From a virus, in the IMG/VR virus record IMGVR_UViG_3300005293_000046, positions 1 through 38,667 of that record: a stretch of DNA of 38,667 nucleotides; one strand, written 5' to 3'. The notes below the pieces were generated by a model. It saw only the letters and a list, made by a program, of their open reading frames with translations, had not been told where the DNA came from and did no database searches. A program made the translations under genes and the position numbers. The stretch's first letter is position 1, and every line of letters begins with the position of its first letter. Positions 1 through 38,667 of this stretch are shown here, in pieces.

Positions 1-347
1 GCTTTGTGAAGAAGCTGGCTGTTCCTGCGCAGCGGATACCGCTTCGGAGTGTGGACACGCCTGTCCATGCTGCTGAGCCGTTCTACCTCGTAACACCCAC
101 CTACGGTGGAGGCTCCCACAAGGGTGCCGACGTTCCCAAGCAAGTAATTCGGTTCCTCAATGAAGAATCGAATCGCAAACTGCTACGCGGTGTGATAGCG
201 TCAGGGAACACCAACTTTGGCTCGGACTTCTGCCGAGCCGGTGATGTAATCGCCGCAAAGTGTGCCGTACCGGTCCTATATCGGTTCGAACTTCTAGGCA
301 CATCAGAAGACGTGTCCACCGTCCAATCCCTAATGGAAAAGATATAA
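1..347 (+). CDS. nrdI: NrdI flavodoxin-like protein (5' end outside window)
   Basis: NrdI is the small flavodoxin that activates the di-manganese/tyrosyl cofactor of class Ib ribonucleotide reductase. The visible C-terminal part carries the family signature: a VTPTYGGG segment, then [10 protein letters not shown], then a [15 protein letters not shown] stretch that forms the FMN-binding loops, and a final [10 protein letters not shown] strand. The reading frame is already open at base 3 and its first residues (F-V-K-K-L) fit the interior of NrdI, so the GTG at 6 is probably not the start and the gene begins upstream of the window. It lies 4 nt before nrdE in the same operon. Identification is from sequence recognition and operon context. 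Confidence 0.93.
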
Positions 348-351
348 TACA

Positions 352-2505
352 ATGCCCGTAGTAGAGGTAGAAGCAGACATCAAGGTGTCTCGCGAGAAGC
401 TGGATTACCACTCGCTCAATGCGATGCTCAATCTGTATGACGCAGATGGGAACATCCAGTTCGATGCAGACAAGCGTGCTGCTCGCGAGTACATCGTCAA
501 CCACGTAAACGCGAATGTGATTTCCTTCGAGAGCCTCGAAGAGAAGATCGAGTTCCTAATTGACGAGGGATACTACGACCGCACCGTTCTGGAGCAGTAC
601 TCGCCCGAATTCGTCAAGGACCTATTCAAGGCGGTCTACGGAACCAAGTTCCGCTTCCCGACCTTCATGGCGGCGTTCAAGTTCTACCAGAGCTACGCAC
701 TCCGCACGTCTGACGGCAAGCGGTACCTAGAGCGCTATGAGGATCGCGTCACCGTGACGGCCCTCTACCTCGCCCGTGGTGATGAGCACCAGGCTCGCGT
801 TCTCGCGGACGAAATGCTCGGTGGACGCTACCAGCCCGCCACCCCAACCTTCCTGAATGCGGGTAAGGCGCGTCGTGGTGAGCTTGTGTCGTGCTTCCTG
901 GTACGCACTGAGGACTCGATGGACTCCATTTCACGCTCCGTGAATGCCGTTCTTCAGCTTTCGAAGCGTGGCGGTGGTGTGGCAATCTCGCTCACGAACC
1001 TCCGCGAGTCTGGCGCTCCTATCAAGGGGATGGCCGATCAAGCTGCCGGTCTGATCCCGGTAGCGAAGATGATCGAAGACGCGGTGTCCTATGCCAACCA
1101 GCTAGGTCAGCGTGACGGTGCTGCGGCAATCTACCTCAGTGTCCACCACCCGGACGTACTTCAGGTGCTCGATTCCAAGCGTGAGAATGCTGACGCCCGT
1201 ATTCGCCTGAACCGTCTCTCGATTGGTCTCGTGATGACCGATATCGTGATGCAGAAGTTCCGTGCCGGTGAGACGTTCTACACGTTCTCCCCGTACGATA
1301 TCGAGAAGGAGTATGGCAAGGCCATGTCCGATATCTCGATCACGGATGAGTACGAGAATCTGATGAACAACCCGCGCATCAAGAAGACTGCAATCGACGC
1401 GCGCAAGTTCATGAAGCTGCTGGCTGAAGTCCAGTTTGAAAGCGGCTACCCCTATTTGATGTTTGAGGACACGGTAAACCGTGCGTCCAACATCGAGGGC
1501 CGCGTCTCTATGTCGAATCTGTGCTCTGAAATCCTCCAGGTTTCTGAGCCGTCCACGTTCCACGAGAACCTGAACTACGATGTAGTCGGCAAGGACATCT
1601 CCTGCAACCTCGGCTCGATGAACATCGCTCAGGCTATGAAGGGCGGCAACATCGACAAGACGGTGGACGCAGCTATCCGCGCGCTGACCGCTGTGTCGGA
1701 CCTGTCCAACATCGAGAGCGTCCCTTCGGTTGCTCGCGGTAACGATGAGTCCCACGCTATCGGCCTCGGGCAGATGAACCTGCACGGCTTCCTGGCGAGT
1801 GAGGGCATCCTGTACGGCTCAGAGGAATCCATCGATTTCGTTCGCGTCTACTTCGCGGCTGTAGCCTACTCGGCTGTGCGTACCTCCATGCAGATTGCTC
1901 GTGAAACGCAAACCAAGTTCGTCGGCTTCGAGAAGAGCAAGTACGCTTCGGGTGAATACTTCACCAAGTACACAACCCAGTCGTGGGGTCCCAAGACTCA
2001 GGTTGTCCGTGACCTGTTCGACAAGTACGGAATCTCGATTCCTACTCGTGAGCAGTGGCAGAAGGTTGCCGCACTCGTTCAGGAGCACGGCATGTACAAC
2101 GCCTATCTCCAGGCTGTCCCGCCCACCGGCTCGATTTCCTACCTCTCCAATGCAACCTCGTCCATCCACCCCATCGTGGCACAGGTCGAGTCCCGCAAGG
2201 AAGGCAAGATTGGTCGCGTTTACGTGGCAGCTTATGGTCTCACAAACGAGAACCGTGAGTTCTACAAGGATGCGTACGAGATTGGTGCAAAGGCCGTCAT
2301 CGACGTGTATGCTGCTGCTACCGAGCACATCGACCAGGGCCTCTCCTGCACGCTGTTCTTCACGGACGAGGCTACCACCAAGACGATCAACATGGCTCAG
2401 GCTTATGCCTGGTCAAAGGGAATCAAAACGGTGTACTACATTAGATTGCGACAGACTGTTCTTCAGGGTGTCGATCTAAGTGAGTGCGTCAGTTGCGCTC
2501 TGTAG
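352..2505 (+). CDS. nrdE: Class Ib ribonucleotide reductase alpha subunit
   Basis: Catalytic large subunit that reduces NDPs to dNDPs for phage DNA synthesis. Its 717 residues are full length for NrdE. Visible catalytic features are the redox cysteine pair C181 and C418, the thiyl-radical Cys391 inside an N-L-C-S-E motif (N389 and E393 are the partner residues), the PPTGSIS phosphate-binding loop near residue 600, a radical-transfer Tyr-Tyr pair near residue 696, and the swinging C-terminal CxxC (C712, C715). No intein or intron interrupts it, although phage nrd genes often carry them. The ATG at 352 follows nrdI by 4 nt. A strong hairpin lies just after the stop, so expression of the following nrdF may be tuned downward. 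Confidence 0.97.
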
Positions 2506-2524
2506 GCAACTGAGCTACAATGAG

Positions 2525-2546
2525 GGGGCGGGCTTCGGCTCGCCCC
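2525..2546 (+). terminator. UUCG-capped hairpin after nrdE
   Basis: A 9-bp GC-rich stem (GGGGCGGGC pairing with GCTCGCCCC, one G-U) closed by a C(TTCG)G tetraloop, followed by a short pyrimidine run. It sits 20 nt after the nrdE stop and before two small genes and nrdF. It may be a partial terminator or an RNA-stabilising or processing hairpin. Confidence 0.6.
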
Positions 2547-2566
2547 TTCTTCCATCTAAGGACACC

Positions 2567-2749
2567 ATGCAGATTCCAAAGTGTAACCACCGTGGCGGCG
2601 CGTTCAACGCTGAGTGCGGTGCCCCGGCGTCTATCACGCTGATCACCGAATACGACCCCAATGCGCCCGCGTTCCAGGTCGCATGCGTCAAGCATCGTGG
2701 TGAGCTTAGCCGCCTCTGGCCTGACCGACTTTTCTGGGAGGTAATATGA
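2567..2749 (+). CDS. Small hypothetical protein, 60 aa
   Basis: Unrecognised 60-residue protein with two Cys-containing segments, CNHRGGAFNAECG near the start and a later CVKHRG, in a C/H arrangement that could bind zinc. An upstream in-frame GTG exists, but the ATG at 2567 is preferred because the longer form would overlap the hairpin after nrdE. The last bases overlap the next gene by 4 nt, which suggests translational coupling. It lies between nrdE and nrdF, so it is co-transcribed with ribonucleotide reductase, but nothing visible ties it to that enzyme. Confidence 0.6.
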   Translation: MQIPKCNHRGGAFNAECGAPASITLITEYDPNAPAFQVACVKHRGELSRLWPDRLFWEVI

Positions 2750-2973
2750 GCGCCACTGAACACAACCACATCACGCGGGACATCAAGCCTGCCGGTGAGT
2801 GCTACTCTTGCGACCGCTATCACGCGAAATGTGCCGCCGATACTATCTTCAAGCTCGAAGACCTGATACTATTCGTAGACGAGCTATACGAGACACGCGG
2901 CTCTGAGCCCGCACTCCGTCATCTTCAAGCATTCATCCGAACTGAAAAACTGAGAGAAAAGCACAAGCAATGA
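2746..2973 (+). CDS. Small hypothetical protein, 75 aa
   Basis: Unrecognised 75-residue protein with a C-x-x-C element (CYSCDRYHAKC) near residues 19-29, then an acidic helical part and a basic C-terminus (EKLREKHKQ). The Cys/His spacing suggests a small zinc-binding fold, which is inference. Its ATG overlaps the upstream stop by 4 nt behind a GGGAGGT ribosome site, and its own stop overlaps the nrdF ATG by 4 nt, so the three genes are translationally chained. Confidence 0.7.
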   Translation: MSATEHNHITRDIKPAGECYSCDRYHAKCAADTIFKLEDLILFVDELYETRGSEPALRHLQAFIRTEKLREKHKQ

Positions 2974-3941
2974 GAGATTCTGAAAACCTCGTTCTCCCCA
3001 TCAACTGGAACAACGTAGACGACTTCAACAAGTCGGTCTTTGACACGCTCATCACCAACTTCTGGGTGCCCGAGCGCGTCAACATGTCTGGCGACCTCGC
3101 CTCCTGGCGCAAGCTGTCCGAGGCAGAGCAGACGCTCGTTCTGCGCGTCTTCGCGGGCCTGACGCTGCTGGATACCATCCAGGGCACGGTAGGCGCTGTA
3201 CGGCTCCTACAGGACGCGCAGAGCCCGTTTGAAGAGGCGGTCCTGGCGAACATCGTATTCATGGAGCAGATTCACGCGAAGTCGTACTCCAACATCTTCT
3301 CGACTCTCTCGAACACCGAGGCGATCAACGAGGCTTTCGAATGGTCTCGTGACAATGAGCACCTGATCTACAAGCAGGAGAAGATTCTCGCGGCGTACGA
3401 TGGGGACGACCCGCTCAAGCGTAAGATCGCGTCCGTGTTCCTTGAGAGCGGTCTGTTCTTCTCAGGCTTCGGACTCCCCTTCCACCTGGCGGGGCGCGGC
3501 AAGCTGCCCAACACCGCCGATATGATCCGCCTGATTCTCCGTGACGAGGCTGTTCACGGCTACGCAATCGGATACTGGTTCCAGCTTGAGTACAACAAGC
3601 TCAGCACGGACGAGCAGCAGGAATACCTCTTCTGGGCTATCGATCTGGCGACCGACCTCTACCTCAACGAGGAAAAGTATACGCGCTCGCTGTACGATGA
3701 GGCTGGCCTGACTGACATGATCCTGCCGTATGTCAGATATAACTTTGGCAAAGCGATGCAGAATCTCGGATTCGACTCGATCTTCCCGGATACGCTCCGC
3801 GATATCGACCCCGTTCTGGCTAGCTCCATGAGCCAGCAGGAGAATGGTGACTTCTTCTCAGGAGCCACCACGTACGCAATCGGTAAGACCGAGGAAGTCG
3901 ATGACAGCGACTTCGACAATTTCGAAGATTGGAATTTCTGA
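2970..3941 (+). CDS. nrdF: Class Ib ribonucleotide reductase beta subunit
   Basis: Radical-generating small subunit that partners NrdE. All metal-site residues can be read: D68, E99, H102, E159, E193 and H196, with the radical tyrosine Y106 in the EQIHAKSYS segment. These sit one residue away from the E. coli NrdF positions. The 323-residue length is typical, and the C-terminus ends in an acidic tail with EDWNF, the peptide that docks into NrdE. The start overlaps the preceding stop (ATGA), and its stop overlaps the next ATG by 1 nt (TGATG). With NrdI present, Mn2-Tyr assembly is possible. No nrdH glutaredoxin is visible here. Confidence 0.97.
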   Translation: MRDSENLVLPINWNNVDDFNKSVFDTLITNFWVPERVNMSGDLASWRKLSEAEQTLVLRVFAGLTLLDTIQGTVGAVRLLQDAQSPFEEAVLANIVFMEQIHAKSYSNIFSTLSNTEAINEAFEWSRDNEHLIYKQEKILAAYDGDDPLKRKIASVFLESGLFFSGFGLPFHLAGRGKLPNTADMIRLILRDEAVHGYAIGYWFQLEYNKLSTDEQQEYLFWAIDLATDLYLNEEKYTRSLYDEAGLTDMILPYVRYNFGKAMQNLGFDSIFPDTLRDIDPVLASSMSQQENGDFFSGATTYAIGKTEEVDDSDFDNFEDWNF

Positions 3942-4306
3942 TGAGCAACCCGTACCTTTCCCTAGATGAGATGCTGATTCGTCAGCGTGAGGACATCCGT
4001 CAGACCGGACGCCAGCTTGGTATTGAGGAACCGGTCATACGTGACGATGAACTGATCCATATGATTCTCACGACATACAATTTCCAGACAGAAACGCTCG
4101 GATGGGATGAAGACTTCGAAACTATGGCAGAAGAGGCTGCACTTCGGCTTCCATACACCGCACCAATTTGGGTCCGGGATGGGGAGCAACTTGTCATGGT
4201 CGTCCCCTCCCCCGATGGACGACGCCGAGCAACAGTCGGAGACCTCGCGGAGTTTGACACCCACGCTCCCACGCCGCTACTTCAACGGGAGGGTCCCATT
4301 GACTGA
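3941..4306 (+). CDS. Hypothetical protein, 121 aa
   Basis: Unrecognised, mostly acidic protein. The start is placed at the ATG overlapping the nrdF stop (TGATG). An ATG 12 nt upstream would sit inside nrdF. No membrane segment, signal peptide or metal motif is visible. The C-terminal part is rich in Ala, Asp and Pro. Its end overlaps the TTG start of the release-factor-like gene by 8 nt, so the two are probably translationally coupled and co-expressed with nrdF. Confidence 0.75.
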
Positions 4307-4652
4307 GCGCCAACTTCTATTCTCTGTCAGCATCAAGGACTGCCGCGTGGACACCTTCCGCTCTGGCGGTAAGGGTGGGCAGAATGTCAACAAGGTCGAG
4401 ACGGGGGTGCGTGTGACGCACGAGCCGAGCGGCGCTGTGGGTAAGTGCACCGAAGAGCGGTCACAGCTTCAGAACAAGAAGATTGCCTTCCGCCGTATGG
4501 CGGAGACACCGCAGTTCAAGTGGTGGCTAGAGCTACAGCGCCGGGAGATTGAGACCGGGCTAACCATCGAAGAGCGCGTGGCAGAGTCAATGACGCCCGA
4601 CAAAATAAAGGTAGAAATACAGAGAGACGGAAAGTGGGTTGACGATGAGTAA
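4299..4652 (+). CDS. RF-1 domain (GGQ) release-factor-like protein
   Basis: Short 117-residue protein consisting almost only of the peptidyl-tRNA hydrolysis domain of class I release factors. It carries [15 protein letters not shown] with the catalytic GGQ, followed by [10 protein letters not shown] and RSQLQNKK, the usual continuation. The codon-recognition domains of RF1/RF2 are absent, so it should act without reading a stop codon, as ArfB or PrfH do. Unlike ArfB it lacks a basic C-terminal tail (the end is acidic, KWVDDE), so how it enters a stalled ribosome is unclear. The TTG at 4299 is chosen because a GGGAGGG ribosome site sits 5 nt upstream and no ATG lies between it and the domain. 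Confidence 0.85.
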
Positions 4653-4806
4653 GCGTCTAGATTTCGGTGACTACCACGTAGGCACCTACTGCGGCGAACA
4701 CCTGTTCAGTCTGCGTGACTGGCGGGATAACTTCAAGCGGTATGGGCTCATTCGTCGGATGGATGACGCCTTCTCTATCGGGCCGATTCTGTTCTGGAAG
4801 GACTGA
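4645..4806 (+). CDS. Small hypothetical protein, 53 aa
   Basis: Fifty-three residues starting [17 protein letters not shown] and ending ILFWKD. The ATG overlaps the release-factor stop by 8 nt and the ORF is rich in aromatic and charged residues, which looks coding rather than random. No family is recognised. It is the last gene of the nrd transcription unit: a new promoter starts 2 nt after its stop. Confidence 0.65.
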
Positions 4807-4807
4807 C

Positions 4808-4849
4808 TTGCTACGTAGGGGGATATCTGGTACACTAGATGTCCCCCTA
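4808..4849 (+). promoter_or_regulatory. Promoter overlapped by a 13-bp inverted repeat
   Basis: The -35 TTGCTA and -10 TACACT are separated by 17 bp. A 13-bp inverted repeat (TAGGGGGATATCT at 4816 and AGATGTCCCCCTA at 4837) flanks and encloses the -10 box. In DNA it could be an operator. In RNA only its 3' half would be transcribed, so it is unlikely to be a terminator for this promoter. It drives the gene at 4873, which has its own AGGAG ribosome site. Confidence 0.7.
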
Positions 4850-4872
4850 AAGGGCCTGACTAGGAGAAAATA

Positions 4873-5076
4873 ATGAGTGCTCAAGACTTCCCGGATGCGG
4901 AGTTCGTCATTCGCAATGACCTCCCCATCCCCACCAAGGACACCGTTTCACGCGCGGCATCGGCGCTAGCTCGTGATGACAGCCCGCCTGCTCTCCGTGC
5001 ATCGGCGGCTGACGTGCTGAACCTTCACCGCGATATTCTGGACGCACACCCGGAGTGGGCAGCAGATTTCGACTAA
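4873..5076 (+). CDS. Hypothetical protein, 67 aa
   Basis: Unrecognised helical, acidic protein (many Ala, Asp and Glu; RAASALARDD and RASAADVLNLH segments). It starts at an ATG 7 nt after an AGGAG site, downstream of a well-formed promoter with an overlapping palindrome, and is followed at once by the leaderless promoter of the lipoprotein gene, so it is probably a single-gene unit under its own control. No membrane or metal motif is visible. Confidence 0.75.
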   Translation: MSAQDFPDAEFVIRNDLPIPTKDTVSRAASALARDDSPPALRASAADVLNLHRDILDAHPEWAADFD

Positions 5077-5079
5077 GTG

Positions 5080-5109
5080 TTGACAAGCGGGTTGTTATGA
5101 TGCTACGAT
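5080..5109 (+). promoter_or_regulatory. Leaderless promoter for the lipoprotein gene
   Basis: TTGACA, 18-bp spacer, TACGAT, then exactly 6 nt to the ATG at 5116. Transcription should start on or next to the A of the start codon, which gives a leaderless mRNA. No Shine-Dalgarno sequence is present. Confidence 0.8.
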
Positions 5110-5115
5110 CCAGGC

Positions 5116-5775
5116 ATGACAACAACTTTCCGCAAGACCATCACAGCGGTTGCCCTTGTGGCGGCGCTCTCGGCGGGCACCGTAGGGTGTTCCGCAGCAA
5201 CCCCCACTCCCGTCGAGTCCGCTCCCCGCGCGACCACGGAGGCTCCGCAGTCTCTTCCGGTCCCCTCCATCAGCGGACTCACGGTCACCGAGGCCGTACT
5301 GCTGCTCGACAACGCTGGCCTTCAGGTCTCATACTCGGACCCGTCTGCGGAGTATGACGGCGACAACTGGATCGTCTCGAACAGCAGCCCGGTCGATGGT
5401 ACGCAGGTTCAGCCCAACACAACGGTGATCCTGAACGTGCGTGAGCTTGCCCAGGAGCCCCAGACGGCCCCCGCTCCTGCGCCCGCCCCCGAGACCGACA
5501 CCGGCAGTCGGGGCGAGGAAGCGTACCTCTACACGATGAAGACCGAGCCGTATTTCGCCACACTTCCCGACGCAGACCTTCTTGAGGTCGGCTATGTAGT
5601 CTGCACGGCCCTTGGACAGAGCATGCCCCTGGACAGCCTGCTCGCGCTGGCTCTTCAGAACGGCATCCCCGCACACGAGGCTGGTGTCCTGGTCGGCGCA
5701 TCAGTCGGCGCACTTTGCCCGGAGTACACCCCGCTCGTGGAGCAGTACCTCTCCCAGGGCGGAGCCAATAGCTGA
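5116..5775 (+). CDS. Predicted lipoprotein with PASTA and DUF732-like domains
   Basis: Secreted protein of 219 residues. It starts with a basic n-region (TTTFRKT), a hydrophobic core and an AGTVGC lipobox with Cys at residue 25, so it should be lipid-anchored outside the membrane. The -3 position is Thr, which is slightly unusual. Residues about 46-108 match a PASTA domain (VPSISGLTVTEAVLLLDNAG, then SSPVDGTQVQPNTTV), a fold that binds peptidoglycan or beta-lactam-like ligands. A Pro/Ala/Glu linker follows. Residues about 130-213 contain two cysteines (VVCTAL, GALCPEY) and resemble DUF732 of mycobacterial exported proteins. A phage-encoded surface lipoprotein of this kind is a candidate superinfection-exclusion factor, which is inference. 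Confidence 0.8.
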   Translation: MTTTFRKTITAVALVAALSAGTVGCSAATPTPVESAPRATTEAPQSLPVPSISGLTVTEAVLLLDNAGLQVSYSDPSAEYDGDNWIVSNSSPVDGTQVQPNTTVILNVRELAQEPQTAPAPAPAPETDTGSRGEEAYLYTMKTEPYFATLPDADLLEVGYVVCTALGQSMPLDSLLALALQNGIPAHEAGVLVGASVGALCPEYTPLVEQYLSQGGANS

Positions 5776-5779
5776 CGGG

Positions 5780-5808
5780 TTGACATACAACCCATAGTGA
5801 GCTAGGCT
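5780..5808 (+). promoter_or_regulatory. Promoter for the acidic 133-aa gene
   Basis: TTGACA, 17-bp spacer, TAGGCT, then about 34 nt of leader containing an AAAGGA ribosome site before the ATG at 5843. Unlike its neighbours this unit has a normal untranslated leader. Confidence 0.8.
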
Positions 5809-5842
5809 TAACACACACCACCCAACAACCAAAGGACGAAAA

Positions 5843-6244
5843 ATGGCATTCAACCTCGATGACATCCTCCAGAAGGCAGCAGACGCCTTCGAGAAGTCAG
5901 CAGAGAAGCACTACGAGCAGGCGGAGCAGGCTGAGCAGCTTGCCGATCTGGTCACAGACGAGGACCTTCGCGCGGACTTCGATGAGCTTGTGGCGCAGGG
6001 TACCGCCTTCGCGCTCAACCTCGTGTCCCGTCTGAGTGACATCTTCCCGCAGGACGAGGAAGAGGACGAGACCCCGGAGCCCGAGCCCGAGCCCGAGCCT
6101 GAGGACGAGGAAGACCCGCTCACGGCACAGCTTCGTGAGATTCTGTCGCGGATCGGTTCCGTGCCGAACCCGCAGGGCTACTCGGCCCGCAGCGGCTTCT
6201 TCCCGACCGACCCCAAGACCGGTGGATACCCCTTCCCGTTCTGA
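5843..6244 (+). CDS. Acidic hypothetical protein with Glu/Pro repeats, 133 aa
   Basis: Residues 1-70 form an amphipathic, Ala/Glu-rich helical region (EKSAEKHYEQAEQAEQLADLV). Residues about 72-93 form a very acidic stretch with EPEPEPEP repeats. The C-terminus turns Gly/Pro/Phe-rich (GFFPTDPKTGGYPFPF) and resembles a short linear peptide tail. The family is not recognised. It has its own strong promoter and ribosome site, so it is probably well expressed. A large hairpin follows directly and could terminate the transcript or control the next gene. Confidence 0.8.
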   Translation: MAFNLDDILQKAADAFEKSAEKHYEQAEQAEQLADLVTDEDLRADFDELVAQGTAFALNLVSRLSDIFPQDEEEDETPEPEPEPEPEDEEDPLTAQLREILSRIGSVPNPQGYSARSGFFPTDPKTGGYPFPF

Positions 6245-6252
6245 TCCCTGGA

Positions 6253-6293
6253 GTGAAGTTGCTCCCATGCCTCCTTGGTGGGAGCAACTTCAC
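6253..6293 (+). promoter_or_regulatory. 15-bp hairpin enclosing a start codon
   Basis: A perfect 15-bp stem (GTGAAGTTGCTCCCA at 6253 with its complement ending at 6293) closes an 11-nt loop. The A of the ATG at 6267 is the last base of the 5' arm and TG opens the loop. It could terminate transcription of the preceding gene, though it has no U-tract, or hide the start of the next ORF. Confidence 0.65.
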
Positions 6294-6524
6294 ACTCCGG
6301 TGGATTCACCCCGCACGCCTGTAGCGTGGGTTTGTACCTGTGGTGCTATGGGTCGTGTTGGTGATCATAGCCACACACTCTTCGCTCTTCATCTGGAGCG
6401 TGAGAAGAAAAAGTTCGAGGCGTTCACATACGCTCGACGCGGGCAGAGGCAGCACATGCCCGCCCCGTACCGCCTCTGGCGACACTCTGACGGAAAATAC
6501 CGCCCATATGCCCCTCCACGTTGA
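6267..6524 (+). CDS. Hypothetical protein with CxC/His motif, 85 aa
   Basis: Begins MPPWWEQLHT and has a WVCTCG segment followed by DHSHTLFALHLEREKKKFEAF, a Cys/His spacing that could bind a metal, then a basic Arg/Tyr-rich tail. Composition favours a real protein, though no family is recognised. The start codon lies inside a long hairpin and the ribosome site is weak (GGAG about 14 nt upstream), so translation may depend on unfolding. The stop overlaps the -35 box of the next promoter. Confidence 0.6.
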   Translation: MPPWWEQLHTPVDSPRTPVAWVCTCGAMGRVGDHSHTLFALHLEREKKKFEAFTYARRGQRQHMPAPYRLWRHSDGKYRPYAPPR

Positions 6525-6549
6525 CTTCTAAGTCATAATCTGTTAGGAT
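6521..6549 (+). promoter_or_regulatory. Leaderless promoter for the gene at 6556
   Basis: TTGACT, 17-bp spacer, TAGGAT, then 6 nt (TTTCTT) to the ATG. There is no ribosome site. The geometry is the same as at 5116. Confidence 0.8.
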
Positions 6550-6555
6550 TTTCTT

Positions 6556-6834
6556 ATGACTAATCCATCTCCCGAGAACGCTCCGGAAATCACGATGTTC
6601 TTCTCCATCGGCATCATCGGCATGGATGAGCATGTGACGGAGTACATCACCGTGCCCCTCGTGGACACAGAGGGCAACCCCGCTCTCGCGCAGCAGCTTG
6701 CCATTCGCGGACAGCTTGCACAACTCAAGCTCCAGGTCGGGTTCATGGAACTCATGGCTACTCAGTTCCCCGCGTGGGCGCAGAAGAAGTTCGAAGAAGA
6801 GGGCTGGGAGCTCCCGGACAACCTTCTAGAGTAG
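6556..6834 (+). CDS. Hypothetical protein, 92 aa
   Basis: Unrecognised soluble protein. The central part (ITMFFSIGIIGMDEHVTEYITVPLVD) looks like beta strands, followed by a helical Gln/Leu-rich segment and an acidic end. The start is fixed by the leaderless promoter 6 nt upstream. A TAGAAT box overlaps its stop and probably serves the next gene. Confidence 0.75.
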   Translation: MTNPSPENAPEITMFFSIGIIGMDEHVTEYITVPLVDTEGNPALAQQLAIRGQLAQLKLQVGFMELMATQFPAWAQKKFEEEGWELPDNLLE

Positions 6835-6837
6835 AAT
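6832..6837 (+). promoter_or_regulatory. Possible leaderless -10 box for the gene at 6844
   Basis: TAGAAT, then 6 nt to the ATG at 6844, matching the 6-nt geometry of other starts in the window. No convincing -35 box is visible. A G-run directly before the ATG is too close to act as a ribosome site. Confidence 0.5.
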
Positions 6838-6843
6838 AGGGGG

Positions 6844-7158
6844 ATGACCTCCCAAAGACGATCCAAGCTGGACGTATTCAGCCAGGCACTACTTGTGCTC
6901 GCTATCGGCCTCTTCATCGCTTCGGCGTGCTGCTACGGTCTGTCGATCTACCTCTACTACTTTACAGGCGAACCTGGCGTAGCCCCCACATTCACCCTCA
7001 CTCAAATTGGCAATTTCGCCGGGGCTGTTGGTATGATCTTCGTACCGCTGTTCATCATGACAGCCACTATCGTAAACTACCGAGAAGTCCGCCGCGAAAA
7101 GACTGGAAAAGACATTGACGACGATTACACTGAGCCCGGAACAGCAGGGGGTCGTTGA
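6844..7158 (+). CDS. Two-TM membrane protein, 104 aa
   Basis: Two hydrophobic segments, about residues 12-38 (ALLVLAIGLFIASACCYGLSIYLYY) and 52-78 (QIGNFAGAVGMIFVPLFIMTATIV), preceded by a basic start (SQRRSK) and followed by a charged tail. This predicts an inner-membrane protein with both ends in the cytoplasm. No family is recognised. It is far from the endolysin, so a holin role is not supported by context. The C-terminal 44 nt overlap the helicase gene in another frame. Confidence 0.75.
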   Translation: MTSQRRSKLDVFSQALLVLAIGLFIASACCYGLSIYLYYFTGEPGVAPTFTLTQIGNFAGAVGMIFVPLFIMTATIVNYREVRREKTGKDIDDDYTEPGTAGGR

Positions 7159-8380
7159 CCTTATCAACAAGTCCCGCGACCATGTATTCATCACTGGTCG
7201 AGCCGGAACGGGAAAGACCGCCGTCCTGAAAGCATTCTTCAAGCAGACAAAGAAGAAGTCTGTCATTGCCGCCTCAACGGGAATCGCCGCCCTGAATGCT
7301 GGTGGCATGACTCTCCACCGCCTCGCGGGCGTAGGCACCGCCCTGCCCGCTGATATGGGCGTGGATATCAACAAGGTCGCCATGAAGCGCAAGTGGCTCA
7401 AGGGCATCGACACCATCGTCATCGATGAAGTCTCGATGGTCTCGGCTGACCTCATGGATTCCGTGGATCGCAATCTTCGGTTCATCCGCAACAACCACAA
7501 CGAGCCCTTCGGCGGGCTTCAGATCGTGATGTTCGGTGACCCGTACCAGCTTCCTCCGGTCGTGACCAAGATCGATCAGCGTTGGTATAATGCAAACCGA
7601 TACCGTTCGGCCTGGTTCTTCGACGCTAAGGTGTGGAAGGAAGACCAGTTCAAGACCGTTGAGCTTCAGACAATCTTCCGTCAGGAGGACGACCAGTTCA
7701 AAGACCTCCTGAACGGCGTCAGGGACGGCTCCCTGAGCCTCGACGGGCTCCACCTACTCAACGCCCTTGGGAACCGTCCTGGGCGCACAGATCAAGCCCT
7801 GCTGCTCGGGAGCACCAACAACATCGTGCTCCAACGTAACCGCACCAAGATGAACGCCCTGCGTGGCCGTACGCACGTCTACAATGCGCGCGTCAATACC
7901 GGCTTCGGTCGGGGGGAGCCCGCAGAGCGCAAGCTGGAACTCAAGGTCGGCTCGCATATTATGATGCTCAACAACGATGGGCAGGACCGCTGGGTCAACG
8001 GCTCTCGTGGCGAGGTCATGTACTGTGAGCCTGACACCATTGCGGTGAAGATTTGGGACACGGAAGAGACGCACCGTGTGGAGCGTAACGCCTGGGTCCC
8101 GGACGGCACACCGCCCGACGCCTTCATGGCAAGCCCTAAGTATTGGCAGTTCCCCATCAAGCTCGCGTGGGCCGTCTCGATCCACAAGAGCCAGGGACTT
8201 TCGCTGCCGGAAATCGAAATTGACATGGGGCAGTTCGGCGCATTCGAGGGTGGCATGACATATGTCGCCCTGAGTCGCGCAACGAGCCCCTGGGGTGTAT
8301 ACTTCAACCAGCCTCTACGTCCGGATGACATCATCGTCAACCCGCATGTAGCTCGATTCTTCAAGGAACTAAGGGGGTGA
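7115..8380 (+). CDS. Pif1/RecD-like superfamily 1B DNA helicase
   Basis: A 421-residue ATP-dependent 5'-3' helicase. Walker A is GRAGTGKT (about residues 26-33), Walker B is IDEVSM, motif III is GDPYQLPP, and the C-terminal motifs are IHKSQGLSL and TYVALSRATS (motifs V and VI), in the order of the Pif1/RecD2 family. It probably acts in replication or recombination. The TTG at 7115 is chosen because it lies 4-5 nt after GGAAAAG and leaves the usual short N-terminus before Walker A. It overlaps the upstream membrane-protein gene by 44 nt. Confidence 0.9.
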   Translation: MTTITLSPEQQGVVDLINKSRDHVFITGRAGTGKTAVLKAFFKQTKKKSVIAASTGIAALNAGGMTLHRLAGVGTALPADMGVDINKVAMKRKWLKGIDTIVIDEVSMVSADLMDSVDRNLRFIRNNHNEPFGGLQIVMFGDPYQLPPVVTKIDQRWYNANRYRSAWFFDAKVWKEDQFKTVELQTIFRQEDDQFKDLLNGVRDGSLSLDGLHLLNALGNRPGRTDQALLLGSTNNIVLQRNRTKMNALRGRTHVYNARVNTGFGRGEPAERKLELKVGSHIMMLNNDGQDRWVNGSRGEVMYCEPDTIAVKIWDTEETHRVERNAWVPDGTPPDAFMASPKYWQFPIKLAWAVSIHKSQGLSLPEIEIDMGQFGAFEGGMTYVALSRATSPWGVYFNQPLRPDDIIVNPHVARFFKELRG

Positions 8381-8383
8381 CAC

Positions 8384-8581
8384 ATGACCGAACACACGAC
8401 TGATCCGTTTGACGAGAACGGTGGGATCACGGAGACGCAGCGCGCTGCTGGCCTGAACGCCGCCCTCCACCTGTTCAACAACGCTCACGAGAGTGCAAAG
8501 CTGGAGGCAAGCGTATCCACGCTTCTCTCTGACGCGGACGCAATCTCGCGCTTCCTGAACGACGGCACGACCCCCGCCTAG
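8384..8581 (+). CDS. Hypothetical protein, 65 aa
   Basis: Small acidic helical protein (GLNAALHLFNNAHESAKLEASVSTLLSDADAISRFL) starting 3 nt after the helicase stop, with a GGGGGTG ribosome-like site. It is probably co-translated with the helicase. The family is not recognised. Confidence 0.7.
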   Translation: MTEHTTDPFDENGGITETQRAAGLNAALHLFNNAHESAKLEASVSTLLSDADAISRFLNDGTTPA

Positions 8582-8588
8582 CTCGGGG

Positions 8589-8594
8589 TATAAT
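8589..8594 (+). promoter_or_regulatory. Consensus -10 box (TATAAT) before a micro-ORF
   Basis: A perfect TATAAT lies directly after a small hairpin (CCCCG/CGGGG around 8572-8588). No -35 consensus is present at 17 bp. A leader of about 50 nt with a GGCC-tgcg-GGCC stem and a GGAGG ribosome site leads to the ATG at 8649. Confidence 0.45.
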
Positions 8595-8648
8595 AGAAGA
8601 CGTAAGTACAACTCAACCTACGGCCTGCGGGCCAGAAACGGAGGCCAT

Positions 8649-8732
8649 ATGCCTAATCGACTCAAGTCACTCCGAGACAGCGCGACCGCGCTAATCTGGT
8701 CCGATATCCACATGGCGGTGACCGCCTTCTAA
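8649..8732 (+). CDS. Possible 27-aa micro-protein
   Basis: ATG at 8649 with a good GGAGG site 4-5 nt upstream. It encodes MPNRLKSLRDSATALIWSDI plus HMAVTAF, then TAA. The basic amphipathic start followed by a hydrophobic end could associate with membrane. A consensus -10 box lies upstream and a strong terminator follows, which makes a self-contained unit. Because of its size it could instead be part of a non-coding RNA. Confidence 0.45.
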   Translation: MPNRLKSLRDSATALIWSDIHMAVTAF

Positions 8733-8756
8733 GAGGGGGTGGTCCTCATCTCTGAG

Positions 8757-8786
8757 AAAGCCTCAGTCCTTCGGGACTGAGGCTTT
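8757..8786. terminator. Bidirectional terminator between convergent units
   Basis: A 13-bp perfect stem (AAAGCCTCAGTCC and complement) with a TTCG tetraloop, flanked by T-rich and A-rich sides. It separates the rightward block from the leftward genes and overlaps the 3' end of the leftward 76-aa gene. Confidence 0.9.
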
Positions 8787-8993
8787 CTTGGTTGTATCTA
8801 CATATTGTGCGGGAGGCGTGTCCGAACGAAAGGGTTCACGCCCCCACACACGTTTGAAATAGTACTGGGTGGAATACCGATCAGCCAAATAGACTAGACC
8901 GAAGAGAAGGGTAAGGAGGCTAGTCAGAGCTAGGAGTATGACACGCACACGCACATCCTCGTGAGTAGGGCTGTTGTAGATAGAAGATGACAC
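8763..8993 (-). CDS. Single-TM membrane protein, 76 aa
   Basis: One clear transmembrane helix at about residues 18-40 (VILLALTSLLTLLFGLVYLA), with a short polar N-terminus and a basic C-terminus. The start is a GTG overlapping the upstream 44-aa frame. A GGAG lies rather far away (13 nt). The coding end runs into the terminator. The family is not recognised. As a third gene behind a leaderless promoter it is probably weakly expressed. Confidence 0.6.
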   Translation of the reverse strand: MSSSIYNSPTHEDVRVRVILLALTSLLTLLFGLVYLADRYSTQYYFKRVWGREPFRSDTPPAQYVDTTKKASVPKD

Positions 8994-9054
8994 ATTCGTC
9001 GTGATACTCCGTCATACACCATCCACTCGGCACGATGGTCCCCGCCTTAGGCAT
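8920..9054 (-). CDS. Cys-rich small protein, 44 aa
   Basis: Starts at an ATG overlapping the last codons of the 110-aa gene. It ends in a GCACACH motif (CxCxCH) preceded by WCMTEYHDEC, a spacing typical of small metal-binding phage proteins. No family is assigned. A longer frame open to 9102 is rejected because the overlap start is more economical. Confidence 0.5.
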   Translation of the reverse strand: MPKAGTIVPSGWCMTEYHDECVIFYLQQPYSRGCACACHTPSSD

Positions 9055-9379
9055 TGCCGACCCCAAGAATGTACTGACGGAGAAGATCGAACACTTGGTC
9101 AATAGACTCCTTCAGAGAGACTAGAGCGGCCCTAGGAAGCCGTAGAAAGCGTTCCACGCCGTCTTCCCCGTATACAACAAAGCGGACCCCAGCAGCACCC
9201 CTGACGCCGGTCTGGTGGTCAGGTCGTACAAAGGTCCGCTCGAATGGGAAGAGCTTCGGGTAGGCGCTTGTCAGGCTAGTGAGGGCGGTCAGTGCATTAT
9301 CGGCTTCATCAACGGATAGTTCATCGGCCAGAACACTTCTCATGTACTGATCGGTAGCGTAGTCGGTGTAACGTGTCAT
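9047..9379 (-). CDS. Hypothetical protein, 110 aa
   Basis: Unrecognised soluble protein with a helical N-terminal half and a mixed C-terminal half (VRFVVYGEDGVERFLRLPRAALVSLKESIDQVFDLLRQY). The start is fixed by a leaderless promoter with TATAAT exactly 6 nt before the ATG. It heads a three-gene leftward unit that ends at the terminator at 8757-8786. Confidence 0.8.
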   Translation of the reverse strand: MTRYTDYATDQYMRSVLADELSVDEADNALTALTSLTSAYPKLFPFERTFVRPDHQTGVRGAAGVRFVVYGEDGVERFLRLPRAALVSLKESIDQVFDLLRQYILGVGNA

Positions 9380-9385
9380 GTCTCG

Positions 9386-9414
9386 ATTATACCGGCTAAA
9401 GTGAGAAAAGTAAA
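9386..9414 (-). promoter_or_regulatory. Leaderless promoter for the gene at 9379
   Basis: Read leftward: TTTACT, 17-bp spacer, TATAAT, 6 nt (CGAGAC), ATG at 9379. No ribosome site is present. Confidence 0.8.
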
Positions 9415-9424
9415 CCGGACAAAC

Positions 9425-9458
9425 GAAAGCCCCCGGCTGTTGTTGACCGGGGGCTTTC
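9425..9458 (-). terminator. Terminator of the endolysin gene
   Basis: A 12-bp GC-rich stem (GAAAGCCCCCGG and complement) with a 10-nt loop, downstream of the endolysin stop in the leftward direction and followed by a T-containing run. Confidence 0.85.
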
Positions 9459-9489
9459 TTCCTTTTGTGGGTGCTTGCTTGCCTTCCTA

Positions 9490-11463
9490 TTATGGCAGAT
9501 ACTTGCGGAACTCGTCAAGTAGATCGCCAAGTTCCTCTGCCTCATCCTTCGGGAGGGTGATGGTCCAGACCTCAGGCTCTACAGGCGGATCAACTGGCGG
9601 ATCAACCGGAGGATTAACTGGCGGGTCCACAGGGGGATCAACGACGGGGTTCTCCACGAGGTTGATAGCGTAGGCCAGAATCTTGTTCACGTCGATGTTC
9701 AGCGGGCAGGCGGTTGCAGCCACGCCCGGAACCTCGCGGTGTCCGATGACGTGCACACGATCCAGCGGGATGCCCCAGCGAAGGTGCGCCCACGCTACCA
9801 GCTTCGAGATAGCTACGTGGCTCTCTTCGCTGATGCCCCAGTCCGGGGAACCGGACGTGTTCTGCGTCTCCACAGTCACAGCCTGGTAGTCGAACTGACC
9901 CGTTGTCCACGCGCGGTACTTATCGGGCGGAACAATCTCGTGGATCGATCCGTCCTTACCGATCAGCCAGTTGGGGCTGACGCTGCGGTCGTTCGGTGCC
10001 ATGAAGCGGTCGCGCTGATCCTCTAGAGGACGCGGGTCGGCTGCGTGGTGGACGACGAAGTACTTGATTACGTCACCGTCACGGCGCGGGCTGGAGTTCG
10101 GGGAGTGATCCCACCATACTGCACCAGGGAATGTGGGCGCAGCAGGCTTCGGGTACGTGACGATGGGGGCGTCTTCGATACGAACCGGGCTGAAGACCTT
10201 GTTGGCGTTCAGGAACTCCTGGAGAGCCTTGACCGTGTTCGGTCCCATGGCACCATCCACACCAGCGCCCACGTTCGTTTGAAGGGCCTTGATCGTCTTG
10301 GCACCCATCTGACCATCTTCCGCCTGGCCTGTAGCCTTCTGGAGGGCCTTGACCGTGACAGGACCGAGTGCGCCGTCAACCGGGCTAACACCAAGGTTCT
10401 TCTGGAGAGCCTTCGTGGTAGCATCGCCCCATATACCGTCAACAACTAGCTTAGTCTCTTCGCCTGCCGGGGGGTTGGTCGGCGCGGTCGAGAAGGTGCC
10501 ACCGTTGTTGAGGTAGGTCTGGAGCGCGGTGATTGTTCCTGGTCCAATCTGACCGTCAGTCGTAACGCCGAGAAGCTTCTGTAGCGCCTTGGCGGTCTCA
10601 GGACCGAGTGCACCATCCTGCGTGACACCTAGCTTAGCCTGGAGGGCCTTGATCGTCTGCGGACCTAGCTCGCCGTCTACAGACACACCGAGGCGGCTCT
10701 GGAGGACGTTGGTCGTTGCTGCACCCCAGATTCCGTCCACAGCAATCTTGCCAGCGCCACCGCTGTTCAGAACCTCATCCAGCTTTGCATTGGTGGCAGG
10801 ACCGGCGATGCCGTCTGCGGCGAGACCGTGCTTACCCTGGAAGGCTGTCACGGCTGCGGTTGTTGCGGGGCCGTTGATGCCGTCCACTACGAGGTTGTAG
10901 CCAAGACGGTTGAGCTTGTTCTGAATAGACTTCAGGTATTCGACTCCGCCGTACTGCTGGTAGAAGTCCGAGGCTCCGCCGCCAGCGGGGGAGCCGCCGA
11001 AGGTCCCGGTCCACTCAATGTGCCACGGCTCACCGAAGTTGTACCCTGCGGGATTGAAGCCATAGTTGCGGGCGTTATTGCGAATCCAGTTGGCACGAGC
11101 GGTGCCCGCCGTAGTCACGCCAGCCGAGTTGCCGCTGTCGTAGATGTCGAGAGCGCGAGGACCGATGGGTCCGCCCTCTTCGTGGTTGGACGTGCCGGGG
11201 ACCGCTACGGTACCGGCGCTGGAGATGCGCACGTACCGAACTCCATTATACCAACGAACGTCGTTGTAGGGGCCGTTGCCGGAAGACTGCTGGCGGTATC
11301 GCGCCAGGAAGATCGCACGCTGCTCAGCGGTTGTGCGTGTGCCCGAGCGGACAAGTAGGTCAAGACCGAACGCGCCACGGAAGGCGCTGTTGAGCCGGTT
11401 GAACGCGGCTGCTACGTCAGTCTGAACGCGAGCCCCATTGATGAAAGTGAATGTGTATGCCAT
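9490..11463 (-). CDS. Two-enzyme endolysin with about ten PG-binding repeats
   Basis: Peptidoglycan hydrolase of 657 residues. Residues about 1-155 form a VanY/M15-type carboxypeptidase or endopeptidase domain, with the zinc-ligand pattern SNHEEGG..PRALDIYD and EPWHIEW. Residues about 170-430 hold roughly ten short PG_binding_1-like units, each with a DGxxGPxT core and an ALQ helix. Residues about 455-600 form an N-acetylmuramoyl-L-alanine amidase_2 domain (VVHHAADPR, WLIGKDGSIHE, GHREVPGVAATACP). A PPVDPPV Pro-rich linker and a 25-residue acidic helix end the protein. No signal peptide is present, so it needs a holin or another export route. It is preceded by GAAGG and a TATAAT box near 11509. 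Two catalytic domains and this many binding repeats are unusual for one phage lysin. Confidence 0.92.
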   Translation of the reverse strand: MAYTFTFINGARVQTDVAAAFNRLNSAFRGAFGLDLLVRSGTRTTAEQRAIFLARYRQQSSGNGPYNDVRWYNGVRYVRISSAGTVAVPGTSNHEEGGPIGPRALDIYDSGNSAGVTTAGTARANWIRNNARNYGFNPAGYNFGEPWHIEWTGTFGGSPAGGGASDFYQQYGGVEYLKSIQNKLNRLGYNLVVDGINGPATTAAVTAFQGKHGLAADGIAGPATNAKLDEVLNSGGAGKIAVDGIWGAATTNVLQSRLGVSVDGELGPQTIKALQAKLGVTQDGALGPETAKALQKLLGVTTDGQIGPGTITALQTYLNNGGTFSTAPTNPPAGEETKLVVDGIWGDATTKALQKNLGVSPVDGALGPVTVKALQKATGQAEDGQMGAKTIKALQTNVGAGVDGAMGPNTVKALQEFLNANKVFSPVRIEDAPIVTYPKPAAPTFPGAVWWDHSPNSSPRRDGDVIKYFVVHHAADPRPLEDQRDRFMAPNDRSVSPNWLIGKDGSIHEIVPPDKYRAWTTGQFDYQAVTVETQNTSGSPDWGISEESHVAISKLVAWAHLRWGIPLDRVHVIGHREVPGVAATACPLNIDVNKILAYAINLVENPVVDPPVDPPVNPPVDPPVDPPVEPEVWTITLPKDEAEELGDLLDEFRKYLP

Positions 11464-11508
11464 GGGATGAAGACCTTCGATAGAGGGTGTCTTCCCATTT
11501 TAGTGACT

Positions 11509-11514
11509 ATTATA
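11509..11514 (-). promoter_or_regulatory. -10 box of the endolysin promoter
   Basis: Read leftward, TATAAT lies about 46 nt before the endolysin ATG, followed by a leader with a GAAGG ribosome site. No good -35 is visible at 17-18 bp. Confidence 0.55.
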
Positions 11515-11545
11515 TTGTTCGTTATCTTGGCTCTTATGTACGAAG

Positions 11546-11575
11546 AAGCCCTCAGGCTCCATTACCTGAGGGCTT
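11546..11575 (-). terminator. Terminator after the first tRNA group
   Basis: An 11-bp stem (AAGCCCTCAGG and complement) with an 8-nt loop and a pyrimidine run on its leftward side. It separates the Ala/Ile tRNA group from the endolysin promoter. Confidence 0.85.
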
Positions 11576-11634
11576 AGTCGGGGGATCGCTATTTCGTTCC
11601 GATCCACGTACGGGGTGTCGGTACGTTATTTGTG

Positions 11635-11706
11635 TGGAGCCTATGAGGATTGAACTCATGACCTTTACCATGCCATGGTACTGCTCTACCGCTGAGCTAA
11701 GGCCCC
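11635..11706 (-). tRNA. tRNA-Ala(GGC)
   Basis: The complete cloverleaf can be drawn by eye. The anticodon loop is ATGGCAT with anticodon GGC. The acceptor GGGGCCT pairs with AGGCTCC and includes the G3-U70 pair that marks alanine tRNAs. A73. CCA is not encoded. Confidence 0.9.
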
Positions 11707-11770
11707 AAATCCCAGGTATACCGCTGGGCCGGTGGTGTCGCATCAGAAGACTGACACGGTGTAGATACCG

Positions 11771-11838
11771 TGGACCCGGAGGGAGTTGAACCCTCTATTC
11801 CGCTGTGCAAGAGCAGAAGCTTACCCGTAAGCGAGCCC
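11771..11838 (-). tRNA. tRNA-Ala(TGC), shortened D-arm
   Basis: Acceptor GGGCTCG/CGGGTCC contains G3-U70, the anticodon loop is CTTGCAC (anticodon TGC), and the T-arm is normal. The segment between acceptor and anticodon stem is only 15 nt and gives a 4-bp stem with no normal D-loop. Total length is 68 nt. It is possibly degenerate or a structurally reduced tRNA. Confidence 0.65.
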
Positions 11839-11852
11839 GTAGTGTTATTGCG

Positions 11853-11925
11853 TACCCACACCTAGAATCGAACTAGGACTTACGACGTATCAGATCGGCG
11901 TGCAGAACCACTACACTATGCGGGC
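11853..11925 (-). tRNA. tRNA-Ile(GAT)
   Basis: Acceptor GCCCGCA pairs with TGTGGGT (G1-U72), the D-stem is GTGT/GCAC, the anticodon loop is CTGATAC (GAT) and the T-stem CCTAG/CTAGG is perfect. One mismatch sits at the top of the anticodon stem. Confidence 0.82.
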
Positions 11926-11928
11926 ATG

Positions 11929-11958
11929 TACGGAGCGCCGGTTAGACGCCGCTCCGTA
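11929..11958 (-). other. Hairpin between a 135-aa gene and the Ile/Ala tRNAs
   Basis: A 9-bp stem (TACGGAGCG and CGCTCCGTA) with a 12-nt loop, between the stop of the leftward gene at 12005 and the tRNA-Ile 5' end at 11925. Probably a processing or partial termination hairpin. Confidence 0.6.
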
Positions 11959-12004
11959 ACTGTTACTCTATGGTAGCACACTCGTGAGTGAGTGTGCAAG
12001 GGCT

Positions 12005-12412
12005 TTACGCCTTTTTCTCGTTGAAGACGTAATCGCCTTCGATGGTTAGCTGGTTGATCAGCTTGGTCAGCGCGTCATCGTCAGGCAGAATGGCGAGAAG
12101 CTGGTTTGACCAGTAGGTGCTGCCTCCCGCTTCCTGCGTGTGGGTGAAGATTACCACGCCGCCTGTAGCGGCTCCCTGCGCCTTGTACCCCTTGACGTAG
12201 ATAGCGGGGTCGAGACGAATCTGCTTCAGGTTCGAGTCGATCAGTTCAGGGACCAATTCCTCGTAGCTCAATTCACGAATTACCGAGGACTTCTCCCGAA
12301 AATCTGGCGTATCCGATGTCCACAGATAGGGGACCACAGGCTTGACGGACTTAGGTGCAAACTCATCAATGTAGAGCTTGGCTGCAATAGGGTCGTCAAA
12401 AATCAGAGTCAT
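12005..12412 (-). CDS. Hypothetical protein, 135 aa
   Basis: Begins MTLIFDDPIAAKLYIDEF and ends DYVFNEKKA. The mixed alpha/beta composition carries no recognised motif. The ATG at 12412 is preferred over the one at 12418 because AAAGGA lies 6 nt upstream of it. The gene starts 28 nt after the 3' end of tRNA-Arg(TCT), so it shares a transcript with that tRNA and is probably released by tRNA processing. Confidence 0.75.
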   Translation of the reverse strand: MTLIFDDPIAAKLYIDEFAPKSVKPVVPYLWTSDTPDFREKSSVIRELSYEELVPELIDSNLKQIRLDPAIYVKGYKAQGAATGGVVIFTHTQEAGGSTYWSNQLLAILPDDDALTKLINQLTIEGDYVFNEKKA

Positions 12413-12440
12413 TTTCATTCCTTTGTCGTTTGGTGTTGCG

Positions 12441-12512
12441 CGCCCCAGGCAGGAATCGAACCCGCATCCTAGAGGTAGAAGCTCCATATCGTATCCATTG
12501 GACCACTAGGGC
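12441..12512 (-). tRNA. tRNA-Arg(TCT)
   Basis: Acceptor GCCCTAG/CTGGGGC, perfect anticodon stem TGGAG/CTCTA, loop CTTCTAC with anticodon TCT (reads AGA/AGG), normal T-arm, G73. The D-stem is only 3 bp. CCA is not encoded. Confidence 0.88.
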
Positions 12513-12520
12513 ATGTTGTG

Positions 12521-12832
12521 TTATTCTGGGTCTGGCGTCTTCTCATCGAGGCGCTGGACTATTTCTTCAATTAGATCGCGAAGCTGCTGATCCTGCTGCT
12601 TTTCGAGTTCTAGCTGCTTTACCTCAACACGAGCGGACTGCCAGCCTGCCCAGTGGGAGGCTACCAGCGCCCAGATCGAGAGCACTGATACATATACTAC
12701 CAGATTGACCCACCCGAACGCAAGTGAGGGGATGATGAGGACGGCAAAGAAAAGAGCGGCCCAGCCGTTGAAGCTCTGCATGAACTTGGCATCGCCAATG
12801 AGGTCCATGATCCGTTGATACAGAGCGCGCAT
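12521..12832 (-). CDS. Two-TM membrane protein with coiled-coil tail
   Basis: A polypeptide of 103 residues. Two hydrophobic helices (about residues 22-44, NGWAALFFAVLIIPSLAFGW, and 44-62, VNLVVYVSVLSIWALVA) are followed by a long charged helix (VKQLELEKQQDQQLRDLIEEIVQRL) that looks like a coiled coil. It starts after AAGGGAAATC. Size, topology and position near the endolysin make it a holin candidate, but the gene is separated from the lysin by tRNAs and another gene, so this is inference only. A long inverted repeat lies upstream and may control it. Confidence 0.75.
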   Translation of the reverse strand: MRALYQRIMDLIGDAKFMQSFNGWAALFFAVLIIPSLAFGWVNLVVYVSVLSIWALVASHWAGWQSARVEVKQLELEKQQDQQLRDLIEEIVQRLDEKTPDPE

Positions 12833-12850
12833 GATTTCCCTTCAAGCGTA

Positions 12851-12943
12851 TTTGGAGGCGGCGATATGCGGGGGCGAAATAGAAAATGGCCTACCTCTGC
12901 CACTCCCCGCACATTCTTATGTGGGGTACGCGCCGCCTCCAAA
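12851..12943 (-). promoter_or_regulatory. Structured leader framed by a 13-bp inverted repeat
   Basis: TTTGGAGGCGGCG (12851-12863) and its exact complement (12931-12943) frame about 67 nt. Inside is a second stem (CCCC-ACAT with ATGT-GC-GGGG, 2-nt bulge). The whole element lies just upstream of the two-TM gene on the leftward strand. It may be a cis-regulatory RNA or an operator pair. No coding sequence is seen in it. Confidence 0.5.
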
Positions 12944-12948
12944 AGGAG

Positions 12949-12968
12949 ACGGCTAAACCCTAAGCCGT
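12949..12968 (-). terminator. Short hairpin over the stop of the 48-aa gene
   Basis: ACGGCT and AGCCGT pair around an 8-nt loop. The stop codon of the upstream small gene lies in the loop. A second small CTCC-TTTT-GGAG stem follows leftward. Confidence 0.5.
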
Positions 12969-13106
12969 TTGATCATACGCGCCGAGAACCCGAGCGTAAG
13001 GCTCATCAATTTCTATTAGAAACGAAACATACTGATTGCTGTCCCAGCCTTTTTCCCGCGCGAGGCTCGCTGCTTCCTGGAAGCTTCTGGCGTAAATCGA
13101 GTACAT
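12960..13106 (-). CDS. Small hypothetical protein, 48 aa
   Basis: Translates as MYSIYARSFQEAASLARE, then KGWDSNQYVSFLIEIDEPYARVLGAYDQTA. It is a compact alpha/beta-like composition with no stop, starting 6 nt after the glycosyltransferase stop behind AAGGG. A tandem ATG at 13109 is an alternative start. No family is recognised. Placement at the end of the glycosyltransferase unit suggests co-expression. Confidence 0.65.
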   Translation of the reverse strand: MYSIYARSFQEAASLAREKGWDSNQYVSFLIEIDEPYARVLGAYDQTA

Positions 13107-13112
13107 CATCCC

Positions 13113-13814
13113 TTATAGTGTAACACGATTTCGAGCCACGATTCGGCGTAGTTCCCCCGGTGTTTTCGCGAGCTTGTATTCTCGATTATGCATCCGGTTA
13201 CGGATGTAACCGGGGTCAAGCTGCCGATTGGTGTCCGCCACAGGGCGATCATGTGCCAGGTGGTATACGGAGCCCTCCATGCGGATTGGACCTCCCGCCA
13301 GAACCTCCACGGCTTCCATGAATGCCACGTCCTCCCAGCCCCAGCCGACAAATCGCTCGTCAAAACCGTTGACGGTATCCCAGACTTCACGAGGAATTAC
13401 GAGGATGCTGGACACGGTGGTGCCATAAATGTTACGCTTGTTATCATAGAGCAGCTTGCCGGTGAGCAAGAAGTCCCTCGTTTCTTCTACCGCCACATTC
13501 ACCCAACGGGAATGCGGGATCACAAGACGGCGTTCGGCCTTAGCGATTTCCACAGCAGCGTAAAGCTGGTGCGGCTCGATAAAGCTGTCCGCATCCGCCA
13601 CGATAGCAAGGTCCCAATCGCCAGCGTTCTTAGCTGCGGTGTTGATTGCCATGGATCGGTTGAAGGGTCCTTCTTCCTGGTGACCCTCGAATACAGCTTG
13701 AAGGGGCCATACGTGTCCACGGATACCAGACCAGATCAGGTCACGAGGACCTTCATCATCAGAACGGCGAGGTACGAGGACTGGGTATGGGGTCTTGGTG
13801 GCCCAGATCGACAT
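13113..13814 (-). CDS. GT-A fold glycosyltransferase
   Basis: A 233-residue protein. The nucleotide-sugar/metal DxD motif lies in LAIVADADSFI (about residue 74). The acceptor-side motif VNGFDERFVGWGWEDVAFM (about residues 148-166) is typical of the galactosyltransferase C-terminal (Glyco_transf_7C) group. It should transfer a sugar to phage DNA, a virion protein or a host surface glycan. The start overlaps the upstream glycosyltransferase stop by 1 nt, so the two are coupled. Confidence 0.85.
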   Translation of the reverse strand: MSIWATKTPYPVLVPRRSDDEGPRDLIWSGIRGHVWPLQAVFEGHQEEGPFNRSMAINTAAKNAGDWDLAIVADADSFIEPHQLYAAVEIAKAERRLVIPHSRWVNVAVEETRDFLLTGKLLYDNKRNIYGTTVSSILVIPREVWDTVNGFDERFVGWGWEDVAFMEAVEVLAGGPIRMEGSVYHLAHDRPVADTNRQLDPGYIRNRMHNREYKLAKTPGELRRIVARNRVTL

Positions 13815-14434
13815 TAGTAGCCTTTCCCGGATCGCACACCGTCATGGTGTACCCGGATGTTCTTAGTGATTGCGAACTTTCGACCGGCAGCTAGCTCGGC
13901 GTCACGCTTCAGGTTTTCGGACCAGTCGCCCTCAGGCCAACCGGCAGCGAAGGTGTCCTTGTTCCAGACGGCAGGATTGCAGGAGAAGAAATGCTCGTGC
14001 TCCAGGTAGCCGTGAACGTCCTTGAATTGCTTGCCTCGGTTCTTGAACACGCGCAGCATATCGCCAGCACGTAGCTCATTCTCAAACCACGGCTGTCGCT
14101 GAAGGACAACCTGACTGAGGTAGGGGTGCGTGTCGATATGCGCCGCGATATTGAAGAAGTCGGTCGGCGTATCAATAGTGAAGTCCTCTTCGAGAAAGAT
14201 CGCGTGATCGCCGTAGGCGGCTCCTACACGCACGACTTCCTGCATGGCGGCGTTGTACCCCTGCCCGCCCAGCGCAGTCACGTCACCGTACTGTGAGAGG
14301 CTGTCAGAGAAGGCTTGGTCGCCCGAGTCGTCCACGAAGTGAAGCTGTGTGATTCCCGAGGCGTTTTCCTTCAGGGAATCGAGAAGGAGCGGCAGATATG
14401 CGTCCTTACGATACGTTCCAATGATAGCGAGCAT
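13814..14434 (-). CDS. Glycosyltransferase-like protein, 206 aa
   Basis: Starts MLAIIGTYRKDAYLPLLLDSL, the beginning of a GT-A/GT2 Rossmann-like fold. It has an FVDDSGD segment near residue 33 and an IFLEEDF motif near residue 79 in the position of the DxD metal site. The catalytic C-terminal half differs from its neighbour. It is translationally coupled to the second glycosyltransferase. The start lies 6 nt after a TATAGT box, so the mRNA is probably leaderless. Confidence 0.75.
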   Translation of the reverse strand: MLAIIGTYRKDAYLPLLLDSLKENASGITQLHFVDDSGDQAFSDSLSQYGDVTALGGQGYNAAMQEVVRVGAAYGDHAIFLEEDFTIDTPTDFFNIAAHIDTHPYLSQVVLQRQPWFENELRAGDMLRVFKNRGKQFKDVHGYLEHEHFFSCNPAVWNKDTFAAGWPEGDWSENLKRDAELAAGRKFAITKNIRVHHDGVRSGKGY

Positions 14435-14440
14435 CTCAAA

Positions 14441-14468
14441 ACTATATCATAAACGGCATAGTTATGCC
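14441..14468 (-). promoter_or_regulatory. Leaderless promoter with palindromic operator-like site
   Basis: TATAGT lies 6 nt before the ATG at 14434. The -35 region is not consensus but carries a perfect GGCATA-GT-TATGCC palindrome (14455-14468), which could bind an activator or repressor. Confidence 0.55.
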
Positions 14469-14471
14469 AGT

Positions 14472-14548
14472 TGGAGACCCCGGTGGGAATCGAACCCACA
14501 TACACACCTTTTGCAGAGGCGGCGTTTTAACCATTCGCGCACGAGGCC
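14472..14548 (-). tRNA. tRNA-Cys(GCA), CCA encoded
   Basis: Acceptor GGCCTCG/CGGGGTC, anticodon loop CTGCAAA (GCA), stem CGCCT/AGGTG, U73 (the cysteine identity base), and an encoded CCA at 14472-14474. The D-stem is 3 bp. Confidence 0.88.
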
Positions 14549-14553
14549 TTACG

Positions 14554-14627
14554 TAGCGAGTATGGGGATCGAACCCATTCCGGGAACTTATAAGATTCCT
14601 GCCGTCAGACCGTTCGGCCCACTCGCC
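14554..14627 (-). tRNA. tRNA-Ile(TAT)
   Basis: Acceptor GGCGAGT/ACTCGCT, D-stem GCC/GGC, anticodon stem GGAAT/GTTCC, loop CTTATAA with anticodon TAT, A73. It reads AUA directly, whereas most bacteria use a lysidine-modified CAT tRNA for this codon. Confidence 0.88.
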
Positions 14628-14628
14628 G

Positions 14629-14702
14629 TCGCTCTGGCGGGCATCGAACCCGCCTCACCACCTTATGAGGGTGTGCCGGGGCCTTCTCCGGTCTACAGAG
14701 CG
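14629..14702 (-). tRNA. tRNA-Met(CAT)
   Basis: Acceptor CGCTCTG/CAGAGCG, anticodon loop CTCATAA (CAT), perfect T-arm, A73. C1-G72 is paired and the anticodon stem lacks the three G-C pairs of an initiator, so an elongator is likely. An Ile2-type (lysidine) tRNA cannot be excluded. A GCCC-GAAA-GGGC hairpin sits just upstream. Confidence 0.8.
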
Positions 14703-14751
14703 ATTGCCCTTTCGGGCTATTCAGTTGTACTAGTGTAGCAGAGATTTACCC

Positions 14752-15468
14752 TCAGCACCACTGGCTCGTGTAGCGCAGCGGCTTGGCGAGGTAAAGCTCG
14801 CGCTCTTCGAAGTCGTCTTCCCATTCGCCCTCGTCCGCGTTAGCGGCCTTGGTCATGTTGCGGAGGATGTTCTTCTTCATGGTGCGGCTACGCTTTTCGG
14901 CCCAGATGCCGCCAGGCTCGCACCTGTCGCACGAGCAGTTGCGGCGTTCGCTTTCGCGGGGGAGGGTGCGGTAGCAGCCGTTGTGGTTGTAGCGCGTGTT
15001 GTAGCGGGGTCCTTCAGGGATGTGTTCGGTGCATTCCTGAGGAACCTCGATGATGATTTCCTCGCGCTTTTCGCGCTGGGTGCTGGAGTAGAGCAGCTTG
15101 CGATCACCCTGTCCGATGTTGACGAGGTTCTGTGCCTCCTGCCAGATCGGGTTGATGCCCTTTCCGGTGGTGAGCCAGTAAGCCTCGCCGTCCTTCATCG
15201 TGTAGCGCATGGACTCAAGCATGGCGAGAGGCCAGTTGACGGCGCGGTACCAGTCCTTGGTACGCGGAGCGTTCTCAGCGATCCAGTTGGCTGTTTCCCA
15301 GCGCTCGTGGGTTTCCATGACGGGGTTGCCCTCGTCATCGCGGATGATCTTTCCCTTGAGGGTGGTGTAGCTGTTGCCCCAGTAGGTGCAGAAGGTGTGG
15401 TCGTGCTTGACGACACCCTCATCGTTGAGCATCACCCAGTACGGGCGATCCTTGTCGGTGCGTGACAT
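14752..15468 (-). CDS. Hypothetical protein with Cys cluster, 238 aa
   Basis: Unrecognised protein of 238 residues. The N-terminal half is rich in Trp, Tyr and charged residues (YWVMLNDEG, HTFCTYWGNSY). A CSCDRCEPGG cluster near residues 180-189, preceded by a GCYRTLPRESERRNC segment, could bind zinc. Codon use matches its neighbours. The feature of note is its leader, a 125-nt region with three mutually exclusive hairpins, the last of which covers the ribosome site. This suggests post-transcriptional control. It lies next to tRNA groups on both sides, so a role linked to RNA or translation is possible but not shown. Confidence 0.8.
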   Translation of the reverse strand: MSRTDKDRPYWVMLNDEGVVKHDHTFCTYWGNSYTTLKGKIIRDDEGNPVMETHERWETANWIAENAPRTKDWYRAVNWPLAMLESMRYTMKDGEAYWLTTGKGINPIWQEAQNLVNIGQGDRKLLYSSTQREKREEIIIEVPQECTEHIPEGPRYNTRYNHNGCYRTLPRESERRNCSCDRCEPGGIWAEKRSRTMKKNILRNMTKAANADEGEWEDDFEERELYLAKPLRYTSQWC

Positions 15469-15471
15469 TGT

Positions 15472-15568
15472 GGTTCCATTCCGGAACCTAGATGTGGGGC
15501 CTTTCCCCGCTGGCGTCTAGGTCCCTAACACATTTGCCAGCCGAAGCTGGTACTGTGTCGTGGGACCT
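15472..15568 (-). promoter_or_regulatory. Three-hairpin switch leader (riboswitch-like)
   Basis: In transcription order: hairpin A (15519-15568) has a 7-bp outer AGGTCCC/GGGACCT stem, a 5-bp ACACA/TGTGT stem and an inner CCAGC-TTCG-GCTGG stem. Hairpin B (15486-15522) has an ACCTAGA/TCTAGGT stem over a GGGG/CCCC stem. Hairpin C (15472-15488) pairs GGTTCC with GGAACC, the latter being the likely ribosome site of the ATG at 15468. A shares bases with B and B shares bases with C. A plus C hides the ribosome site, while B exposes it. Confidence 0.65.
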
Positions 15569-15599
15569 GAACCGAAGTGATGTTCTTTGTCATATCTAC

Positions 15600-15628
15600 A
15601 GTGTAGCACACCTACGCGGTGGGCGCAA
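15600..15628 (-). promoter_or_regulatory. Promoter for the switch leader and 238-aa gene
   Basis: Read leftward: TTGCGC, 17-bp spacer, TACACT. The predicted start near 15593 gives a leader of about 125 nt that contains the three alternative hairpins. The same promoter region overlaps the end of the 101-aa gene upstream. Confidence 0.75.
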
Positions 15629-15917
15629 CTCTCCGGTCGTAGAACTTATCGTCCCCGTCTTCCGGTCGCCAGGTGCGGGTGTGCTCGTAGGCAGCAGGGT
15701 CTTGACGGTAGCCCGGACGCGGAACTAGCTGCGAGAGGGTGCCGTTGGGATAGGCAGGCCCGTCATTGTAGGGTCCGGTAGCCTGCCTGTGCTCTACACG
15801 GTCCCAGCGAACCCACCCCCAGGGAACAGGATCAAGCGCATTACGCTGATCCTGCTCCCTGGCGATAGCCTCAAGCAGGTCTACCAGTTCATCGTCGGAG
15901 TATCCGCCGAGTTCCAT
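15612..15917 (-). CDS. Hypothetical protein, 101 aa
   Basis: Starts MELGGYSDDELVDLLEAIAREQDQ and continues with a Pro/Trp/Tyr-rich basic half (VPWGWVRWDRVEHRQ). The ATG is directly adjacent to the rtcB stop, so it is the last gene of the RNA repair operon. The family is not recognised. No catalytic motif is visible. Confidence 0.75.
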   Translation of the reverse strand: MELGGYSDDELVDLLEAIAREQDQRNALDPVPWGWVRWDRVEHRQATGPYNDGPAYPNGTLSQLVPRPGYRQDPAAYEHTRTWRPEDGDDKFYDRRVAPTA

Positions 15918-15918
15918 G

Positions 15919-17142
15919 TCAGCCCTTGACGCAGAGGATCGTCTGAAGGTGCTGGACGACCTCAACGAGGTTATCCTGGTCCTTGACAACTTGGTGAATA
16001 TCCTTGTAAGCCTGGGGAAGCTCGTCCAGGATGCCCGAGTCACGGCGAGACTCGATGGTGCCCATCTGCTCGCGGATCGCCGTAGCGCCCTCGTCATCGC
16101 CAGCGAACGCGCGCTTAGCAGCACCGCGCGAGAGCTTACGCCCTGCACCGTGGGAAGCGGAGTTCAGCGAGTCCACGTTACCAAGACCCTTGACGATGTA
16201 CGAACCGGTCGCCATGGAACCGGGGATGAGCGCAAGCTCACCCTTGTTCGCCCGGATCGCGCCCTTGCGGGTAACGATCAGGTCCACACCGTTGTGAGTT
16301 TCCTCAGCAACGAAGTTGTGGTGGCAGTTGATTTCGTCCTCGTACTTTGCCTCGGGCATCACCTTCGAGACCTCACGCTTGATGAGGCCCATCATGATCG
16401 AGCGGGACGTTGCGGCGTAGCGCTGAGCCCACCACAGGTCGTCACGGTACGCCTTCATTTCAGGCGTGTCCTTCAGGAAGACGGCAAGGTCCTTGATCGG
16501 AAGGTCCTGGTTGTGCGGTAGGGTCTTCGCGATGCTGATGTGGTATTCAGCCAGTTCCTTGCCGATGTTCCGTGAACCGGAGTGCAGCGTGATCCAGATG
16601 TTGTCGTCCGCGTCGGTGCACAGTTCGATGAAGTGGTTTCCACCGCCCAGTGTACCAAGCTGCTTACCGGCCTTCGTGCGAAGGTCACGGAATGGTGCGT
16701 GAAGGTCACTGAAGTCGGCTTCGAGGCGCGTGCTCTCCTGGAATACCCCGCCACCGAACTCCTTCAGTGCGCGCGGTGCTACCGGGTTGTCGTGGCTGTT
16801 GAAGCCGACCGGAACGGCCTTCTCGAACGCCAGACGCAGCTTGTGGAGGATGTCATCGACATCATCGCGCGTGAGGCTGGTCTTGACCGCGTTCACGCCA
16901 CAGCCGATGTCCACGCCCACAGCGGACGGGCAGATCGCGCTCGTGGAGCCGATGACCGTACCGATGGTTGCGCCGACGCCCAGGTGTACGTCAGGCATGA
17001 CTCGAAGCTCATCGACCCACGGCAGTGCGCCGACGTTTCGAATCTGCTGGACCGCCTGAGACTCAACATCCCATTCGTTTGCCCACATCAGGGTGCGAGC
17101 CTTTGCCCCCGGCAGTTCCACCGGGAAAGTGTTGTCAGTCAT
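15919..17142 (-). CDS. rtcB: RtcB RNA 3'-phosphate ligase
   Basis: GTP-dependent ligase that joins a 2',3'-cyclic or 3'-phosphate RNA end to a 5'-OH end, the ends left by many tRNA-cutting toxins. All catalytic residues are visible with nearly E. coli spacing: D78 and C81 (GVDIGCG), H170 (GGGNHF), H187 (LHSGSRN), H275 (INCHHNF) and the guanylated H331 (SHGAGR). Its 407 residues are full length. The ATG at 17142 is chosen because AAGGA sits 4-5 nt upstream. Longer forms run into the upstream gene, with which it overlaps by 8 nt. It sits in an operon with a macro domain protein. Confidence 0.95.
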   Translation of the reverse strand: MTDNTFPVELPGAKARTLMWANEWDVESQAVQQIRNVGALPWVDELRVMPDVHLGVGATIGTVIGSTSAICPSAVGVDIGCGVNAVKTSLTRDDVDDILHKLRLAFEKAVPVGFNSHDNPVAPRALKEFGGGVFQESTRLEADFSDLHAPFRDLRTKAGKQLGTLGGGNHFIELCTDADDNIWITLHSGSRNIGKELAEYHISIAKTLPHNQDLPIKDLAVFLKDTPEMKAYRDDLWWAQRYAATSRSIMMGLIKREVSKVMPEAKYEDEINCHHNFVAEETHNGVDLIVTRKGAIRANKGELALIPGSMATGSYIVKGLGNVDSLNSASHGAGRKLSRGAAKRAFAGDDEGATAIREQMGTIESRRDSGILDELPQAYKDIHQVVKDQDNLVEVVQHLQTILCVKG

Positions 17143-17623
17143 TTTCCTTGTCCTTATCCTTGCCCCAACTAGCGTTGTAGGCTTCATGCATTGCGGCGAG
17201 AATCGCCTTGGCGTGTTCGTTGTCTGGCTCAGCTTCGAGGAAGTCGAGCACCTTGACTCCCACCGTAGGTCCCATCATGGCGATGTATTCGCCGTCCTCT
17301 TCCCAGTGGGTAATGATCCCGTTGATTATCCCGTCTGGAAGGTTAGAAGACTTCTGGAGGGCCACAACAATGTGGCACCAGGAGCCGATCAGCTTCTCTT
17401 TCAGAGAACGCTTCCGATCCCAACGGCGTGCCAGCTTGCTCGGAGTGACGGCCCGCTTCAGGCGCTTCGTCCAGTGGTTATAGCCGGTGTAGTCCCGTTT
17501 GTAGCGGATGTGTACGAGGTCGCCCTTATCCCGCGAATAGACCCAAGGGGTGTCGTTGGAGGCGAACTTGGTTGCCACGAATCGGGTGAAGTCGAGAAGA
17601 TGCGCATCGGTCGGTTCAGTCAT
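17135..17623 (-). CDS. Hypothetical protein, 162 aa
   Basis: Unrecognised soluble protein. The centre is basic (YKRDYTGYNHWTKRLKRAVTPSKLARRWDRKRSLKEK), which suggests nucleic acid binding, and the C-terminal third is helical and charged. It overlaps the macro domain gene by 4 nt at its start and rtcB by 8 nt at its end, so the three proteins are made together. An RNA-binding or accessory role in repair is inference from this position. Confidence 0.78.
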   Translation of the reverse strand: MTEPTDAHLLDFTRFVATKFASNDTPWVYSRDKGDLVHIRYKRDYTGYNHWTKRLKRAVTPSKLARRWDRKRSLKEKLIGSWCHIVVALQKSSNLPDGIINGIITHWEEDGEYIAMMGPTVGVKVLDFLEAEPDNEHAKAILAAMHEAYNASWGKDKDKEND

Positions 17624-18069
17624 GCTTCGTACGTCCAAAGTTCGATGTCAACGGGTGTGTGCATGGCGAGCGCCAGCAGAAGGCCCTCCACGATGTTCTG
17701 ATCCAGCCCGCCGATCCCTGAGCCGATGCGAGGGAGTGCGAGAGTCGTGATGCCCATAGCTTCGAGCCACGGCAGCGACTTGCTGACCCCGTTGAAGAGG
17801 AATTCGTAGCTCGCGTTCGCACCAGGAGCCTCTTGGCTGGCGATGTTGAGGACGATACGGCCCTCGCCCACGCCCCAGGGGAGTACCTGTCCGCCGCTGA
17901 ACGAACCGCTCAGGCATGCCCTGCGGTACGCATGGTACATGTCAGGCCAGCGGTTCTTGAACTGTACCGCGATGCCCGCGCCCATTACGCCCTGCGTGTT
18001 CACGCCATGGCCGATAGCGAGCGCGTCGGTGTCGAAGATGTTCCCTCGGCGGTGGATAAGCTTTGTCAT
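17620..18069 (-). CDS. Macro domain ADP-ribose hydrolase (TARG1/DarG-like)
   Basis: A 149-residue single macro domain. It shows GNIFDTDALAIGHGVNTQGVMGAGIA (ADP-ribose binding loop 1), FPGA-like loop residues and LPRIGSGIGGLDQNIVE (loop 2). The MGAGIAVQF and LPRIGxGxGGL elements resemble TARG1, DarG and Poa1p-type enzymes, which remove ADP-ribose from protein or DNA, or dephosphorylate ADP-ribose-1''-phosphate. Candidate roles are reversing a DarT-type or other ADP-ribosylating defence, or clearing by-products of RNA repair. It is the first gene of the rtcB operon and is driven by a leaderless TTGACA/TAGGCT promoter. Confidence 0.9.
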   Translation of the reverse strand: MTKLIHRRGNIFDTDALAIGHGVNTQGVMGAGIAVQFKNRWPDMYHAYRRACLSGSFSGGQVLPWGVGEGRIVLNIASQEAPGANASYEFLFNGVSKSLPWLEAMGITTLALPRIGSGIGGLDQNIVEGLLLALAMHTPVDIELWTYEA

Positions 18070-18104
18070 GGGACCAGCCTATCGTAGCGCTGGCCCCATG
18101 TCAA
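18070..18104 (-). promoter_or_regulatory. Leaderless promoter of the macro domain/RtcB operon
   Basis: Read leftward: TTGACA, 17-bp spacer, TAGGCT, 6 nt (GGTCCC), ATG at 18069. A 9-bp inverted repeat (GGGGCCAGC with GCTGGTCCC) spans the spacer, -10 box and start site and could be an operator. Confidence 0.85.
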
Positions 18105-18105
18105 G

Positions 18106-19215
18106 TCATCGGTCGTGCTTCAGGAGGTAACGCTGGGAGATAGCCTTCCAGCTAGCGCGAGCGCCGTTCTTGAAGTGCGAGGCGCGGGTGTTTCGCCACA
18201 CGACACCCTCAACGGGCCGTTGGGGGTTGATCTTGCTCTTCAGGTTCTCGACCTGTTCGAGAGCTTCCTCAATGCTGGTCGGGTACGGGAGGCTGTGAAG
18301 CGGCACCGGCTCGGCACCGAAGTCCTCATCCCCGATAGGCCAGAATCCACGAGGGATATCGCCCGTCTCGCTGTCCAGGATGGTGAACACGCGGAACTGA
18401 ACTTCCTTGACATCGAGCGGGTTGCCCTGGATGCCGGGTCCGAAAATCTCACCCTGGATCGCAGCGTAGCCAGTCGGGTAGTACTCGGCAAGCCAGGTGA
18501 TGAGGCCAAGCTCACGAGCGAGCTTCCACATGGAGTTGTGGGAAGTCTCTTCGAGGTCCCAGTTACGGGAGGCCACGCCAGGAACGCCGTCCTTGATGTA
18601 GACCGTCATGGACGAGCCGTCGATCTTCTCGGTGGCGATCCAGTAGCCGTCAAGGTCTTCGTCAGGCTCAAAGACCCACGGCATGTTCTGGATGCGCTCT
18701 TCGTCCGTCTTACGGATCACGGAAGGGAACGGACCCTTGGCAGAGCCAGCAAGCTCAGCCGGGATTGGCGGGTCCCACTTCTCAAGACCGGGGATAAACT
18801 TCGTAACGTCCACTCCCACCTTCGCCACACGGTAGCTCGGGTCGTCGTCTACCGGCTCGCTGATCGAAAGGAAGTCCTCCAGAGGAAGACGAGAAAGTTC
18901 CGGGAAGTCACGCAGCGGTAGCACGAGGCCCTGGCTGTAGATGCCGCGCATCTTGGCGGTCTTGAGCACATGGCCCTCCACACCCTCCGGGTTCTTCCGT
19001 GCGCCACGCGGGGCGAGGAAGGTGAAGCGCGGGTCGTCAAGTGGCAGGAACGAGTCTATCTCGAAAAAAATCACGATATCTCCGACCTGGAACTCCCCGA
19101 TGCGCACAACAACGTCCCAGCCTCGCACCTTGGCGATCTGGATGCTGTCCGCTCCCTCGATTGAGAGTAGCTCCGTAATTTCCTCGATTGTCGCGAGGGC
19201 GCGTTCTTCAGTCAT
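18106..19215 (-). CDS. RNA ligase, DraRnl/Rnl5-like
   Basis: ATP-dependent RNA ligase of 369 residues. An N-terminal OB-like module (about residues 1-130; RGWDVVVRIGEFQVGDIVIFFEIDSFLP) precedes the nucleotidyltransferase domain, the domain order of Deinococcus Rnl. Motif I is EKIDGSS with lysine 197 as the likely AMP-accepting residue. Later elements are QGEIFGPGIQGN (motif IIIa region), EGVVWR (motif IV) and WKAISQRYLLK (motif V). Such ligases seal 3'-OH/5'-phosphate nicks, so it complements RtcB chemically. It has its own leaderless promoter embedded in the terminator of the upstream tRNA array. Confidence 0.9.
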   Translation of the reverse strand: MTEERALATIEEITELLSIEGADSIQIAKVRGWDVVVRIGEFQVGDIVIFFEIDSFLPLDDPRFTFLAPRGARKNPEGVEGHVLKTAKMRGIYSQGLVLPLRDFPELSRLPLEDFLSISEPVDDDPSYRVAKVGVDVTKFIPGLEKWDPPIPAELAGSAKGPFPSVIRKTDEERIQNMPWVFEPDEDLDGYWIATEKIDGSSMTVYIKDGVPGVASRNWDLEETSHNSMWKLARELGLITWLAEYYPTGYAAIQGEIFGPGIQGNPLDVKEVQFRVFTILDSETGDIPRGFWPIGDEDFGAEPVPLHSLPYPTSIEEALEQVENLKSKINPQRPVEGVVWRNTRASHFKNGARASWKAISQRYLLKHDR

Positions 19216-19221
19216 GGGACG

Positions 19222-19263
19222 AGTTTATACGAAAAAAGCCTCCCTGTCAACCAGGAAGGCTTT
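19222..19263 (-). promoter_or_regulatory. Terminator-promoter fusion before the RNA ligase gene
   Basis: Read leftward: a 12-bp terminator hairpin (AAAGCCT.. stem, 19235-19263) is followed by six T. Its loop and 3' arm contain TTGACA (19245-19250). After a 17-bp spacer that includes the T-run comes TAAACT, then 6 nt (CGTCCC) to the ATG at 19215. One element ends the tRNA transcript and starts the ligase mRNA. Confidence 0.88.
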
Positions 19264-19269
19264 GATCTT

Positions 19270-19345
19270 TGGTGGGTCCCCGGAGAGTCGAACTCCGATT
19301 CGAAGGGTAAAAGCCAACTAGATTAATCCGTTATCTTAGAGACCC
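19270..19345 (-). tRNA. tRNA-Lys(TTT), CCA encoded
   Basis: Acceptor GGGTCTC/GGGACCC, D-stem AGAT/ATCT, anticodon loop CTTTTAC (TTT), T-arm CGGAG/CTCCG, A73 and encoded CCA. The anticodon stem has two U-U mismatches. Confidence 0.82.
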
Positions 19346-19413
19346 AAGTGCGGAGATGCGGGCCAACCCGCTCTGAGGACGCTCCGCGCGCCAGGATGAC
19401 CAGAGGGTCAACG

Positions 19414-19485
19414 CACTCCCGCCTAGATTCGAACTAGGACTAACGAGTTCCAAAGGCTCGCGTGCTGCCGTTACACTACGGGAGT
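19414..19485 (-). tRNA. tRNA-Gln(TTG)
   Basis: Acceptor ACTCCCG/CGGGAGT, D-stem GTGT/GCAC, anticodon loop CTTTGGA (TTG), perfect T-stem CCTAG/CTAGG, G73 as in other glutamine tRNAs. One C-A mismatch lies next to the anticodon loop. Confidence 0.83.
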
Positions 19486-19535
19486 ATGGAGGGTTCCGTC
19501 TTCCAGCGGCGACGTACACCCACAACCCTAACCTG

Positions 19536-19606
19536 CTCCCCATCCCAGATTCGAACTTGGACTAGCGGCTTCAGAGGCCGATGTGCTGCCGTTACACCAA
19601 CGGGGA
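19536..19606 (-). tRNA. tRNA-Gln(CTG)
   Basis: Acceptor TCCCCGT/ATGGGGA, D-stem GTGT/GCAC, anticodon loop CTCTGAA (CTG), G73. There is a mismatch at the top of the anticodon stem and one in the T-stem. Confidence 0.82.
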
Positions 19607-19677
19607 ATAGAGGCCCTACGAACTGTACGTACATTTCCTGTGGTCTCAACCGCGTTGGAAATGGTCGTAGGGCTTTG

Positions 19678-19750
19678 CACTGGAGGCAGGAATCGAACCT
19701 ACGTGGCGCTGAGCCAGAATCAGCATGGGATGCCAGCAACCCACTCCAGT
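19678..19750 (-). tRNA. tRNA-Gln(CTG), second copy
   Basis: Acceptor ACTGGAG/CTCCAGT, perfect anticodon stem GCTGA/TCAGC, loop TTCTGGC (CTG), T-arm normal, G73. It is divergent from the other CTG tRNA, so it is not a recent duplicate. Confidence 0.8.
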
Positions 19751-19782
19751 ATGTGTGCGTTAGAGTCGCACCCCTCATATTG

Positions 19783-20094
19783 TTAGCAGCGAGCTACCGT
19801 GAACTGCCCAGCGCTGTTCATGATGACCCAGAAGCCGAAAACGTTTCCGTAGTAGCTCTTCGTGCCGATGCGAACACAGGTACGAGACGGGATGAGGATC
19901 GAGTCCACATCATAAGCTCTCTGGCCGTAGAAGAGGGTCTGCTTGCTGCCGTCCTCTCTCTGTACCGTGACCGATCCAGACCCGAAGTTGCCCACTGTGG
20001 TACCGTAGGCGGCGTTAGCGGCGGGAGCCGCACTGACGCCGATGCCGAGGACCAGAGCCGCGCCTGCGAGTGCCGCGATAATCTTTCTTTTCAT
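19783..20094 (-). CDS. Small secreted protein, 103 aa
   Basis: Signal peptide at residues 1-29: a basic KRK start, a hydrophobic AALAGAALVLGIGVSAAPAA core and a likely cleavage after ANA. The mature part is about 75 residues and beta-rich (GTTVGNFGSGSVTVQREDG), with two cysteines that could form a disulphide. It starts 5 nt after GGAG. The family is not recognised. With the PASTA lipoprotein it is the second exported phage protein here and could alter the host surface, which is inference. Confidence 0.8.
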   Translation of the reverse strand: MKRKIIAALAGAALVLGIGVSAAPAANAAYGTTVGNFGSGSVTVQREDGSKQTLFYGQRAYDVDSILIPSRTCVRIGTKSYYGNVFGFWVIMNSAGQFTVARC

Positions 20095-20127
20095 TGTTTC
20101 TCCGTATTTGAGTGGGGATGTGTCCAC

Positions 20128-20156
20128 ATCATATCAGAGAACTTGCTGTGAAGCAA
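20128..20156 (-). promoter_or_regulatory. Promoter for the secreted protein gene
   Basis: Read leftward: TTGCTT, 17-bp spacer, TATGAT. Predicted start near 20121 gives a 27-nt leader with a GGAG ribosome site. The -35 box lies just after the 3' end of tRNA-Arg(CCT). Confidence 0.7.
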
Positions 20157-20159
20157 ATG

Positions 20160-20231
20160 TGCCCCCGGTGGGAATCGAACCCACAACCATCCCGTTAGGA
20201 CCGGGCTACTCTACCATTGAGCTACGAAGGC
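20160..20231 (-). tRNA. tRNA-Arg(CCT)
   Basis: Acceptor GCCTTCG/CGGGGGC, D-arm GCTC/GAGT, anticodon loop GTCCTAA (CCT), T-stem perfect, A73. Top pair of the anticodon stem is mismatched. It reads AGG. Confidence 0.86.
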
Positions 20232-20235
20232 GTTG

Positions 20236-20308
20236 TGCCAACACCGGGACTCGAACCCGGAACCTTTACCCTCGGAAGGTACTGCTCTATCCATTGAGCT
20301 ATATCGGC
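20236..20308 (-). tRNA. tRNA-Arg(CCG)
   Basis: Acceptor GCCGATA/TGTTGGC, D-stem GCTC/GAGC, anticodon loop TTCCGAG (CCG), T-stem CCGGG/CCCGG, A73. It lies 4 nt from the preceding tRNA. Confidence 0.88.
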
Positions 20309-20309
20309 G

Positions 20310-20388
20310 TGGAGCGGCGGATGGGGGTCGAACCCACATGTGTCCATTAAACTTTCAACTGGTTCGTAGCCAGAGGTTATACCACCGC
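20310..20388 (-). tRNA. tRNA-Arg(ACG)-like, no D-arm, CCA encoded
   Basis: Acceptor GCGGTGG/CCGCCGC, T-arm GTGGG/CCCAT and an encoded CCA are normal. The CTGG-CTACGAA-CCAG arm is the typical inosine-type Arg anticodon arm (ACG). Only 7 nt (TATAACC) join acceptor and anticodon arm, so no D-arm can form, while the variable region is 20-21 nt. T73 is unusual for arginine. Confidence 0.6.
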
Positions 20389-20398
20389 ATATTTTGCG

Positions 20399-20471
20399 TG
20401 TGCCTGGAGGGATTTGAACCCCCGACTTCCACCGTCGCAGGGTGGCACTCTATCCGCTGAGTTACAGACAC
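20399..20471 (-). tRNA. tRNA-Arg(GCG)
   Basis: Acceptor GTGTCTG/CAGGCAC, D-stem ACTC/GAGT, perfect anticodon stem CCACC/GGTGG, loop CTGCGAC (GCG), A73. A GCG arginine tRNA is rare, because bacteria usually read CGC with inosine-34. Confidence 0.88.
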
Positions 20472-20472
20472 G

Positions 20473-20547
20473 CACCGCATGGAGGAATCGAACCCCACTG
20501 ACAAGCGCTGTTGGAGAGCGCCCCGAGACCATCCCGGCACATGCGAT
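20473..20547 (-). tRNA. tRNA-Trp(CCA)
   Basis: Acceptor ATCGCAT/ATGCGGT, perfect anticodon stem GCGCT/AGCGC, loop CTCCAAC (CCA), G73 as in tryptophan tRNAs. The D-arm is 3 bp. The T-stem has one G-U and one mismatch. Confidence 0.83.
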
Positions 20548-20600
20548 ATGTTGCCCTTTTGCACCAGGTGGGCCACCTGTCCAAGCATGTCATGCGTGCG

Positions 20601-20672
20601 CTCCCCCACCTGGATTCGAACCAGGGACCCGTCCGTTAACAGCGGAAAGCTCTGCCACTGAGCTACAGGGGA
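20601..20672 (-). tRNA. tRNA-Asn(GTT)
   Basis: Acceptor TCCCCTG/TGGGGGA, D-stem GCTC/GAGC, anticodon loop CTGTTAA (GTT), T-stem CCTGG/CCAGG, G73. Confidence 0.92.
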
Positions 20673-20703
20673 ATAGAGCGTTGAATAGGCGCTCCCCTAT
20701 TTG

Positions 20704-20776
20704 CTCCGGACCCTGGAATCGAACCAGGAACTCGCGATGTAACAGATCGGCGGATTTGCCAACTTCCCCGTCCGGA
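20704..20776 (-). tRNA. tRNA-Asn(GTT), second copy
   Basis: Acceptor TCCGGAC/GTCCGGA perfect, anticodon loop CTGTTAC (GTT), T-stem CCTGG/CCAGG perfect, G73. The body differs strongly from the other Asn tRNA. An inverted repeat (GACCGTT/AACGGTC) lies just upstream. Confidence 0.86.
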
Positions 20777-20839
20777 ATAAGGTGACCGTTTTTGTTCCGC
20801 AGAACGGTCAAACTGAGGGAGGGGACTTATCCCTCCGGG

Positions 20840-21379
20840 TTACTTAGACTTCCGCTTCATGATCTTGGAGGCATCGCTGCCACGTCGGATCGGCTTGGTC
20901 TTGGGCAGATCATCTACATGATGCGTCCAGTTGTATGCCTCCGAGAACGTCGGGACTCGGGGGTTGAACTTGAGCCTCATGTCGGCTTCCCTGGGGGAGC
21001 GACCGCCCTTAGCTTGGTTGCACTTGCGGCAGGCGGCGATGGAGTTCATCCACGATGCTGCGTTACCCTGCCACTTAGGCAGGATGTGGTCAACCGTGTC
21101 GGCCTTACCACCGCAGTACGCACACTCGAAATTGTCTCTCCTGAGGACTCCCCGCTTCGAGAAGGGAACCTCGCCAGTGCGGTCGTACTTCCACTTCGCG
21201 TAGACGTACTGGACAAGCTCGACAGCCGTGGGGCGGTCGTAGGGACCGATGTGCTCGCCCTCAATCCATTCCTTCAGAATGGCCTTGCCCTTGTACAGCA
21301 TGGTGATAGCGTGTTGGAGGCCTACACGTCCGAGGACTTCCTTACCACCCATGTTGTAGACGGTTACTGTTGCGCTCAT
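20840..21379 (-). CDS. HNH endonuclease
   Basis: A 179-residue protein. The HNH core is in the second half: FECAYCGGKADTVDHILPKWQGN, then WMNSIAACRKCNQAKGGR. This gives two zinc-binding CxxC pairs, the DH catalytic dyad and the N of the final helix. The N-terminal half (GRVGLQHAITMLYKGKA) resembles the usual extension of phage and bacterial HNH proteins. The start follows an ideal AGGAGG site by 8 nt. It sits between tRNA groups, where mobile endonuclease genes are common in phages, and could be free-standing and homing. Confidence 0.9.
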   Translation of the reverse strand: MSATVTVYNMGGKEVLGRVGLQHAITMLYKGKAILKEWIEGEHIGPYDRPTAVELVQYVYAKWKYDRTGEVPFSKRGVLRRDNFECAYCGGKADTVDHILPKWQGNAASWMNSIAACRKCNQAKGGRSPREADMRLKFNPRVPTFSEAYNWTHHVDDLPKTKPIRRGSDASKIMKRKSK

Positions 21380-21454
21380 TGCTTGACCTCCTTTCGCTAT
21401 TCTATCACGGTTAGCCGATAAGCGTTGGTGGGCAGTAGGTTGCCAGCCCGTCAT

Positions 21455-21748
21455 TTAGACGATCAGAGCCATTGCCTTAGCGAATGACTCGGGCTCGAAC
21501 CGCGTCTGGTAGGAGCCGATCCACAGAGAAGTTGCCTCTTCTATGGCCTGCTCCGCCGTCAGCGGTCCAGTCAGGTCTGCATCCGAGTGGGACTCCCAAG
21601 GGCTGTAGCACGAGCAACCGCTGTCCGTAGACAGGTAGTAGCCGTCCTCAGCCTTCCAGATTCCCAGCACGTCGTAGGAGTAGTCAGGCTCAGCCAGGTC
21701 TACTTCCACAATCATTTCGAACTTGTCACTGATCTTGCTACCGTACAT
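21455..21748 (-). CDS. Hypothetical protein, 97 aa
   Basis: Starts MYGSKISDKFEMIVEVDLAEPDYSYDVLGIWKAEDGYY and has a SGCSCYSPWE motif in the middle, followed by an acidic helix. No family is recognised. The start follows GGAG by 6 nt. The CxC next to aromatic residues might bind a metal. It is encoded downstream of tRNA-Val(TAC) on the same transcript. Confidence 0.75.
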   Translation of the reverse strand: MYGSKISDKFEMIVEVDLAEPDYSYDVLGIWKAEDGYYLSTDSGCSCYSPWESHSDADLTGPLTAEQAIEEATSLWIGSYQTRFEPESFAKAMALIV

Positions 21749-21810
21749 TTCTTTCTCCAATCGTTGATTATTCCAGCAATGAATGTCCTGATTGAATTAG
21801 ACGTACAGCG

Positions 21811-21883
21811 TGCTCCGGGAGGGGATCGAACCCCCGACCTTTTCCGTGTAAAGGAATTGCTACTACCTCTGAGCTACCGGAGC
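21811..21883 (-). tRNA. tRNA-Val(TAC)
   Basis: Acceptor GCTCCGG/CCGGAGC perfect, D-stem GCTC/TAGC, anticodon loop TTTACAC (TAC), T-stem GGGGG/CCCTC, A73. Confidence 0.87.
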
Positions 21884-21939
21884 AGGAGCCAGGCGGGCGG
21901 AGGTACTCGCTCCGGAGTTTCCCTGACCTGGCATGAACT

Positions 21940-21968
21940 ATCGTAGCACACGAGTTCGTGCTAGTCAA
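21940..21968 (-). promoter_or_regulatory. Promoter inside the tRNA array (before tRNA-Val TAC)
   Basis: Read leftward: TTGACT, 17-bp spacer holding a CACGA-AC-TCGTG palindrome, TACGAT. The transcript would begin with a large GCCAGG/CCTGGC hairpin before tRNA-Val(TAC) and continue to the 97-aa gene and the HNH gene. Confidence 0.75.
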
Positions 21969-21972
21969 GCTG

Positions 21973-22045
21973 TGCCTGAGACTGGATTCGAACCAGCGAC
22001 CTCATCCGTGTCGAAGATGCGCTCTCACCGCTGAGCTACACAGGC
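21973..22045 (-). tRNA. tRNA-Val(GAC) with C33
   Basis: Acceptor GCCTGTG/CTCAGGC (one U-U mismatch), D-stem GCTC/GAGC, perfect anticodon stem CATCT/GGATG, loop TCGACAC. Anticodon GAC, but position 33 is C instead of the almost universal U. T-arm and A73 are normal. Confidence 0.75.
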
Positions 22046-22189
22046 GTACGGGAATCTAACAGCAAGCCTAGTCTGACCATGACTCTTCGAATACGTCAGC
22101 CTAGCTGGGTCTTGAGAACTTTTTACGTCTCGCAGGGTCTCTGGTTTATTCCCATTTATATGCCGCCTCCAGGCCCTTGTCGGCGGAAG

Positions 22190-22262
22190 TGCCCCCACGC
22201 AGAATCGAACTGCGACCTCATTCGTACCAGGAATGTATGCTAACCATTATCATCATGAGGGC
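22190..22262 (-). tRNA. tRNA-Thr(GGT)
   Basis: Acceptor GCCCTCA/TGGGGGC, D-stem ATG/CAT, perfect anticodon stem CATTC/GAATG, loop CTGGTAC (GGT), T-stem CGCAG/CTGCG, A73. Confidence 0.9.
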
Positions 22263-22343
22263 ATATGAGGTTGCGTTCCATTCACGCTTACTGAGGCCTC
22301 ACGCCCCAACGGATTTTGTCATGCATTACAGGCATTCCTACCT

Positions 22344-22417
22344 TGGTGCCGGATGGGAGAATCAAACTCCCGCAAAACGCTTACGAAACGCTTGTACTAT
22401 CACTATACGAATCCGGC
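22344..22417 (-). tRNA. tRNA-Thr(CGT), CCA encoded
   Basis: Acceptor GCCGGAT/ATCCGGC perfect, D-stem GTAT/GTAC, anticodon loop TTCGTAA (CGT), A73 plus encoded CCA. The T-loop is TTTGATT, with U in place of C56. Confidence 0.86.
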
Positions 22418-22569
22418 AGGGGTGCAACCTCGTGGAGCCTACCCACAAATACCCTCCTGCCGTCAAGTCGCGCGTCACGGGCAGGCAAGTTTCTCGATTA
22501 GCACTCTCGCTTTAACAAGTTGTGCGACCAACGTCTAGAGAGGAAACCAAGGCTGCTTGAGCAGTTGCG

Positions 22570-22643
22570 TGCCGCCTCTCGGGCTCGAACCGAGTACCTC
22601 GCGCTTACAAGGCGCGTGCTCTATCCTGGTGAGCTAAGGCGGC
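22570..22643 (-). tRNA. tRNA-Thr(TGT)
   Basis: Acceptor GCCGCCT/AGGCGGC perfect, D-stem GCTC/GAGC, anticodon stem CGCGC/GCGCG, loop CTTGTAA (TGT), T-stem CTCGG/CCGAG, A73. All stems are perfect. Confidence 0.95.
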
Positions 22644-22791
22644 ATGTGTCAGGGTGTTCCGGGATTCTGCCCTTCTCATCTTGGACTCCGGAATCGTTCT
22701 TACACCCAGCGGCCCGGATGAGTTCGAGTCGCATATTTAAGGGTCAAACGAGAGATTACGGGGCATCGCCCCAACCTGACTTCCCGTTTCG

Positions 22792-22865
22792 TGCGGTAAC
22801 GGGGATTCGAACCCCGACTAAAGCATTGGCAATGCCTCGTGCTGACCGTTGAACACTACTACCAC
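22792..22865 (-). tRNA. tRNA-Gly(GCC)
   Basis: Acceptor GTGGTAG/TTACCGC, D-stem GTGT/GCAC, anticodon stem AGGCA/TGCTT, loop TTGCCAA (GCC), T-stem CGGGG/CCCCG, A73. Confidence 0.86.
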
Positions 22866-23039
22866 AATCCCGGATGAAGCGTCTAAGGCTACACAAGTCG
22901 GACTTCTACCGAACATCCTCGGCGTAGGCATCACCCCTACGCTGGCCGGAACCCTATGTAACGTTTCTCTTCCGGAGAGTTATACGGCAATTAGTTTTAG
23001 ACCCATCAAATGCGTTCGGGAGCCTGCGTGCACACAGGT

Positions 23040-23113
23040 TGGAGGAGTATGCGAGAATCGAACTCGCGCGTACACCATGGCAAGGTGTCAAGCTACCATT
23101 ACATCAATACTCC
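23040..23113 (-). tRNA. tRNA-Gly(GCC), second copy, CCA encoded
   Basis: Acceptor GGAGTAT/ATACTCC perfect, anticodon stem ACACC/GGTGT, loop TTGCCAT (GCC), T-stem GCGAG/CTCGC, U73 typical of glycine tRNAs, encoded CCA. The D-stem has one mismatch. Confidence 0.88.
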
Positions 23114-23168
23114 GTAGTCGAAGTTTCGGATGACTAATCCGCTAGGCGCAACCCCCTAGAAGCGGGAG

Positions 23169-23239
23169 AGTGAGTGACGGGGGTCGAACCCGCGACAAAG
23201 CTTTGGAAGAGCCTTATGTTACCACTACACCACACTCAC
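23169..23239 (-). tRNA. tRNA-Gly(TCC)
   Basis: Acceptor GTGAGTG/CACTCAC perfect, D-stem GTG/CAT, anticodon stem AGGCT/AGCTT, loop CTTCCAA (TCC), U73. The T-stem GCGGG/CCCGT is intact. Confidence 0.89.
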
Positions 23240-23241
23240 AG

Positions 23242-23303
23242 ATGAAGTTGTTTCCAGCCTAGTCTAGCATATGCATCCCCCGGTTAGCGCAGCACAACTT
23301 CAT
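23242..23303 (-). repeat. 62-nt inverted-repeat hairpin between tRNAs
   Basis: A perfect 10-bp inverted repeat (ATGAAGTTGT and ACAACTTCAT) encloses 42 nt. No T-arm motif is present. It may be a spacer processing hairpin or a decayed tRNA. Confidence 0.55.
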
Positions 23304-23327
23304 AAGCTGCCGGGTCTATTCGACCAG

Positions 23328-23401
23328 TACCCCCACTCGGACTCGAACCGAGGACCCTTCGCTTAAGAGGCGAATGCTCTAACCAACTGAGCTATAGAGG
23401 C
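23328..23401 (-). tRNA. tRNA-Lys(CTT)
   Basis: Acceptor GCCTCTA/TGGGGGT, D-stem GCTC/GAGC, perfect anticodon stem TTCGC/GCGAA, loop CTCTTAA (CTT), T-stem CTCGG/CCGAG, A73. Confidence 0.92.
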
Positions 23402-23405
23402 AAAA

Positions 23406-23479
23406 AAGGTGCGGTGAGTCCCGAAGTCACATCCACCCCATTTAGTTGTGGGGCGCTCTACCTATTGAGCTACACACCT
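23406..23479 (-). tRNA. tRNA-like, 8-nt anticodon loop, isotype unclear
   Basis: Acceptor AGGTGTG/CGCACCT and D-arm GCTC/GAGC are good. The anticodon stem CCCCA/TGGGG closes an 8-nt loop, CAACTAAA, without U33. The triplet CTA or ACT could be the anticodon. The T-stem has a C-C mismatch next to the loop. It is either a decaying tRNA or an unusual decoder. Confidence 0.5.
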
Positions 23480-23568
23480 TTAGGTAATGCGTTGGTTGTA
23501 CTTCCCAACGCAACCGGCTGTACACACCGGATTTCTAGCTCCATACCGTGTCAGGGCGGTTTCTATTG

Positions 23569-23639
23569 TGGGTCCCGAGGGAGTCGAACCCTCGCCAACT
23601 ATGTAAGAGATAGCTATGCTTCCGTAACACTTGAGACCC
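23569..23639 (-). tRNA. tRNA-Lys(CTT), second copy
   Basis: Acceptor GGGTCTC/GGGACCC, identical to that of tRNA-Lys(TTT), D-stem GTGT/GCAT, anticodon stem GCTAT/ATAGT, loop CTCTTAC (CTT), T-stem GAGGG/CCCTC, A73. Confidence 0.88.
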
Positions 23640-23717
23640 ATGTGCTGACCCTATCCGCTCGCCGCAGGTCAGCGTGAGAGACATTACCGCTAGCGAGTAT
23701 CCGCGATGTCTCTTCTT

Positions 23718-23735
23718 CCCGTAGTGCACTACGGG
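23718..23735 (-). terminator. Perfect 18-nt palindrome
   Basis: CCCGTAGTG and its exact complement with no loop, lying over the stop codon of the frameshifted small gene. It is probably a terminator or processing hairpin. As DNA it could also be a binding site. Confidence 0.5.
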
Positions 23736-23922
23736 ACTTCTATTGAGTGAAAGCGTTTCATGTGACGGAATGCTCGGCTATATGCCGCTCGCCATGACGC
23801 CAGGTTGTAGTCGTTCGGACTGTAACAGCCGTACGAACACGCCCATAGCCATTTGCCATGAAACTTGAAGACTTCTGCTGGAACTATCCAGCGCCGTCCA
23901 GAACTTTAGACAGTTTCTTCAT
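23729..23922 (-). pseudogene. Small gene broken by a one-base frameshift
   Basis: An ATG at 23922 behind AAGGCGATAAGG opens MKKLSKVLDGAG, then a TAG. Shifting back one base at the GCTGGATAG position gives an uninterrupted frame that continues IVPAEVFKFHGKWLWACSYG and CYSPNDYNLASWRAAYSRAF to a stop at 23729. The combined 64-residue sequence has a coding-like composition (Trp, Tyr, Cys). It is either a pseudogene, a sequencing error in a G run, or a programmed -1 shift. No clear slippery heptamer is seen. Confidence 0.55.
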
Positions 23923-23958
23923 TGCCTTATCGCCTTTCCACTAGTTGTTGATCTTGCG

Positions 23959-24046
23959 CGGTGAGGATGGGGTTCGAACCCACGCCAGGCTATCAACCTG
24001 CTACCGATTTAGCAAATCGGCCCCTTTACCATTTGGGTACCTCACC
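23959..24046 (-). tRNA. tRNA-Ser(GCT)
   Basis: Class II tRNA of 88 nt. Acceptor GGTGAGG/CCTCACC, D-stem CCC/GGG, perfect anticodon stem CCGAT/ATCGG, loop TTGCTAA (GCT), long variable arm, G73. Confidence 0.93.
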
Positions 24047-24059
24047 ATTCGGGCTGGTT

Positions 24060-24114
24060 GGAGCCCATCCCCTCTGCTGCATTTACGCTATCTCGGTGCA
24101 GAGAACCGGATGGG
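24060..24114 (-). other. Nested hairpin in the Ser tRNA spacer
   Basis: A 7-bp CCCATCC/GGATGGG stem encloses a 6-bp CTCTGC/GCAGAG stem. No tRNA T-arm and no ORF are present in this 195-nt spacer. A processing element or a decayed tRNA is likely. Confidence 0.5.
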
Positions 24115-24241
24115 ATTTGTCCATCAGCCCACTATAGGACTAGACATTTAGAAGTTCTAGCTCTTCCGTGGAGCCTTTACCACGATAGCACCCCCTGGTC
24201 GTCGGGGCTTACGGCATTACAGGGAACCACCCCCATTAGCG

Positions 24242-24328
24242 CGGAAGTAGTAGGATTCGAACCCACGGAGGGCTTTCACCCTCATTCGCTTTCAAGGCGA
24301 GCGCCTTAATCCACTCAGCCATACTTCC
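24242..24328 (-). tRNA. tRNA-Ser(TGA)
   Basis: Class II, 87 nt. Acceptor GGAAGTA/TACTTCC perfect, anticodon loop CTTGAAA (TGA), variable arm with a GAGGG-type stem, G73. Confidence 0.92.
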
Positions 24329-24331
24329 AGA

Positions 24332-24410
24332 TGAAGCCTAGCACAGGATTCGAACCTATGCAGCCCTTGCGCTTAAACCTCTACGAGGGTGGGCAACCAA
24401 TCCAGGCTTC
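24332..24410 (-). tRNA. tRNA-like element, anticodon unclear
   Basis: Acceptor GAAGCCT/AGGCTTC and a T-arm (ATAGG-TTCGAAT-CCTGT) are clear, and a D-loop-like TTGG is present. Three extra bases separate T-stem and acceptor. The middle folds as CCTC-GTA-GAGG rather than a 7-nt anticodon loop. A decayed class II tRNA, probably once a Ser tRNA like its neighbours. Confidence 0.5.
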
Positions 24411-24411
24411 G

Positions 24412-24497
24412 CGGTAGATGTGGGATTCGAACCCACGCCAGTGTTACCTGCTAGTCGCTTTCGAAACGACCCCCTTGGTCCTCTTGGGTAATCTACC
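24412..24497 (-). tRNA. tRNA-Ser(CGA)
   Basis: Class II, 86 nt. Acceptor GGTAGAT/ATCTACC perfect, D-stem CCC/GGG, anticodon stem GTCGT/GCGAC, loop TTCGAAA (CGA), G73. Confidence 0.93.
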
Positions 24498-24607
24498 AGT
24501 GCCCATTGCTTGACTGAGGAAGGGCGTCCTCGTGTCCTTGACCCGTATTTAGCTCTTGATCCAGGACGGAGCGGTGTGCTTTCATTGACGGGTTTCTGTC
24601 AAGAGTA

Positions 24608-24706
24608 TGGTAGGCCCTGTCGGCAGGAATCGAACCTGCATCTGAGGGTGGGCATATTTACTATCGTCCCGGCGTTGACCACGTTTGCGTTACGGTCGAG
24701 CCTACC
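24608..24706 (-). tRNA. Oversized tRNA-like element (99 nt)
   Basis: GGTAGGC and GCCTACC form a 7-bp acceptor-like stem and a perfect T-arm (GCAGG-TTCGATT-CCTGC) is present, with a D-like GACC/GGTC stem. Seven extra bases lie between T-stem and acceptor, and the central part has no normal anticodon loop. It overlaps the 3' end of the 99-aa gene by 5 nt. Identity is unknown. Confidence 0.4.
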
Positions 24707-25001
24707 AATTTCTGTCTGGGAAAAGATACACGAGGTCAGCGGACTCCACGGTGTGAAGCTCGTGCCCACGCTCTCTGAACGCCTTGATCAGCTTAGCACC
24801 ACTGTGATCGTGACTCCAAGCCAGTTCGCCGTGATCATCCCAGAAGAGATAGTCCTCAGGGTGAAGATCGTACACGATGGAGTTGAACTTGTCAACTGTC
24901 ATGTCGAAGGGAGCCTGAACGACTACCCACGCACGCCATTTACGATTCTTGGCATTCTTTCCCAGTGTGCCTACGATTTCACCAACGAACAGATTCGACA
25001 T
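24702..25001 (-). CDS. Hypothetical protein, 99 aa
   Basis: Starts MSNLFVGEIVGTLGKNAKNRKWRAWVVVQAP and is rich in aromatic and acidic residues later (DLHPEDYLFWDDHGELAWSHDHSG). The family is not recognised. A TAAGAT box sits exactly 6 nt before the ATG and there is no ribosome site, so it is another probable leaderless gene. It is wedged between tRNA-Ser(GGA) and a tRNA-like element. Confidence 0.75.
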   Translation of the reverse strand: MSNLFVGEIVGTLGKNAKNRKWRAWVVVQAPFDMTVDKFNSIVYDLHPEDYLFWDDHGELAWSHDHSGAKLIKAFRERGHELHTVESADLVYLFPDRNW

Positions 25002-25007
25002 GGAGAT

Positions 25008-25013
25008 ATCTTA
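25008..25013 (-). promoter_or_regulatory. Leaderless -10 box before the 99-aa gene
   Basis: Read leftward, TAAGAT, then 6 nt (ATCTCC) to the ATG at 25001. The -35 region overlaps the 3' end of tRNA-Ser(GGA) and is not consensus. Confidence 0.55.
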
Positions 25014-25022
25014 GCACAACTG

Positions 25023-25111
25023 CGGTGACGGCGGGATTCGAACCCGCGTCGGACATCGCTGCCCGAACACGCTTTCCAAGCGTGCGCCATAGACCACTCG
25101 GCCACGTCACC
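25023..25111 (-). tRNA. tRNA-Ser(GGA)
   Basis: Class II, 89 nt. Acceptor GGTGACG/CGTCACC perfect, D-stem GCC/GGC, perfect anticodon stem CACGC/GCGTG, loop TTGGAAA (GGA), T-stem GCGGG/CCCGC, G73. Confidence 0.95.
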
Positions 25112-25117
25112 ATTTTT

Positions 25118-25135
25118 CCACTGTATAGTTTTCAA
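25118..25135 (-). promoter_or_regulatory. rRNA-leader-like segment before tRNA-Ser(GGA)
   Basis: Read leftward, TTGAAAACTATACAGTGG ends 6 nt before the tRNA. It resembles the TTGAGAACT..ACAGTGG segment that precedes mature rRNA in actinobacterial rrn operons and is tied to antitermination. A second copy lies at 30782-30796. Confidence 0.55.
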
Positions 25136-25181
25136 GTTTCAATCGACTCGCCCTGCCTCCCGGCCCAGACCGTCTTGACCC

Positions 25182-25220
25182 ATCTAACCAGAAAGGCCCC
25201 ACTTTGTCAAGTGGGGCCTT
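25182..25220 (-). promoter_or_regulatory. Terminator-promoter fusion (copy 1)
   Basis: A 12-bp stem (AAGGCCCCACTT and complement) with a TGTC loop terminates leftward transcripts from thyX. TTGACA (25205-25210) lies in the loop and flank, and TTAGAT follows after 17 bp (25182-25187). It should drive the Ser tRNA group. Confidence 0.75.
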
Positions 25221-25310
25221 CTAGAAGTTTGGACAGTTCTAGAGTACCCCAATGATCCCATTGACGGATGATACCGTCTGGGTCCACTGTGTGCGCTTCG
25301 AACTTGTCAT
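25207..25310 (-). pseudogene. Frameshifted small ORF behind a leaderless promoter
   Basis: The ATG at 25310 lies 6 nt after TACCAT and opens a 23-codon frame (MTSSKRTQWTQTVSSVNGII and three more residues; stop at 25239). The frame two bases on is more protein-like: DKFEAHTVDPDGIIRQWDHW, then GTLELSKLLEGPT, ending at 25207, but has no start codon. A single lost G after the ATG would explain both. It is either a degraded gene, a sequencing error, or a true 23-aa peptide. Confidence 0.45.
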
Positions 25311-25316
25311 GCTCTT

Positions 25317-25345
25317 ATGGTAGCACAGGTTCAGCTATGTGTCAA
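25317..25345 (-). promoter_or_regulatory. Leaderless promoter at 25345
   Basis: Read leftward: TTGACA, 17-bp spacer, TACCAT, 6 nt (AAGAGC), ATG at 25310. A consensus-grade promoter in the gap after the thyX operon. Confidence 0.8.
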
Positions 25346-25524
25346 AATAGAGTCTGCTGCTGCTGCTCGTCCTGGCGGTGGAGAAGGAACTCCTTCCACT
25401 CGGTCCAGGCGGCGATAGCCTGGTCCACGTAGGCCAGGTCGCCGTCCTCAACAGGATCGATGCTGAAGCTCCAGCCGTTGGTCTCATAGAGCCCAGGAAG
25501 GCTAGGGTGCGGTGTAACTGTCAT
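25342..25524 (-). CDS. Small hypothetical protein, 60 aa
   Basis: Starts MTVTPHPSLPGLYETNGWSFS and ends in a Gln-rich RQDEQQQQTLF. The ATG overlaps the thyX stop (ATGA), so it is translated with thyX. The N-terminal half looks like a small beta fold and the second half is helical. The family is not recognised. Confidence 0.7.
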   Translation of the reverse strand: MTVTPHPSLPGLYETNGWSFSIDPVEDGDLAYVDQAIAAWTEWKEFLLHRQDEQQQQTLF

Positions 25525-26222
25525 GGTGCCACTCTTCCGTGATCGTTCCAAAGCTCGAACACGAGCGGGAACTGGGCTGAGAGAAGGTCTTCGATCTGCT
25601 TGGAGGCCTGCTCGATTTCGTACTGCGGGTGGCCCTGGTAGGTGGACCATTCCTCATTCGTGCGCAGGCTCAGGAAGTGCAGCCAGCCACGGAGGTTGAT
25701 AGAAGCATACATCGACTTCTTGATGCCGGTGGGCAGCACGGAGCGTGCGGCTTCCTTGGCCCAGCCGATTTCGAGAAGGCGCTCGTAGGCGTCCCAGGCG
25801 TGCTGGTAGGCCTCGAACTGGACAGCAAGCCCATCCTGATACTGCGCCTCAGATGCGGGAGCCATTTTCGGACGTGCCGATGTGCCCACGTTCACGAGAG
25901 GACGCTCGGGACCGGGTTGCCAGAACACCGGGCCAGCCTTCGTGTAGCGGCCCGACTCTTCGTTGAACGAGAAGTGGCGGTGGCGGTGCCATTCGTAGAA
26001 GGTGAATAGCTCAGCCTCCACGCGGATCGTGGCCCAGGCGTGCTCGAACGGCGTGCCGTGGCGGTGCTGCATGAGGTAGTTCAGGAGCCCACGAATGCGG
26101 GTCTCGTCCTTCTCACGCTCGTCGGTGCTGGTGGAAATCCACGCAGCACGCGCGATGTCTACGTCCGTGCCGCTGACCTGAATCAGTTCAACGGTCGGCT
26201 TGGAGAATGTCTGGATGCTCAA
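25521..26222 (-). CDS. thyX: Flavin-dependent thymidylate synthase
   Basis: Makes dTMP from dUMP using FAD and methylene-tetrahydrofolate. The ThyX signature RHRxxSxNExSxRY is present as RHRHFSFNEESGRY (residues 80-93). Other family parts are the N-terminal strand with ISTS and the later ARSVLPTGIKKSMYASINLRGWLHFLSLR segment, which holds the FAD/dUMP-binding arginines. Its 233 residues are normal. The start is a TTG overlapping the stop of the MazG-like gene, with AAGG 6 nt upstream. It is co-expressed with the MazG-like gene and complements NrdIEF for dNTP supply. Confidence 0.95.
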   Translation of the reverse strand: MSIQTFSKPTVELIQVSGTDVDIARAAWISTSTDEREKDETRIRGLLNYLMQHRHGTPFEHAWATIRVEAELFTFYEWHRHRHFSFNEESGRYTKAGPVFWQPGPERPLVNVGTSARPKMAPASEAQYQDGLAVQFEAYQHAWDAYERLLEIGWAKEAARSVLPTGIKKSMYASINLRGWLHFLSLRTNEEWSTYQGHPQYEIEQASKQIEDLLSAQFPLVFELWNDHGRVAP

Positions 26223-26686
26223 AATGCCTTGACCCCCGACTTCGCGGTATCAGCGCGCTGCGCGTTGTACTCGATCTTGCCCTCTAGATGTGCAAGGGTC
26301 TCTTCCGGGTCCAGGCCGTGCTCACGGATCACTTCGTAGATTGTGCCGAAGCTGCGGATGATCGCATCGAACTTCTCGATGAGGTAGCCTTCCAGCTTGC
26401 CCTTCGTGGTGGCCTGGAAGTGCTCGGTGGCGTCTGCACCCGATGCGAACTCCACAGCCAGCGAGGGGGGCGTAGGAGGCCAGGAGAGGTAGATTTCGTC
26501 CGGTGTGTGTCCGTTGCGAATCTCTTCCAAGGCCTCGGTGTTCTCGCCTACCTCTAGGAGGTCCTTCAGCGCGAGGTACTGTAGGCCGTAACCGTCAGCA
26601 CGCGCCTGGGCGTACCCGTTGTATCCGTTCTTCTCATTGGTCTCGCCCGCGAGGACGACCAGTTCTGCCAGTGTCTTTGATGTCAT
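26219..26686 (-). CDS. MazG-like nucleotide pyrophosphohydrolase
   Basis: A 155-residue protein. An all-alpha MazG-like pattern is visible: LLEVGENTEALEEIRNGHTPDEIYL supplies the Glu-rich first helix, LEGYLIEKFDAIIRSFGTIYEV the second with its E/D metal ligands, and HLEGKIEYNAQRADTAKSG matches the usual H..K..YN.xR end of actinophage MazG-like proteins. Such enzymes hydrolyse NTPs or (p)ppGpp-like nucleotides. The E/D ligands deviate from the strict EExxE..ExxD motif, so activity is uncertain. It starts 7 nt after TAAGAT, as a near-leaderless mRNA, and leads the operon with thyX. Confidence 0.7.
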   Translation of the reverse strand: MTSKTLAELVVLAGETNEKNGYNGYAQARADGYGLQYLALKDLLEVGENTEALEEIRNGHTPDEIYLSWPPTPPSLAVEFASGADATEHFQATTKGKLEGYLIEKFDAIIRSFGTIYEVIREHGLDPEETLAHLEGKIEYNAQRADTAKSGVKAF

Positions 26687-26693
26687 AGGCGAT

Positions 26694-26736
26694 ATCTTAC
26701 ACGAAAACCCCCCGCTGTGCAACGTCAGCGGGGGGT
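26694..26736 (-). promoter_or_regulatory. Terminator-promoter fusion before the MazG-like gene
   Basis: A 10-bp stem (ACCCCCCGCT and complement) has TTGCAC (26717-26722) in its loop and a T-run after it. TAAGAT follows after 17 bp (26694-26699), then 7 nt to the ATG at 26686. Confidence 0.8.
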
Positions 26737-26788
26737 CTCGTACAGGAGAAACAGCGGTATTGGAATGCGCTGAGACCATTGTATCAGA

Positions 26789-26995
26789 TTAGGTGCCGTC
26801 GATCCCGCAGAAGTCACAGGTCAGCGTGGTGCCGTCCTCGTTCCACGAGTTCTTGTCGTGGTTGCATTGGGCAACAACGTGGTGGCACACATCACAGGCT
26901 CCGATGTAGATCGAGTTCTTGCCGACCGTCACCAGATGCATGTCCATGCCCCAGTCGCCGTGCGCAGCGTGGCGGACCTCGCCTACAGTGCTCAC
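26789..26995 (-). CDS. Small zinc-ribbon-like protein, 68 aa
   Basis: Two CxxC-type pairs, GACDVCHHVV (about residues 33-39) and TCDFCGIDG near the end, form a likely zinc ribbon. The intervening segment is CNHDKNSWNEDG. The GTG start overlaps the upstream stop by 3 nt (GTGA), so translation is coupled. No specific family is recognised. Confidence 0.72.
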   Translation of the reverse strand: MSTVGEVRHAAHGDWGMDMHLVTVGKNSIYIGACDVCHHVVAQCNHDKNSWNEDGTTLTCDFCGIDGT

Positions 26996-27369
26996 GGCGC
27001 ACTATCCTCAGGCCAGCGGGTACCTGCCGTGACCGTACCCGGCACAAGCTCGGTGTGACCGGCATCCTGAATGTGCGTGCGCATCGCTTCGATCACCGTG
27101 GGACCGGCATCCAGCACCACGACCTTGACACCAGGATGGACCCCAAAGGCTTCCAGGGCGGCGTGTACGGCGTGTGCGGCCCGCTTGTTCGGCGTCCACA
27201 GCTTGTCCAGCTTGCGGTTCACGTAGATGCGCAGCTTCTCAGGCTTGCCGTGCTCGGTTGGAGTAGCGGCATCGAGGATCGCCTGAAGGAAGGCGTCGAG
27301 GTCTTCGTCATCCTCCGCCTGGTGGCGCATACGCCTGGCAAGCTCGCGCTGAGTCTCGTTGATTGTCAT
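26992..27369 (-). CDS. Hypothetical protein, 125 aa
   Basis: Soluble protein with an acidic helical start (RHQAEDDEDLDAFLQAILDAA) and a mixed second half (IYVNRKLDKLWTPNKRAAHAVHAALEAFG, then VKVVVLDAGPTVIEAMRTHI). The alpha/beta alternation suggests a small enzyme-like or binding fold, but no family is recognised. The start is fixed by the promoter TTGCGT, 17 bp, TAGGCT, 6 nt, ATG. It leads a two-gene unit. Confidence 0.78.
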   Translation of the reverse strand: MTINETQRELARRMRHQAEDDEDLDAFLQAILDAATPTEHGKPEKLRIYVNRKLDKLWTPNKRAAHAVHAALEAFGVHPGVKVVVLDAGPTVIEAMRTHIQDAGHTELVPGTVTAGTRWPEDSAP

Positions 27370-27375
27370 GGCTCA

Positions 27376-27430
27376 AGCCTACACCACCCGCCCCGTAAAC
27401 GCAAGAAGCCCTCTCCGAAAAGAGGGCTTC
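27376..27430 (-). promoter_or_regulatory. Terminator followed by leaderless promoter
   Basis: Read leftward: a 10-bp terminator stem (GAAGCCCTCT at 27405-27414 with 27421-27430), then directly TTGCGT (27399-27404), 17-bp spacer, TAGGCT, 6 nt, ATG at 27369. Confidence 0.82.
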
Positions 27431-27541
27431 CCCATGAACAGCGACCTACAACGGTTCATGATCGTCAGGCGCGGCTCGGGTGATCAATCCTTCGCCTGCC
27501 ACACCACCGTATCCGAAGACAGAGGGGGTGGTAGCATAGTT

Positions 27542-28024
27542 CTATTCTAGCACAGCAACCTTCTTCTGCTTGCCGTGGGTGGGTGTTTGGTCGTGACAGT
27601 TTGGACAGAGAAATCGTAGATTTTCCCGCTGATCGTCGTACGGATTCCCGTTACGGTGATCCACCTGAAGGCGGAGCTTCTGTCCCTGCCATTCCCCCTC
27701 GTTGCCGCACCCCTCGCACCTATAGGGTCGGCCAATTTCCAGCAGCGCACGAGTCAGCCTACTGCCGTAGGTACGAATCGGGTGATTGGAGTGGTCTACA
27801 AGAATCACATCTGCTGCTTTGCGGTTTCGCGCAAGAGCCCCCGCCGCCCACCCCTGCCCGGTGAAATGACTAGTGTCGAGACCTAGCGCCTCAATACGTC
27901 GGCGCATATGAGTAGAGGCCGACCCGGAACGTCCCATCCCCAGAACGCGAGTAACCTCGGCAAAGGAATGAGAAGCCAGGACGGCCTCAGTAACTTGCTC
28001 ATTGGTGAACTTGGTTCTAGTCAT
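27542..28024 (-). CDS. HNH homing-type endonuclease
   Basis: A 160-residue protein. Its N-terminal part (FAEVTRVLGMGRSGSASTHMRRRIEALGLDTSHF) looks like a helix-turn-helix DNA-binding module common in phage HNH proteins. The C-terminal HNH motif reads CEGCGNEGEWQGQKLRLQVDHRNGN, then NLRFLCPNCHDQT, with two CxxC zinc pairs, the DH dyad and the NxxxLCxNCH end. The start lies 6 nt after an extended -10 (TGG-TATACT), so it is leaderless. It stands alone between tRNA groups, a typical site for mobile endonucleases. Confidence 0.9.
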   Translation of the reverse strand: MTRTKFTNEQVTEAVLASHSFAEVTRVLGMGRSGSASTHMRRRIEALGLDTSHFTGQGWAAGALARNRKAADVILVDHSNHPIRTYGSRLTRALLEIGRPYRCEGCGNEGEWQGQKLRLQVDHRNGNPYDDQRENLRFLCPNCHDQTPTHGKQKKVAVLE

Positions 28025-28030
28025 AGAGCA

Positions 28031-28039
28031 AGTATACCA
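28031..28039 (-). promoter_or_regulatory. Extended -10 leaderless promoter of the HNH gene
   Basis: Read leftward, TGG-TATACT then 6 nt (TGCTCT) to the ATG at 28024. No -35 consensus is seen, as is usual for extended -10 promoters. Confidence 0.65.
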
Positions 28040-28049
28040 CTATTTTTAA

Positions 28050-28135
28050 TGGTGCGTATGATGGGATTTGAACCCACACGACCTTTCAGCCACCAGCCCC
28101 TCAAGCTGGCGTGTCTACCATTCCACCACACACGC
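28050..28135 (-). tRNA. tRNA-Leu(GAG), CCA encoded
   Basis: Class II. Acceptor GCGTGTG/CATACGC, D-stem GTG/CAC, perfect anticodon stem CCAGC/GCTGG, loop TTGAGGG (GAG), A73 and encoded CCA. Confidence 0.92.
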
Positions 28136-28144
28136 ATAAAGGGG

Positions 28145-28215
28145 ACGTACCACTAGGATTTGAACCTAGACCTGGGGCGGTAAGGCCCCCGTGCTGCCAG
28201 TTACACTATAGCACT
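28145..28215 (-). tRNA. tRNA-like with 6-nt anticodon loop
   Basis: D-stem GTGT/GCAC and T-stem CTAGG/CCTAG are normal. The acceptor AGTGCTA/TGGTACG has a 1-72 mismatch. The perfect anticodon stem GGGGC/GCCCC closes only six bases, CTTACC. If U33 is kept, the anticodon reads TAC. One base appears to be lost. Confidence 0.5.
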
Positions 28216-28303
28216 CAGGAGATTCCAGTGTAGAACTCCTGCCCCTGCTCGATAATCACAGGCGATCCGATCACTACTCGGATTTCCCGCTTTCAACAAA
28301 GCG

Positions 28304-28377
28304 TGCCCCCAGCCGGATTCGAACCGGCAGCATTCGACATTTTGAGTATCGATGGTCTTCCTGTTGCCTATGGGGGC
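28304..28377 (-). tRNA. tRNA with anticodon CAA but short variable loop
   Basis: Acceptor GCCCCCA/TGGGGGC and T-stem GCCGG/CCGGC are perfect. Anticodon stem CGATA/TGTCG with loop CTCAAAA gives CAA (leucine, UUG). The variable loop is only 6 nt, unlike bacterial leucine tRNAs, which are class II. The charging identity is therefore uncertain. Confidence 0.75.
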
Positions 28378-28385
28378 GAGTACTG

Positions 28386-28470
28386 TGCGCTCGGAGGGAA
28401 TCGAACCCTCAAGGGCCTTATGCCCGTCACGTTCTGAGCGTGGTGCGTTTACCTATTTCACCACGAGCGC
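28386..28470 (-). tRNA. tRNA-Leu(CAG)
   Basis: Class II, 85 nt. Acceptor GCGCTCG/CGAGCGC perfect, anticodon stem CCACG/CGTGA, loop CTCAGAA (CAG), variable arm present, T-stem GAGGG/CCCTC, A73. Confidence 0.92.
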
Positions 28471-28574
28471 AGAGTCGGATGGATAGAGTTCGTTCGTGAA
28501 ACCAACTCGTCCGTTTTTTGATTGGGGATTGAGTTACACGACCTCTGTCCCAGCACAGGGTCCGACAAAGCCCC

Positions 28575-28659
28575 TGGTAGGCCCGGTGGGACTCGAACCC
28601 ACACGTCTCTAAGACACGAGAACCTAAATCTCGCGCGGCTACCTTTACGCCACGAGCCC
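28575..28659 (-). tRNA. tRNA-Leu(TAG), CCA encoded
   Basis: Class II. Acceptor GGGCTCG/CGGGCCT, D-stem GCG/CGC, perfect anticodon stem CGAGA/TCTCG, loop TTTAGGT (TAG), variable arm, A73 and encoded CCA. Confidence 0.92.
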
Positions 28660-28677
28660 ATACTTTATTATACTACG

Positions 28678-28750
28678 TCCCTCCCACCGGGGTCGAACCG
28701 GTGCCCTTCGGGCTTCAACCGAACGCTCTATCCAACTAAGCTAGAGAGGG
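28678..28750 (-). tRNA. tRNA-Phe(GAA)
   Basis: Acceptor CCCTCTC/GGGAGGG, D-stem GCTT/GAGC, perfect anticodon stem TTCGG/CCGAA, loop TTGAAGC (GAA), T-stem ACCGG/CCGGT, A73. Confidence 0.93.
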
Positions 28751-28761
28751 ATACCGCCAGA

Positions 28762-28938
28762 CTACGAAGCCTGGACGATGCTGAGAGCAACCTCGCGGTG
28801 CTTCTCGATGGAGCGCTTGCCCCGCTGAGCTAGCTCGCGGGTGCTGTACACGAAGGGCTCTCCGGTGCGCTCCATGAGCACCAGTTCGCGGGTGTCCTTC
28901 GTGACGAGGTTGTACTTGTTTTCCTTGTTATTAGTCAT
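28762..28938 (-). CDS. Small hypothetical protein, 58 aa
   Basis: MTNNKENKYNLVTKDTRELV opens a charged, helical protein ending in EVALSIVQAS. The ATG lies one base after the discriminator base of tRNA-Tyr, with no room for a ribosome site. Cleavage at the tRNA 3' end would release a nearly leaderless mRNA. No family is recognised. Confidence 0.68.
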   Translation of the reverse strand: MTNNKENKYNLVTKDTRELVLMERTGEPFVYSTRELAQRGKRSIEKHREVALSIVQAS

Positions 28939-28939
28939 G

Positions 28940-29022
28940 TGCCACATGAGGGAGTCGAACCCCCCGAGTCGAATGACGACAGATTTACAGTCTGCCCCGC
29001 TACCCCTACGGATTAATGTGAC
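28940..29022 (-). tRNA. tRNA-Tyr(GTA)
   Basis: Class II, 83 nt. Acceptor GTCACAT/ATGTGGC, anticodon stem GCAGA/TCTGT, loop CTGTAAA (GTA), variable arm, A73. CCA is not encoded: one base separates it from the next ORF's ATG. Confidence 0.9.
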
Positions 29023-29070
29023 TTAGTTGCTAGGACTAGCCTAGCTGCTCGACAATCGCTTGTCAAGTTG

Positions 29071-29152
29071 TGAAGGTGATGAGATTCGAACTCACTACGC
29101 ATAAGCACCGGGGTTACAATCCGGCCCAACTCTCCAACGTTGGCGCACCGAC
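29071..29152 (-). tRNA. tRNA-Tyr(GTA)-like, acceptor mismatches
   Basis: Class II, 82 nt. Anticodon loop TTGTAAC (GTA), T-arm GTGAG/CTCAT, TGC-TTAT-GCG variable arm, A73. Acceptor GTCGGTG/CACCTTC has two adjacent mismatches and the anticodon stem has one. A degenerating second Tyr copy is likely. Confidence 0.6.
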
Positions 29153-29207
29153 ATGTGGTCCATTATCTCCCCATGAACCAAGGGATTTCAGGGTGCCCCC
29201 TGAGGCG

Positions 29208-29288
29208 TGATGCTGACGAGAATCGAACTCGCGTATCTAAATCCGGGGTGAAAACCCAGCGGCCCCTAACCAACAGAGCAACAGCACC
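29208..29288 (-). tRNA. tRNA-Glu(TTC)
   Basis: Acceptor GGTGCTG/CAGCATC, D-stem GCTC/GGGC, anticodon stem CTGGG/CCCGG, loop TTTTCAC (TTC), T-stem GCGAG/CTCGT, A73. The variable region is about 10 nt, longer than usual for Glu. Confidence 0.82.
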
Positions 29289-29300
29289 ATATTTCTTGCG

Positions 29301-29374
29301 TACTCCCAGCGGGATTTGAACCCGCGTTTTCACCTTGAGAGGGTGGCGTCCTTACCAGACTAGACGATGAGAGC
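29301..29374 (-). tRNA. tRNA-Glu(CTC)
   Basis: Acceptor GCTCTCA/TGGGAGT, D-stem GTCT/GGAC, anticodon stem CCACC/GGTGA, loop CTCTCAA (CTC), T-stem GCGGG/CCCGC, A73. Confidence 0.9.
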
Positions 29375-29667
29375 ATATCCCCCAGAACTATCAGCCTGCC
29401 CAAAGGAGGTTCTGATCAGACACCGAGGGTGTGAGTGGGAGGTTCCCCCTCCACTGACAGGTAGACATTTGGGAATGTAACTGTCAGACCATATGTTAGC
29501 CGCTAAGCATCCTACACTCAAGGCCGCTAAGCCCATCGATCATCCGCAGTCTCACCGGGTCGGCCTGACTACATTTAACCATTGTAGAACCACATGTGCG
29601 TTTCGTCGTCTGCATCTACTACAGACTTTCGTTCCGCCACACTCCAAGCGAGTGCCCCCGCTTGTTG
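29375..29667 (-). other. Long structured spacer, no convincing gene
   Basis: This 293-nt gap has a tandem GCCGCTAAGC repeat (near 29502 and 29524), a CTGACAG/CTGTCAG inverted repeat and a GGGAGG-TTCCC-CCTCC hairpin. A 39-codon leftward frame (MQTTKRTCGSTMVKC..) exists but lacks a ribosome site. A non-coding or processing role is more likely. Confidence 0.4.
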
Positions 29668-29743
29668 CGACCGTGAAGGGATTTGAACCCTCGTTCTCTT
29701 CCTTGACAGGGAAGCGCTCTAGACCAGACTGAGCCACACAGCC
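29668..29743 (-). tRNA. tRNA-Asp(GTC)
   Basis: Acceptor GGCTGTG/CACGGTC, D-stem GCTC/GAGC, perfect anticodon stem CTTCC/GGAAG, loop CTGTCAA (GTC), T-stem GAGGG/CCCTT, G73 as expected for aspartate. Confidence 0.93.
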
Positions 29744-29909
29744 AAAACTGATTTCCACTTCGTAGTCTATCAGCAAATCAACGTTTGGTCGGCCCTTAGT
29801 ACTAACTCTTGCGAGTGTTCCCGCGAGTCCTACAGATTACCAGGCCTGTAGGCGTTCACGCTTGCGCTCGGTGGGTTGGGGCTGTGGACTCCACCGTAAA
29901 GAACCTTTG

Positions 29910-29981
29910 TTGCGGGAGTGAGATTCGAACTCACGTATTTCAGCTTATGAGGCTGGCCGGTAACCGCTACCGTATCCCGCA
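29910..29981 (-). tRNA. tRNA-Met(CAT), second copy
   Basis: Acceptor TGCGGGA/TCCCGCA perfect, D-stem CGGT/ACCG, anticodon loop CTCATAA (CAT), T-stem GTGAG/CTCAC, A73. T1-A72 is paired, so it is not a standard initiator. Its own promoter places the start site at the tRNA 5' base. Confidence 0.85.
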
Positions 29982-29987
29982 ATACAT

Positions 29988-30017
29988 ATCTTAGCACAGG
30001 CTTGAAGTGCCTGTCAA
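29988..30017 (-). promoter_or_regulatory. Promoter starting at tRNA-Met nucleotide 1
   Basis: Read leftward: TTGACA, 18-bp spacer containing a CAGGC-TTGAAGT-GCCTG hairpin, TAAGAT, then 6 nt to the first base of the tRNA at 29981. This is the same 6-nt spacing as at the leaderless ATGs. Confidence 0.78.
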
Positions 30018-30022
30018 CTTCG

Positions 30023-30109
30023 GGTGAACGACGGGACTCGAACCCGCAGTGAGGGATTACCCTACTAGCTCCACAAGCTAGCGCATTCAGCCATTCTGCC
30101 ACGCTCACC
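30023..30109 (-). tRNA. tRNA-His(GTG) with long variable arm
   Basis: Acceptor GTGAGCG/CGTTCAC with an extra G-1 facing C73, the histidine hallmark. D-stem GCA/TGC, perfect anticodon stem CTAGC/GCTAG, loop TTGTGGA (GTG). The variable region is long and holds an AGGG-TAAT-CCCT hairpin, which is not normal for histidine. Confidence 0.88.
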
Positions 30110-30118
30110 ATACAGAAG

Positions 30119-30201
30119 AAAACCTGACAGGCTTCGAACCTGCATCCGGAGCGACCGGTAGGGCGTAGACCCACAGTGTATACCAATTCCACCACAGATT
30201 T
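30119..30201 (-). tRNA. Class II tRNA-like, anticodon uncertain
   Basis: Acceptor AAATCTG/CAGGTTT (extendable to 9 bp), D-stem GTG/CAC, anticodon stem GTGGG/CCTAC, loop TCTACGC, T-arm GCAGG/CCTGT with one loop change, CCGG-TCGCT-CCGG variable arm. Position 33 is C. The central triplet is TAC, and CTA is possible with a shifted stem. Confidence 0.6.
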
Positions 30202-30209
30202 TCTTCTTG

Positions 30210-30284
30210 TCGGAATAACAGGATTTGAACCTGCGACCCCTCGGCCCCCAGCCGAGTGCTCTTGCCAAACTGAGCTATATTCCG
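30210..30284 (-). tRNA. tRNA-Pro(GGG)
   Basis: Acceptor CGGAATA/TATTCCG perfect, D-stem GCTC/GAGC, anticodon stem CTCGG/CCGAG, loop CTGGGGG (GGG), T-stem GCAGG/CCTGT, A73. Confidence 0.93.
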
Positions 30285-30290
30285 GTAGTT

Positions 30291-30344
30291 GGAGGCTCTT
30301 GCCTTCCACTAGGCGTATTCACCTAGTGGCCTCTGGGAGCCTCC
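30291..30344 (-). other. 54-nt nested hairpin spacer
   Basis: GGAGGCTC/GAGCCTCC (8 bp) encloses CCACTAGG/CCTAGTGG (8 bp, 8-nt loop). It is a strong RNA fold between two Pro tRNAs, probably a processing signal. No ORF or tRNA parts are present. Confidence 0.6.
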
Positions 30345-30365
30345 CAGCTTCCAAGGTGCTGTCAC

Positions 30366-30409
30366 CACTACGATCAGGAATCGAACCTGGGCACATACAT
30401 GTCGGCTGT
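30366..30409 (-). pseudogene. 3'-half tRNA remnant
   Basis: An isolated T-arm core (AGG-TTCGATT-CCT at 30376-30388) lies directly downstream of tRNA-Pro(CGG), with too little upstream sequence for a D-arm and anticodon arm. It looks like the remaining 3' half of a deleted tRNA. Confidence 0.55.
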
Positions 30410-30485
30410 TGGTCGGGATGGTGGGACTCGAACCCACGATGTCTCCTGTCCGAGAGGAGTAGCCTAGCCGCTGGCCCACACCCCG
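30410..30485 (-). tRNA. tRNA-Pro(CGG), CCA encoded
   Basis: Acceptor CGGGGTG/CATCCCG, D-stem GGCC/GGCT, perfect anticodon stem CTCCT/AGGAG, loop CTCGGAC (CGG), T-stem GTGGG/CCCAC, A73 and encoded CCA. Confidence 0.92.
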
Positions 30486-30578
30486 ATGTTGAGTTGTTTC
30501 TGCGAAGGCTCTCCAGCCCTTCCCATCGGATTTGCCGTCTGTGACGATAGGCTCCTGGTCCGTTCCGACGCATTCAAC

Positions 30579-30608
30579 ACTGTAGCAGACGCATCTGCTG
30601 CGTGTCAA
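30579..30608 (-). promoter_or_regulatory. Promoter inside the tRNA array (before tRNA-Pro CGG)
   Basis: Read leftward: TTGACA, 18-bp spacer containing an AGCAGA-TGCG-TCTGCT hairpin, TACAGT. It is a fourth example of a hairpin between -35 and -10. No protein-coding start follows convincingly. Confidence 0.72.
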
Positions 30609-30700
30609 GAACGAATATGACTGCCTTTGAGAACGCCCATCTTCCACTGCGAACTTGTTTCAGGACCCCTAGAGCCCACCCGCACCACATCATATTCTCG

Positions 30701-30772
30701 TCTGGCTGACAGGATTCGAACCTGCGTAGACTTGCTCCCAAAGCAAGCGGGCAACCACTACCCCACAGCCAG
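30701..30772 (-). tRNA. tRNA-Pro(TGG)
   Basis: Acceptor CTGGCTG/CAGCCAG perfect, D-stem GGGT/GCCC, anticodon stem CTTGC/GCAAG, loop TTTGGGA (TGG), T-stem GCAGG/CCTGT, A73. It is the first tRNA of the long leftward array. Confidence 0.94.
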
Positions 30773-30781
30773 ATATTTTCT

Positions 30782-30796
30782 CTATGTAGTTCTCAA
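30782..30796 (-). promoter_or_regulatory. rRNA-leader-like segment before tRNA-Pro(TGG)
   Basis: Read leftward, TTGAGAACTACATAG ends about 9 nt before the first tRNA. It is close to the TTGAGAACTACACAG segment of actinobacterial rrn spacers. Position and sequence suggest an antitermination (boxA-type) site for the tRNA operon. Confidence 0.6.
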
Positions 30797-30826
30797 TGTA
30801 TGCCCGGTCCTGCCGGGACTTGCCTA

Positions 30827-30867
30827 TCTAAACAGAAAGACCCCCACTTTGTCAAGTGGAGGCCTTT
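30827..30867 (-). promoter_or_regulatory. Terminator-promoter fusion (copy 2), tRNA array promoter
   Basis: A 14-bp stem (AAAGACCCCCACTT at 30836 with 30854-30867) and TGTC loop end the protease transcript. TTGACA (30850-30855) lies in the loop and flank, and TTAGAT follows at 18 bp. The core CACTTGACAAAGTGGGG is shared with the copy at 25182-25220. Confidence 0.78.
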
Positions 30868-30955
30868 GGCTGCTTATGCGCGCGTCAGACCTCCCGGAGG
30901 GGCTCCAGGTGGAAATCTAGTTCATAAGTACGCATGGGTCTATGGTACCACAGAT

Positions 30956-31666
30956 TTAGGGCTTGTAGTAGCCATAGCTGCGAACGGCTGGGACACACGC
31001 CTCGCCGTCCTGACGGAGAAGCTGAGCCAGGTCTGTGACCTTGATAGCTGCGAGGCCGCTGTTGCCCCACGAGCTTCCCCACGAGTTCTGTACGATCACA
31101 CCATCCTCGCCGTCGAGGGATGCCCACTTACGGGCGTAGCCGACCGCCGTATAGCAGTGCCCACCGACAATCTCGCCCTCTACACGGAGGACCCCGTTCG
31201 GAGCCTCATACATGCCGTCACGCCAGTACGTACCCAGGACGACCGGACCCTTGGCGAGAATCGAGTCCACAACATCATCGATAGTGAAGGCCCAGCGGTA
31301 CTCCTTGAGTAGGCCAATCTGCTTCATAGCCTTCGCGCCCGCCAGAACAGAGGTACCATCGTAATCCTCGCCCTCCCAGGGGTCAAGACGCTTGGCAGAG
31401 TTGTAGAGGAACTTCGCAAACTGCTCCGGGTCACGCGGCACATCCGGGCGGATACGGTCCAGCTTCGCAGGGACAGGGGTGCTCAGCGCTTCAGCAGCCC
31501 AACCGAACCCGACACAGGCACCCTCGCGCCCCTGGTCAAGAATGGGGCCGACACGCCAGCGCTTGTTGCGCTTGCTGGTACCGTAGGTAGAGAGTGTCGG
31601 ACGAATGGCGAATGAGCGAGAGCGCTCATCGTGTCCGGGAACCCAGTTAAATACGCGGTCAGACAT
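30956..31666 (-). CDS. Papain-like (C1 family) cysteine protease
   Basis: A 236-residue protein. The catalytic triad segments are in C1 order: GPILDQGREGACVGFGWA (oxyanion Gln and nucleophile Cys, about residues 42-59), GGHCYTAVGY (His, about residue 168) and VIVQNSWGSSWGNSG (Asn, about residue 195). No signal peptide or long propeptide is visible, so it acts in the host cytoplasm or in the virion, possibly on a host or head protein. It starts 6-7 nt after an ideal AGGAGG site. It is transcribed leftward, away from the DNA polymerase block. Confidence 0.9.
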   Translation of the reverse strand: MSDRVFNWVPGHDERSRSFAIRPTLSTYGTSKRNKRWRVGPILDQGREGACVGFGWAAEALSTPVPAKLDRIRPDVPRDPEQFAKFLYNSAKRLDPWEGEDYDGTSVLAGAKAMKQIGLLKEYRWAFTIDDVVDSILAKGPVVLGTYWRDGMYEAPNGVLRVEGEIVGGHCYTAVGYARKWASLDGEDGVIVQNSWGSSWGNSGLAAIKVTDLAQLLRQDGEACVPAVRSYGYYKP

Positions 31667-31731
31667 AAGATTTCCTCCTAGTCGCGCCCAAGACGCGGGA
31701 AATATAGATAGTACAATAATACCATGTCCGG

Positions 31732-31760
31732 TTGCCGAAGAGAGGATTCGGTGGTACAAT
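31732..31760 (+). promoter_or_regulatory. Leaderless promoter of the replication block
   Basis: TTGCCG, 17-bp spacer, TACAAT, 6 nt (ACTCGT), ATG at 31767. The divergent protease gene starts 100 bp away, so the two share this intergenic region. Confidence 0.78.
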
Positions 31761-31766
31761 ACTCGT

Positions 31767-32030
31767 ATGGATGATTCAGCCGACCTCCCCGTTCTCGCTC
31801 CCGAGATTACGTTCCTTCGTGAGGTCGCGCTTGAGGGCCAGGAACTTTACGGAGAGCTACGTTACGTCGGCTTCACCGAACGTCAAGCTACCGCCATTGT
31901 TGCGCGGATGATCACTGATGCTGTACACTCTAGAAACGAGGACGACTATGCCATTGTGTATATGGAGTCCGATGACGAAGACGACGACGATCTAGAGGAT
32001 GACGACTATGACGACCGGGATGGAAGTTAA
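31767..32030 (+). CDS. Acidic-tailed hypothetical protein, 87 aa
   Basis: A helical N-terminal region (APEITFLREVALEGQELYGELRYVG) is followed by TERQATAIVARMI, then an extremely acidic C-terminus (ESDDEDDDDLEDDDYDDRDGS). Such tails can mimic DNA or bind basic partners. Its end overlaps the polymerase start by about 23 nt, so both are translated together. The family is not recognised. It heads the replication operon on a leaderless mRNA. Confidence 0.78.
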   Translation: MDDSADLPVLAPEITFLREVALEGQELYGELRYVGFTERQATAIVARMITDAVHSRNEDDYAIVYMESDDEDDDDLEDDDYDDRDGS

Positions 32031-33882
32031 TGAAGGACTCGGTAACCCAGACCTAAAGCTGGTGAACTCCGTAGCTGAGGCTGCGGAACTGCTCCGCTGG
32101 ATCGGTGAACGCCGACCGAACAACGCAATCTCAATCGACCTTGAGACCGGTGAGAAGCCGGGAACGGATAAGAAGGGCGCACTATCCCCCTGGCACGGAG
32201 ACATTCGTCTCGCACAGATCGGTGACGGTAAGACCGGCTGGTCAATCCCCTGGGCTGAGTGGTCTGGCGTTTTCTACGAAACGCTCAAGGACTACAACGG
32301 CCCGATCATCGCGCACAACATCGCCTTCGAGGCGAAGTGGCTCGCCGTGAAGAGCAAGTACGCGATGCCGTGGCAGAACGCCCACGACACCATGATCATG
32401 AGTCAGGTTATCCAGCCTGACAGCCCGACGCACGCGCTAAAGGCGCTGACTTCCCGCCTGATCGACCCTCGCGCCTCGGCGCTACAGTCATTCCTCGATG
32501 AGACAATGACGAAGAACGGCTGGACGTGGGGAACGATTCCGACCGACTTTCCGATCTACTGGCAGTATGGCGCGCTTGACACGGTGATCACGACACGGCT
32601 GTTCAATGACCACTTCTACGATAAGGTCAAGCCGGGTATGCAGCTAAACACGCCGTACGAGCTAGAAATGGCGAATCGGCGCGTCTGCACGCAGATGGAA
32701 ATCAACGGCGCTCGCGTAGACCTGGAGTATTCTGCACAGAAGTACAAGGAACTCGTGGATTACACGGAGCACGCCAAGCGGATCGCCTTCCAGCGCTACG
32801 GCTATAACATCGGCTCCCCCTCACAGCTAGCTCGTGCAATCGAGAATCTTGGTGGCGAAATCATCAAGCGCACAAAGGGCGGTGCGCCCTCGGTCGATAA
32901 GGAGACGCTGGACTTCCTGAAGATCAACGGCAACGCAGATGTCCGCGAACTGGCGCAGCTAGTAATCAACGTCCGCAAGGCTGACAAGCTCGCGTCCTCG
33001 TACTTCTTCAACTTCCAGAAGGATGCGATTGACGGTGTTCTGCACCCCGAAATCCGTACCCTAGAGGCGCGCACCGGACGCATGTCCATCACGAACCCCG
33101 CGCTTCAGACGCTTCCCTCAAAGGACCCGCTGGTGCGCCGCGCGTTCCTCCCGCGTACGGATGATGAGCGGATCGTAAGCTCCGACCTCGACCAGGTTGA
33201 GTTCCGCCTCACGGCAAACTTCTCCAAGGATACCGCGCTGATCAATCTGTTCCTAGAATCTGACCGCACAGGCGGTGACGTGTTCACCAACATCATGCGT
33301 GACGTGTACAAGGATCAGAGCCTAGAGAAGTCGGACCCGCGCCGTGGCCTCATCAAGTCCACCGTTTATGGCAAGCTGTATGGTGCCGGTGTGGCGAAGA
33401 TGAGCCTGACGGCTGGCGTTCCTGAGGCTGATATGCAGGAAGTAGTCGATGCATTCGACCGCTCCTACCCCGGCGTCAAGCGCTTCCAGAAGCAGGTTGA
33501 GCGTGATGGTCAGGAGCGCCTGGACCACGAGGGCGTCGCATACGTGCTCACCGAAACCGGACGCCGCCTACCGGCTGACGACAACCGCCTCTACGCGCTG
33601 ACTAACTACAAGATTCAGGGCACGGCGGCTGAACTGTTCAAGCAGAATCTCATCAAGCTGGACGCTGCTGGCATGACGGACTACATGGTTGTGCCGGTAC
33701 ACGACGAAATCGTGCTCTCCATTCCGCAGGACATTATTCGTGATGTGGCTCCGGTTATCCAGGAGTGCATGACCACGAGCGAGGGTTGGGCTGTTCCGCT
33801 CACGTCCGGTTGCGACTTCGAGACGAAGAGCGGGCGTTTCTTCGAGAACTGGGGCGCAAAGTACGACCCCACTTACGTATGA
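32008..33882 (+). CDS. Family A DNA polymerase (PolI-like) with 3'-5' exonuclease
   Basis: The 624-residue replicative polymerase. Exonuclease motifs: SIDLETG (D44, E46), AHNIAFEAKWL (Exo II, with Glu where Asp is usual) and YGALDTVIT (Exo III). Polymerase motif A is SSDLDQVEFR (D393). Motif B is RRGLIKSTVYGKLYG, with Tyr454 at the position that controls dideoxynucleotide discrimination, as in T7. Motif C is PVHDEIVL (H565-D566-E567). No 5'-3' exonuclease domain is present. The start is uncertain: ATGs at 31999, 32008 and 32020 are in frame, and 32008 is chosen because AGAGG lies 9 nt upstream. Confidence 0.94.
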   Translation: MTTGMEVNEGLGNPDLKLVNSVAEAAELLRWIGERRPNNAISIDLETGEKPGTDKKGALSPWHGDIRLAQIGDGKTGWSIPWAEWSGVFYETLKDYNGPIIAHNIAFEAKWLAVKSKYAMPWQNAHDTMIMSQVIQPDSPTHALKALTSRLIDPRASALQSFLDETMTKNGWTWGTIPTDFPIYWQYGALDTVITTRLFNDHFYDKVKPGMQLNTPYELEMANRRVCTQMEINGARVDLEYSAQKYKELVDYTEHAKRIAFQRYGYNIGSPSQLARAIENLGGEIIKRTKGGAPSVDKETLDFLKINGNADVRELAQLVINVRKADKLASSYFFNFQKDAIDGVLHPEIRTLEARTGRMSITNPALQTLPSKDPLVRRAFLPRTDDERIVSSDLDQVEFRLTANFSKDTALINLFLESDRTGGDVFTNIMRDVYKDQSLEKSDPRRGLIKSTVYGKLYGAGVAKMSLTAGVPEADMQEVVDAFDRSYPGVKRFQKQVERDGQERLDHEGVAYVLTETGRRLPADDNRLYALTNYKIQGTAAELFKQNLIKLDAAGMTDYMVVPVHDEIVLSIPQDIIRDVAPVIQECMTTSEGWAVPLTSGCDFETKSGRFFENWGAKYDPTYV

Positions 33883-34340
33883 GCACCCCGCGTAGAGTCC
33901 TGGCGGTAGACCCAGGAAAGATGACAGGTCTGGCGTGCTTCTCGCTACTCCCCGGCGAGGAACCTGTGCTAGAGTGGACAGCCGAAGTGGACGAGGATAC
34001 CTTTGCGATCCCCGTCCGCTTCGAGCTAGACCGGTACCCGCATCTTGAGGTCATCTGTGAGCGATTCGTCATCACAGCACAGACCGCCAAGAACAGCCAG
34101 GCACCCTTCTCGCTTGAACTGATCGGAGTTCTGAAGCAGTGCATCCGAGACCACGGACGTAGTGTAGACTCGATCTTCTTCCAGAAGCCCGCAGACGCTA
34201 TGAATCTCTTCCCCAACGAAGCGCTCAAGAAGCTGCACTACTGGCACAAGGGTGGTAAGGATCACGCCAACGACGCGATTCGCCACGCTCTCACCTATCT
34301 TGCTGGCAACGGCTGGATGCCAACTCGACTTCTGGGTTGA
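33879..34340 (+). CDS. RuvC-like Holliday junction resolvase
   Basis: A 153-residue RNase H-fold nuclease. It has VLAVDPGKMTGLACFS (first catalytic Asp near residue 11), VICERF (second acidic residue, Glu) and KDHANDAIRHAL (C-terminal Asp pair, His). Order and spacing fit RuvC-type phage resolvases, which cut branched DNA during recombination or packaging. It overlaps the polymerase stop by 4 nt (ATGA), so it belongs to the replication operon. Length is typical. Confidence 0.87.
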   Translation: MSTPRRVLAVDPGKMTGLACFSLLPGEEPVLEWTAEVDEDTFAIPVRFELDRYPHLEVICERFVITAQTAKNSQAPFSLELIGVLKQCIRDHGRSVDSIFFQKPADAMNLFPNEALKKLHYWHKGGKDHANDAIRHALTYLAGNGWMPTRLLG

Positions 34341-34365
34341 TTTCTGCCCGACAAACTGCTAGGCT
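34337..34365 (+). promoter_or_regulatory. Near-leaderless promoter before the DUF4326 gene
   Basis: TTGATT, 17-bp spacer, TAGGCT, 9 nt to the ATG at 34375. Predicted leader is 0-3 nt and no ribosome site is present. Confidence 0.7.
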
Positions 34366-34374
34366 ATATATCTA

Positions 34375-34662
34375 ATGCCACGAGTACTGAACAAGAAGCA
34401 CGACCTAATCCCTCTCGGGGACTCTGTATTCATCGGACGGCCCTCCCCTTGGGGGAACCCGTTCGTGATCGGGCGGGACGGGACCCGAGAAGAGGTCGTT
34501 GCGAAGTTTGCATACTACCTCGCTTCAAACCCTGATCTGCTGGAGCGGGTTCGACTTGAACTGAAGGGTAAAGACCTGGTATGCTTCTGTTCTCCGGAAC
34601 TCTGCCACGGTGACATACTTCTCCACTTTGCCAACTTCTCCGGACACATTAAGGACGACTAA
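34375..34662 (+). CDS. DUF4326 domain protein
   Basis: A 95-residue protein. It carries the DUF4326 hallmark segments: VFIGRPSPWGNPFVIGRDG near the start, EEVVAKFAYYL in the middle, and KDLVCFCSPELCHGDILL with paired Cys and His near the end. The family is common in phages and its function is not established. The gene has its own near-leaderless promoter, and its stop overlaps the next ATG by 1 nt, so it can also be translated with the helicase. Confidence 0.88.
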   Translation: MPRVLNKKHDLIPLGDSVFIGRPSPWGNPFVIGRDGTREEVVAKFAYYLASNPDLLERVRLELKGKDLVCFCSPELCHGDILLHFANFSGHIKDD

Positions 34663-36503
34663 TGCCTGTAACCGCAACCATCGATGATTCTGGCGCGAAG
34701 ATTCTGCTGAAGTCAGAGATGCGCTTCTACGATCTTCTACGCACCATCCCTGGCTCCAACTGGGACGCGAGGAAACAGTACTGGCGCGCGCCGCTATCCT
34801 GGGCCACCTGTGTCCAGATCAAGAACAGCTTCGGCGCGGAACTACAGCCTAGCCCGGAGCTAACCGAGTGGCTTCGCAAGGAGTACGCAGAGCGGGTATA
34901 CCCCGCAATGATGCTCCGTGATAAGACGGAACTACCTGACGGCGAGGGCGACCCGGACCTCTACCCGCACCAGCGTGCCGGTGTGAAGTTCCTCGCCACA
35001 GCCCGCCGCGCGCTGCTCGCGGACGAGCCGGGACTCGGTAAGTCGGCTCAGGCTATTCGGGCGCTCACGGAACTGACCCGTCAGGGTGTGGACGCGCTCC
35101 CGGCTCTTGTAGTCTGCCCGTCCACGCTGAAAGAGAACTGGAAGCGTGAAATCGAAATGTGGTGGCCCGGTATTCGGGTCATGATCATCGATGGTACGCC
35201 GGTTCAGCGTCGGAAGCAGTTCGAAGAGTATTTCAACCCGAAGGAGGGTCTGAAGTACCACGTCATCATCATCAACTGGGAGGGCCTGAAGACCCACTCG
35301 CGCATCGCGCCGTACGGTTCTGTGGCGCTCAAGAAGTGCGAAGAGCATGGTGGTGCAGACCCGAAGGTTACAGCCGCGCGATGTGAGGTCCACCTGAAGG
35401 AACTCAACCAGATCGAATTCGCTACAGTGATTGCCGACGAGGCGCACCGTGCGAAGAACCCTAAGAGTGCCCAGACGCGCGCCCTGTGGGCCGCTACGGG
35501 CGATGCGCCTAACCGCTTCGCTCTGACCGGTACGCCGCAGTCTGGCAACGTCACGGACCTCTGGGCGATCATGCACTGGTGCAGCCCGGAAGAGTGGCCC
35601 AGTCGCCAGAAGTGGCAAGACCGAACAGTTATCACGCAGGAGAACTTCTTCGGCGGGATGCTGATCCTCGGCCTACAGCCTCAGATGCAGCAGGAGTTCT
35701 TCGATATTCTCAACCCGAGAATGCGGCGTATGCTGAAGAAGGTCGTGCTACCGTTCCTGCCGCCTATCGTGCACCAGATGCGCCTCGTGGAGATGACCCC
35801 GAAGCAGAAGAAGGCGTACAAGGAAATCGAAGCGGCTATGATCGCTGAAGTTGACGGCGGACACCTTCTCGTGAAGACCCCGCTGACTAAGGCTATGCGC
35901 CTACAGCAGTTCGCCACGTCCTACGCCGAGATGGTTGAGGATGGATTCAACGATCAGGGCATCCAGAAGTGGGCTGTGCGTCTCTCCGAGCCGTCCAGCA
36001 CCGCTGAGGCTATCGCGAATGACATCATCGAGGGCGACTTCGGTGAGCAGTCTATCGCTGTCATGGGCGTGTCCTCCCAGCTTCTCGAACTGATCAGTGC
36101 AAGACTAGAGAAAGCAAAGGTTCCGCATGGTATGATCACGGGGGACTACTCGCTGGACGTGCGTCAGAATGCTATCGACAAGTTCCAGGCAGGAGAAACC
36201 AAGGTCATCCTCTATACGGCAGCAGCCGGTGGTGTGGGCGTCACGCTCACACAGGCCTCCGTGCTTCTGCGTGCCGAGATTCCGTACTCGCTTATCAACT
36301 TCCTCCAGGGGAATGATAGAGTTCACCGTATCGGGTCTGAAATCCACGACAGCATCCTTATCGTTGATTACTACGCCAAGGATACCGTGCAGTACAAGAC
36401 GTACGAGGCCATTCAGAAGAAGGGTCTCAACTACGAAGAGGTCGTACGCGACCAGGATCAACTAGCCAAGCTGCTAGTGGAGGAACAGGTGGTGCCATGG
36501 TAG
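34662..36503 (+). CDS. SNF2/DEAH-box superfamily 2 helicase
   Basis: A 613-residue ATP-dependent DNA translocase. Helicase motifs: motif I DEPGLGKS (about residue 121), VVCPSTLKENW (Ia), ADEAHRAKN (II, DEAH), FALTGTPQSG (III), and in the C-terminal lobe ILYTAAAGGVGVTLTQAS (V) and GNDRVHRIGSE (VI). A small HARP-like N-terminal region (SNWDARKQYWRAPL) resembles SMARCAL1-type annealing helicases. It likely remodels forked or stalled replication DNA. It is translationally coupled to both neighbours. Confidence 0.93.
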   Translation: MPVTATIDDSGAKILLKSEMRFYDLLRTIPGSNWDARKQYWRAPLSWATCVQIKNSFGAELQPSPELTEWLRKEYAERVYPAMMLRDKTELPDGEGDPDLYPHQRAGVKFLATARRALLADEPGLGKSAQAIRALTELTRQGVDALPALVVCPSTLKENWKREIEMWWPGIRVMIIDGTPVQRRKQFEEYFNPKEGLKYHVIIINWEGLKTHSRIAPYGSVALKKCEEHGGADPKVTAARCEVHLKELNQIEFATVIADEAHRAKNPKSAQTRALWAATGDAPNRFALTGTPQSGNVTDLWAIMHWCSPEEWPSRQKWQDRTVITQENFFGGMLILGLQPQMQQEFFDILNPRMRRMLKKVVLPFLPPIVHQMRLVEMTPKQKKAYKEIEAAMIAEVDGGHLLVKTPLTKAMRLQQFATSYAEMVEDGFNDQGIQKWAVRLSEPSSTAEAIANDIIEGDFGEQSIAVMGVSSQLLELISARLEKAKVPHGMITGDYSLDVRQNAIDKFQAGETKVILYTAAAGGVGVTLTQASVLLRAEIPYSLINFLQGNDRVHRIGSEIHDSILIVDYYAKDTVQYKTYEAIQKKGLNYEEVVRDQDQLAKLLVEEQVVPW

Positions 36504-37432
36504 CCGAGAATATCGGTGAGCCCTATAAGGTCTCAAACTCCGAGATTCAAACGTTCAAGGACTGTAGACGCAAGTGGTACTTCAACTATTACCGCCGTCT
36601 CATGCCGAAGCGCGTGAAGGTTTCCGGACCTCTCGCACTCGGTACACGAGTCCACGGTGCGCTGGAGGCATTCTATAATGGTGAAGACATTATCGACTCA
36701 TACATGCAGCTTCTCAAGCAGGACGAAATCATCGCCCTAACCGAGGGTCTAGATGTGGAATCGCTGCTTTCTGAGGGCGAAATGGGCCGCATCATGCTCG
36801 AAGGGTACATCAACTGGATTCAGGAAGAGGGGATTGACGCCAAGTACGAGATTATCTCGAACGAGGAAACCCTCGAAATGCCCATGCTGGACGGTCGTAT
36901 CATCCTCCGTGGTAAGCTCGACATGCGTCTGCGTCGTAAGTCGGACGGCACTCGTCTCATCCGAGACTTCAAGACCGTGGGACAAACGTTCTCGCAGTTT
37001 GCGGAGACCCTGAACCTCAACGAGCAGGCGCTCACCTACATGACGCTGGACGCCTACCACAACGGCGAAGATGACCGCGCTGACGGCGCAATCTTCACAC
37101 TGCTCAAGAAGAACAAGCAGACTTCTCGGGCGAAGCCTCCGTTCTACGGTGAGGAAGAAGTTCTTCACAATATTTTCACGCTTCGGTCATTCTGGATTAG
37201 GCTAAATGCCACTCTGTCTGATATGATGAACGTGAAAGACGCACTAGACGCTGGTGCGGACCACCGTTCGGTGGCCTATCCCCGGCCCTCAAATGACTGC
37301 ACTTGGAAGTGCCAATTCTTTTCGATCTGCGGATCGACTGATGACGGCTCTCCCGTAGAGGAAATGATTGAAGACCTCTACACCGTTGGCAACCCCGACG
37401 ACCGATACACTGACAAGAAAGGCAACGAGTAA
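36497..37432 (+). CDS. Cas4/RecB-like PD-(D/E)XK exonuclease with Fe-S cluster
   Basis: A 311-residue protein. An N-terminal CRRKWYFNYY and a C-terminal CTWKCQFFSIC supply four cysteines for an iron-sulphur cluster. The nuclease core reads GTRVHGALEAFY (motif I His), GKLDMRL (Asp) and IRDFKTV (D-x-K), with a downstream QALTYM motif (QxxxY). This is the Cas4/AddB-C-terminal layout. It probably resects DNA ends for recombination with the adjacent Sak4-like ATPase. It overlaps the helicase gene by 7 nt. No CRISPR array is present. Confidence 0.92.
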   Translation: MVAENIGEPYKVSNSEIQTFKDCRRKWYFNYYRRLMPKRVKVSGPLALGTRVHGALEAFYNGEDIIDSYMQLLKQDEIIALTEGLDVESLLSEGEMGRIMLEGYINWIQEEGIDAKYEIISNEETLEMPMLDGRIILRGKLDMRLRRKSDGTRLIRDFKTVGQTFSQFAETLNLNEQALTYMTLDAYHNGEDDRADGAIFTLLKKNKQTSRAKPPFYGEEEVLHNIFTLRSFWIRLNATLSDMMNVKDALDAGADHRSVAYPRPSNDCTWKCQFFSICGSTDDGSPVEEMIEDLYTVGNPDDRYTDKKGNE

Positions 37433-37437
37433 CCCCT

Positions 37438-38211
37438 ATGGACAGAGGACTCACCATCCTGGTTCACGGCGAGACTGGAGCCGGTAAGAGCAGCTTTGCT
37501 GTTACCGCTCCTGCTCCCCGTCTACTCCTGGATATCGAATCTGGGTATCGATTCCTTCCGATCAACAAGATCAGTTGGGACCCGATGCTTCAGGCCCCGC
37601 CCGTCTATGACGGCACCTGGGACACCGCTGTAGTAGTGGTTCACGATTACAACACGGTTCTCCGTGTGTACGAGTGGCTTCGCTCCGGACAGCACCCCTT
37701 CAACTCGCTCATCATCGACTCCATTTCTGAGCTTCAGGTTCGCCTGTTCGATCAGCTTGCCGGTGAAGAGCAGCTTAAAATGGCTCAGTGGGGTGAAGTT
37801 CTCCGCAAGATGGGTGGACTTCTGCGCAACATTCGTGACCTCACGACTCACCCGACGAACCCGCTTGAGGCCATTGTGCTGACGGCGATGTCCCGTAAGG
37901 GCCAGGATGGTGTAGACCGTCCATATCTTCAGGGACAACTTGCGGTAATGGCTCCGTACCTGTATGATATTCTCGGGGCCATTGCAGTAGAATCCTTCCC
38001 GCACCCCGACCCCACCCAGGGCCGGTACACCGTTCGCCGCATGTACATTGAGCGCACGGACAAGTACGAGGCCAAGGAAAGAGTTCAGGGCCGACTCGGC
38101 AAGATTGTCGAACAGGATAACCTGAATGTAGTAAACATGCTCGACCGCATCTTCGGCCCCAAGGCTGAAGCTGCACCACCCGTCCAGACAACTGAAAACC
38201 CGTCCGAATAA
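37438..38211 (+). CDS. Sak4-like RecA-fold ATPase
   Basis: A 257-residue AAA/RecA-fold protein. Walker A is HGETGAGKSS (about residue 11), Walker B is SLIIDSISEL (about residue 96), and a KGQDGVDRPYLQG segment follows. This matches phage Sak4-type annealing ATPases, which work with a phage SSB in single-strand annealing recombination. The next gene is an SSB-like protein, as in known Sak4 pairs. It starts 5 nt after the nuclease stop. Confidence 0.87.
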   Translation: MDRGLTILVHGETGAGKSSFAVTAPAPRLLLDIESGYRFLPINKISWDPMLQAPPVYDGTWDTAVVVVHDYNTVLRVYEWLRSGQHPFNSLIIDSISELQVRLFDQLAGEEQLKMAQWGEVLRKMGGLLRNIRDLTTHPTNPLEAIVLTAMSRKGQDGVDRPYLQGQLAVMAPYLYDILGAIAVESFPHPDPTQGRYTVRRMYIERTDKYEAKERVQGRLGKIVEQDNLNVVNMLDRIFGPKAEAAPPVQTTENPSE

Positions 38212-38226
38212 CAAAGGAAATAGATA

Positions 38227-38667
38227 ATGACAGGCACTAACTGGCTCGACCTTCTCAACGAGGCGAAGCAGAACGGCGGACCCCAGGACTTCGGCCCGAT
38301 CCCCGCTGGTGAATACAAGTTCAAGGTACTCGAAGCCGAGACTCGCCAGACGGCGAACGGTAAGCCGAAGTACACCATCAAGGCACAGGTGCAGGACGGT
38401 CCTCACGCCGGTCGCCTGGTCTGGGACGACCTCATCGTCTCCAAGGAGTCCGCAGGAGCCATGGGCTTCTTCTTCCGCAAGATGAAGGCGCTCGGCCTGA
38501 ACGAGCAGTTCTTCGCGACTCAGCCTGACGACAACGCGATCACTGCCGCGCTCAAGGACCGCGAGTTCCTTGGCAAGGTAATCATCGACAACTTCGGCGG
38601 TAAGGACCGCAACAAGATCGACGGCTACAAGCCGCTTGCTGCCGCTACGGCTGGTGGATTCATCCCG
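38227..38667 (+). CDS. DUF669/SSB-like protein (3' end outside window)
   Basis: The frame is open to the window end (147 codons). It opens MTGTNWLDLLNEAKQNGGPQ and has the beta-barrel-like core FGPIPAGEYKFKVLEAE.., KPKYTIKAQVQDGPHAGRLV and WDDLIVSKESAGAMGFFFRK, typical of DUF669 proteins that act as phage single-strand DNA-binding partners of Sak4 recombinases. AAAGGAAA lies 7 nt before the ATG. The C-terminal tail is not visible. Confidence 0.85.
   Translation, partial: MTGTNWLDLLNEAKQNGGPQDFGPIPAGEYKFKVLEAETRQTANGKPKYTIKAQVQDGPHAGRLVWDDLIVSKESAGAMGFFFRKMKALGLNEQFFATQPDDNAITAALKDREFLGKVIIDNFGGKDRNKIDGYKPLAAATAGGFIP

Follow-up and report, generated by a model that had tools for sequence, protein, structure and literature searches.

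The window analysed here is the whole 38,667-nucleotide stretch, an IMG/VR fragment of a phage whose relatives are Zooman, Cece, A3Wally, Big4, Pumpernickel and one further Microbacterium phage, all of ~190 kb. Its minus strand carries a 125-nt leader, flanked by a small ORF that follows rtcB and by the gene for a 238-aa protein; the features of this region are as follows.

15600–15628, minus strand: predicted promoter (sequence and pattern search; the −10 and the 6-nt distance recur in relatives)
15525–15593, minus strand: 22-codon upstream ORF (uORF) MTKNITSVQVPRHSTSFGWQMC*, predicted leaderless (like layout in eight leaders)
15519–15568, minus strand: hairpin A, arm 1 with arm 2 (fold, z = −3.3)
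15483–15525, minus strand: hairpin B, arm 2 with arm 3, 10 bp (10/10 pairs in the window)
15472–15488, minus strand: hairpin C, arm 3 with arm 4 (6/6 pairs)
14752–15468, minus strand: 238-aa protein gene, the predicted target of regulation (homologs found; no family match)

The 238-aa gene does lie amid tRNA and RNA-repair genes, as a preliminary description of this DNA had it: its neighbours are rtcB, macro-domain and RNA-ligase genes in one direction and tRNA genes in the other. Its product has the N-terminal signature MSRTxKxRPxWV...HDH and a Cys-rich C-terminal half. Searches of Pfam, PHROGs and NCBIfam gave no match, a PDB sequence search returned nothing usable, and the AlphaFold models are of low confidence. 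An SRTxKxRPxW signature, usually with an HDH-like motif, is common to otherwise different actinobacterial phage and chromosomal proteins. They form a small family whose tested members have no Pfam, PHROGs or NCBIfam match and which in phages often sits beside tRNA genes; members lie at these positions of the sequences collected.

L010: position 6908
L013–L017: position 1501
L018: position 3001
L019–L022: position 3001

Directly 3' of the 238-aa gene, at ~14628–14706 on the minus strand, is a tRNA-like sequence with anticodon CAT; relatives carry an annotated tRNA-Met(cat) there, and neither ARAGORN nor Rfam makes a call in the window. Another tRNA-like gene (28142–28216, minus strand) has an unassigned two-base anticodon reading in ARAGORN and is scored as a tRNA by Rfam.

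The first base of the leader is the A of the ATG that opens the 22-codon uORF, an ORF overlooked in the preliminary description. The predicted promoter consists of a −35 TTGCGC (15628–15623), a 17-nt spacer and a −10 TACACT (15605–15600) that ends 6 nt ahead of this ATG. A −10 exactly 6 nt before the ATG occurs in eight of the leaders compared below, and two annotators entered the uORF as gene 175, one in A3Wally and the other in a further related phage. We infer that it is translated as a leaderless ORF. The same signature of −35, −10, 6 nt and ATG stands at six longer ORFs in the window, two of which belong to known families.

5116, plus strand: leaderless-signature ORF start
6556, plus strand: leaderless-signature ORF start
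31767, plus strand: leaderless-signature ORF start
27369, minus strand: leaderless-signature ORF start
19215, minus strand: leaderless-signature ORF start, RNA ligase
18069, minus strand: leaderless-signature ORF start, macro-domain protein

These six ORFs make leaderless starts look normal for this phage, in which leaderless translation may, judging from sequence, be common; it presumably operates in Microbacterium.

Three mutually exclusive hairpins fold in the leader RNA. Hairpins A and C were found exactly where the preliminary description had placed them. Hairpin A pairs a 5' arm (15568–15554) with a 3' arm (15532–15519) through the stems AGGUCCC:GGGACCU, GACACA:UGUGUU and CCAGC-UUCG-GCUGG, read from 15568 to 15519. 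The UUCG loop reported to cap its inner stem is real in the window, and the loop sequence is absent from most relatives. Hairpin B exists as well, but had been drawn too short: it is a 10-bp helix of arm 2, GGGACCUAGA (15525–15516), with arm 3, UCUAGGUUCC (15492–15483), and it encloses a GGGG/CCCC hairpin at 15508–15496. The overlaps, given earlier as 4 nt between B and A and 3 nt between B and C, are actually 7 nt and 6 nt. Hairpin C is GGUUCC-GGAAU-GGAACC, built from part of arm 3 (15488–15483) and arm 4 (15477–15472), and ACAAUG follows directly 3' of it without a U run. It had been described as covering the ribosome site, and the GGA in arm 4 is likely the ribosome-binding site of the 238-aa gene, but this Shine-Dalgarno site is weak, of GGA type only. 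The uORF threads through the same elements: its coding sequence contains arm 1, and its UAG stop extends into arm 2, the first base of which is the third base of the stop codon.

The leader has a minimum free energy of −53.8 kcal/mol compared with −35.7 ± 3.8 for shuffled sequences (z = −4.7, 0/200). Taken singly in the window, the hairpin regions score z = −3.3 (A), −3.9 (B) and −2.3 (C) against shuffles, and none of 500 shuffles equalled all three together. In eight leaders tested in this way the hairpin regions beat the shuffles, with the exception of A in L009. The earlier observation of mutually exclusive hairpins is confirmed.

Homologs of the 238-aa protein were taken from phage records and IMG/VR, and nine leaders were compared: those of the window, Zooman, Cece, A3Wally, Big4, Pumpernickel, L008, L009 and L018. 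All except L018 share a common layout of a −10-like hexamer, 6 nt, an ATG and a short in-frame ORF. In these eight leaders the uORF has 12–23 codons, its length varying by whole codons only, its stop lies 59–62 nt ahead of the main ATG, and the downstream gene begins MSRTDK. In eight of the nine, the last base of the uORF stop codon doubles as the first base of arm 2. In L018 the uORF, MRGNHVVLGT*, is preceded by a Shine-Dalgarno site and terminates within arm 2, and there is no convincing arm 1. L009 has a poor −35, which makes a leaderless start less certain for its uORF.

Conservation and covariation of the stems in relatives was the check set beforehand, and the pairings are kept through compensatory changes across the nine leaders. 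Pairs were counted by register from the uORF stop codon; a MAFFT alignment misplaced the arms of the window and L009. Helix B (2:3) has 10 ungapped pairs in every leader, 89/90 of them standard, where arm 3 was taken to be whichever downstream 10-mer complements arm 2 best, a choice that favours pairing. Helix C (3:4) has 6/6 pairs in every leader, 54/54 of them standard; neither count is corrected for phylogeny. At nine of the ten positions of helix B there is at least one change on both sides, the first position being invariant. L009 differs from the others in all four arm sequences (CUAUGAC / GUCAUAG, GGUCAUAGAU / AUCUAUGGCC, AUGGCC / GGUCAU) and still pairs 10/10 and 6/6. Arm 2 of L009 set against arm 3 of another leader, or the reverse, forms just 2–5 of 10 pairs. 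The nine leaders include six close relatives and so represent few independent events; most of the independent weight of the covariation comes from L009 and the window. At the level of sequence, the comparison establishes a uORF and four arms with mutually exclusive pairings, in a layout conserved with compensatory change.

The homologs in the Streptomyces phages BRock, LuckySocke, Alone3, GiJojo and pSt2308 were considered as further carriers and set aside, as the leader was not seen in them by eye; they lie behind a tRNA-Arg gene and have an AGGAGG-like site. Chromosomal homologs occur in 29/301 Micromonosporaceae genomes, and leaders were read there too.

L023–L053, ~80 nt upstream of position 1501, gene-sense strand: Micromonosporaceae leaders

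In the 25 that were read, four of them by eye because they fell outside the search pattern, an ORF of 4–5 codons is followed by a GCCCC/GGGGC hairpin that precedes ATGAGC. The mini-ORF mostly reads M-H-P-V/I and starts with GTG, ATG or TTG. Rfam gave no match on five of these loci, and the neighbourhoods of ten homologs, inspected by eye, showed no obvious common neighbour.

The effect of a ribosome on the leader was simulated by folding it minus everything up to 15 nt past the first P-site base and computing the unpaired probability of arm 4. In the window, arm-4 accessibility is 0.00 in free RNA and with the P site at codons 1–4. It is 0.52–0.62 at codons 6–10, 0.12–0.36 at codons 11–13 and 0.59–0.74 at codons 14–18, and falls to at most 0.04 from codon 19 onward; the dip in the middle arises because arm 4 partly pairs elsewhere in the 2:3 state. 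Pauses at about codons 5–18 are therefore computed to free arm 4. This closed-open-closed pattern, shut in free RNA and at the first and last ~4 codons, is found in seven of the nine leaders: Zooman, Cece, Big4, Pumpernickel, L008 and L009 resemble the window, with varying height. A3Wally is predicted to be leaky (0.40 in free RNA), and L018 departs from the pattern. Arm-4 accessibility is thus calculated to depend on ribosome position: in this model the gene would open when a ribosome pauses midway through the uORF and stay shut when the ribosome sits at either end of it or is missing.

The leader is probably a phage-borne, ribosome-operated translational attenuator of the erm/cat type, fed by a leaderless uORF. 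Transcription would start at the uORF ATG, and the uORF would then be translated leaderless. A ribosome running smoothly to the stop would mask arm 2 and let C (3:4) form; after its release A (1:2) and C would persist, leaving the ribosome-binding arm of the 238-aa gene shut. A ribosome stalling or dwelling at about codons 5–18 would instead cover arm 1 and leave arm 2 free to pair with arm 3 (B), which would release arm 4 and allow the 238-aa gene to be translated. The likely direction of the switch is that of the preliminary description, in which A and C together are the off state and B the on state; the pairings kept by compensatory changes in relatives support that assignment. Its suggestion of an attenuator, possibly worked by ribosome stalling, likewise gains from the conserved uORF, which supplies the ribosome.

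The signal would be elongation slowed in infection, through shortage or cleavage of certain aminoacyl-tRNAs or through a translation inhibitor. The neighbouring tRNA and RNA-repair genes make slowing by tRNA damage the natural candidate, and the limiting aminoacyl-tRNAs would perhaps be those for Thr, Ser or Asn. The uORFs are enriched in these residues (Thr 15.9% vs 6.2%, Asn 12.1 vs 4.4, Ser 11.5 vs 4.8), an excess that serves as a lead only, since the counts come from related sequences with an A/C-rich 5' region. The uORF peptide is not conserved among the leaders, and no codon stands out clearly as a sensor. A conserved arrest motif was sought in the uORF peptides of the compared leaders and none was seen; an arrest peptide was rejected on the lack of peptide conservation. 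Each uORF has at most one Cys codon, which is the final codon in six of eight. Sensing of Cys, suggested by that codon and a tRNA-Cys downstream, is disfavoured, as a stall on the final codons closes the switch and the A3Wally uORF ends in Met.

Attenuation worked by ribosomes is a textbook mode of control for biosynthesis and antibiotic-resistance genes in bacteria. Attenuators of the trp/thr type in amino-acid biosynthesis use a four-arm 1-2-3-4 logic with a translated leader. The phage leader shares the four arms and the leader ORF but differs in its control point, which is translation initiation, and in having no terminator U run after 3:4. A trp-type terminator was rejected on the absence of that run, with ACAAUG following hairpin C.

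The resemblance is closer to the erm/cat translational attenuators, the ribosome-stalling leaders of resistance genes (PMC11264731, PMC5118997). In both, a short leader ORF lies over arm 1; among the phage leaders, eight keep this ORF along with its frame and place. Pairings 1:2 and 3:4 stand against 2:3 (arm 1 is weak in L018), and the ribosome site of the gene is locked in 3:4 until a ribosome that stalls on the leader ORF frees it, a step that is predicted here. The phage leader differs in its phage genome, in a leader ORF predicted to be leaderless, in an arm 2 that begins at the stop codon, in having no conserved arrest peptide and in its target, a 238-aa gene with no family match. The toiL uORF of E. 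coli topAI-yjhQ, where a stall at any of several positions lifts repression, is alike in opening a structured ribosome site and in its broad codon window, by which several translation stresses could be sensed; toiL differs in lying in a chromosomal toxin-antitoxin operon and in being coupled to Rho termination (PMC12121999). Mycobacterial polycysteine leaderless sORFs (Canestrari et al. 2020, as cited in PMC9031893; candidates first noted in PMC4633059) are also short actinobacterial leaderless ORFs upstream of a gene, whose expression they reportedly set via ribosome speed. The phage uORF is not one of them, since it has no poly-Cys run, only the one final Cys codon in six of eight; it also sits in a phage genome, before a gene with no known cysteine link. 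By analogy, it may work in a related way.

The same arms would also serve a leader that senses the frequency of initiation on the leaderless uORF rather than stalling. Frequent trailing ribosomes would cover arm 1 and favour B, and idle RNA would settle into A and C, as with changes in the late-infection 70S pool. This is unlikely, yet it fits a uORF peptide with no specific stall site evident, a dependence of leaderless mRNAs on ribosome and initiator-tRNA state (PMC9031893), and an accessibility profile that requires only that arm 1 be covered. It leaves the excess of Thr, Asn and Ser codons without a role, and a single ribosome pass would also close the switch at the stop codon.

A riboswitch binding a metabolite or tRNA, with its aptamer in A or B and the short ORF incidental, is very improbable even though exclusive structures and a sequestered ribosome site are riboswitch anatomy too. 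The metabolite riboswitch raised in the preliminary description is rejected: even at E = 5 an Rfam search of the leader returned neither a riboswitch nor any other family, and beyond the close relatives, in L009 and L018, no unpaired core is shared. The ORF, its frame and the stop register are moreover kept while the arm sequences are replaced. Hairpins this strong might equally stabilise or process the mRNA, and the GGAAC/GTTCC-like inverted repeats, present in four copies in most leaders, might be DNA sites bound by a repressor; in either case there would be no switch. Such an explanation has very little probability. Stability elements do not need overlapping arms, a DNA operator would keep sequence rather than complementarity, and through complete sequence turnover arm 2 continues to fit arms 1 and 3, and arm 3 to fit arms 2 and 4.

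The window holds a second leader, which precedes a tRNA gene.

25310–25239, minus strand: leaderless 23-codon ORF MTSSKRTQWTQTVSSVNGIIGVL* (TTGACA, TACCAT, 6 nt, ATG)
25310–25190, minus strand: whole leader, with a terminator-like hairpin
25111–25022, minus strand: tRNA-Ser(gga)

Its leader peptide is 65–87% conserved in six relatives and annotated in none. In the hairpin the stem sequence changes with pairing kept, and the UUGACA loop is constant. From its sequence, this leader is a possible leader-peptide transcription attenuator.

We know of no phage-encoded leader-peptide attenuator, and none was found in a search of mostly open-access literature. The mechanism is a known one; what would be new are the phage carrier, the predicted leaderless sensor, the register of stop codon and arm 2, and the target, and every function given here is a prediction. 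Phages that bring many tRNAs along with RNA-repair enzymes are generally supposed to be countering host defences that cleave tRNA. Tentatively, and short of an even chance, the leaders could be the first phage family of leader-peptide attenuators, in which leaderless mini-ORFs of Microbacterium phages gauge translation stress in the infected cell, whether from cleaved tRNAs or from scarce amino acids, and turn on genes of a tRNA and RNA-repair island. If so, the 238-aa gene would be a defence-response or translation-protection gene, and tRNA-Ser would be controlled by the second leader, at the level of transcription. Looking for short leaderless ORFs that end right at a switching arm offers a handle for finding similar leaders, and a phage mRNA that reads stalls would make the sensing of tRNA attack by phages directly testable, with the 238-aa protein as the candidate response.
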